Positions 1 through 64,000 of a stretch of 64,000 nt of DNA are shown one piece after another. A model generated the notes under the pieces. It did no database searches and had not been told where the DNA came from. It saw only the letters and a list, made by a program, of their open reading frames with translations. This DNA comes from Pontederia crassipes (taxonomy: Eukaryota; Streptophyta; Magnoliopsida; Commelinales; Pontederiaceae). The stretch covers positions 14,957,501-15,021,500 of the forward strand of contig CM060196.1 in the NCBI GenBank assembly GCA_030549335.1, given 5' to 3'. Both the position numbers and the translations under genes were made by a program. Position 1 is the stretch's first letter. Each line of letters begins with the position of its first letter.

Positions 1-261
1 TCCTGAATGTTTGTTTAAACTTTCTTGAGAAGCCGGAATGCTTAAATTGAGCTTGAGTAAACTAAACAACAGTAGCATTGCATGCCATAAGATATCATAT
101 TGTTCACACATTCTTAACAGTTGTTCCTCCAACTTGTTGCTCAAAGCAAAAAGACAAAGGAGCCATCATCTTGCCGACATGTATGATTATCTGATATTGT
201 CAGCTTACTATTGGCACAAATTCGAGGGAATACAGTGTAGATTTCTACACAAGGAACCACC

Positions 262-345
262 TTTTTTTTTAAACGAGAAAGGACAACTAGCAAGAAGGTA
301 GTCATCCAGAAGTTCCATTAATAATATTGTGAGTTACAAAATAAG
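262..345 (-). mobile_element. L1-type LINE 3' end (stem-loop plus poly(A))
   Basis: The minus strand reads GGATGACTACCTTCTTGCTA then GTTGTCCTTTCTCG and an A tract. This is the terminal stem-loop of the poly(A) LINE family, in the intron after EF-G exon 14. Its 5' limit is unclear and may reach about 540. Confidence 0.65.
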
Positions 346-570
346 TTTGATAGAAAGGCCAACAGAAGGCCATGAAAACATCGAAAACATCACACTACTC
401 AATATCAAAGATGGCATCATTATTCCGTGCACTGATAACCATTCACGCTCTTGCAGCCCCGTTGACGTCGCAACAAAAAATAGGCAATGAAACCAAGTTG
501 GCATGAGCCACACGGTCATCCCATAAAACGAAAACTCTCACCTTATTTTGGTGTATTTAGCAAATCCTAG

Positions 571-743
571 CCCGCCTATGTTTTATAGCCGGTCCCAAGC
601 CCGGATAAAGGAGGAGGGTTGTGTTAGGCCCCGACAGCCAGCGTAAAACCCTATCGAATCTCATGAACATGGATCAACGAATGCGTCGTATGATCCATGT
701 AGCCGACCCCACCTAGTGGGATAAGGCTTTGTTGTTGTTGTTG
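571..743 (+). mobile_element. Au-like SINE with target-site duplication
   Basis: A 173-bp copy starting CCGCCTATGTTTTATAGCCG and ending in (TTG)n. It is flanked by the 13-bp repeat TAGCAAATCCTAG at 558-570 and 744-756. It lies downstream of EF-G exon 14, in the intron that follows that exon. It contains the CATGGATCA/TGATCCATG inverted repeat and the CCCACCTAGTGGG hairpin shared by the family. Confidence 0.85.
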
Positions 744-873
744 TAGCAAATCCTAGGGCAAAAAATACCTAGAATGCTTACTACGGTTCTTGGGATTCAA
801 AGAGGCCAAAGACCAAATGTATTGCATTATGGACAAACCATAATGAAAGTGAAAGAACATAACATATCCTTAC

Positions 874-3800
874 CCAACAACTCGTCCATATTGACCTTGA
901 CCGCCACTTTGCTTTTTGTGCAGATAATCAAATTCCGCACGTTGAGTCACAGTCTCACGAAAATTAACACGAGGTTTTCCAACCTTTGCATCAACCTGCA
1001 TATATAGATACAAATAAACCATAGTGAACATAAAATAAAGTTCTGATGTGTAAAACAAAATGACAAATTTATTTTTTGTTACTACAGCACCTCTTTTTTT
1101 TCTGAAGGAAGAGCACACTTTAGATGTTATTATTTTTTAGGGGAAATTTAGGTGTTATATTAATAGAGTTTTTTTTAGGGGTAGAAGGATAACTACATAG
1201 GCTAGCCAACTAAGGACACTTGAGAGATATGCAACAACAACAACAACAAAGCCTTATCCCACTAGGTGGAGTCGGCTACATGGATCATACGACGCCATTC
1301 CGCTCTATTAGTAACCAAACCTTTCGGTATATTATTCACCAATAGATCTTGCTCTATTAGTTCGATAATGAATATAAGAATTTTTTTTTATGATAATACA
1401 TATACAATCAAAAAGAAAAAATACAGAGATCAAGCAAAAAGCCACAGAAAATCCTCGATAATGAATCTGTTGTCGATGCATCATCACTTCCCTCTGAAAA
1501 TAGTGAGATTCTATTATTATAGAGTTCTTTCATTTACCTTGTATTCTCTTTTGATGCGCTCAACATAAATATCTAAATGAAGCTCTCCCATGCCAGAAAT
1601 AATTGTCTGCAAACAATATTGTCAAGTGTACTTAAAATATATCAAATCAAGGTACAGAATGAGTTTCAAGTGTGAACTACTGTTACCTGCCCACTCTCAG
1701 GATCCATCCCAACACGAAATGTTGGATCTTCTTTTTGGAAACGATTTAGTGCCTTTGAAAACTGACATAAAAAGGAATATTAAGGCAACTAAAGAAACAA
1801 GACCAAACAAAAAAAATGTTGTTGCAGAATTACTTGTCCGCCAGAATCCTTGGATACAGGTGAAACAGCCAAGGACATCACTGGTTCCGGAACATTCATA
1901 GAAGTCATAGTATACCTAACTGAACCATCAGTAAATGTATCACCTGGTGAAAGGGACATACAGACAATGAGTTCAAAGAAGAAAAGAGAACCGATGGTGA
2001 AAGAATAATGGAAACAGGTATTCAGAGCCAAACGGGAAAAGAAGCCAAGTAGCTTACCAGATGCACAATCAACGCCAAAAACGGCAACAATCTGCCCAGC
2101 GTGAGCCTGCTGAATATCCTGAGAATACAAACAAAATCATTGATCAGCTTTAAAGCTAATATTTCTTTTAAAATTTTATGCATAGCAGTAAGAGCCAGCA
2201 ACCGTAGCACTTTACACATGATAGGAGGCAGACTAACCTCCATTTCATCGGAATGCATCCGCACCAAACGTGGAACCTGCAACAAGAACAATTTACTTAA
2301 TTAGATTCTATTAGTAAGATTGTCATTTCCATTTTCAATTAACCATACAGATTTGAGAATGAGAAACTATTAAAATTGGCATTTTCGAATGTCTTCTTTG
2401 TTAAACTGAATTAGCCCTAAACTTCTACGAGAAAAGAAATATGGAATATTTCTAATTGCACAAAAGTCAGTACTTGTGACCAGCAAGCATAGGGTATGTT
2501 TTTCTAAGCAATTGACATTTCCAGGAAATAAATTAGAACGCTAATTCCTTTCAAGTGCTTGATCCCATGATAAAAAGTAGGGTTGACACAAGGGAAGACT
2601 CGGATTTGGAGAGCTGATCATTTCTCTGTCTGAACAGTTTATAAAACTCTGGATCTAGAGAGCTTCACCACAGATGAAGAGCTTAAAAGAGACAGTCGGC
2701 TCCTTTGGGGCATTAAAGTTCCTATGCGTATTCGGGTATTTGCATGGCTATTGAGGAGAAACAAGCTTCCTACTCAGAAGTACAGAATGAAATGGGCCAC
2801 AAGAATGAACACCGCTTGTGTCTTCTGCGATAACAACATGGAGGATATAGATCAACTTTTTTTCAACAGCCCAATAGCACGAAGGACATGGAAGGATTTT
2901 GGATGTGATTGGCTGGATGTGAGCTCTGTGATAGCATTCTGGCGATCATTTAGACAAGGCGGACATGGTAACAATTTACACGTATATGTATCAAAAAGAC
3001 AACGAATTAGAACAATTGCAGTTTTATGGGCGATATGGCGACAACGAAATGATTGCATTTTCAAGGGAGAAAAGTGTTATGTTGATAACATTCTAATAGC
3101 AGCTAGAAACTTGGCGTGTGAGTGGGCGAGATTATAAGATATGTTGTAATAGATACAAGTTTTTATAATGAATAAAAAATGGATGTGGGCACCTGGCTCA
3201 CATCCTTTATCTTCTCAAAAAAAAAGTAGGGTTGAAACAACTCAAACTTCCAAAAATTATCAACATAACAATTATCATGACTTGACAAAACACTTCTTAG
3301 GAAAAGGATTTGTCATTTCCTTGAGTAATAGAAATGGCTGCTTATTTAGAGGGGAAAGATGTTACACTGAAAATATTTTATCTACAGCGGCTAAGTTGAT
3401 GAAGGATTGGACAAATTTTTTTTTTCTATCCCTGTAAATTGTTTATGTACAGTGTGACTTTTTTAAAATAAAATTGGATGAATGCAATCCTTTATCCTCT
3501 CAAAAAAAAATGCGTAGAGGATAAAGATAGGGATATCCTGACCCACCTAAAAGAATACAGAAATTATACCTAACCAGATCAGTAACATTAAGATAGGGAT
3601 GAAAAGATATAATGATGATCATCTTATCCGGATCAATAGAACATTTTAAGTTTTTTTTTTTTAATTTAACATTTTAAGTTACTAATAGAGCGGAATGGCG
3701 TCGTATGATCCATGTAGCCGACCCCACCTAGTGGGATAAGGCTTTGTTGTTGTTGTTGTTGTAACATTTTAAGTTATTAAGATACAAGTTCGCCAAGCTG

Positions 3801-6800
3801 GATTTTTTACTAGAAGATACAAATTCTTGTTATTCAGATCTAAGTACACCCAAAGGTGTAGTCATCAGAATAGGTTTTATTTCTCGTGAAAAAAAAAAGA
3901 GTTGGTTTTATTGGCTTCAACATAGACATCAGAAGAAAATAAAAGAGACAGCTAGAAATGTAAAGAGTACTTTTTTAAAATGAATTAAGTCAAAAAAGTA
4001 CTTCAAGGAACGGAACAGGTTCAATAACTGAAGCATTAAGAGTACTTCAAGGTAAAGGTTCCATAAGTGAAGCATTAGTTATTCTTCCAAGAACAGAAAA
4101 CGATGCCGATGACCTAATAATATTTGTGGGTTGGAGTATCAATCCAAAAACTAAAACTTTGTTAATTTACTTGAATCATATAGCAAATATTCAGTCAAAG
4201 AAGATACATCAAGTTACTGTCAAAAATGGGAATAGGCACCAAGATTGTAATGGACCCTAGAGACCAAGATTTAAGAAGTTAAGATTGCTCATTAACAGGA
4301 TATTGTTTTTCTCAAGTGTATGGAAAATCTTACTTTAACCTTCTTCCCTGTGTTTGCATTAATTATGAAGTCACCTTTCCGAATAACACCTTCATATACT
4401 CTGTCAAAAGATAAGACAGAAAACTGTGAGTTGTTTCTCATAATCTGCCTCATTAAGATAATTAGAAACAAAAAATGAAACAGGTAGAATTAAATTGGTA
4501 TGACTCAGACCAGGAAATACCTTAAGTAAGTCAACTGACCAAAACGTCCTTCTTCCAGTTTGAAAGCTAAAGCAACGAGGGGTCCATCTGGATTTCCAGA
4601 TAACAAGACCTGAAAACACCAATCAAACAGAAAAAGGTTGGATTCCTTCAGAAAATAAACAATAAAAATTTCTGAACAAGTGTGGTCATGCAACTTTATT
4701 ATTCCCCCACGTGTGGCGTGAGTTGTATTGCTTCAATCATCTCATACCTGTGTGGATCAGCAAAGATTCTTCTAAGTCGCTGGCAATGAAGCAATACAAC
4801 TCATGCCACAACAACAACAACAACAACAGCAACAAAGCCTTATCCCACTAGGTGGGGTCGGCTACATGGATCATACGACGCCATTCCGCTCTATTAGTAA
4901 CCAAACCTTTCGGTATATTATTCACCAATAGATCTTGCTCTATTAGTTCGCCAAGTGTCCGCCTTGGTCTCCCTCTCCCTTTTTTAATCGGACTCCAGAT
5001 TATTTGATCTACTCTTCTTACTGGCACATCTAATGGTCTTCTCTGAACATGACCAAACCATCTCAAGCGATTCTCTACCATTTTCTCACTAATAGGAGCC
5101 ACTCCGACTCGTTCACGTATATGGTCATGCCACACATGGCTTTAATATTTCTGGATGACTACAACAACTTGGTAAACATCCTTTTCGTTCTCAGAAAAAC
5201 TTCTTTTCCCAAACAATAGGTGGATAATTGAAGTGAATATATACATCTATATTTCTTTTTTGAGAGGGACATACATCTATATATACATATATATTATAGT
5301 ACCTTCTCTTCAGATTTGTTTTGGTCAAGAGCATAGTTTTCGACTTCAATAGGACATGGCAAATAATTGATAACTCCATCCAGAAGAGGCTGTACCCCCT
5401 GTAAATATTAATTGGAAAAGGTCAACAATGCATATCATATATTGGCTGCATAATGAATGAGAAAATTTTCTCCCATCAAACAAAGAATTGACAAACAGAA
5501 ATTTCACAATATTAAGTGAGCAAGGTAAAATGAGGCCAAGTTTACATGGTGCATCTCTACCATATATGTTATAATCACAACTTATCCAGCCTAAAGTTTA
5601 AAAATGACAATTTCTTGAGAGGAATTTTTATGTTGAGAATTAAGATTAAAGATTAACTTAGGTGGCAACAATTATGAAAATATAATATTAAGGTGATGAC
5701 ATGTAGACATAATAGTATGCCAAATAATAATTAAGTTTATCATCACGAAAAAATTCTCTATTTTTATTTGGAGATCCGTGTAACACGATTTCCATATAAA
5801 GTCAAGGTTTTATGTCAGATATGTTGATTGGATCTGTTACAAAACTCCAGAACTTGAATAAAACAAACATTCCATGAACCATAGATTTCCTACATGCACA
5901 CTCTGAGATTATTCATGTCTCTGTCTTAGGATCATATTGCATGCACTTGGTTCATCTATTCATTATATTGATAATGGCTTGCAATCTCTCAGCAACTAAG
6001 CATTGCTGCATGCATTTCACATGCCTTACTCATTTAAGACATCAAGTGACTTGATTCCAGCTAGATTTTGGAGTTAGTAAGACAATGCCATCTGGAAATA
6101 CCGTAAATAGAATCATCCAATACTCCACATAGGTCAACATTTATTTCAAGATACATGTCAATATTATTAATGGAATTTCTGGATGACTACCTTCTTGCTA
6201 GTCATCCTTTCTCGTTTCAAAAAAAGATACATGTCTTTGTCAATGCAACATAGAATAACTCAAATTTTAAAAACAGCAGAGGAAAAAACATGCCCCAAAG
6301 ATAAGCCTGTTGTAAGAGAAATTATAAAATTATTTTAAAGGTTTGACTTTTTTTAGGAGATTTAAAGCTTTGACATGTTTAATCATCTTTTTCGCCTCTT
6401 AAAAAAATGGAACTTGAGCAACATAGCAGGTACCTTATTTTTGAATGCGCTCCCCATGTAAACTGGAACAAATTTGCGTGCTACTGTGGCCCTTCGAATT
6501 GCCATCTGGTCACAGGGATATCAACATAGTAAAAGAACAACAAAAGATTAAAAATCTTCCAAGAGTTATATACAAACACAGGTTGAGATAGCTAAATTTC
6601 AAAAGAAAAGGATTGTAGCTTTTCACAAGATTTTTCTTTGCATTTCAAGATTGATAATAGGGGCAAGGTGTACAACATTCTCCATATAATGCCTATCCCC
6701 AAAACGTTAACCGCCGCACTGAATCCATAACATTCTATAACAGATGCCAAAGAAAATGCAAGTTCATGCTATTACGAGGGTAAAGTTCTATGACAACCCT

Positions 6801-9800
6801 CCTGGCTATAGAATAAAATATTGCATCATCATAGGAAGAACCACATTGCATTAAAGAAAATTCTTCCACAGTTTTGCTGATTATCATACTTAAGGATATC
6901 TTAATTTTCACATTATTCACATTTGAGTCTCATGCATTCTTACGAATTCTCCAACAATATATGATTCAACACCAAATTAGTTGACACAGGGCAACCTGCA
7001 AAATAAGTGCTACTTTACATACAACAACAACAACAAAGCCTTATCCCACTAGGTGGGGTCGGCTACATGGATCATACGACGCCATTCGTTGATCCATGTT
7101 CATGAGATTCGACAGTCAACAGAGGTGCACCACGACAAAAAAATAAATTAATTTCAAGGTGGTAAGCATACAGTCAACAGAGGTGGACATATCAGGTGCA
7201 CATCTTTGGAGACTGTTTAAGGCGTCAACTGCACACAGAAGCCGTGGTTGGAGGCACTTGCTGAGGATAGCTTTGGCGGCCACATAGGCAATATGGCTGC
7301 AGCCAACCATACCACTCCCTCCCTCCCTCCCTCCCTCCCACACAGAAGCCATGGTTGGAGGCACTTGCTGAGGATAGCTTTGGCGGCCACATAGGGAATA
7401 TGGCTGCAGCCAACCATACCACTCCCTCCCTCCCTCCCTCCCTCCCTCTGAGGGCAACATTTCTCTTTTTGAGCAGTGAGTGCAGGATTGGAGAGTGTGA
7501 ACAGGTTCCATGCCCTCTCGAGTTTTTGAGTCGCTCTTCTTACTCACTTGTATATTTCATAGATTTCAATTTTCATAAAGGCAGCCTTGATGGCTACTCA
7601 ACCACAGTGGCCATCTTTTTCCTCTTCAAGAAAAAAAGAAATTTCAAGGTGACTCGGAAGCAATGTGACAGACATTCCAAGGTTTGGCGCATTAGAGACA
7701 GAGGTGGAGAGCGCCACTGGCGACTTTTTTGGCCGGTGCCCGGGCCATTTGGCTCCAGCGCAATCGGGTCATTTTTGTAGGGAAAGATGTCAGCCTCAAC
7801 ATATTTGTACACCATATATCCTTTCTTATTTGGGAGTGGATTTTTGGCTAACCGAGATACTTTTCATCTGTTTGCTGCTCTCTCTTTGAGAGCTTACACT
7901 TGTATGACAACCACAACTCTGGTGGTCATCCTTTTTCTACTAAAAAAAAGGATTCGGGCTATATGGATGCAGCGAAATGACACTCTTTTTCATGGTGGGC
8001 GTGCCTACGTTGACAACATCAGGAACCATGCGAAGGTCATTTTTGGAGATTGGAAAATGTGCTGATTTTTTGGGCTGCCATCCCTGTTTTTCTCTGCTTT
8101 TTGTTTGTAATCCAAATGCTGGGTTTCTCCAGACCCGTTTGTTTTATTCTTTTGTAATTTTTCCTAAAATTAATGAAACTCTGGATGACCACCACCTTGC
8201 TGGTTGTCCTCAAGGTCATTGATATATAATGTCACGTTTTAGGGATAGTAAGGAAGGATGCTGCAAGCAAGACCATTGATGTCCTTTATAATTCGAGGTC
8301 TTAAATAATTATTTTATCATATTTACTTAATGCATAGGCTCTTCGAGTTCATGATACAAGTTTTTTTTTTTTTGAGAAGAAAAAGGATGACTACCGAGTT
8401 TGGTTGTCATCCGGGTATATATATCACTGAAAGACATGTCATGTACATGAGGTACGCTCTCCATAGGAGAGCGGCAAAAGCAAGGGAGTACTAGTACTAG
8501 GTAAAACCCCACTCCCAAAGAAGACAAAAAATGTGATGTACAATATTATCCACCTGACACCCCTCGTCACAAAAAATAACTCGGTTGCGCTATAGCCAAA
8601 TGGCCCAGGCACCAGCCAAAAAGGTCGCCAATGTAACTCTCCAACACTGTCTCTGTCTGCCCAGTCCCCTCAAAATCTGTCAAAAATCCTCAAGTGCCAG
8701 AGATATAATATCAACAATGCTCGTCATGATACAAGTTAATGATTGGAGATTATAGAACATCAAATCAATTTTCATAATCTCTTGAACTTCACAGTCACAG
8801 TTGCCAAATAATTCAAGCACGCTATAGAATGATATGACTGTAAATGCATCAAAGCCGATGCAAGAACAAAGAAATTATGATCTCATAAACAAATGAAAAG
8901 GATACTGAAAACATTCTTATTTGCAGAGGAAGTGAGTGCATGAAAGATTACTGAGGAGTTTACTAATGCACTCCTCTCAAAAAAAGTTTAGGAATGCATT
9001 ATCCAAGTAAATCTACATTTAAAATTACAATAAATTTTGGCGTGCTTGATAAATGTGGCTTTGAAGTACTTGATAGGAAAAACCATCCAATTTTTTGTTT
9101 CAATTTAATTCATATCCCACACTTAATTGTGAACTTTGGAAGGCATTTTTAAAATATCAAATACAGGCAAACACAGCTCTGGCAGAGAAAGATGAGCATG
9201 AACAACATATTCATTCTAAAATTTCTAGCCATCATGGAAATGACATTCAAGTCAACTCTAATGTTTGACATATGACTATAAGCCTTAAAAGACTTTTTTT
9301 CTATTTTGAGAAGGTATACACTTGCGGATGCATGCGCTGCTGAGCTCCACACCCCGATTGGCTCTTTACCGATCACCAATTTGGGACTTCCTCTCTCGGA
9401 CCGACACATTGGTTCTCGAGGGTGGACACCTGTTGTGGAGAGACTGGAGCACAAGCTGCAGGGCTGGAGTTCGAGACTACTTTCACGTTGGGGCCGATTG
9501 GTTCTTCTTCGTTCGGTGCTATCTGCCCTACCGATATATTACATGTCAGTTCTTCAGATGCCTGGACAGATTTAGAGGCGGATTGACTCCTTACGGAGCA
9601 GGTTTTTTTGGCAGAGGAGCACCCCAGATCAACGCTCCATTCACCTTGTATCCTGGCAGACTATTTGCCGCCCCACCTCTTGGGGTGGCCTCGGTGTCCG
9701 CGACCTTCGGTTCACCAACTGGGCCCTCCTGGCTCGGTGGGTTGGGAGGATCATGGGACCCCGGAACAGCTTATGACGGGCAGTTTTCTTTACATGTTAT

Positions 9801-12800
9801 GGTCAGGACCTCTCATGGGATTCTTGCGCTATTCTCCCCCGGGGGGCATCCGCGTTTTGGCGAGGGGTTGCTACTCTCCTTCCATTGATCCGCCCGTTCA
9901 TGGTCCCCTCTTTAGGCTCAGGTGAGGTTTTCTCCTTTTGGCATCATGATTGGCTGCCGGGGGACCCTTGGCGGCATCTTTCCCCCGTCTACTAGCCCTC
10001 GCAGCCCATTCGGACTCATCAGTTGCAGTGGCATGGTCGGAAGCCGGTGGTGCTAGCACCGGTTCCTGGACTCCATCCTTTAGATCAGCTCTTTCCGAGA
10101 GGCGCATATCGGAGCTCATGGCCCTCCACCAGCGGCTTGCTCCCATTCGGCCGGATCCACACCAGGCAGACGGATGGGTATGGTTATCTGAGTCTTTCAC
10201 TGCTCGTAGTATCTATCTCCGCTTTTTGCCAGCCACCTCGATCTCAGACTTTACTCTTATATGGCGCACCCAGGTGCCGCTTAAAGTCAAGATATTTGCT
10301 TGGCTTATGCGGCACGACAGGATCCTCACCAGACAGTTCAGGGCGAGATGGGCACCCAATGATGACACATCCTGTGTACTATGCGGAGAGGCGGAGGAGG
10401 ACATCTCACACTTATTTTTTGGCTGCATTGTGTCACGCGAGGTCTGGTCACGACTGGCCTTGGTTGGAGGCCCTTTCCACTCATCAGAGGCTTTTTGGCA
10501 GTTCCTTAGACTCCATGGCGGACGGAGTATGCGCCGGAGAGTTTTGCTAGCTACTTTCCTTGCCGGTGCATGGGCTATTTGGCTCCAGCGCAACCGAATT
10601 ATTTTTGGTGGGGAGAGATGTTAGGTCGATGGTATTGTACACCACTTCGCTTTCCTTCGCCGTGAGTGGGGTTTTGGATAGTGGCTGTACTTTTGACCTT
10701 TTTTTTTTGGTGCCCTCGCCTTGAGGGCTTACACTTGTACATTTCCACATCATAGTTATATATATATATTCACGGATGACACCCTAACTTGGTGATCATC
10801 CTTCTTCTCAAAAAAAAGAAGGTATACACTGTAAAAGTTAAACTCGGACATGGTTGTGAAGTAATAATATAATGATAAACAAAGCATAGAAGGCTTCAGA
10901 GTTTGAAGACAACATATTTCAAGGTACCTTGAGGTCAGCCGAGGATATAGGCTCATCACTGAGAAAAGCTTCGGCAAGATTATCGTCTACTTCAGAAACA
11001 GCTTCAATAAGTTCACGTCTCTTCTCTGCTACAAGTTCTTCCAGATTCTGGGGGACGTCAGCAGTCACGACCTTCTCGCTGAAAAGGAAACAAAATGTCC
11101 ATTAATTTGTCATCAAGAATATTCATACAGATTTAGCAAAATCATAGTATGACAAATCAAAGCATTAGCCCACCCGCTGGAACCATGGAAATAATATGCT
11201 TTCAACTCAACAAGATCAACAAGACCCTGAAATTCCTCCTCCAAACCAATTGGGACTTGCACAGCCGCACTATGATGTCGGAGCTTGGATCTTGCCTGAA
11301 AAAAATCTTCATCAGAAATATTCTTTTTTGAGAAATATTATTGCTGAGACATTAATGGTTTTCCCATGGGTAAACACCGAACAAGATACAACTAAAAGGA
11401 TTATAGAAAACAAACTTATATCAGTAAATGGAATTATATTCTGCAGAGTACTATTCTGATTACAAGAAGACTGCCTAATTTGGTCTTGGTACAGGATTAC
11501 TGTGACATTCGCCGAGTGTGAATTTTCGAACCACAAGAAGGAACATAATAACACAACAAAGAAGAGAGGGGAAATAACCTGTTCAACTGCTACACGCAGA
11601 GTGAAAGAAGAAATTATTGAAAGTCACATAACCATCGAGAAAAACGAAACATTTATTACTAGTAAGTTTAAAAATATAGCACAAATTTAGTATATACACA
11701 GCAAGTGTCACTCCAGTGATCCTCCATTCCAACACATGGGGGCATCATAATTCTATATTTTTTGTGCAGAGAGATGCTACCTGGAAAACATTGTCTACCA
11801 TGCCCAAAACCTTGTTAGCAGGGAGCATTTTAACTAGTGTATTTGCTGCTTTGATGGCCTAAATGTATATTTTACATCTTTATTGCTAATTACTAAAGGG
11901 CATTAAGATTTTGTAGCCATCCTGTTCACTTTCAATACAAAAAGAAAGGAAAAAATTATGCAGCCTACCTGATTGAGAACCTTCCAAGGGTCCGCTCCCA
12001 TGCGATCCAACTTATTAATGAATGCAAGTCTAGGAACCTCGTATCTCCTCATCTGGCGATCAACAGTAATGGATTGACTCTGTACTCCTCCAACACTACA
12101 GAGTACAAGAATAGCTCCATCAAGTACACGCAAGGCCCTTTCGACCTCAATGGTGAAATCAACATGGCCAGGAGTATCGATTATATTAACCTGCACCACA
12201 TTAGAATGATATCAGTAATATCTCCATCAAAACTTTATATTCCACTTCTTCAAAAGAAGTTTCTATTCCATCATACAATTAGAGTTCTTAGTGATTACAA
12301 TGTTTTTTAAAAAAATCAATTATCTAAAGAAAGTCATATACTTGCGGTAATGCTTATCATTACTTGATTTCCCAATATCTTTCTTTTAAAGGGGGTCTTG
12401 CCTTTCTCCTGTAGAAGATAGGTAACTTTAATTTTTGACGGTTTTCAATTATAGAAACTTCGTATGCATTTTCAAAATGTGCATTAATGCAGCACTGTTA
12501 TTTTCTCAAGCTACGGTGTTACTACCATCTCAAAATTTAGCAGTGAAAATTTGATATTTAGCAGGTAAGCTAACAAAGATTGATCTTTTAAAAGAAAATT
12601 ACAAGCCATCATCAGTCCAGATCAAAAAAATTCATATTTCATTTACCGGGTATCCGTTCCAGGTGCAGTAGGTAGCGGCGGACTGGATGGTGATCCCCTT
12701 CTCCCTCTCCAGGTCCATGGAGTCCATCTTGGCCCCCACGCCATCGCGCCCACGGACTTCATGGATCTCGTGGATCCTGCCGGTGTAGTAGAGGACCCGC

Positions 12801-13051
12801 TCAGTGAGCGTGGTCTTGCCGGAGTCGATGTGGGCAGAGATCCCGATGTTGCGCACCTTCTCCATAGATTCCTTCCACCAAGGCTCCTTCTCCTCCTTGG
12901 CTTTCGCCGCGGTCGACATCTCCCGCCGGCCAACGAGACCGAGTGCGCCGCCGCCGCCGCCGCCATCGAGGGCGAAGAGTGATATGGTCTGCAGCCTGCT
13001 GCTCGCCACCGTCCGGCGAACGGAGGAGAGGAAAAAGCGGGCGACGGTCAT
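874..13051 (-). CDS. MEFG1: mitochondrial elongation factor G, partial at its 3' end
   Basis: GTPase that drives ribosome translocation in mitochondrial protein synthesis. Fourteen exons read on the minus strand with GT-AG borders and compatible phases: 13051-12647, 12190-11969, 11295-11174, 11078-10928, 6505-6434, 5398-5303, 4609-4521, 4400-4334, 2276-2238, 2118-2058, 1943-1834, 1761-1687, 1606-1538, 995-874. The N-terminus ([19 protein letters not shown]) is Arg/Ser-rich and lacks acids, as in a mitochondrial presequence. The G-domain motifs are AHIDSGKT (G1), GITIQSAAT (G2), DTPGHVDF (G3) and [10 protein letters not shown] (G4), followed by exons for domains II-IV ([38 protein letters not shown]). 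The last exon ends in a good donor, so the rest of domains IV and V lies left of the window. An upstream in-frame ATG at 13171 would add 40 residues; I prefer 13051 because it opens directly on the presequence. Introns of up to 4.4 kb are filled with LINE and SINE ends. The family assignment is secure. Confidence 0.95.
1232..1362 (-). mobile_element. 5'-truncated LINE 3' end with (TTG)n tail
   Basis: Minus-strand copy of the last coding bases and tail of the partner LINE also seen at 4811-5124. It runs from the GAACTAATAGAGC region to AAGGCTTTG(TTG)n, in the EF-G intron between exons 13 and 14. Confidence 0.75.
2591..3220 (+). mobile_element. L1-type LINE, 3' part with zf-RVT domain
   Basis: Encodes an open stretch at 2724-3137 ([20 protein letters not shown]...[20 protein letters not shown]...[20 protein letters not shown]). 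This is the zinc-binding domain that follows reverse transcriptase in plant L1 elements, ending in its natural stop. The 3'UTR carries GGATGTG...CACATCC, TTTATCTTCTC and poly(A). Near-identical 19-bp repeats (AAAAAGTAGGGTTGA, then C/A-ACA) flank it at 2572-2590 and 3221-3239. It lies in the EF-G intron between exons 8 and 9. Confidence 0.85.
3300..3516 (+). mobile_element. L1-type LINE 3' end
   Basis: Includes [20 protein letters not shown] (the end of the zf-RVT frame), a stop, and a short stem-loop GGATGAATGCAATCC with TTTATCCTCTC and poly(A). It lies downstream of another copy in the same EF-G intron. Confidence 0.75.
3682..3761 (+). mobile_element. 80-bp 5'-truncated LINE end with TSD
   Basis: It contains GAGCGGAATGGCGTCGTATG and the common tail, flanked by the 15-bp repeat TAACATTTTAAGTTA (3667-3681, 3762-3776). 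The included coding bases match the last codons of the LINE ([13 protein letters not shown] then stop), so it derives from the LINE rather than the SINE. Confidence 0.82.
4713..4809. repeat. 97-bp foldback with 23-bp arms
   Basis: GTGGCGTGAGTTGTATTGCT-TCA at 4713-4735 pairs with its inverted copy at 4787-4809 (22 of 23 bases), with a 51-bp loop. It overlaps the left target-site repeat of the LINE at 4811. It is in an EF-G intron. Confidence 0.6.
4811..5124 (-). mobile_element. partner LINE: C-terminus of the ORF2 reading frame plus (TTG)n tail
   Basis: The minus strand encodes [20 protein letters not shown] then [36 protein letters not shown] and [13 protein letters not shown] followed by a TAG stop. 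This is the typical C-terminal end of plant non-LTR retrotransposon ORF2 ([11 protein letters not shown]...GRGRP). The stop codon lies in the tail sequence shared with the SINE copies. The 10-bp repeat TCATGCCACA occurs at 4801-4810 and 5125-5134 and is the likely target-site duplication. It sits in the EF-G intron between exons 6 and 7. Only the extreme 3' end is present. Confidence 0.85.
5140..5200 (+). mobile_element. L1-type LINE terminal stem-loop fragment
   Basis: CTGGATGACTACAACAACTT then GGTAAACATCC and TTTTCGTTCTCAGAAAAAC: a short tail-only copy with a decayed stem. Confidence 0.55.
6160..6223 (+). mobile_element. 64-bp L1-tail micro-insertion with TSD
   Basis: Contains only GGATGACTACCTTCTTGCTA, GTCATCC, TTTCTCGTTTC and the A tract, flanked by AAGATACATGTC at 6148-6159 and 6224-6235. 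It is in the EF-G intron between exons 5 and 6. Confidence 0.82.
7021..7115 (-). mobile_element. Au-like SINE fragment
   Basis: Minus-strand 3' part of the family, from GTCGAATCTCATGAACATGG to the (TTG)n tail, in the EF-G intron between exons 4 and 5. I did not find a clear target-site duplication. Confidence 0.75.
7162..7639 (+). mobile_element. A-tailed insertion containing a duplicated segment
   Basis: A 478-bp segment bounded by the 12-bp repeat AATTTCAAGGTG (7150-7161, 7640-7651). It ends in a stem-loop (GATGGCTACTCAACCACAGT, GGCCATC), CTTTTTCCTCTTCAAG and an A tract, as in the L1-type family. Inside is a two-copy 107-bp tandem repeat. Confidence 0.65.
7232..7447. repeat. two-copy tandem repeat, 107-bp unit
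   Basis: CACACAGAAGCC(G/A)TGGTTGG... repeats from 7339, each unit ending in (CCCT)n. The copies differ at very few bases, so the duplication is recent. Confidence 0.85.
7652..8215 (+). mobile_element. two successive L1-type LINE 3' ends
   Basis: A first copy runs to the poly(A) at about 7950 (GCGCCACTGGCGACTTTTTT, then [11 protein letters not shown]-like remains, with stem-loop TATGACAACCAC...GTGGTCATCC). A second begins directly after the A tract ([20 protein letters not shown] then [17 protein letters not shown] and stop) and ends with GGATGACCACCACCTTGCTG, GTTGTCC. The join at an A tract suggests a second insertion into the first tail. Confidence 0.7.
8363..8723 (-). mobile_element. L1-type LINE 3' end with 14-bp TSD
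   Basis: Minus-strand 361-bp copy with a T tract at its left end and the stem-loop GGATGACAACCAAACTCGGT, AGTCATCC. It is flanked by TCATGATACAAGTT (8349-8362, 8724-8737). Upstream it keeps zf-RVT-derived remains (GCCATTTGGCTATAGCGCAA). Confidence 0.82.
9323..10816 (+). mobile_element. L1-type LINE, about 1.5 kb: RT C-terminus and zf-RVT domain, defective
   Basis: The longest LINE piece here, flanked by AGAAGGTATACACT (9309-9322, 10817-10830). One frame gives the late reverse-transcriptase region ([56 protein letters not shown], then after a TAG stop [20 protein letters not shown]). A second frame from about 9950 gives the zf-RVT domain ([59 protein letters not shown]). The frame change and stops make it dead. 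It is markedly GC-richer than the intron around it, like its source ORF. The 3'UTR ends in GGATGACACC...GGTGATCATCC and poly(A). Confidence 0.88.
11781..11858 (-). other. possible 78-nt in-frame cassette exon in the EF-G gene
   Basis: On the minus strand a 78-nt open segment ([20 protein letters not shown] then VDNVFQ) lies between ACATTTAG and CAG|GTAGCA. It sits between EF-G exons 2 and 3, both phase 0 at this junction, so inclusion would add 26 residues after the G4 region without a frameshift. EF-G proteins have no such segment in the family as I know it, so it is either an unrelated captured exon, a rare cassette or chance. Confidence 0.3.
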
Positions 13052-14360
13052 CGGCGGCGGAGGGCGAGCGCTAAACCCTAATGATCGATCGGAGAGAGTA
13101 AGGAAAGAGGAGGTTTCTAAAACCTCGTGGCACCGGTTAAAAGATGGACCGTGGACTTTGGAGGAGAACAAAAAGTTTTAAAAAAAAGTGTTTTTATTTT
13201 GTTTCAACGTTAAAAGTCTTTTATGTGTTTAATTAATATTATTATTAAATGGCGAATTTACTATAAAATGATGCTTTTTACATATTTTTGTGTCATAAAT
13301 ATAAGTTATTGTGGATTTGCCTATCGGTTGATACTTCTCAATTCTCATAGTCCTCAAATTCTTTGTAGAGCTCAAAAATTCCCATTAAGATAATAAACGA
13401 AAATAATGCAAAAATATACAAGGATAACAATATCATACTAAATTGTTTTAGGTTTAATATTATATATATGTTTGTAAAAAACCTTAACATAACGAAGATT
13501 TAATTATCAACTTGCCACCAATCAAGTTTGTTAAAACTCTTTTCTTGCCCGGGTCTCGAAGAAGTAGTAGAATCAACCATCAACCATACCTATTAATGAA
13601 AGAAATATTTGTAATATGTATGCACATTTTTTTCTATGAATCAACTTATGTTTTAATGAAATTCTTACAAACAATTATCAATATTAGAGTCAGACGAGTA
13701 CAAAAACATCATATATATAACGGTAAATATTAATAAGGTATGGGTGTATACTCATACTAAACAGCTTGTAGTTAATGGGCGACATCACGGTTTTGAAATA
13801 GAAATAGCATAAAAGAAACTAAGATTAGATTCTTTAAAATTCACTTATTTTTAGTTTTTTATTTTATAATAACGATTTGCTTTTTATTTTGGGAAAAAAA
13901 TATTACGTTCCTATACACTTTTTATGCATTATTATATATCTAATGATCAAAATAGGCTCCTACTATCATCCTAGATGAGATAACATGAGCAAAGTAGGTT
14001 CCGGGCCAGAGAGAAATCAACGCATAGGAATGCGACCTTGAAGTGCCGATGGAATTTAACAGAATAATGCCTCATACACCACAAGGGGAGATCCGCCACG
14101 AGAATCCAGTCGATTTGCATCACATATTTGATCAAATCAGAATGGGTTTGAATCAAGAATGGGTATATGATCATGCCCGTTTCACAGAAACAGGTGATCA
14201 GAATCTAAAGTTAGCTCAGAATGGGTAAATGATCATAGCCGTTCAGAATGTAAGAAAGTCGGCTCATATGATCGTTAGTCAAAAGTCATGTATAAGCCCC
14301 AAAAAATATTCTTAATTCGATCATCCAACCAAGAGCACAGATCTTCTTTTGATGTCTCAC
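13052..14360. other. intergenic: EF-G promoter side and DTW gene 3' flank
   Basis: AT-rich, with no ORF that resembles a gene. It should contain the EF-G promoter (minus strand). No repeat recognised. Confidence 0.6.
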
Positions 14361-17300
14361 TTATATGCAGTTGTTATGTCTCTCTTTCCTTGTTATCGAC
14401 CTCCCCATTCGCAAGCGCCGAGCTGTTAGAGCTTCCAACAATGTATCTAACGAACTCTCGACTGCATCAGCTTGCTTATCCAACTCCAGATTGCTTAGAC
14501 TGTGGAAAGCATGAAGTTCTGAAAGAATGCTTGCAGCGGCAGCGGCTGTACAGGTCTTGTCCCATGATGGCTGGGGCCTATTATAAAAAGCTTCCAAAAG
14601 GTTCAGACGAGCACTTTGCAAAACATGAACATGTAACATGGATGTAATAATGCCTCAAACGCTCGACCAAAGAATCAGGTGCATACTTCTTACCGTAACT
14701 TGTGCATGACAGAAGCACCTAGGGTCGACAATGAAACACAAGGCAGGCCTTCCTCTATGAATGCTGATCTCCATCGTTCCTGATTAAGATATTCAAGCAT
14801 CTGAGTACACTAGTCAAACTGTCTATTGTATACAACATAGGGAACACATCTCTTAAAACAACAATCCGAAGGGAACAATGTGGCACAAAAACTCATAACA
14901 AGATGGCGGCCAAGATTGAAAGGCTGTTCTTTGATATCTAATAGAATGATGTGACTACATCTTTTGACAAAACATCCTTTTTTCACCCACAAAAAAGGAT
15001 TGAAAACTACATTTTAATGACCGTAATAACACATAACCCTGCGCTGCCTTTTTAATGCTGGTATACAGAAAATTTCTAGCATACACACTAAATTGCATAG
15101 TGGAATGTACATGACATGTCATGTGGTTTTCATTCATTGCATATGCATTTTCTTTTGAGGGGGTAGCATATGCATAGTTTAACTTGCAACTTTAATAACC
15201 ACAAATATTTAGATAAAAAAATGTTTTTGTGAATTCACTTGGAAATCTAAGGATGGCATTGCTTTGAAGTTTTCATGATGTAACAACCAACCATAGACAT
15301 CATCACGTAGAAGTCCCAGTGCAAACAGAGTTTTAAATGCATTGACACTACATTGTGAATAAGAACACAGCTGTTCACTGGATGACTACAAAACCTATTA
15401 GCCATCCTTCCCTTTCTCAGAAAAAAAAAGACATGTTTTCAGAACTGTGATCATCTCATTGAATATGATAGGGCTGTCGGAAGTTCTGATGTTGAACATG
15501 GATCAACGAAGTTTGAGAGCGGAATGGCGTCGTATGATTCATGTAGCCGACCCCACCTAGTGGGATAAGGCTTTGTTGTTGTTTGTTTGTTTGTTGTCGG
15601 AAGTTCTGATGTGTATTTATTTCAGGAAAAATAAATTGTGCCGATTGAACCCAACGAAAATTTAAAGCAATCTTCGACTTGCTGAAATCTATTTTCATCT
15701 CTCGATCATAGTGACCGAACCAAATAAGGATCATTGCAAGTATATTTTTAACTGGACAAAAGTTCTAGCTTCACAAGATAACTGGAAAAGTATTTTCTGT
15801 GTCAAAAGAATGTATCTCTCTCTAATGTTTTAGCACCTTAACCGCATTAATAAACTTATGGCAGATAAAAATGGATATGTTAAATACCTTCAAACGTCTG
15901 TACATTGCTGTTGAGTTACTCCAAGTACCGTCAATCATCACAAAGTTTAGAGGCTTGCACATATCCTGCTGTGTAGGTCAAGAATTTTAATTAAATTTCT
16001 CAAAAAATGAATTTAAATTAAATTTAAAAAACGGTTTCCTTATGAATAAGCTCTCTATATGGATGTTCTAACCCACTGATAACAATATGTCAAATTAGAA
16101 TCTGATTAGCTGAGAAGGGAACACATCTCAAGAAGTCAATGAAATACTGTTATAATTATTCTAGGATACAATGCCAATAACTAATTATTCTCTACATGCT
16201 ATCAAAGATAATGTCCCCAACCTTTTTTTTTTTTTTTGAGAAAGCCCAACTACTATTTTTTGTGCATTCCATTTTGAGATTTTTTTTCCCTTCCAAGGTT
16301 ATAGTATGTGAAAAGGCAGAGAGTAAAGACCATTTTCATGAGCATTCATATATTCTTCCATGCTGTCATTACTGCTGTTAAGATAGTGGAAACAAAGCTT
16401 TATAAGGACATCTAAGGAACATGTGGTGCAACGATCTGTTTTGGTATCACATATCTCAAGAAAATGATAAGTCATCTTGACGTTCACATAGATCTAAGCA
16501 TGGTTTATCCATCAGTAAGGAGGCATTACCAGCAGCATAAAGCTAGAGGCTGCAGAGAGGCCTATAGATAAGCATGGTTATCTTAGGGTCCCTTTGGCAG
16601 CAGTGTAATTGTGTAGCATTTTGGTGGTGCATGGTGTCCAATCCAGATAAGTCGGCTTGTGCAAGAATTATATGTATACGAAAGGTGATCATGCAACAAC
16701 AACAACAAAGCCTTATCCCACTAGGTGGGGTTGGCTACATGGATCATACGACGCCATTCGTTGATCCATGTTCATAAGATTCGACAGGGTTTTACGCTGG
16801 CTGTCGGGGCTTAACACAACCCTCCTCCTTTATCCGGGCTTGGGACCGGCTATAAAACATAGGCGGAGTTGAAAGGTGATCATGCAACAAGAGAATAAAT
16901 GGAAGTGGTGAAGAAATCATGCTTTAAGGCCTGGTTAGAAAGCTATTTAGGGGGCAAAAAGTGAGTGATTGGACGCCGGTGATGAGGGTGGAACAGCGGT
17001 TGACGGGATGTAGTTGCTACCCGAGGTGGCCGTCTCATATTGCTTCACCATGTCCTCTCGGCACTGCCAATTTATTTCATGACAGTTCTGAGAATTCCAA
17101 GGCAGGTGGAGCACTCAATCGACTTGCTGAGGATGTGCTTCTTCTTGCTGATGTTGTTTGTCACCCAACTGAGGAGGGTGGCCTTGGCGTTCTCAACCTT
17201 CATTGGATGAATACCGCCCTTGTCACAATGTGGGTAGTTCGAATAATGGGGAAGAAACGTGATCTGTAGTCCTCTATTTTCTATGCATGCTACGGTCACA

Positions 17301-20300
17301 TCCTGAACTGAGACTCGTGGTGATGAATGGGGCTTCCTCCTTTTGACGGGATTGTTGTGGAAATTCTTCCACAGGTTCGACAATTCTTCCAGTCCATTCT
17401 TGGCAGGGGATCCAACTTTTTTTTGGGGGGAGGGGGTGGGGGGGATAGCTGGTCGGGTGTGAATCCCCTTGCTTCGGATTTTCCTTGACTGTTTCAGTTG
17501 GCAGATAATAGAAATGTGACGGTGGCAGACTGATGGACTATTTCAAGCAATAGTGGAGGTGACACTTGGGTTCCGATTTTCTCAATGCTGCGGCGGATTT
17601 CCACCTATTCCCTACCACTGCCATGGAGGATGGTTGGAGGTGGAGATGTGATGCCTCTTTCTTTTTTGAGAAGGAAAAGGATGACCACCGGGTTATGTGG
17701 TTGTCATCTAGGTATATATACAACTATGGAAAAGGAAACATGTACAAGTGTGGGCTCTCAAAAAGAGAGCAAGCAAAAATGGAAAGTATATCAGCTATCC
17801 AATAATATGTTGTAACCTTCCTTACATCAATGGAACTTTGGACAACTACCATCTTGCTAGTCGTCCTTTCTCGTCTCAAAGAAAAAAAATGTTCTATTAT
17901 CTCACTAAGATAATACCATACAACAGTACTATTTAACTCAGATTAGAGTAAGGCCATATTAGTCAATAATTACCAAAATTATGGTAAGGATATTATAAAG
18001 ATATATTGAACCAATTTCAATCCAAAACCTTGAGGAATAATACTACAAAAGTTTTTCATGACTACACACAGTCGTCACCCACAGAATTAACTTTTCTTCT
18101 TTTACATTAACATTCTAAGGTATTGGAGTAAGCATAAAAGACAAGATATTGCTATGAATTTAATAAATAGGGCGGATACCCAAAAAACATTATAAAATTA
18201 GAGGTTAAAAAAAGGAATATACATCAATAGAGATGTATGAAATAAAGGGCACCTTTTGACCTTCAAGACCGTGAGACAAACTATTAGACACAATATCTGC
18301 AACTGTCTTAGGAGTTGAATTCATATTGGGATAGAGAAACCAAACTGTGTCCTTACCTGAAAGCAAGAAAGGATTCTCAGTCGAAAGCAGACGTAATTCT
18401 ATAACCTAAAACATGGTGTGTAGTCATAAAAGCAAATAGTTGCACTATGTAATAGTTGCTAATATCTGAATCACATGAATAATAGTTTGTTTTAGAAGAA
18501 TTTCAATAAGGCAAATGGAAGTAAAATTGGTGAAAGAGCTTTCATTTGGTATGAAAAAGTATTTTTCACTATCCCTAAACACAGCAACTCAACCTCGTGA
18601 CAGTAGAACTTTATGCAGTACAAAAATAAAAATAAGAATACTGACTAAACGAATCATGTAAAAGTTCAATACGACAATATGCATAAAAAAATCAGACTAC
18701 AAATATAAGTAGATGTAAACACCGATTTCTTAGTTTCTATTAAGAATATTGCACATGAGCTTTTAGGAAATTATGAATTTTAACCATGGTTTATCAAATA
18801 CTAATCAGGCACTCCTTAAAGAGGAATCTGGCACATAATTGGCTGTCTTATAAATCTTGGTTAAACTTGTTCAAAGCAATAAAGTGAGTTCCTAAGTTAA
18901 TTAATCCATAAAATAATAAATATAAAATTGAGAAATTTTTATCCAACGTATAACAAACAACAACAACAAAGCCTTATCCCACTAGGTGGGGTCGGCTACA
19001 TGGATAATACGACGCTCGTTGATCCATGTTCATAAGATTCGACAAGGTTTTACGCTGGCTGTCGGGGCCTAACACAACCCTCCTCCTTTATCCATGCATG
19101 TGCTTGTACATGGATATACATATGAAGCAGAAAAAACTAATATAAATTGAATTCATCTTATAAACATTAAAAGAAAATTAACAAACCATGCCGACTTGCA
19201 ACTAATGCGAACCAACAATTAGCCAAATGTATGCACCACTTGCGGTTCCCTCTTCTTTTTTTTTTTTTGAGAGGAGAGAGGATGACTAGCAAGGTGGTAG
19301 TCGTCCAGAGGTTTCATTGATGTAGTACGCGATTACAGTCGAACACTAAAAAACAAAAGATAGGTTGGTAGTTCCACCAATACACAAAATACTGTTACAT
19401 TACATATATTTCCTTCATTTCCCGTAGATTGCTCCTCTTTCTCATGTCAACCTCACACTTTCACCATAAGTTTTTGTGGTTCCTTTTCCTCCATCCACAT
19501 TTTTTAGCAGGGAAATATCCACCTAATTCAGATAGTAAACCCTCACTTTCCAACATTTATTTTGTAGACACAGACCAAGTTGACTGATTGTTGAATCACA
19601 TGTTCCAGAATGGTTTCCCCCAATTCCTTGGCAAACAAGTCTGGAGTTCGGCCAGATTAAAAAGGAAGCACCAAATGGGAAAACCACGTTCAATAAGCGA
19701 ACACAATCGAAAGTGTTTACCTGAATGCTTGAAAGCATTCCACATTATGTCTTCTTGTTCTTGGATACCAAAAAGACACATTATTGCATCTTGAGTACCA
19801 AATACTTGCCACAACAACTTTCCAGTGTTATTTTGTCGCAAAAAATCCTGAAGAAGAGAATGAATTTCATTTATTGAAGAAAAAAGAAGATAATAGAAAA
19901 AAAGAAATGAGCAAGCACACCTTTGGGTGCATATAGAGCCAAAATCTAACTCCATGCCACAATGGCCTTCGAACAATTTTAGAACACATGCAGTCTTCCA
20001 TTGGCAACCAACACTGAGAAAGATAACATCAAATGGTAAGATTTCTATATATATTTCCTCAAGAATTAGAAAACAATAATTTTAGGTAACAAAAGTTTTA
20101 ACTTCTCTAAATATGTATTTAATATGACACAAGAGATGACAAAAAGTTATCATATCCCCTGCATAACTAAGGGCATAAAAGAAATAACTAAGACAGAGAA
20201 AATAAGATGAGGGATTTCAGCGAGCAGAAAAACTATCAAGGCAGATTGTGAACATTCTCCACACGAGTAAAGAGCTAGAATTGTCCCTTTTGAGTATCCA

Positions 20301-23300
20301 GATTTTCTTTTAGGTAGATGACTATCCAGACTTTGGCTGAGTTTTTTTTTTTTTTTTTGAAACGGATTGGCTGAGATATTTTAGCACTTACCTTTTAGAT
20401 TATACATATGCAAGTATGTTTTGCCTTTACATTGGTACTTTGTGATTATGCATTTTGATGTACCAAAATGAGAATCTATGAAGAGTTGACCTAATACCTT
20501 TGATATTTTTGTTCTAAGGGATGCTTAAAGATAAAGAGGATAAAAGTATAATATTTTCAATGTTATAATTACCACATTTATCCAAAATAGTTATGGCAAT
20601 GTTTCTTTATTCTAAACACGAAATGAAGAGATTGATAATTTAAATGCCTCTTGTCCTAATGGAATTTTTTTAGGGTTCTCCTTATGTGAAATTAGTTTGA
20701 CGAGGATACAAAATCTCCCACATGTGTTTATAGTTTTTTTTAGGTAAACATGCGGCGGGACCGGCTTCTCACCAAGACATACAACGCGAAATGGGCACCT
20801 CACGCAGACACGTCTTGCATTTTGTGTGACAAGACAGAGAAGGACATTGACCATCTATTGTTTGCGTATCTGACAGCACGAGGTATTTGGCAGTGGACGA
20901 CCATTGTGGTGTCTATTTCCCTTGGATTCTCGGACCCTGTGGCGGTCTCTCAAAGTTTTTTTTTTTTTGAAACGGGGTCTCTCCGAGTTTTGATCCGATA
21001 GAGATAGAGAGCGTCACAGGCATCTTTTTAGGCCGTCTCCTGCGCCATATGGTTCCACGTAATAGGGTGATTTACATGATTTTTTGTAGGGAGTGATGTC
21101 AGCCAAAGCCTATTGTACACCACATCTTTTTTCTTCTTCGGGAGTGAGGTTTTGGATAGCTGATATACTTTTCTTTTTTTCGCTGCTTGTTCTTCAAGAG
21201 CTCACATTTATCACTCTCATTCCATAATTATATATATAACTAGATGACAATCACATAACCTGGTGGTCATCCTTTTTCTTCTAAAAAAAAGCATATGCCT
21301 ATAGTTTCATGAAATGAAAAGTGAGTCAAATTCGTTTCAAAAGAAAACAAAAGTAAGTCAAATATCAAATCAAACATTGAGAACAATCAAATTGATATCA
21401 AGTGCATTTTGAATTTTTTTTTTTAAACAATGATAAATCAATTTAAGAATGATGAAATTGAAGAGAGTTAAATGTTTTTTCCATTTGAACAAGGGAATAA
21501 AGATTGTGTGGGTCAAAAAGTGACTCATATATATGGATCACCGTTGGATCATGATCTGACAATTCATAAATAGGCATTTATTTGTAAACATTTTGATGAT
21601 TCAGATCACGATCCAATGGTGGCCCATATATATGGGTCAATTTTTGCCCCATGTAGTCCTTATCCCCTTCGAATAATGTCATCTTTTTCAATGACAGGTA
21701 TAGGCGAGTCAATGACGGCAACGAGACAAGGAGAACGATGAACAAACAATCTCAAACTTCATCGAGAATATGAAATCCACCAATAATGTCAATTTGCAAG
21801 TTACCTGCTATGATTTGATAAGAAAAATAATTGCTCCAAAATTCACCAAAGAGGCACTATGGAAGACACTAGAGTTCTTCAAAATAAATCGAATGCATCA
21901 TGAATCTAAACGATAGAGAAACACAAAGTTCAAATTGGGGGAAAGTAACGATCTCTATTAGTTTATTGATGCTATTTTAACTCTTATATAAAAGTTCTCC
22001 ATTAAGAGTTTGACTGCAATGAAAATTTTAAAATAACAAACAGATCAACATAAGATAAAAATAATAATAAAACAACTAGTATTCCTAACTACTAAAATTT
22101 TTAAACTCCGTCTATGTTTTATAGCCGGTCCCAAGCCCGGATAAAGGAAAAGGGTTGTGTTAGGCCCCGACAGCCAGCGTAAAACCTTGTCGAATCTCAT
22201 GAACATGGATCAACGAAGCGTCGTATGATCCATGTAGCCGACCCCACCTAGTGGGATAAGGCTTTGTTGTTGTTGTTGTTGTTGTTATAGGACTCTATGC
22301 TACATCACACTCTCATGTTGTAAAAAAATTCATCCTCAAATTTGGACGGTATGGGCCGGTGTAACTCGGTTGAGATTTATAGGCTCATGGTTTGGCATAT
22401 GTGATGCACATTTGCTTTTTCTCATTGACTAAAACCAAAGAGAGTGAATTTCATGAACGGTCATCAATTGTACTTTCGTTCTCAACTCAATCACCGAATT
22501 TTATTTTATAATTCAATGGTCATCAAACCTTGATAGTCTTGCAGTCATGGTCATGTTAATCGGTGATAGAAGGTTGACCAGTTACAATGTTGACGTGGCA
22601 CACATGCCAATATTTTCTTTCTTATCCACAGCATATTTAAAATTAATAAAAAATAAAAACATATTAAAGTAAAAAATGGACAACAATGTAAGTACTTTCT
22701 CTCTCCACCAAACCATATTTTTTAAATCTTATTAATTTTAAATATGATGTAGAGGATAGAAAAAATGCTAACATGGATGTCACATCAACATTGTAACCGG
22801 TAAATTCTATCTTCGGTTAGGATGATCATGGCCACAACATTATTAAAGTTGGATGACAAAGTAAAGTGCAGTGACCGAGTTGAGAACGAAGGTATAGTTG
22901 GATGACCGTTCGTGAAATGTACTTAGTTTGATACCACTGACAATATTTGTTTTAGGGGGGAAAGAATGATGACATTGTGGTAGGCATTCGCTTGTATTTA
23001 AAATGGAATGGATTTACTATGGTATGGCAGAAGCCTCTTGTACTTAGCTCAGGATGTACTTGATTGCTTAATAGACTAAAAAAAGATGGCTCATTTGTAG
23101 CAGCTGAGATTTTTCACCCACTCCAAATATGCAGAGTAATTTGGGTTAACTCCTCTCCCATCAGTAGCACTTCTGGGATTCGAACTTGAGATCTCTTAAA
23201 CCCACTTACCAGTTGAACCAAGCAACTTTTGATGCGAATGTACAAGTGTATGGGCATAATACGAGGATCATAGTTGCCCCAAAAATGAAAACATGATGTT

Positions 23301-26300
23301 ATCGAGAACCTCACTCTCGAAGCAAAAAATATGTGTGATGTATAATGGCCTCTACATAACACATTTCCTCTTTGCAAATTGTGTGATTTCACTGCAACAA
23401 AATCGCCCATATGGTGGCCATGGAAGCTAAACACTATTGTCGCCACCCCAATTCGTCATGCACAGCGCCTGTCCACAATGAGTCCTACAACTGTCTACTC
23501 CAGACATGTCAATGCATGTGAGTCCCAACTGGCGCCGTGTGTCCCTAGCCATAGGTCATGTGAAGAATAGATGCTTGATGTTATCATCTGCCAACCTGCA
23601 CAGTGTGCGCAAGGGAGTTGCGGAAGCTGACGTAGGAGGCATGAAGATGGCACTGAAACATGAAGTTCAATTACTGGAAATTATTCGTCTCCATTATTTC
23701 ATTGATGCCAATGTAACTTTCATAAAGAATTTAAATATAGAGTTTGACTCTATCTAAAAGGCTTAAACTATCAAACAAATCAACCTAAGACAAACTAAAA
23801 TGAAACAACTAATAATCCAATTACTAAGATTTTTCGGTCAAGGTCAAGAACCCACCAGTACTTACAACTACTAGTACCTAGCTACTCTAGTGATTGGATG
23901 GGAGTGAAATGGACATACGACCTAATTGAGAACTTCAGGAATGGGATCTTTAAACTTATGGGTCTCTATGCTACATCATGAATAAAAGATAAATTATAAA
24001 AAAAACTTGTAGTTGTCCAGAACTCGTAATGATCTCCCAGTGAGGCCTAGAGTCCTAGACAAAGATCTAGTTTTCCAAATTGAGAAGCCTTAAGCAATCA
24101 AATTCTGATTCATTTGATGAAGTGGTTGGATGGCCGCACGCTAATTCATTCAGTTTTCCTTCTGCTTAAATTAGACAAAACCAATGAAGTTTTTCAAGGG
24201 GTGTGTGAGATGTGTGTGAATCTAAGGCTGCAAAGTCACAAATTTGTTTGCCTGGCTTCCTTTTTAAACAGAAAAATGATGAAGTACTTAGTCTTAGTTG
24301 AAGATAATTAACATGCACAAACAATAACTCCCTCCACAAAAGTTCCTTAACCAAGACTGCAAAAAGATTAAATACTCCAGCTGTTTTATTTCTCTTAATG
24401 GCATAGAGAAATAGCATCTTCTGGAGAGCTTACGCATGTACATGTTGATCTTTTCATAGTGATATATATACTAGGATGACAAGTACAAACCTTGGTTGTC
24501 ATCCTTTTTCTCCCCAAAAAAAGATAGAGCAATAGCATTAATTAATAGTAACATTGTTGTATTTACCTCTCTGTGGACTTATTTGTTACATCCAGCTTTA
24601 TGAGCAACCTATTGGTTGGATGATTAACTGGAATGAAGCCAGATAGTGGGTCAATGGACCCTATATGCGAAAAACAATTTAGAAAGTTAAAATAAAAAAA
24701 CTCTGTTGTTATTAACCTCAAAGAAAATAACGATGCAGGAACATGGAAACCCTTTAATGATTTACACGAGTAGTTCCATCATTGAATCTTAATCCAATGA
24801 TCTGGGCCTTCTGAATGCAAAAGAATTTTTATCAGCATTTTGGCGGTGGGCTCATATGTGTAAAACCATCATTTCCCTATATACAAGAAAATATATATTG
24901 ATATTTTTTGCCAAATATATCTTTTGGAAATTAGTAAGAAATCAAAATATCTTTTTCACGAAGGGAATAACAATTTACTAATATCTACCATTTTTTCTTC
25001 CACTGCGAATTGTGATACTTTGATAAGCTCCATTTTAGTATACTTCAGGATGCTTTCAGAAACTAGAACGAAATAACAAGTAACCGAAGGGTCTACCAGC
25101 AGAGCCAAAGCTAAGGGCGTCAAGAGTTTACACCTTCTGGCAAAGGTATCCCCTGCTTCCAAGTAGGCGGCATGCTATTTGCCTAGCAGAGAAGAATTGC
25201 AGCTTCTGCTCGGAATCAGCTAGAGACTCGTAGACAGCTCTGTTTTTCTTATCTTCCTGAGTCTTGAAAGTACCCTAATGGGAAAAAGAACGGACAGAAG
25301 ACATAAAGACAAGCTCTGGTAACTATGGCAAATGTCCAAATTCTATATCATACAGCATTGTGGAAATGACACAAGATAGGAAAATTAGACAAGGATAAAA
25401 AGAACTGCAGTGTTTCATGCCCCAGCACAAATCAAAACATTATGAAAACACTAATTTTCAATATATCAAACTATAGTAAAGCAGTAGCATTGTTTCCAAG
25501 CATCTTTCAAATCCATTTCAATGTCAACAACAACAACAACAACAACAAAGCCTTATCCCACTAGGTGGGGTCGTCTACATTGATCATACGACGTCATTCC
25601 GCACAATATATTCGTTGATCCATGTTCATGAGATTCGACAGGGTTTTACGCTGGGGGCCTAACACAACCCTCCTCCTTTATCCGGGCTTGGGACCGACTA
25701 TAAAACATAGGCGGAGTTTAAAACATAGGCGGAGTTCTGTCAGTGTTCTATCATTGAAAGAATATCCATAAACAAGTACAATAGTTCAATTATTCTGCAA
25801 ACTGTATTTGTGCATATATCATAGCACTGCCACGAGAAAATGTAAATCACCAAGGAAACTGAGGCATGAACCAAGAGATTATTCCAACAAGATAGAACAT
25901 ATGAAAGAGATTCAAGTAATTTCATTGCATTCAGAAAATCCTATGAATAAGCATGCATGCATGCATGCGAAAGATAGTGTACATATCCCCCAAAAAAAGG
26001 AATGGAAAATATTCATCCACATACCTTTGGATGCTCCTCTAAAAATTGGGCCATCCTTAATGCAGTATTATTTTGTTTCTGTACACGAAGATGGAGAGTC
26101 TTCATGCTTCGAAGGAAATACGCGGTATTAGGATTCAGTAATAAATCCATTTCAATGTCAATCTGATTTATTATCTTCTACTATCCTCATAGTTTGTAAA
26201 ATTGGGACTAGCAATATCAGAAACTTAACGCAAGCTTGTGAATCAAATAAACGTGCCCATTCCACAAACAGATGACGCGCAATCCAACAAGAACGGGAGA

Positions 26301-26581
26301 CGAGGACAGTGAGCACGAAGGACGGAGCGAATCACCTGAAGTTTGGCACCGAGCCCGCCGAAGGTCATCTGGATGCCGGCGTCGCGCTCCAAGGCCTTCA
26401 ACGCGTCGATAACTTCCTTCACCACCGACGGGAACGGGGAGGAGGTGCCCCACGCTTGCCACTCCTGGAGGCTAACGACGCCCGCGCCGCCCTTCGGAAC
26501 GGCGGCCACGTCCTCGCCTACCACCGAGCCGCCGTTTCCTGCTTCTCCTTCATCCTCGAGCTTCGTGGTCGATGACGCCAT
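14361..26581 (-). CDS. DTW-domain protein, probable tRNA-uridine aminocarboxypropyltransferase
   Basis: Eight exons on the minus strand: 26581-26336, 25274-25134, 20013-19921, 19847-19721, 18356-18253, 15965-15888, 14779-14694, 14577-14361, all with GT-AG borders and matching phases, giving about 363 residues. It begins with the plant-specific leader (SLQEWQAWGTSSPFPSVVKE, then MTFGGLGAKLQ). The DTW-family cysteine cluster follows (YLCQKCW...EDCMCSK, split by intron 2). Next come RFWLYMHPK, FLRQNNTGKLLWQVFG, the name-giving motif IDGTWSNS, and KLRPQPSWD near the C-terminus. DTW/TDD proteins transfer the aminocarboxypropyl group of S-adenosylmethionine to tRNA uridine (acp3U); that activity is family knowledge, not visible here. 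The start at 26581 is chosen because the family-like part begins soon after it. In-frame ATGs at 26752 and 26803 would add a Ser/Arg-rich, transit-like stretch, so organelle targeting is possible. Introns 1-6 carry many retroelement ends and one captured foreign exon. Confidence 0.92.
15377..15431 (+). mobile_element. L1-type LINE tail-only fragment
   Basis: CTGGATGACTACAAAACCTA then TTAGCCATCC, TTCCCTTTCTC and an A tract; little else of the element is present. A target duplication was not found. Confidence 0.6.
15493..15594 (+). mobile_element. Au-like SINE/LINE end with TSD and altered tail
   Basis: A 102-bp copy flanked by the 18-bp repeat TGTCGGAAGTTCTGATGT (15475-15492, 15595-15612). 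The tail begins as TTG repeats and changes to TTTG repeats. It lies in the DTW gene intron between exons 6 and 7. Confidence 0.85.
16700..16870 (-). mobile_element. Au-like SINE, near full length, with 20-bp TSD
   Basis: The minus strand begins AACTCCGCCTATGTTTTATA and ends in (TTG)n. Identical 20-bp repeats (GAAAGGTGATCATGCAACAA) lie at 16680-16699 and 16871-16890. It shares its left end with the copies at 37183 and 22106, so CTCCGCC is probably close to the true 5' end of this subfamily. Clear pol III A and B boxes are not evident; GGTCCCAAGCCC only loosely resembles a B box. Confidence 0.88.
16930..17500 (+). mobile_element. degraded LINE reverse-transcriptase region
   Basis: Reads SDWTPVMRVEQRLTGC and later EEGGLGVLNLHWMNTALVTM, WVVRIMGKK, corresponding to the late RT region of L1-type ORF2 (compare [20 protein letters not shown] at 9323-10816). 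Frames are broken. It is inside the DTW gene. Confidence 0.7.
17663..17800 (-). mobile_element. L1-type LINE 3' end
   Basis: Minus-strand tail: T tract at the left, GGATGACCACCGGGTTATGT and GGTTGTCATC stem, then the GAGAGCCCACACTTGTAC motif found upstream of the stem in other copies. Confidence 0.68.
17815..17890 (+). mobile_element. L1-type LINE tail-only fragment
   Basis: ATGGAACTTTGGACAACTAC then CATCTTGCTAGTCGTCC, TTTCTCGTCTC and an A-rich tail. It faces the opposite-strand copy just upstream. Confidence 0.62.
18954..19094 (-). mobile_element. Au-like SINE fragment
   Basis: Minus-strand copy from GGATAAAGGAGGAGGGTTGT to the (TTG)n tail, with a small deletion in the GCGTCG region. It lies in a DTW-gene intron. 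No clear duplication was found. Confidence 0.75.
19254..19440 (-). mobile_element. L1-type LINE 3' end
   Basis: Minus-strand copy: T tract, GAGAGGAGAGAGGATGACTA then GCAAGGTGGTAGTCGTCC stem, and CATCAATGAAACCTC upstream of it, as in other members. The right (5') end is approximate. Confidence 0.66.
20741..21290 (+). mobile_element. L1-type LINE 3' end with zf-RVT remains
   Basis: Encodes MRRDRLLTKTYNAKWAPHAD then TSCILCDKTEKDIDHLLFAY (zf-RVT), broken by a T-rich insertion (TTTTTTTTTTTGAAACGG) at about 20957. It ends in ATGACAATCACATAACCTGG, TGGTCATCC and A's. Confidence 0.75.
21950..22310 (+). repeat. dispersed repeat copy (interrupted by a SINE)
   Basis: Similar to 23690-23985: both contain ATTGATGC...TAACT, GAGTTTGACT, AACAAATCAAC-like, AAACAACTA and CTCTATGCTACATCA in the same order. 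The source element is unknown. Confidence 0.55.
22106..22286 (+). mobile_element. Au-like SINE, near full length
   Basis: Starts CTCCGTCTATGTTTTATAGC and ends with eight or so TTG units. It interrupts another dispersed repeat whose uninterrupted relative is at about 23690-23985: the flanks TTTTTAAA and CTCTATGCTACATCA are adjacent there. Confidence 0.82.
22448..22917. mobile_element. long-TIR non-autonomous DNA transposon
   Basis: The ends are inverted copies of each other: left ATTTCATGAACGGTCATC... with TTCGTTCTCAACTC further in, right ...GAGTTGAGAACGAAGG and GATGACCGTTCGTGAAAT. Inner arms also pair (GTTGACGTGGCACACATG against CATGGATGTCACATCAAC). No coding capacity. No clear target duplication, so the superfamily is open (Mutator-like or hAT-like). 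Confidence 0.65.
23110..23610 (-). mobile_element. degraded LINE zf-RVT fragment
   Basis: The minus strand reads CRLADDNIKHLFFT, a stop, PMARDTRRQLGLTCIDMSGV, fitting the zf-RVT pattern (C..C...D.I.HLFF.CP.AR..W). Old and full of stops. Confidence 0.5.
23690..23985 (+). repeat. dispersed repeat copy (uninterrupted)
   Basis: Partner of 21950-22310. It shows the pre-insertion state of the site occupied by the SINE there. Not assigned to a known class. Confidence 0.5.
24418..24523 (+). mobile_element. 106-bp L1-tail insertion with TSD
   Basis: Contains GAGAGCTTACGCATGTAC, GGATGACAAGTACAAACCTT, GGTTGTCATCC and a poly(A). Flanks are ATAGAGAAATAGCAT at 24403-24417 and ATAGAGCAATAGCAT at 24524-24538 (one mismatch). 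DTW gene intron 2. Confidence 0.8.
24567..24660 (-). other. orphan exon-like segment in DTW intron 2
   Basis: The minus strand has GCATATAG|GGTCC..., an open 94-nt segment (SIDPLSGFIPVNHPTNRLLI then KLDVTNKSTE) and GAGAG|GTAAAT. The translation looks like natural protein, but I do not recognise it, and it cannot belong to the DTW protein because the Cys cluster must join across this intron. Its inclusion would shift the frame. Confidence 0.3.
25528..26142 (-). mobile_element. composite retro-insertion: captured host exon, intron and SINE tail
   Basis: A 615-bp insert in intron 1 of the DTW gene, bounded by identical 19-bp direct repeats at 25509-25527 and 26143-26161 (AAATCCATTTC, then AATGTCAA). 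Read on the minus strand it starts inside a cystathionine gamma-synthase exon (26142-26025), passes the exon's splice donor (GTATGTGG), runs through about 290 bp of intron-like DNA, and ends with an Au-like SINE (25737-25528) and its (TTG)n tail exactly at the repeat. Long direct repeats and a tail at one end are the marks of target-primed reverse transcription by a LINE. The host part is therefore a 5' transduction, or a prematurely ended pre-mRNA, using the SINE tail as the priming end. Confidence 0.85.
26025..26142 (-). pseudogene. cystathionine gamma-synthase exon fragment
   Basis: The minus strand reads LNPNTAYFLRSMKTLHLRVQ then KQNNTALRMAQFLEEHPK and meets a GT donor after the last Lys. 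It matches the PLP-enzyme block of plant cystathionine gamma-synthase (NP...Y...RGMKTL.LRVQQQN.TALRMA..LE.HPKV). One residue is missing in the Y(L)IIRG segment and Gly is replaced by Ser. It begins at the insertion border, so upstream exons were never copied. The close relative methionine gamma-lyase is an alternative source. It is a dead fragment in another gene's intron, though its donor might still be used. Confidence 0.82.
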
Positions 26582-27395
26582 GGACAACGTCGCGCAGGGC
26601 GAAAGTTCTGGCGCCCGCAAGGTGCTTGAGCTGATGCCGGTGGCGGTTTTACGGGTGGGTGGCGAAGGAAGCCAACAAGAACAATGAGAGCGAGCGACGA
26701 ACCACCATCGGGTCGCGGCAGCAGCAGGACCGGTGTATAACAACAGCGGCATGGTGGTGGTCTGATCTATTTTTGCTAAAATAGTAGGTCCTTTATTCGA
26801 CAAAAAAAAAGGAAATAATATACATATTTCAGAATGAAAAAAGTTTAAAATATAAAATTAATATATTTAAAGGCACAATAATATGAAGGTAATGAACTAT
26901 TTTCATCACAAATGCACTAGTTTATGAAATAAAAATGAATTGTTTTTTTCCATTATAAGTGAAACTTGGATCGAGTAAGCTAAATTTTCGCAACATAGTA
27001 TCGAGTGTCCGCTTGCAATCTCAAGTTGGATCTGAAGGCAATTTAGATTAGATTGACATAGAATTTTGGGAGGGATTTTGCATGTCAGCGTCGAGCAAGA
27101 GACATTACCACAAAACTTGAGTCCGTACGGCGATTGTTGATAAACTCCAATTAAAAGTGAGCGGAGATTTTTTAACTAACAGTTTATACATTAATTTAAT
27201 TTAACCCCCAAAACTCCCTTCTCCATCAATTACTAGTAAATAAGTCAAAAAGAAAGAACCTATGATAAGTAGAACTAGGTTATTTTTTAAGCAGAGTTCT
27301 TGTTCAGAGTGAGAAGATGTGATTAAGGTTTCTAATTCATCATTGAGTAGAATGTGGCCCTGACTTATAATATACTTGAGTTGAGTGAAAACTAA

Positions 27396-27511
27396 CACTA
27401 CGTTTGGATGAACACTTATTACAGAGAAGGGAAGAAAATGAAGAAGAAGAAAAAGGGAGGGAAGGTAAGGGACCCTCTTTACCCTCCATTCATCTCAATT
27501 CAAACGTAGTG
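27396..27511. mobile_element. Tourist-like (PIF/Harbinger) MITE
   Basis: 116 bp with terminal CACTACGTTTG / CAAACGTAGTG inverted repeats and flanking TAA (27393-27395, 27512-27514). The 3-bp TWA-type duplication suits PIF/Harbinger. Confidence 0.72.
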
Positions 27512-27850
27512 TAAGTTTGGTAGCTTCATGTGACACCCTTATATTTCTCAACTTATTCTCTCATAAATTCAAAGCATACAATTTATTTAGTCTTTTTGTT
27601 GATTCCATTTCTTTCTTAGTTTCATTAGGCTAGACTTATAGTTTCAAATGTTTGAAAATATGGTGTGTGTATACATATATATATGGTAATAATGAATATA
27701 GAAGCGCCCGTTGCTCCTGAAGACGACTTTCTCGGTTGTCTCTCTGACCCTCAATCTCTCAAATCAATCTCTCTCACTCGTTCCCCCTCTCTCTCTCGAA
27801 TCTAATATCTTCGTTTCTCTGGAGGTGGCGGAGTTGCTCGCCCAACTTTG

Positions 27851-28015
27851 CAAGTCTTTGACAACTGGCTCTAGATCGGTGACAAATATGATGACATCTT
27901 CCTCCTTCGCATGGGCGTGCACAATCTCGTCACCATCTCCTCATCGGATCTCTCTCGGGAGATCCTCCATGCGAAGGGCGTCGAGTTCGGCTCCCGCACC
28001 CAGAATGTCGTCCTT
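27851..28015 (+). pseudogene. cinnamate 4-hydroxylase-like P450 (CYP73A) fragment
   Basis: In one frame the DNA reads VFDNWL, a TAG stop, IGDKYDDIFLLRMGVHNLVT, ISSSDLSREILHAKGVEFGS, RTQNVVL. This fits the N-terminal region of C4H (IFGNWLQVGDD...FGDIFLLRMG.RNLVVVS...A.EVLH.QGVEFGSR.RNVVF). The stop sits where C4H has Gln (CAG to TAG), and about eleven residues after the VGD are missing. Similarity ends abruptly near 28015 in GC-rich, then GAGA-rich, DNA. No other P450 part is seen nearby, so this is a captured or decayed fragment. Homology rests on my recollection of the family. Confidence 0.72.
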
Positions 28016-31000
28016 CACTCTACACCCAGGCCGTCGGCTGCAAGATCGCCAGCATAGCGAAGCCGATAGGAGAGGTCGCCGGCGGTGCATCAAAGTCCAA
28101 AGGAGAAGTCACCCTTCGCTCTATGCCTAGGCCGCGGCTTTGAGATCACACCCATGTTGCCACTCCGAGATCCGCCGCGGCCAGATCGCATGAGAGAGAG
28201 AAAGAGAGAGAGAGAGGGAGATCGATTGGAGAGAGATCGAGATGCAAAAAGAGAGGGGGGACTGATCAGAGAGAGATTGAGATCCACAAAGAGTGGGGGA
28301 GACCGATCGAAGAGGGGAAAGAGAGGGGGGAGAGAGAAGGAGAATGCCCTTCATCTAAACGCTTTTCATCTCGCGAGATTTTACTTGAGGCATTTGAATC
28401 GTTTGATTGCATCTGAACGATTGAAATATTGCCTCACACGGTGTGAAGCAACAACCGTTTCACATACTCATTATTCCCTATATTATATATGGGTATATAT
28501 ATATACATATATATATATATATAGGAAATAATGGAGGTGCAATGCCCATTCCGTGCAATGATCTAATCACGTCTTGTCAATTTTCCTGGGGCGGTGCATA
28601 TCAAAACCAGGAAGAAAAAAGAGGAAAATGCAATTGTACTCAAAATGCCCAAACCCATTCATGACTGACTTCGACAACTCGATGACCGATTGGACCATTC
28701 ACGATAGCACCAACACCTCGATGATCGGTTGACCTCCACGAGTGGTGTTGGTTGTCCTTGGCAGCAGTGGATATCACTGGATCCATGACTGAAAGAGAAG
28801 GTCGACATTAGCATGGCGTTGGTTGCCCCGACGGCTATTGCCAGATCCATGGCTGAAGGAAAGGTCAGCATCGACATCGGCGTGATGTCGATTTCCCCGA
28901 TGGCAGCGGCTATTGCTAGATCCATGGATGAAGGAGAAGGTCGGCATCAACATCGGGACGTCCTCCTCCATCATGTGAGGTCGGGGGTGTTGGCTGAGCG
29001 ACGAGGTTGTTCATGAGGGATCGCAACAGTCATCGATGTCGCCTCTTGTCTCGCATTGTTGACAATGCACTCCGAAAAAGGAGGCATCACCCACCTTTGC
29101 GCATCGTCAACAAGGGAGCGGCGACATCGCTCATGGGGGAGGGCAGTCAACGATGTTTTCCCTCTCACATCATCGATGACATGCCATGAAAAAGGAAGGG
29201 ATTGCCCCCTCTGATGTTGTTATTGCCTGCATCCATTTTACCTTTACTTCTCTTGAATTATTGTTTGATCAAGAATCTACTCAATTGATCGAAAATGAAA
29301 ATTTGGATAAATGCATAAAAATATTATCTAGCATGACTCATGACAACATAAAATGGGTCATGTTAATATTGAAGACATACATTCGCCTCAACATGATCCA
29401 CATCAAAGGTTGTTCAAATATCACCTCACTACACAAATCGTGTTACCCAATCTTGGATGATGTGCAATGAAACAAAGAACCTTCGAATGGTTATACAATG
29501 TGAATTATATTCAAATCAAAATGGGTCGTGTTCAGTCGAACATCCAATTACGCTATCATATAAATGGGTCGTGTTCCTCCAACACAGACCATGCTCATCG
29601 ATGTGGTCTGCATGAACCATAATTGCATCACCGTAAGCAAAATGTTGTTGTACCATGAGATTTGCCATCAACATATAATATTTCATTAGTAATATTGGAA
29701 AATGTATTTCACAAGTGTGATACAACTTTTAGGGATTTGAGCTCTCCTATAAATAGGCCCCATACCTTCACGATCATCCACCTCTACTGATCAAAACTTC
29801 ATTACTATGATAGAGAGAAATCATCTAGTCATTTAATCAGGATATTTCTCTAGAGGAATTCAAATTTCTTTTAGAAGTTAGATTGTTTTTTTTATCTTTT
29901 TTCATTTCTCAATTGTAACCATGACAATTTTCTCATATGTGAAATAGAGTCCTAGTTAGGATAATTTTTGTTGAACATTATTAAATTTTGAAATAAGATT
30001 TGTTATTTTAAAATTTTAATATTAATGTTGAGTGCTAATTTTTTAAATTGCATGATTTAATCCATTGGTACTATCAAGTTGGTTTTTTTTATACTCTTAG
30101 TTGATTGATTTTTCATTTATCAATAAGTATTTCATATCCCACATTCATCTACTCGGTTGAGATTTAAAGATTTGTTATCATTAATTCACTCGATTGAAAT
30201 ATTTTTTTAGATAGCATTTACATCATCAAGGTATCTTATTTTAAATTATTTAGATATTAACTTGTTAAATTATCTCTATAAATTTTAAATAAGGTAATTA
30301 GATCATCTGCATTAAGTTCTTTATCTTTAAGCATCTTTTCCCTCACATAATTTTAGATTTATTTTAAAATTTATTGTTTTAAGAGATAGTAAAGGGATGA
30401 TCGGACCCTAACGTTGTATTAATTGAACACATCTCATATATTTGATTTCTTTATTCCTTTTTAAACAAATCATATTCATTTTCCTCGTATAACTAATTTA
30501 AAATAAAAGATAAACTAGTTCTTGTGAATATATCCATTCTTCTTGATTTTTGTTATTTAATTCGATCCAGTGCTCTTGATAATATTCTGCATTGTTTTGT
30601 ATCGCACCATGAAGGTATTACAAGAAATGTGTATTTGCAAATTTGTGCTAACGAAGAGTTAATTTGCTCGAGATCAGTTGCCACTTCATATTCATTATAT
30701 TTCATATGACCCGTACTCACCTAACAGAAATCTAATAAATTTTAACAATTATGGTGATAAGGGGAAAAACTTAGGTAGATCTTAACTCATGAAGACATGT
30801 TAAAAAAAACTAATAATTCTGACATGCTAAATTTAGGTAGAAACTTACAATAAAGAGTAAATATAAACAGATATCTAACAATGGTATTTTATATTTTATA
30901 AGCAGATTATATATAGTTATGATGCGTCTGGTTCCAAGAAATAAATGACGATGTTTCTCTTCCTAAGCAATGACGAATGGGATCATGACATTGAATTAGA

Positions 31001-33700
31001 ACAATATTATCTTAAGATAAAATTGATGGTTAAAACTTAACAAATTCCACACGAGTCTGAATGCAAAATTGGAATAAAGATTAATCGATATAATTTCTAT
31101 TTTCTAAGATGTTACGACATTTAAAAAAGGATTAATAGGGTGTAACAGTAACTTGATTCAATGGAAAATCGCCCGGATCTAATGGAACGGTCTACCTCCT
31201 CCCCACTCCTCCTCTTCGCATGCGAGCCCACATGCATCCCCTACGATCTCCCCACCGTTTGGCGGTCACTGGCAACGCCCTCGACGCGACGACCACCGGT
31301 GACACCCTTGACCTTCTCTTCTCCCTCGTGCTCTCTCTCTTCTTTCCGCCCACCAAATATCGTCGCCCGCGAGTCGAGTGCCTTCGTCGTCATCCAGATC
31401 CTTGCGAACGCCGCCATCATTGCCCAAATCCCTGCAGAGCGCGTCCCCGTCGTCGAGCCCACCAAGCCTGCACCATCGTTTATCTAGACCCGCGCCGATG
31501 GAGGGGAAGATCTGCATCGAGCCCACGCTGTCGATGATTCGACTGGTGCTCGCGAGGGCAGGAAGGATGGGGGCTGCTGGCAGGCGCCCATGAGCGAGGG
31601 AAAGTGGGGCTGCCGGACATTGGAGGGGAAGACGAAAGGGAAGAGAGGGGTCGCATGGGCGAGGGGAGGGGAGATGGGAGGCACGATCGCAAGGGAGAGA
31701 GGAGAGAGGAGAAAGAGTTTAGTAGATCTGGTCCGTTCGTTAGATCGAATGATTTAGATTTAGATGTTGCACAATGTCACACTTAATAGGTACAATTACA
31801 CCCCATTAAAATTCTTTAAAAAAACTAAGAAAATGAAGTAATTAGGCACCCTAAAAGACCTGCCGATTAATCCCATTTATTTGGGTGTGGTGTCCCTTGA
31901 TATTTTGGTGCTCAATATATATATATGCCATAGAAATCAATATTGTGTACCATATGCATTTGGCCTTTTTCTCAACATATATCTTCAGAAACCCCTTGGT
32001 ACTTAGCCACCACGACAGAGCTGAATCGGAGATCCATATCCATATCCATATCCCTTTTATACAATACCTAGGACATCACCTTTTGATGAGTAACCCACAA
32101 CATCTAAATCAACATCGTCCAGGTTCATGCATGCACTCTATCTATCTAACACACATGATGCTTCAAGTACATTACAAAAATTTGGATACAAATTTATTTT
32201 AGATATTCATATCCGACTAGATATTTGAATTTTCCTATATAACAAAAATCTGACTCTGAATGACACACATTAGTAGAGAGAAAATATTGAGAATTGGGAT
32301 GATAATTGGAAAAAAAATGGAATAATCCATCTGTTTTTCAAATTGAGAAAGCGATGTGTTTCCAAGGATAAAAACTCTCTACCTACCCCCATCAAATTTC
32401 TGAGGACATGAGCATGAAACCTTACTTTGTAGCCAATAGGACTTCTAAAGAAAATTTATTATAACAAAGTTATATTACTTAAATATGACAGATTTCTCTT
32501 GTTCTAATTTTGATATTGAAAAAATGAGGACGCAATATATCTGCACAACATTTATTTTTTACATAAAAAAATGAGGGGGGTGCAATATAATTGCCACATC
32601 CATTATTCATGGACAATTATTTTATTTAACTAGTCAATTGTCTCTTTTTATCTCAAGTCTGTCTCAATAGTCATCGGATTACTTCGACGACTGTGCAAAG
32701 AAAAGCTGGTGCAATATTTTTTTTTTATTTTTTGGTTGATTTGTTCATACTTTCTTGTGATGAAGAAACGAAAAATACATATCAAGAAAGATAAAAAAAT
32801 AATTTTTATGAGAAGCGAAAAAAAAAATAACATATTGTATTTGTCTGGTGTAGATTCATTCCGTATCCCCACACCAACGGCATGGTCCACCAACTTGCAT
32901 GCCTTTTTATTTTCTTTAATTAGAGACGATCTTATGATCTTTTCCTTCTTCTAATATTCTCCATATTTCAAGATTTCAGCGAAGCTTTTCTTTTTTTTTT
33001 TTTGGTTTCAAATTGTTCAAATTGGCTCGAAACGAGTCCAATGTTAGCACCTTCTCGATTCATGGAACAAATTACGTTACCCAAGTTTTGTGAATGTATA
33101 ATAATTTAGTTAGTTATGCGAGTTATAGCCGCATTAATGCTAATTGGATATTACTATTTGTTATTATCGTTTTCTTTTATCTTAATAAAAATATTCAGAT
33201 AATAATATATTTTAAAATGACAATAACAATACGTGCATTTTAATAATTTTCAATTATTATTTCCTTAGCTGGCATGCGATAGAGTACAATTGTTAAGCAA
33301 GTACTATAATTTTTTTGCACATTGTTTTCCTGAGTACAAAGAGCAAGAGATTGAAATAATAAGCAAATAAAAATAAATTAAGAGTTTTTTATTTTGAAAA
33401 TAGCGAAAAAAGCTACACAAAAGGGGTAAAAGTGTAAAGGAAATGGTGGTAAAAATCCAACGTAGAGAAAAAAAAAACAATTTATCTGTTTTGTTTTCGG
33501 CGGTTGCTTCATTAATTGCGGCGTCGCCGGCCTATTAAAACGCCGTTTTGGCACATTTAGCAATTTATTAATAATCTTAAAAATATTTACAAGGAGAAAA
33601 AATAAATAAAAAAAATGACGGTTCTCTACTCCTCTCTTTCGTTCCTATCGCCATCGTCCTCCTCTGCTGCTGAATGCTCTAAATAAATAATTAAATGAAT
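28016..33700. other. intergenic with GC-rich islands and decayed repeats
   Basis: Holds the GAGA-rich stretch at 28190-28350, the tandem repeats at 28760-28970, and a GC-rich island at 31160-31740 (open 108 codons, not recognised). There is also a TATA-like CTATAAATAGG at 29747 followed by T-rich DNA, which could be the promoter of an old retroelement. From 32.2 to 33.7 kb it is plain AT-rich DNA. No supported gene. Confidence 0.5.
28760..28970. repeat. imperfect tandem repeats of about 70 bp
   Basis: About three units, each with (G/A)ATCCATG(A/G)(C/A)TGAA, GGTC(G/A)(A/G)CAT and a GC-rich end (e.g. CCCCGACGGCTATTGC, CCCCGATGGCAGCGGC). Not assigned to a known repeat. Confidence 0.55.
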
Positions 33701-33775
33701 AAATATATAAAATGGTTAGTATTACAAAATTAAGATACTAGAAAGCTCCGATTCCTGGGGAAACCAAGAGCTCCA

Positions 33776-41130
<7,355 letters not shown>

Positions 41131-43457
41131 CAATCTTTGTTTTTCTGACAATTTCTTCATATTGTTACATGTTCTGAGTGCCGTTGCACATGCTGTCAGT
41201 ACGGATGACCATTTGTGGCCCATTTTTTGTTGCCAAGAGAAAAAAGGTATGTATATCCTGTTGCTAACAGTCTCTGGAGAAAACGCAGATCCATTGCTAA
41301 CAATCTCTGGAAAAAACTGGACCGAAAGATTGGGATAGGAAGACTAATTAGTCAACATTCTGTTGGTTAATGAGTTTGTGACATCTTTTGATATTTGTCT
41401 CCTTTTTCTGTCCCTCAATGCTGAAACTCCTTGTTTTGACTATTCTGCATTCATCTTAATTCACAGCTACATGAACATTATGCACTCTGCACAGTGGTTA
41501 TATTTTGCATGTGCTTTCATATGATCAAGTGCCACGATAGTTTTCATTGTAATGCTCTCTTAGATTTAGCCTGTTCCGGGACTGCCAGAGACATTGAAGA
41601 ATTTTCCATCCGGTTCTTCATCGTGTTTTTCCTTGCTTGATGTTGATACTGAAATCAATTTTGTTGCTAGATCTCTCATTTTTCTGAGGCGTGTTGGTGA
41701 CATGATTTCTCGAGGAAGAATCCCCATAAAATTAGTTATATATTTATAAGAAGGGCCTGTCGTTAATAATTTTCTATTCAAAGTCTTAGTAGAAGCGTGC
41801 ATGTGTAACAATATGTCTTAAGACAAATATGTCTGCATCCATGTGTAATTTTATTCTGCATTTCTCAAACGATTTCATTTGTGTAGTAAGTGTGCATCCG
41901 GACCGTCTATGACGTTGGCTACTTGGCTTACTAGTATTAACTTCATGTATTTACGCTATGGGAATTGGGAATGTTTAGTGGGATCCAATAATGTTGTACA
42001 AATAAAGATGATGAGGCAAAAGGCAAGCTGGATGAACGTATTAGTGCTGTTTTTCACTAGAACTTTTCAATTTCGTTCAGATCGTGGATGTGCGAGAGTT
42101 AAAATCACAAGGGGATCAGTCACAAGAGTTTTTCAAATGTAAAAATATCATGAACATAACGTGCCATGGTCTGTGCTCAAACTTTGTACATTCCGAGCAT
42201 CCTTTTGACCTCTTTCGGCCTCCCCACCCATTAAAAAAGGGATTAGGCCATGCTTGGAAGGAGGAAGATAAGCATATGGCGACAGTGACAGCAGACTAAA
42301 AGTTCTCACTGTGCCTTCTTAGTGCTGTTAGGGACCAAATCATTCCTCAAAAAAAGCAGCAGTCGTGTTTGAAATGGCAAGGAGACGGTACAACTAGTGA
42401 CATGATCAATTTGGTCAATCTAGTGCTGCAGATTGCCTGCTCACTTCAGCAGGACATTGGACTTTCATACCACATTTGCACAACTTTTTTTTCTCCTCAG
42501 TTGAAAGATTTGCACATTTTTCAGCTGTGGCTGGCTGATAGGTAACCGTAGTGCTTGCTTAGATGGCAAAATAAATAAACATATTATCACAATATTTTTA
42601 GTAGATATCGCGTCTTGTTCCCTTACGTCTCTCGTCATCGTTCGTGCGTGCCACCTTTTTTTTCCTTTCTTTTCCGGACGCCACCCAAGTATCGGAAACT
42701 TCGCCGCAAATAATCAGATCATTCGTGCATCTGACCTGCAGATTCTAATCAAGTCTGGCAAATAATATGAAGACGAAAAAAAAATGCAGAGGAAATATTA
42801 GTAATTAAAGTAACTAACAAAAGCCTGCGATTGCAACTTGCATTGATTAATTATCTACTTGCTGATGAAAACAGGTGATTAAACGGAAAGAGACAAAATA
42901 AAAATCGATTCGGAAACACGGCGGATCGCTTATCCTTATAGACGTATTTATTTTCATACGAAATTTGCTATTGAATTTCGAAAATAATACTCTCAACATC
43001 GGAACCACCAAATTTGTTAGCAACTATTAACTTAACCTCCTATTCTAATAGTTTGTTTTGCATTTTCTTCTTATGCCTATAGCACTTGTGTTCATTGCTC
43101 TTTAAGAATTCTTGAAGAGGGAGTCTATTTATACGCTTGAAGCTTCGCAAAAAGTTGCATTTGATGTATTTTCATCAAAAAGAGGCATCTTGTAACTAAA
43201 GAATCCACTTGGCTTCTCTTCATATATACATAGGAGACATCTTATGATAAAAGAAATATGAAACCATATTACTCTTTATTTTAGATCATATCCCTTCATT
43301 AATGAAATAAATATTCATTGTATCATGTGAACATAATTTTTTTCATTCAATATTATAATAACATCTTTCACACTTAACTAATTAGTATGAATGTTTTTTT
43401 ATATTCACATAATAATTTAATTATTTGAAATTTCTAACCTACAAATCCTAACACTTA

Positions 43458-44029
43458 GGGGCCGTTTGGTGCATTACCGATTTAATTAACTGATAATTTA
43501 GATCATCACTTAAATAGATTATCACTATTTAAATTACCGGTAATATCACATTATAGTATTTGACAAGCATTCGTAATATAAATCATGACAAAATAATTAG
43601 AGAGTAAATTATCAAAATACCTCTAAAAATTATTTTATACGTTCATCATATAGTATCCTAAATAAATAAAACAAAAAAATAGAAAAATGAATATAGATAA
43701 AATAAGATGAGTAAAAAATAAGAGTTATTTATAAAAAGATTCAAATAATAAAAGAGATGGAGTTAAATGATATTTATTTAATAATAAAATATTAAAATAA
43801 AAATATTTTATGAAATAGATATTTTTGTCAAAATGTATGTCAAGTAACTAGTAATCTGAAAAGCCACATTTCTTGTCTGCTATCTAGATTATTAGTGATG
43901 TGATAATTATCAGAACGATTAAAATTATCGGTAATCAGTGACAACTAAACGAAATAATGTGATAGACTCTGAGAATTTTAAATAAAATAATTGATAATTT
44001 ATCTAAATTAATTCGTACCAAACGGTCCG
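43458..44029. mobile_element. PIF/Harbinger-type MITE
   Basis: 572 bp; left end GGGGCCGTTTGGTGCATTAC, right end GTACCAAACGGTCCG (inverted), flanked by TTA (43455-43457, 44030-44032). The GGCC.GTTTGGT terminus and TTA duplication are classic. Inner arms also pair (ATTACCGG/CGGTAAT). Upstream of the PSY-type gene. Confidence 0.8.
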
Positions 44030-44871
44030 TTAGGATACTACATAGTAAGCAAACCTTTGATTTATTATTTAATGAGAAATGTTAAGGATTCTTTCTCAAA
44101 TTGTATTGCTCTATACCTGTCAGGAGTGACTCAGATAATTAAAGTGTAGTGACCGACCTCTTGAGCGCATGCGCTGGAACTAAACCAGCCATATAATATA
44201 GAAGTACAGAACGTTACAGAGAAGGCCAAATGGACTAATTGCATGCACACGAACGCCATGCGGTACGTTCACTTTTAAAATCTTTTGATCGAACTAATCG
44301 TAGGCTTATATGTATTCATTCCTACGTATCTAGATGTATGCATGCAGCCATCCAATTCCTTGTGATCACTTCAAGGCTACAAGTACTATAAGCATCTCTT
44401 CCCTTTTTATACATCATGTGTGTGTATCTGCTCAATTTGCATATGCACATATATGTATATACTTTTACAGCTAATTGCAAACTGGCCACCATTACGATAT
44501 CGCATGCCATGTACCCCTCGATTGAGGTTTACGGTTGCATGTAATTATATATATATTTATATACGTGCACACTAAGAGCACTTTGTTTCTCTCGGGTTGC
44601 ATTGGCGCATGCAAAAGAGACGTTTCAATCTCATGTCCCTTTTCGCCCACCACGACGAGGAGTCGCTTTTAGTGAGAAATGGGAGGTCGCAATCTCACTC
44701 GATCGAGAAATTCTGATGGTCGGTAGTTTGACTTTGTTGTTGTGATGATCATTTTGCTTTGTGGGTCGATGGATGTTTCAAGTTTCAACGTCGACATTTC
44801 GATTTAATTACAAGGCATCAATTAATTAAATTTCATGCCGTGCACGGACGACCTTTACCTGTCATCTTTCC

Positions 44872-44880
44872 ACTATAAGA
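44872..44880 (+). promoter_or_regulatory. candidate TATA box of the PSY-type gene
   Basis: CTATAAGAG about 145 bp before the preferred start. Downstream at 44926-44932 are two overlapping upstream ATGs; one opens a short frame ending in TAG (MHACAC C-type), the other is in frame with the main ORF. Confidence 0.45.
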
Positions 44881-45021
44881 GGAGACTTTGCCCCCTCGTC
44901 TCCTGATGCAAGGTTTCTCAGGAATCAATGCATGCGTGTGCATGCTGTTAGTGCAAATATTATTAAGCTTTCAGAAATTATAATCGAAGTATTTTTGCAG
45001 TCACACATAGTTCGCGCATCC

Positions 45022-46080
45022 ATGCAGAGATCCAGCTCCGCAGCTGCAGTTCTGGTCATCTTTCTCGTCCTTATTGCTGCCGAGATATCAAGAGGAGAGC
45101 AGCAATGTGCTTCGTGTTTTCATGAAGACGCAAAGCGTGCTTTATCTTCCACAGAGCAAAACGAAAGAAGCCATCAGAAGTACTTGCAAATGAAGGTAAT
45201 CTTCAACGAACGAGCATCTGTTTCTTTTGAGTTTATCAATCGATTTTCTCTGCTAAATCCTTAAACTATACATCTGCTGTCTGTTTCTTTTTTCTTTTTT
45301 TTCATTTCTGTTCAATTAGCGTGCAATTTCCTTTGCTGCTATACATGGAGTTTCAGTTTATAACTATAAATATTTTTCAGTCTTTTCGTCCCCGGATCAT
45401 AATTATATTTAACGGGAAAAGAAATGATTTTTTTGCTGAAATCTGGAAGAAAGGCAGTGATCAATATGTAACTTGCTAAAATAAAACTGCTTCATGTATC
45501 CCCTTCATCTTACATGTCAGTATGTTACTATAAAGGGAATATTAGTATGATATAATACGAGTTTTATATAATCTCCAACCACTGAACCACAACAAGACTC
45601 AATTAATTAAACAAGCTGGTCCTTTTTTTTAATTCTCCTAATTATAAGTTCTAACTCAAAGCAGGCGACGGAAAAGACTGTCGATATACATCTCGTAGTC
45701 TGGTCTCATAATTACTGACGGAATGCACATAGGAGAACATGAATACATATACAATATAGCCACACCTACATATGCATGGTTCTTGTATGTATTCGCTGTC
45801 AATAAAATTATTTTATATTTTACAGATCATCTTAATTTTTGTTTCAGGGAAATAACACCTGCTAGTTAATTAACACACATATATATATCGATCTTAAATC
45901 TTAATTAACATTGACCATGATATATAGTTGTATATATGTTCTCATACTTCGATCACGTATGTTCAGGTGCTAATGAGGAAGCTGTTAGTGGAGATGACAC
46001 TTGATTACGATGAGACTGGACCTAATCCCAGGCATGATCCAAGAAAAGGGAAGCCCGGAGGTGGTGGCAGGAACCCATAA
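45022..46080 (+). CDS. PSY: PSY-family (tyrosine-sulfated) signalling peptide precursor
   Basis: Small secreted peptide precursor of about 95 residues in two exons, 45022-45195 and 45967-46080, joined in phase 0. The N-terminus (MQRSSSAAAVLVIFLVLIAA, then EISRGEQQC) is a classical signal peptide. A charged propeptide follows. Near the C-terminus lies DYDETGPNPRHDP then RKGKPGGGGRNP, matching the PSY core DY...(P/A)NP(K/R)HDP. The Asp-Tyr pair is the usual site for tyrosylprotein sulfotransferase. PSY peptides act outside the cell on leucine-rich-repeat receptor kinases in growth control (family knowledge). A start at 44932 would put 30 residues before the signal peptide, so 45022 is preferred; a 3' splice-like TTTTTGCAG just before 45001 hints at a 5'UTR intron. 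CLE and RGF peptides also have conserved short C-termini, but their motifs differ (RGF ends HHPPRHN). Confidence 0.82.
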
Positions 46081-46210
46081 TATTAGCTTACTAATCTTGA
46101 CGATGTTATACATTTTTATATATCTACTCATTATATATTACTGATCACCCTTAATTAGCTAGTGCTCTATGTACCCAAAAGGTGATATGCAATACACGTT
46201 TACATGTAAT

Positions 46211-46215
<5 letters not shown>

Positions 46216-46261
<46 letters not shown>
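46216..46261. repeat. (TA)n microsatellite
   Basis: About 23 TA units just downstream of the PSY-type gene. Confidence 0.95.
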
Positions 46262-46263
<2 letters not shown>

Positions 46264-46428
46264 CTACGTACGAAATGAAATAGTAGCATTTTATTAAGAA
46301 AAGTTTCAAGTTTTAATTCAATGCTCTTTGTGTCCTATTGCTTTTCGTGTTTTGGATTAGTGAGTCTACCTTTATCATGAAAGAAAGAGTTCATAGCATC
46401 AAATAAAGTCTGTCTCAAAATCTGATTA

Positions 46429-46485
46429 AAAGTCCGTCTGTATCATAACAATCCATAAAAGTCCGTCTGTATCATAACAATCCAA
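46429..46485. repeat. two-copy 29-bp tandem repeat
   Basis: AAAAGTCCGTCTGTATCATA-ACAATCCA occurs at 46429-46456 and 46458-46485, identical. Confidence 0.85.
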
Positions 46486-48035
46486 GCCAATCATGCAAAT
46501 ACAACATGTCAGTAATGTGAAATAATCAAGGAACTCAAAGACCGTTAACTTTAATCGAAGATATAATGCATTCAACAACAACAAAAAAAGACATTCTTCC
46601 ACCAAACTTTAATTAGTTTTATCGTCGCGGACACTACTATATATCAAATTAATTTGTCTTTACTCCATGTTCCAAGGACTCGTCCAATTCCCAGATCTAC
46701 CGTCTCCTGGTGTGATAACATTAGGTCACTAAACGCCTCCTAGGTCTACCTATTATCTCACTAAACGACCCGTCCAAAAATCTTAATTTTCTTGTAATGT
46801 CTCTTCCTTAATTCTGTACTACATGCATGCATGTACTAATTTCAAGTCTATCACTGGATCCAATTTCTATTTTTTGTGTGGTAAGCCTTGCATTAAGCCT
46901 TGTGATGGCTCTCTGCCAGCGGGCATTTAAATAATATTTTGTTATAACTCCAAATGTTAAGCATTTGACTAATTAAATCAAAATTAAGATAAAGAGTAAA
47001 ACAATATTCCCTTGATCAAGCAACAATTCCAGAAATCAATATCAAACTACTAAACACCCATCAACTCTGTGACATAAGCCTACTAATGAGTTATATTAAC
47101 CGAACTTGATTACTATAAATATTCCAATAAGACCTGCAACAACCAGTGAACATGATCATACTATCCTTTTATTATTTGATCTCCAAAGGTTTTCTTTTGT
47201 AATTGTATATAAAGCTATGAATACTCTGACTGGAAAGAGATGATAAAACACTATCTTCAACTATATACACATGAATCCAGTGAGATTTAAGCAGCATTAA
47301 TTTTCTACTTTTTGTTTAGGAAGGAATATAATAAATAATAATATTAACCTTGAAGCGAAATCATTGTGAAGTATTCATAGTTTTAAGCAATAATATCAAA
47401 ATAAATTCCATTTTTACTGTGGTATTAGAATTAGAGTTAACTTAATGAAGTCCATGCGTATCTATATTTTTGTTTTGAAGCGATCAATTAAATAATATAA
47501 AGTCATCATTCGACTTAACTTTTCTGTTGGACCGGCCCGAACGTGTACTCTTCCCTAAGGGTGGCGGTCCTTGTTCTTATATACGTATTACATATACATA
47601 TATGAGTAATTAAGATATGGTTTAAACGACTCGATGTATATTTTATATGCAAATTTGTTACGCACTCTTCAACCTTGCAACAATATCTAACTCATGTCTC
47701 GGTAGGTCTTAAAATGATCCAGTCCGACTCTTGAACACATTTCAAACATAAGACCCAATAATTAGCTAGGTCGATCTTCATATCATGTAACATAATTCAC
47801 TAATAAAATATAGGCCAAGATACACCAATTGATGATTTGTTATCCACATAATAATTTTTGCCAGGCTAATGATGATAAAAAGCCACGCAATATCTAACGA
47901 GAATTAGCTGATTCACAATTATTCAAGATTCAGTCACCAAGAGCTATCAAAGGGCTTTTATAAATCTTTCACAGTTGGGCTCCAAACCTCACACCCTACC
48001 AAATTACAAACATATATATCAATATACATGTTGTC

Positions 48036-48038
<3 letters not shown>

Positions 48039-48108
<70 letters not shown>
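48039..48108. repeat. (TA)n microsatellite
   Basis: About 35 TA units, the longest in the window. Confidence 0.95.
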
Positions 48109-48110
<2 letters not shown>

Positions 48111-50838
48111 CAGCTCAGAAAGAGACTGTAAGGCAAGGAAGGTTTTGGATTTGGTGGCTTATATTATCTGGCAATATAGGCACAGTTCGGATGCCATACT
48201 AATTAACAAACATCAAAGCCAATTTATTGCCAATTTGTTTGTCATTCTTAATCGTTCAGTTAGTGAGATATCTATTTCAGCTCCATTTGATTCAACGAAA
48301 AAAATCTCTCTGAAGAAATGATTAATTATTCCTAGGAGATAGCCATATATTCTCTCTTCTCAGAGAACAAAAATGATGATTCATATGGAACTTGTTGTTT
48401 CCCTTTTATTTCAAATGGATAAAAATGGGTCTACCCCAATAAAATAATAAAATTATCTACTCCGGTGTCCCCAACTACTTGCTACGTTTACAGACCAAAA
48501 TTCGGAAGAGTGAGACAAAATCACAAATTCATTGCAAGATGACCAAGAAAACTATATATATAACCGTCCATTAACATGACAATGCGCATATTAAAGTGGC
48601 ATTACAAAACAACGTTGGTGAGTTCAATTATTAGTAGGGTTGAGTTTCAAATATTCGTGTAGTTTTAGATTTGAGTCCTGGTGCCCACTTTGATGAGAAA
48701 AAAATCATTTCTAATTTTTCGATTTTGAATTAGCCGTGTGCTAATAATCTTGGAGTCCTTCATTAATCTTGCCGGTAAAAAAAGTGCATTACATGTTTTT
48801 ATTTATTTATGTAAATAATATAAAATGACACTTAATTAATTAGTGACTAGTACATGCATTCTCATTTTGATAAATTCTTACTAGATGACCACTGAATGTG
48901 CAACTCAAGTAGCCAATTGGTGAGTTATACTTTATAAGTTGCAATATTTTTAATGTAGATTACGTATAATTTTTAAAAATATTTAATTTTTAGATAATCA
49001 TTATAATAAAAAAAATTTTGGTCTAAGATTTAGCTAAATATTTTTTTTGTGCAAAAAATCATGTCAAAATGATTGGAAACGTTATCTATTATTATATTTT
49101 ATTTAAAATAAATAAATATTAGTGCACCCTGACATAAAAAGGTAGATAACACACCATACTCTTTTAGACTTCAAAAAGAATTAAAAATCAATATATTATC
49201 ATTTTAGTATTCATCTTTGCCGTCGTATAAAATCAATCAAAGGTTAACTCATAATATTATATATGTGTATAAATGTAAAGAAGTTAAAAAAATAAGCTGA
49301 TAACTTAATATTTAATTATATGTGTTATAAAATTATTGGAATCAAAGCCTAAAGTTTTTATTTTAACGAATTAAAAGTGTTAATAATGAATTGAATTCTA
49401 TGACAATTAAAAATTCATCTAGTCTTCAAGATATTTCGAAATAAAAGACGTCAAAATTATATGATATTTTATTAATTTATTTTCTTATCACGATATATGT
49501 ATTATAATTTGAAGAACTAATATATAGTCCGAGTCAATATGTAATGTAAAGGGAGTGTCCGTATAAAATTTCTAAAAGTCCAAATAAAAAATAATTTGAT
49601 TCGTAATTCATATATGTTTTTCATTTAATAAAACTATGCGTCACCTTAAATTTCTTATGCATTTCTTAGTGCGTAATATCTCTAGTACACAAACTCTAAC
49701 AACAAGTAGTTCTACAGCTTATCACTTTTTATACTAAAATATATTAAGATAAAATTGAGTTTTCTTATATAATTTATCGTAATTATATATTGTAATCATA
49801 ATGTAAGAGAATAACTTGATATATTTTTTGTTAATGTGACTTGAATTATGTATCATGAATTATGTTTCTCTCTTGTTCGCATTTATCAAAAAAAATTTAT
49901 CCCGTTTAATCTTTGAGTTCATCTTGTCTTTATTTCATTATTTTGATTGTTCATCGATTCTCAGTGTTTTATCCAACAATTTTCTTTCATTAAAAGTGAT
50001 TAAGTTCTTTTGATAAAGTAGTAAGCAGCTAAGTCCCACTTAACTAAAAGTCTAGTTTACGTGAATGAAATTTTTTTATTAAGAATTTCACTTGTACACA
50101 AAGTGATCTCGTCGAGTCCATAATGAATCGATCCCAAATTTATAAATTATGCATATAATTATTAACATCACAACCGTCGATATCGCTTTTAAAAAATCAG
50201 GGACGGACTAAAAAAATTGACTAAAATGCTATTAAGAAATTCAACCAGTTCCAATAGCTCTCGGTTGGAACTCGATCATTTATTACTATAAATTGCGAAT
50301 GAATTCAGACCACATTGTCCAATGTCAATTGATCAAAACGTTGATAATAGCTGATGTGCGTAATCATTAACGTCACAAAACTGAATTGATAGGTCCCCCG
50401 CTTCTCAAATATTGGAATCTCAATTATGGGAAAAAAAAAAGAGAGAGCCGGAAACGGTCCATATATTCCTAACCTGACTCGTATGTTGCTGCTTTCGGTG
50501 CATCGGAATTGGGTTTTTTTAACATATATATATTTTTCCTTTTAACTCGGGCTCTTCTAATTATTCTTATATTTTTATTTTTTCCCTGTAGGAGAATAAA
50601 TAAATAAATTGGAATCATATTTATTGTGTTCATATCCAGAGATCCGGACACTGACACGGATCACTTTCGTGTCGCTTTTTAGATCCGTTCGTTCGTACGG
50701 CATCAGTAACGCGACTCTCTTATCCGTCGGATCTCAATCGGACGGTCCGATTCATCCGGATGGAGCGGAATTTACTGGCTTCACGCCATAAGTTGCGGCT
50801 ACCGCTACGCGACAAGAATCTGACAGCGCTGGCCACGT

Positions 50839-50844
50839 CACGTG
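50839..50844. promoter_or_regulatory. G-box (CACGTG) upstream of KLCR
   Basis: GCCACGTCACGTGCC about 710 bp before the start codon joins two ACGT cores, a usual bZIP/bHLH target. Function is inference. Confidence 0.35.
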
Positions 50845-51550
50845 CCGCTACCCACCGGCGGTGTTCCGGCAATTATAAGTATCCGCCCCACGCGAAAAGA
50901 TCATAATGCCCTCCTCCTCCTACTACTATGGACCCCACAAATCGGGTATCGGTGTTTGGATTAGGGGGCAGTATAGTCTTTTTCGTTGCATTTTCTCACT
51001 CGCTCGCTTAGATTTAAAGGCTAAAAGATCGGCCCCAAATCCAATTTGTTGTTCGTGACGACGTGGGAGCCAAATTTGCACAAGGATTCGGCCAGCTGAG
51101 CCGTCCAGATGGGATAGAGATCACGGGCCGTCCATTTGCAATCGGACGGCTGATGAGACCCAGAAGCGAAAGCTAATAAAAATCTAGACCCAAAAAGAAG
51201 CTAATAAAAATGGAATAAATGTATTTTTTTTATGTAATAGCGGTAGTAATAATAGGTATTTATTCAATAAATGAATATTTAATAATAGTGGACATGAAAG
51301 GTGCCTTCAAAGCGAAAAAAAGATGGCACTTTTTATTTGGGTGGTCAAATTAAAGATAACTTTTTTGAAATAATAATTAATTCATCATTTCATTTTTCCT
51401 AATAAACCGAAAGCGATAATTTTCTTTGTTTTTTAGAATTTTTTTTTCCGTTCGACGTCGTCTTCTAAAATAAACGCCGAGTTTCCTCCTCCGCCTCTTC
51501 CCTCCTCCTCCCGACTGAGTGGTAGATAAAATTCGGATATCGCCGTCGCC

Positions 51551-54500
51551 ATGCCGGGCCTCGTCGCGCCGCCGGAAGCACCACCACTCCGCGTCGCGGT
51601 CCCGGAATCCCCCACCGTCGCCGGCGACCAATCCCAGATCCGTCGGTCCGCCGGCACCCCGGAGCCGCGCCAAGCTCGGCCTGCGTCCCCTGCCGCGAAG
51701 AAAGGCACACCGTCACCCGGCGCCGCCGCCTCCTCCTCTTCCCGCATGAAACCTGGCACCCCTTCCTCTTCCTCCGCCTCCGCCGCCGCCAAACGCCGGC
51801 TGTCCCTCGAGAAAGCGTCGCCTTCGGGGACGACGACGCCGGGGGCGGCGGCCGCGGCGCGACCGTCCCCTCTGGCGTCGCTCGCTGGAGGACTTGATGA
51901 CGAGGCGGCGCTGGATAACCCGGATCTGGGGCCTTTCCTGCTGAAGCTGGCGCGGGACGCGATAGCTTCCGGCGAGGGGCCGATCCGGGCGCTGGAGTAC
52001 GCGACGCGGGCGTCCAGGTCGTTCGAGCGGTTTGGCAAGGAGCGGAGCCTGGAGCTGGCCATGAGCCTGCACGTGGCCGCGGCGATCTGCTGCAGCCTGG
52101 GGCGGCACGAGGAGGCCGTGGCCGCTCTGGAGCGCGCTGTGGCCGTGGTGGAGGCGTTGCGGGAGCCGGAGGCGGGAGAGACGGAAGGGGATGCTGCTGC
52201 TGCCGCAGAGCGTTCTCCGGAGCAGGCGCTGGCGGCTTTCTCCGGGTATATGCAGCTCGGGGATACGCACGCGATGGTTGGGCGGATGGAGCAGTCCATC
52301 GCCTGTTACAGCAAAGGGCTCCAGATCCAGACGGAGGCGCTGGGTGAGAACGACCCTCGCGTCGCCGAGACATGCCGGTGAGTTCATCCTTACTTAGCCT
52401 TTTCTCGGTCCTAATATGCCGGCAGAGCACATTAAGACGTCGGCAGCGACGCCAAAGGCCAGAGAACACTTAGGTCGGTCTATCGTCGGCAATAATTTCG
52501 CCGGCGACGGTAGCGCTCTTCAGTTATTTCAACGTGTACAGTGCATGTGTTGGCCATTGTTGTTCGGTGCTTTTGACGGCGTTCTCCAGAGGACGTGCTA
52601 CTGTTTCATTCCGGATTGAGAAGCTGAATGAATTCATCATTATATACGTGCAGGTACTTGGCAGAGGCACACATGCAGGCGATGCAGTTTGACGAAGCGG
52701 AGCGTCTGTGCCAGAGGACACTCGAGATCCACAGGGAGCACAGCGCCCCCGCCTCTCTTGAGGAAGCAGCGGACCGCCGCCTCATGGCCCTTGTCTGCGA
52801 GGCCAAGGGCGATCCTGAGACTGCCCTTGAGCATCTCGTGCTTGCGTCTATGGCTATGATCGCTCAAGGCCAGGATGCAGATGTGGCCTCTGTTGATGTT
52901 TCCATTGGCAACACCTACCTCTCTCTTGGCCGCTTCGATGAGGCTGTCTTCTCCTACCAGAAAGCACTCACAGTCTTCAAGTCCACCAAGGGGGACAACC
53001 ACCCTGCTGTGGCCTCTGTCTTTGTCCGTCTTGCGGACCTCTATTACAAGACTGGAAAGCTCCGCGAGTCCAAGTCGTACTGCGAGAATGCCCTTCGCAT
53101 CTATGCTAAGCCAGTGCCCGGGACCTCCAACGAGGATATTGCAGGCGGCCTCATGGAGATTGCGGCCATCTATGAAGCCATGAGTGAGCCCGAGGAGGCC
53201 CTCAAGCAGCTGCAGAAGGCATTGAAGTTACTGGAGGATGCCCCAGGGCAGTGGAGCACAGTTGCTGGGATTGAGGCACAGATGGGTGTCATGTACTACA
53301 TGGTTGGGAGCTATGGTGAAGCCCGAGCCTCGTTTGAGAGTGCGGTGACCAAGCTGAGGGCCAGTGGGGAGAGGAAGTCTGCATTCTTTGGGGTGTTGTT
53401 GAATCAGATGGCGCTTGCAAGTGTCCAGCTGTTTAAGATTGATGAGGCAGCTGAGCTCTTTGAGGAAGCAAAGGCAATCCTGGAACAGGAATGCGGATCA
53501 ATTCATCCGGATACTCTTGGTGTATACAGCAATCTTGCTGCTACTTATGATGCCATGGGAAGGTAAATTTTTAATTTAGCTTTAGTTGTTGGCTTTTACA
53601 TAGCGAATTCAAAATATTATTTTTGTCCTGATGTGTTGCAGAATCATTTAAGTATCCTCCATAAGAAAAACAAGCAAATAAAAGCTGAAAGCTATTATAC
53701 CAGTTCTTGCAGCCATCACCAGTTTGGCACATTTCGCATTAGATATTGTCGTTCAATTATCGTGAATCACTTTCCAATTTTATTTGCTGATGATTAACGT
53801 CCCTGGATTTAAGTTACATCTGAAATTTTACATAATTTTTATCATCTTTTTTCTATAAGTAACAAATGCCCCAAATTCCTTGTGTTGAAGTTGCTTGTTC
53901 TGTCTTTTGAAGTATTTTCCTAGTCTGCAAGTGCATTATATAAACTCGTTTAGTAGCTATTTATTTGGTTGTTACACAAGCATTATAGTTTGTTTCTTAT
54001 CTCTTATTTTATTTTTGTTTCCATTAAGTATTCATTCTTTTTTTTTTTTGAGAGGTTCCAGTAAGTATTTTAGGAACTAGCTACCTTTACATACAGAATT
54101 ACTATATATTCTCTTATGATCTTATGTTAATATTGTATGATCTTTTAACCCCTGGTGAGCTTTCTGTGAAAAGTATGTGTTGAGTCACTAGTTTCATTTT
54201 TGCACGAAATCAGGGTAAATTTCAGTAAATGCCTTTAAACTTTACATTATTTCCCAACACTATCCCCAAACTTTACTTTGTAACGGAACCATCCTCCATA
54301 TAATTAACTTGTTTCATCAACCGTCCTTTCGACCAGGTATAGCCAGTTTCTGGGTCTTTTTGCCTATGTGGCACGTCGTTAAAAATAAAATAATATTAAA
54401 TTAATAATGTAATAATTAAAAAATAAAAAAGAGAGGGGCACCCCCCTCTCTCACTGGCGTCGTGCACAAGGGGGGTGACACTCCCCCTGTTTCGCGTCTC

Positions 54501-56455
54501 CGACAACTGTGCCGGCGAGGTAGAGGGGGCAGCACCCCACCCCACCCCCCCCACCCCCCCCCCCCCCCCCCACACACCTCTTTTTTATTTTTTTAATTAT
54601 ACTATTTTATTGTTTTGTGTTTATTTTACTTTTTAACGACGTGCCACGTAGCCAAAAAAATCGGGAATTGGCTATACCCGATCAAAAGGGCAGTTGGTGA
54701 AATAAGGTAATTGTTGAAGGATAGTTCCATTACAAAGTAAAGTTTGGGGACAGGGTTGGCGAAGATGGTGAAGTTTGAAGGCATTTACTGAAATTTACCC
54801 TACGAAATCATGTTCCCCTAGGAAACTATAAATTGAAGAAGATTTCTATTACATATAAATCTGGTGAATTATTTTTTTTTATCTCTAGCCCTACGGGTTT
54901 GCAGCTTGAAAGTGTATTTTAACTGATTTTAAAAGTTGTAGTTGACCCGACGGAAAAGAAATCATCTTTGCACTATTTTGCAATATGTATGTGATGGCCT
55001 GAATATTGAATTGATGCATTTTCAGTCTAAATTAATTACAATGATTGATACATTGATCATATGAAGAGGTTCAGATTCACACAGTATACTGAAAAAGGTT
55101 AATTTCAATTTGTTGTGTTGTTCTAGTCAAAACAACAACAACAAAGCCTTATCCCACTAGGTGGGGTCGGCTGTTGTTCTAGTCAAAAGAGGAAGTGAAT
55201 TACCCTTGGGATACTAACTAAGTCGGTGCTTGCTAGTAAATTAAGCTTATTCTATTGCTCTCAGTTCTCAATTCATAGTAACAAAATTAGAAGTTCGACT
55301 TGAGGACTGACATGATGCTTGATCATAATTATGGATTAACACGATTTCACATGCATTCAAGACGACAACAACAAAGCCTTATCCCACTAGGTGGGGTCGG
55401 CTCAACGATTTCACATGCATTCAAGACGTTGGTTATTAAATGATGCTCAATGACACGATCATCACTTCCATTATTTGATGCAAATTTCGTTTTGCTGTGC
55501 CCATTGTATCCTCACAAGGTACATATTGTTTTGATCACCTTTGGCACATCAATCTGTTAAATAGTTTTTCATGACGTACTTCTGTCATGATATTTTGTCA
55601 CCCAAATCATGTAAATGAAATCTTGATTGAAGAAAGAAGCATGAAACTGAAAGAGGTAGTGATATAGGTCAAATCCCCACCATTCTCCAACCTCTCTTAT
55701 CTTAGAATAAACTTTGACCAAAGTTCGAGACTTGGCAAGCAACCATAAGAATCCAAATAAGGCTGTGCTAAGTAGACCTCCTATTACGCTAGATAAATAT
55801 AAGAATCATTGGATCTTGCTTTTGCATTTTTTTTCCAGCTTCATTTATCTTGGATTGGATATGTCTGTTTTCTAATGATATCAAGTCCCCTAAAAAATTA
55901 TATTAAGTCTGGTAAATAGGTCTTAAAGAGTATGTAGTTTATCTAGTAATAGAATAAGCTCTGTAAATCCAAATGATCCTGTGACCAATTTAAACATGCT
56001 CATTATGTGACTGTCGGTAGCTTATTGCTAACACAATCAGTTCACGAATTCTGCAATATCATTTCGTAGTGGCAGAGACCATTGTAATCCTTGTTTTTTT
56101 TTTCATTTTCCTAAAGTGTGATATTGGAGCAAATGTCAATTCAATGTTTAACTTGTTCTATTGTCCTCCATTAAATAGTTTTATGTTCTCAATTTGTTGG
56201 CACCTGCATTTGTAAAACAGGGTGGATGACGCGATCGAGATGCTGGAACATGTAGTAAAGGCCAGAGAGGAGAAACTCGGAACTGCAAGCCCTGATGTGG
56301 ATGACGAGAAGAAGCGGTTGGCCGAACTCTTGAAAGAAGCTGGAAGATCCCGCAACAGGAAGCAAAAATCACTGGAGAACCTCATGGTTACGAATTCGCA
56401 GAGGGTAAAGAAGGAGACGACGAGAAGGTGGTCGGCCTTGGGCTTCAAGTCTTGA
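51551..56455 (+). CDS. KLCR1: kinesin light chain-related TPR protein (KLCR/CMU)
   Basis: Three exons, 51551-52377, 52654-53562 and 56221-56455, all phase-compatible; 656 residues. Residues 1-115 are a Pro/Ala/Ser-rich, basic, disordered head. After that come tetratricopeptide repeats through about residue 600, e.g. LGRHEEAVAALERAVAVVEA, YMQLGDTHAMVGRMEQSIAC, VSIGNTYLSLGRFDEAVFSY and YYKTGKLRESKSYCENALRI. The C-terminus is charged and coiled-coil-like (DDEKKRLAELLKEAGRSRNR). Plant KLCR/CMU proteins lie on cortical microtubules, stabilise them against cellulose-synthase-driven displacement, and bind IQD scaffold proteins (family knowledge). Exon 1 is extremely GC-rich and exon 3 is AT-richer, the monocot gradient. 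Intron 2 (2.66 kb) holds a long-TIR element and two tiny SINE-tail insertions. Which KLCR paralogue it is cannot be settled here. Confidence 0.92.
54212..54801. mobile_element. long-TIR (about 190 bp) DNA element, 8-bp TSD
   Basis: 590 bp in intron 2 of the KLCR gene. Left end AGGGTAAATTTCAGTAAATG, right end its inverted copy. Pairing continues inward past GGTATAGCCA/TGGCTATACC to GACGTGCCACGTAGCC/TATGTGGCACGTCG. ACGAAATC flanks both ends (54204-54211, 54802-54809). The centre has a CACCCC/poly(C) tract and GC-rich spacer but no ORF. The 8-bp duplication favours hAT; long arms are more Mutator-like. Confidence 0.75.
54536..54583. repeat. CACCCC/poly(C) tract
   Basis: C-rich low-complexity core of the long-TIR element in KLCR intron 2; length is likely unstable. 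Confidence 0.9.
55133..55171 (-). mobile_element. 39-bp SINE/LINE-tail micro-insertion
   Basis: Only the terminal 39 bp of the (TTG)n family (minus strand GCCGACCCCACCTAGTGGGA, then TAAGGCTTTG and TTG units), flanked by the 17-bp repeat TGTTGTTCTAGTCAAAA (55116-55132, 55172-55188). It lies in intron 2 of the KLCR gene. Confidence 0.85.
55365..55404 (-). mobile_element. 40-bp SINE/LINE-tail micro-insertion
   Basis: A second tail-only insertion 193 bp downstream, bounded by a perfect 24-bp duplication at 55341-55364 and 55405-55428. It is truncated at the same GCCGACC point, with three extra 5' bases (TGA). Confidence 0.86.
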
Positions 56456-59058
56456 TGGAGGCCTTGGTGCGTTGGTCTCATGTTGTAATATAAAAGAGCA
56501 TGTATAAAGATGTCAGCAAGCATAGGAAAACTGGTGTTTTTTTATTTGTTTGAGCATCTAATGTATTCTTCATTTTTTTTTCTTCCTCCTTTTTGTTCAC
56601 TTTGATTTCAGTTTCTATTTGTGTACGCGTCACGAGTGAAGGCAGACTTGTACAAGACTACATTGTGGTGATGAATAAATATTTGTGATTTGTTTTAGCA
56701 AACATGTCACTAGTGAATTAGTGATGTCTGAACTTTTCCTCTTCCATCAATATGAAACATGCATGGTTTCAAACAAAAGAAGAAAAGGAGAATGAATCGA
56801 GCCACGAATTAAAGCCATGAATGGATGTAATCCTGAGCTTAATGTTATTAAGGCAATGAATGGATGTACTCCTGAACTTAATGTGTTGAATGAAGTATGA
56901 GAACATGGCTTGTTTTGCTTTCTTCATTCCTATGGCGATTTTGATGCCTATTTTTATAATAGTGCCAAGGTGAGATGAAGCCTTCAGGGCGATGAGAAAA
57001 TAAAGGGAGTGGTGCCCTTTTTTCTCGGTAGTTAATGTCTGAAAAGTGATATCGATGGTCCAACTCGCGTGGGCCAAAGAGCACACATTTTGCAACATGG
57101 TGAGCATATATAACTTGTAAACGACTCTGTAGTACCAGTTGGGGCTGTCACCGTGTTGTCATCATTAGATATCATGAGCAGCTACACATGGAACATTAGT
57201 AATGGAGAACTTACAGCTTTGAATGTTATATTTAGAAAGCCTTCTAGGTGCAAAAGCATTGATTGCATACTAATCTGGAGAGGCTTACTTTGGCAATTTC
57301 GTGCAAAAGCAGGCTGGAAAAAGTTGTTCGCATCACATGCACAGCAATTTTTTAATCCATTTCAAGGTTTCCTTTGCATTAATGGCAGTTTGAGATGTTA
57401 AACCCCCACAAGCTCCCATTTTCTTCTTGAAAAAGAATATCGAAACAAGATAATCTTCCATCAAGAGATCGAAGGCGTAAGATGAAATTATAAAAAAAAA
57501 AGATTGACATAATAAAAAAATTAAATAAAAATAAATCATATTTTGTTTCTTTTTAAACTTCTGGATATATGCAAACCTACTAATTATACCTTTAGAAACA
57601 ATTAATTTATGAAAATAATAAGGTGCAAGGCAGTGAAAGAAGTTGGAGCTATTATCTGTCATGTTATCAGATGAGCAATTAATTGGCAATAAAAGATTAT
57701 ACGGTTTTGTTTTTGCCTAGATATTTTCATGTTGAGTGCGGATATATAGCAGGACTTTCATTCTGAATTTGTAGTTCAGGCTCCTTAATTTATATGAAAG
57801 GATTATATTCATTATGCAGGTTGACCTTAATTCAAAGTTGCTGCCTTAGATTAATTCCACAACCACATTTTTTGTATTTGTATTCCATGTTACACCATGA
57901 CAATAACATGCTACCTAGTTTCTTATTCTTTTTTTTTTTTTGTTTCTTTTGGGGGGAAAGAGTGCAAAAGTTATGCTATAAATATACCAAACATATAGCT
58001 AATTGCAGCAATCATGTGCATGCAGGATTTAATGAGCTTAAAAGTGGGGGCACATTATTTCCCTCATTTAAAAGAGGAACACCCCCATTTTGTTTATATT
58101 GTGACATTTCTAACAAGGTAGATGTTGCAGAAATAAAAGAATTCTTTTACAAGCATCAATTATGGTTAAATTGAACAAAAATAATTAAGTAATATTTTTT
58201 TTTTAAAAAAAGGAGATCCTTATGCAATAAATGTGCAAAATCCAGAACCTAGTTTTTGAAGATAGAAGAGTGGTTCATAATATAATCATAGTAATGGAAA
58301 AACATAGAACTTAATATTTTTGCTGAAGATATACCAAATATTTCGTCTGTTGATCTACATTTCATGAGGTCACTCATTGACCTCATTAAATGTTGGCCCA
58401 AAATGCAAACCCAATTCGGCCTCTCTTCCTTGGGGTGTTAGTCATAAATAGCGATTCACGAATGAACAAAATATTTATAATATATACTCGAGATTCAAAC
58501 ATTTGAATGGTGCGTTCCATTTTAGTTATACACTATTATAGGTTTAATTCACATGATGAGCAACCTCCTATTTTGAAGGGATGTTGAGCGCATCTAAATC
58601 GTTAACATTTCAGATGGCAAATAATTAAAACATATCATTTAATATGTAATTTATCTGAATCGTTGATCTGATCAACAATCCGATGCGCTCAAAATTTCTC
58701 CAGAGCAAAAAATGCTTTGAAGATGAATTAAATCATATATTTATTTATTTAAATGGGTATGTTGAGCGTCCTTTGATTCACATCGTGTGAAGCGACATTT
58801 GAATTGTCTAAATCAAATCGGACAACTCATATCATATCTGATTAGATCTATTTGGATGGCGTCCATATCTGATCTGACGACTGATATTCATCTCGTGAGA
58901 CGAACCTTGTCTCATCCTCCTCTCTCTCTCATCGCCGGCCAGCTTGGATCGTGCTTCTCTCTCTGCTGAACAATATCGGTCACCCTCTCTCTCTCATGGC
59001 CGGCCAGCATGGATCGTGCTTCACACCGATGCTCAGCACGCTCATTTTACCCCACCCC

Positions 59059-59061
<3 letters not shown>

Positions 59062-59110
<49 letters not shown>
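59062..59110. repeat. (AT)n microsatellite
   Basis: About 24 AT units next to a GC/CT-rich segment. Confidence 0.95.
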
Positions 59111-59114
<4 letters not shown>

Positions 59115-60820
59115 TTGTCACTAGCAAGAGGATTTGTAATGCCCTAAATTTGCCAACTTGTTTAATACGGGACCATCAAGATTCATGTGCATATATCTTA
59201 CTGATCGAGCTCAACTCCATCCCAATCTAATTTAGTTCAATCAAAATTACTCGTTTGGGTTAACTTAATAGATTCAGACTAAATTAAACAGGAATTATCT
59301 GATCCAACTAGAGGTTATAACATGATAAAAACATTGTTGTTTGTTTTGTTTTTGAGAATTTAATTATAATTTTATGTAATTAGTTGGTATATGGGCCTAA
59401 AATTTAGAATTCGACTGGTTGCACTAGGGGTGAAAATGTATAGAATGTGTTTTTTTTTCGTTTAAGAATATTCCCCATATTTTTTTAGTGATTTCTTAAA
59501 ATTTTAAAAATCTTATCAATCTTTTCAAGTGTAAGGACCTAGTTTTTTTTTTTTCTATAAACAATGAAAATGGTGTGATAACATGTGGTTGAAAGATAAA
59601 TAATGAAAGACGGTTTTTAAAAGAAGAAAAAAAAGTTGAATATGACTATTCTTGTCATCTACATGAATGATGTTATTACTTTTTTGGGTCAAGAATAATG
59701 GTTTAATTTGGATTTTTCAGACAGTTTAGTAAAATGATGTGCTGTTTTTTTATGTTGGAATTTTGGAAATAAACAAACCCCATCAAAAGTGAAAAAGGAA
59801 ACATAATTAAAAAAAAAAGAAGAAATCTAGTAGTATACGATTTTTTTTATTATATAGGGAGGTGATTTGATGTAAGAAAATTGGAGATCGAAAATAAAAG
59901 AGCATATATGTCGTACCAACAAAATTTCGAACTCGTGACTTTTCGATGTCCGATGATGATATTGCTAACCCTTATTCCCCGTGGTAGACGATCCCTAAAA
60001 CTTTATAAATGAAGATTACATATCATAACACCGTCATCTGTAGTCTTCTGTGGATGCATCATCTATAACCTTATGGGAGTAGCTCTCATATGTTAATATC
60101 ATAAATCGTTTTATTATTTATTTGTATCGTAATATATAATATATAAAATTTACATAAGGGATCGGATTTACATTTAGGTGACCGACCAAAAACGATCCGT
60201 TGAATTGAGCAAACGGACGCCGCTCAATTTAACACACGACTTTGTCTCCTCCTGCACGCCGCCTTCAATGCAAAGGTAGCTTCTGCTTTTCAGCTTTTGT
60301 ATTCATGTAATGTAATGTAATGCAATAATAATATCTTCCTAATATAATCTTATTAATTAAGAGGATATTTAATTAAGTTTATAAGTCAATCAAAATAATT
60401 TATAAATATTTTTTACATTTTTTTATGACTAAAAATAAAAGTTGATAAGCACTTATTTTACTTGTTTATAAGTTAGAAAAAATAAGTCAAAAAATTTCAA
60501 CTTATTTTATAAAAGGACAAAGTTGATTAATTAAATCAATAAATGTATTATATTATTTTTAGAATATACATAACTTTTTTCACATATTTCATCTATTATA
60601 ATATTAAGAAATTTTTTTATTATTTAATTAAAATAATAACTTATATTTTTTTTCTTATCAAACGAATAATTATTTTAGCTGTTAAATTACTTATAGCACT
60701 ATAACTTATGAATTATTTTGTATCAGTTAACTCAAACATATTTTAAATCCAATTATAAGTTGAAATGACTGATAACTCTTTTAATTTACCATGACAAAAA
60801 AAATTGAAAAGCCCTAAACT

Positions 60821-60822
<2 letters not shown>

Positions 60823-60854
<32 letters not shown>
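60823..60854. repeat. (AT)n microsatellite
   Basis: About 16 AT units. Confidence 0.92.
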
Positions 60855-60859
<5 letters not shown>

Positions 60860-61878
60860 TAATAAATCCCAAGACGTGCCTTCGAGTTGCACCGAAATTT
60901 GAGATGAAGTTTTAATGAAGAACGAGTTGCTAAAAATCAAAATTTCTCCTCTCTAGAAAACAAGAGGCTACATACCATTTATGGAATAGAACAGACCAAA
61001 CAAAATCCAACTTGTGCAAGTTCTGATGTCTATCCCCCATTTTGTTTCATTCATAATATATATAATATTATTGAGTACCATACCGCCTTCGAGTTTACTA
61101 AGGTTTGACAAACAACACCCATACACAAAGCTGTTTCTTTTACTTTATTTATGCCCATCTCATTTTTTTATATTATATAAACATCGATTAATTGCCAACT
61201 TGATTTTTTTTTAATTCCTATTTAAACTGTCAAATATGTAGCGACTATATATCAAAATTCTTTTTCTTTTCCTTTAATATACCCTATTTTCAATCAATGT
61301 GGACATTATTTTTTTCCCCCAAGGCGCAATAACCCGTTTATTCCTCGTTGATGTGTTTGGTGATTCAAACCATTGATAATTAAGTTGAAACTGTTATATA
61401 TTACTATTCTTGAATACAACATTTTTTCATCAGATGAAATTTAGTAGTTTTTAAAGATAAGAGAGACCATTATAAGCTTAATTCTATTCCTTTTTTTTTT
61501 ACTTCTAGGGGAATTGATTGATTTTTTTCAAAAGTCAAAGATTAAACGATTAACTAATCTCTTGTAGTGGGTCAAAGATTTTATTTATAATCGACAAATG
61601 CTATAAATGAACTTATCAAGATCTATCTATATATCCAACTATATAATACTAATATTGCTTTATTATGGACATTATTTTGCCCATATCTCTACCCTTTTTT
61701 ATACACCGAGAAAAGGATATTATTTGGGTCCAACAGTCCAACTCCCCCTTAATTTTTAAATCAGCTCTACTTAACTTTTTTATTATGTTGACATTATAAA
61801 TTATAAATAGTTGGTCTACGCATATTTGATACTCCAACTTTATGGACAAAATATATTGAAGAGTTTTTGCTTATTTTC

Positions 61879-61881
<3 letters not shown>

Positions 61882-61926
<45 letters not shown>
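61882..61926. repeat. (AT)n microsatellite
   Basis: About 22 AT units. Confidence 0.94.
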
Positions 61927-61930
<4 letters not shown>

Positions 61931-62781
61931 CTGGTGTTGACATGGTTTGTTATATTCCGAGTCCGATTATCTTGACTTTTGACCATAATTTTGACTGTCA
62001 AATTCTTATCCAATTTCTAGTTGAAATTTAACAAGGACATGAATAACATGACAGCATTCTCCACACGTGTGGCACGCAGCAACTCACACGTGGCAGAGCC
62101 TTCTCTACTCCCCTCCCCTCCTCCCTATTTTTATATACGTGCACCACCATTTCGATATTATCCAAGGATAATAGATAATGTAATAATAATATTATTATTA
62201 TATACATTACAACAGCATGCAAAAAGTATTATACAGGCAATAGAAGTTTAACATGAAAGAGAGAATGGAACTTTTATTAAGTTGAAAATCTAGAAACATA
62301 AATTTAACTTCTTTTGAAGGGTCTATCACTGACATTTCTGAGAGAGAGAAAGAGAGAGAGCTTGAGAAACTAGAAACATAAATTTTAACCTCTTCTGAAG
62401 AGCCTGTCTCAGTGTCTCTGTGTCATTTGAGAGAGGAGAGAGGAGAGAGGAGAGAGAGAGTATGAATGAATGATAATTAATATGATTGGGGGGTTCATGT
62501 ATATCTCAGTTGGCACAAATAAATGGCAATGGATAAGACTCGTAACGCACAATGAGAGGAGTTTTTAACTGCATGCACCGCCGTGTCCCAACCTCCACTA
62601 TAAATAGTTCGGTTTGCCAATTGGCCGCACGCTCGGGCAAGTGTGAAAAAAGCAGCAGAAGCTGCAGAGGAGGAGGAGGAGGAGGCGGAGGCGGGTAAAA
62701 AGGCTAAAAAATAATTGTTGTTTCTTAAATCTTAACCATGTATGAGAGAGAGAGAGAGAGTGGCTGGTAAAAAAAGAAAAA

Positions 62782-62885
62782 AGTAATTGTTGTTTCATGA
62801 CCATGCATGAGATGCATGCAATCACAGTTTGAAAGTAATTGTTGTTTCATGACCATGCATGAGATGCATGCAATCACAGTTTGAA
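62782..62885. repeat. two-copy 52-bp tandem repeat upstream of SWEET
   Basis: AGTAATTGTTGTTTCATGAC... through ...CAATCACAGTTTGAAA occurs twice head to tail with almost no differences; each unit contains GCATGAGATGCATGC. Confidence 0.85.
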
Positions 62886-62966
62886 ACATGGACAGGGTGG
62901 TTGGGCACTATGGTTTTGAATTCTTGAACGCAGTGCCAAGTTTCTCCATATCTCCTGCACACACCT

Positions 62967-63065
62967 CTCTCTCTCTCTCTCTCTCTCTCTCCCCCCCCCC
63001 CCCCTCTCTCCCTCTCTCTCTCTCTCTCTCTCCCCCTTTCTCTCTCTCTCTCTCCCCCTCCCTCC
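62967..63065. repeat. CT-rich tract with a poly(C) core
   Basis: (CT)n, then a run of C's, then more (CT)n and CCCTCCCTCC, about 300-390 bp before the SWEET start codon. It may be promoter or 5'UTR; pyrimidine tracts are common there in plants. Confidence 0.9.
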
Positions 63066-63300
63066 ATATTAATTGCACCCTCTAACAAGTGTGCAGCTCT
63101 ATCTGCGGCACCTTCACTACATGTCACACCAACAAAGCCAACCAGATTATGAGACTTCGGATAGAGTTTGATGATAATTCAAGTCCCCTTTTGCCTCGCC
63201 CCAATTCTTTATTTAATGAACTCCCATCTGCTTCGCTTGGGAGCCATTCTCTCGTCCTCCTCCACTTTCTTCTTCCTTGCCAAGCCAATTCCTGTGTGGA

Positions 63301-63310
63301 TTTATATACA
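63301..63310 (+). promoter_or_regulatory. candidate TATA box of SWEET
   Basis: TTTATATACA 58 bp before the ATG. A second candidate, CTATAAATAG, lies at 62598-62607; using it would give a long 5'UTR through the CT tract. The sequence does not decide between them. Confidence 0.35.
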
Positions 63311-63358
63311 CACACATCTAATTTCTTCAGCAGTCGGGTAATATTTTTTTTCCTCGCC

Positions 63359-64000
63359 ATGGTTTCCTCGGACTCCATCAGGACTGCAGTTGGGATCTTA
63401 GGTGGGTTGCATCTCATCATCTGAGATCGTGTTCATCTTGATCCCCTATTTGATCTGAATATATCACTTGTTCCTGCATACACTTCTCTTCTTTTTTCAT
63501 GGTATCTGCAGAGGAACTGACTTCGATTGTTTATATATATGACATTTCTTAATCTCTCTGTCCCCCCCTTTATTTTGCAGGCAATGCAATTGCACTGGGG
63601 CTGTTTTTATCACCATTGTAAGAAACATGCAAATGAAATTAGTTATTCCAATCGATCACTGCTGGTTAATGCTTGAATAAGTTGAATGATGTGAATATCG
63701 TCGATGCTGCAGGCCAACCTTCGTGAGGATATGGAAGCGGGGGTCGGTGGAGCAGTTCTCGGCCATGCCGTACCTGGCCACGCTGCTCAACTGCATGATG
63801 TGGGTGGTGTACGGGCTGCCCATGGTGCACCCGAACAGCACGCTCGTCATCACCATCAACGGCGCCGGGACGCTCATAGAGCTCTCCTACATCTTCCTCT
63901 TCCTCACCTACTCCCAGGGCAGCAAGCGCCTCAAGGTGCTCGCCATGTTCCTCCTCGAGCTCGCCTTCATCGCCGTCGTCGCCATCCTCGTCCTCACCCT
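63359..64000 (+). CDS. SWEET: SWEET sugar transporter, clade II type, partial at the right edge
   Basis: Start of a bidirectional sugar uniporter of the plasma membrane. Exons 63359-63401, 63581-63617 and 63713 to the edge, with GT-AG borders. The protein opens [16 protein letters not shown] and continues with the first MtN3/saliva triple-helix bundle: [53 protein letters not shown], then [20 protein letters not shown] and a fourth hydrophobic helix. The conserved P...FS..PY...L.NC..W pattern and the sequence feel closest to the SWEET4/5 (clade II, hexose) group. The second bundle lies outside the window. Exon 3 already runs 288 bp without a further intron. The ATG is preceded closely by a TATA-like TTTATATACA at 63301. 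The isoform is not decided. Confidence 0.92.

Follow-up and report, generated by a model that had tools for sequence, protein, structure and literature searches.

A fragment of a cystathionine gamma-synthase gene, probably joined to a short (TTG)n-tailed element by template switching, in a DTW intron of Pontederia crassipes

Chimeric retroposons are documented in mammals and in a fungus. For human LINE-1, 17 chimeras with mRNAs or lncRNAs were reported, and 15 of the 17 source gene loci are without an intronic LINE-1 (PMC13174262). According to the passages of this report considered here, the RNA of a gene is fused to the 5' end of a LINE-family element within one target-site duplication. Mostly first exons and splice-donor junctions are involved, so that splicing between the RNAs (trans-splicing) is favoured. 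In Magnaporthe grisea the transcripts are fused directly and without microhomology at the switch, and in the passages concerned short direct repeats are given for the one tripartite case (PMC2104539). In most cases the partner is WEIRD, a single non-coding RNA, and the switch is made at a GCC motif within the LINE. In Arabidopsis, the Sadhu retroposons are plant elements with a poly(A) tail which carry short foreign stretches of 19 and 150 bp, for which the authors suggest template switching or transduction; the passages considered name no gene exon or splicing state (PMC2848041). TS SINE of tobacco, Bov-A2 and RTE1-N1_LA are described in excerpts of another study as short elements with a 3' end common to an RTE LINE, and TS SINE has a (TTG)n tail and a tRNA-related head (PMC3747384). 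In part of a maize survey, gene fragments in SINEs and LINEs are given as 'not determined' (PMC2774510). No plant RTE or SINE chimera with a gene pre-mRNA was found in the literature, which was searched mostly without subscription journals and partly in excerpts; the suggestion made for Sadhu comes nearest.

Here we describe an insert in Pontederia crassipes that was found in a window of 64,000 nucleotides, the whole stretch of DNA that was analysed. It resembles the human chimeras in the apparent fusion of a gene RNA to the 5' end of a LINE-family element within one target-site duplication, and those of M. grisea in the direct fusion without microhomology and in the short direct repeats. In contrast to the human cases it contains an internal exon, a retained intron, a junction which is not a splice site and a short plant element with an RTE-type tail. 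Unlike in M. grisea, the switch would lie at the 5' end of the element and the partner would be a partly spliced gene RNA. The element is short, has a (TTG)n tail as TS SINE does and may likewise have its 3' end in common with an RTE LINE, but in the one copy scanned no A and B boxes in the right order were detected. The insert works like the known chimeras and differs from them in the presumed type of enzyme, the size of the element, the type of junction and the partly spliced partner.

The insert is a block of 615 bp (window 25528-26142) with its sense on the minus strand, located in intron 1 of the DTW gene (Table 1). The closest DTW protein among the best 120 of 387 matches listed is from Typha (68%). 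Perfect 19-bp direct repeats bracket the block, and its (TTG)7 tail, which ends at 25528, adjoins the repeat beginning at 25527. An empty site was identified in the paralogous DTW intron on contig C13 (L066), where one uninterrupted copy of the repeat is present (18/19 identical). When the window flanks were joined with one repeat, they matched L066 at 192 of 202 aligned positions. Because the empty site holds a single copy of the repeat, the block goes back to one insertion event, and since the target on C13 is uninterrupted, this event is probably younger than the C14/C13 duplication. A duplication around the whole insert, an empty site and a 3' tail repeat abutting the duplication are the marks of LINE-mediated (target-primed) insertion, and an RNA-mediated single insertion is secure. 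The size of the insert, its repeats, the position of the tail and the LINE-type insertion, all of which had been proposed in an earlier note on this DNA, were thus found again.

Table 1. Features of the insert and its host gene in the window, and candidate chimeric copies of the element at other loci.
Feature	Position	Strand	Extension	Duplication	Basis or remark
DTW exon 2; insert between exons 1 and 2	25134..25274	-			tblastn
Target-site duplication, tail-side copy	25509..25527	.			identical 19-bp repeat; single copy at empty paralogous site
Short (TTG)n-tailed element, 5' end complete	25528..25736	-			repeat copies in window and genome
CGS intron, retained over its first 288 nt (of 301), with donor GTATGT	25737..26024	-			CGS gene comparison
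Next CGS exon, whole, with 3-nt deletion; joined to upstream exon, 205-nt intron removed	26025..26129	-			
Last 9 nt of upstream CGS exon	26130..26138	-			same 9 nt precede GTAAG donor in both CGS genes
4 nt ATTA, match to neither CGS exon nor target	26139..26142	-			sequence comparison
Target-site duplication, CGS-side copy	26143..26161	.			identical 19-bp repeat; single copy at empty paralogous site
DTW exon 1 (host gene)	26336..26581	-			tblastn
Candidate L026	89-164	minus	76 bp	22 bp	first 6 of duplication possibly tail
Candidate L049	1383-2503		1121 bp	21 bp	
Candidate L049	269-1035		767 bp	14 bp	weaker case
Candidate L050	3406-4198		793 bp	14 bp	weaker case
Candidate L051	2333-2505		173 bp	15 bp	weaker case
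Candidate L055	4637-4747		111 bp	18 bp	
Candidate L059			453 bp	14 bp	weaker case

Several further observations were made at this locus. Within 14364-26581 of the window, the introns of the DTW gene contain a minimum of four additional copies of the element family, which lie in both orientations. Both DTW and CGS (L009/L010) are paired on C14 and C13, the CGS genes being 6.1% and the DTW genes about 9% apart, which suggests a large duplication or polyploidy. At 7232-7446 of the window, a 107-bp unit occurs in two tandem copies with 98% identity. An Rfam scan of the window gave no match at the gathering threshold, and two pattern scans of viral contigs gave 0 matches each.

Cystathionine gamma-synthase (CGS) is encoded by a gene of the methionine pathway. 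On the minus strand, the 615-bp block begins with LNPNTAYFLRSMKTLHLRVQKQNNTALRMAQFLEEHPK, of which the first 4 nt are either filler or decayed sequence. The exon peptide, with the query cut at HP, matched tobacco cystathionine gamma-synthase with an E value of 6.9e-12, and among the 44 CGS proteins found the exon fragment reached at best 34 of 38 identical residues, in eight monocot proteins. In a genome search with the whole insert (best 40 of 2317 candidates scored), the CGS part was located elsewhere at C14:1753069-1753464 and C13:51780290-51780657. Both matches fall within CGS genes, the exons of which cover nearly the whole protein. The C14 gene is the closest to the insert, with 8 differences at 401 sites, 6 of them assigned to the insert and 2 to the gene; the C13 gene differs at 27 of 390 sites, and the two genes differ from each other at 24 of 394 sites. 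The CGS exon of the insert has lost 3 nt, and two residues are changed that are invariant in all 44 proteins. As expected, these changes fit a dead copy.

Comparison with the CGS genes also revealed the splicing state of the insert. The order of exon, donor GTATGT, intron and tail had been read correctly before, and the roughly 290 bp of intron-like DNA are true CGS intron, which breaks 13 nt short of the 3' splice site. What had been missed is the end of the upstream exon, CTGAATCCT, which is already spliced on. Because the 205-nt intron between the two exons was removed exactly while the following intron was retained, the template of the CGS half was an RNA, spliced at one intron and unspliced at the next. 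The exact loss of the 205-nt intron rules out copying of this part at the DNA level. The pre-mRNA proposed in the earlier note stands with regard to the unspliced intron and has to be amended for the upstream one, which was already spliced out. The insert places a splice donor in sense orientation into DTW intron 1, without the CGS acceptor. To call this exon shuffling was an overstatement: the second exon, although complete, has lost its acceptor.

The 209 nt at the other end of the insert belong to a repeat that occurs 13 more times in the window. In 9 of the 14 window copies, the insert counted, a duplication adjoins the (TTG)n tail, and among these nine only the insert has the other repeat hundreds of bases upstream. 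The element shows a doubled 18-bp unit at its 5' end (25701-25736) and the (TTG)7 tail at 25528-25548. It is complete at its 5' end, since L005 and L006 have the doubled unit as well. A genome search for the family yielded 2739 first-look candidates, of which 40 were scored; these share 98-100% identity with the query copy, and each of the 40 reaches the 5' end of the query at AACTCC. The element family is large and young. Compared with 70 other copies, 2 substitutions and one 6-nt deletion are private to the element half of the insert, and the longer CGS half has 6 private substitutions and one 3-nt deletion, in keeping with similar loads of private change in both halves.

An Au-like SINE had been assumed for this part. 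Au SINEs end in poly(T) according to passages of two studies (PMC3747384, PMC2774510), and the identity with Au is ruled out by the (TTG)7 tail and the wrong order of the boxes. In the scan of one element copy, a B-like match with 2 mismatches was detected at position 24 and the only A-like match at 144, the reverse of the order in a tRNA. Three window copies (1232-1303, 3690-3762 and 4815-4889) extend into the end of a LINE reading frame before the same tail; this was read by eye and is clear in 1232-1303 and 4815-4889. The 3' end and the (TTG)n tail of the element are thus common to the LINE reading-frame end in the window, and the LINE was tentatively read as RTE by eye and by a tail rule given in a passage of PMC3747384. 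The element looks RTE-derived in its sequence. Its 5' module presumably derives from the 5' end of the LINE itself. Where the 5' module (...GGATCAACGA) meets the 3' module of LINE origin (GCGTCGTATG...), the seam differs in length and letters between the copies (572-744, 7021-7115, 15493-15583, 16694-16874, 18956-19093, 22099-22284, 25528-25736, 37181-37359 and 38145-38261), as if separate internal jumps had made these copies or the seam were unstable.

At the border between the two halves, the CGS gene reads ACTGACAG|CAG and the element begins with AACTCC. There is no shared base and no splice donor. A homology-guided switch and trans-splicing do not fit such a junction, and a blunt jump made once the 5' end of the first RNA was reached would fit it best. 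Trans-splicing was rejected at this place, where the gene reads GACAG|CAG without a donor. The border is also not the end of the intron, which lies 13 nt further on, and a separate insertion of the element was dismissed, no duplication having been found around the element alone.

For a wider view of the family, 77 distinct copies including the insert were surveyed; duplicates and copies too near to the locus ends were left out. A repeat of at least 10 bp ending at most 45 bp upstream of the element start is present in 42 of them, and nine have a repeat of at least 14 bp farther upstream which is set at the tail. The remaining 26 show neither class within 1450 bp, so that the survey is incomplete; some of these may be old and some may have longer extensions. 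One of the nine copies with a far duplication is the insert, one (L005) is an ordinary truncated LINE, and there are seven others (Table 1). Judged by these repeats, 7 of the 76 other sampled copies look chimeric. As a control, tails were paired with the upstream flanks of other loci. Here, 4 of 5784 pairs matched, and therefore about 0.05 matches are expected among 77. Two of these four pairs matched over 24 and 23 nt, which means that the length of a duplication alone is no proof. A further copy, L037 (minus strand, about 1420-1745), has a 61-bp duplication with one mismatch, compared with the usual 13-24 bp, and contains a 20-nt filler resembling part of the target.

Identified gene exons are present in three of the eight candidates, the insert included: CGS, CCT theta and GWT1. 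The extension at L049:269-1035 contains a CCT theta exon (E 1.9e-12) in the same sense as the element. A second clear CCT exon was not found in the 5.2-kb L049 locus with human CCT8 as query. At L050:3406-4198, two exons of GWT1 coding sequence, again in the sense of the element, have kept the intron between them, and their joined peptide matches PF06423 with an E value of 3.6e-17. By its sequence, the L055 extension resembles the end of an exon with 10 nt of intron behind it. No Pfam family was found for three of five extension peptides (L055, L051 and L059). The L059 extension is repetitive, with 45 match rows from the best 40 of 388 candidates scored. It is the one of the seven other candidates for which source relatives were examined, and all three copies fetched (L062-L064) continue without the element at the junction; L062 has an unrelated element copy elsewhere. 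Capture of gene fragments by the short (TTG)n element family seems to be recurrent. In L026 (minus strand 165) and L049 (1036), the foreign part is joined at the same internal position 24 of the element, GGTCCCAAG, which is also the place of the only B-box-like match. This position is a possible second start or switch point.

How the two halves came together is best explained by chimeric retroposition with template switching, which we consider the probable mechanism. An RTE-type LINE enzyme would have nicked DTW intron 1, primed synthesis at the (UUG)n tail of an RNA from a short element and copied this RNA as far as its 5' end. Without base overlap, it would then have jumped to nascent CGS RNA, 13 nt short of the 3' end of the intron. 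Copying would have run back through the unspliced intron, the exon and 9 nt past the spliced junction before it stopped, leaving a 5' truncation, and the second strand would have been made last. Parts from different transcripts, a CGS RNA and the element, are fused within one duplication, and their source loci are separate in the one assembly, as judged from 9.9 kb around both CGS genes found. The element is absent from the intron concerned and from the 9.9 kb around either gene (2/2 found; best 40 of 2317 candidates). These element-free genes, the perfect duplication, the empty site, the exact loss of one intron beside the retention of the next, the blunt junction and the private changes all speak for template switching, as do the other far-duplication copies, the relatives of L059 without the element and the published LINE chimeras. 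Against it stand the use of one assembly, the duplications of just 14-15 bp in four of the seven other candidates, the control matches of 24 and 23 nt, the incomplete survey, and the fact that retention of the intron would already follow if an element lay 13 nt before the splice site. This last point leads to the rather unlikely alternative of 5' transduction, in which a lost or unsampled CGS allele carried the element near the 3' splice site and a transcript spliced upstream was copied from the tail. It agrees with the complete 5' end of the element and with the finding that, of the two introns, it is the one at the junction and not the upstream one that stayed unspliced, and passages of the human LINE-1 report keep a lost allele open for MAP3K13 (PMC13174262). 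The earlier note had preferred a SINE-tail-mediated form of it, with a CGS gene carrying a SINE in its intron as source. However, both CGS genes found have the same intron without the element, neither carries it downstream of the transduced part, the three L059 relatives fetched are likewise without it, and a separate loss would be required for every such case. The same note had set a CGS intron without a SINE against a single event; such an intron makes simple 5' transduction less likely and favours a jump from one RNA to another, and the single event, with its one duplication and its empty site, stands.

Two other routes were weighed. In the first, ligation might have linked a cut CGS pre-mRNA to the element RNA at the latter's 5' end, and the product would have been copied in one run. 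The blunt junction, exactly at the element 5' end and without shared bases, would suit this very improbable course of events, which leaves the same sequence trace as a jump. DNA elements are known from passages of PMC8277862 to capture gene fragments in plants, and a CGS fragment could have been moved by a DNA mechanism, with the element inserted beside it later, in two or more steps. This is scarcely credible: precise removal of an intron requires RNA, a single duplication surrounds the entire insert while none was found around the element alone, the paralogous site is empty, and the private changes are similar in both halves. The DNA-level route is already refuted by the exact splice junction and the empty site together.

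The insert preserves a record of splicing, with one intron removed and its neighbour kept, and can be seen as the fossil of an encounter between a nascent transcript and a LINE reverse transcriptase. This suggests that the two met in the nucleus. It is conceivable, though somewhat doubtful, that the RTE machinery behind this large, young element family routinely jumps from the element 5' end to nascent, partly spliced transcripts and so spreads sense gene fragments, perhaps hundreds of them genome-wide. If true, this would be an RNA-based counterpart of Pack-MULE capture in plants. If the rate of 7 in 76 applied across the genome, the little-studied short retroposons of plants would contribute considerably to the shuffling of gene fragments.
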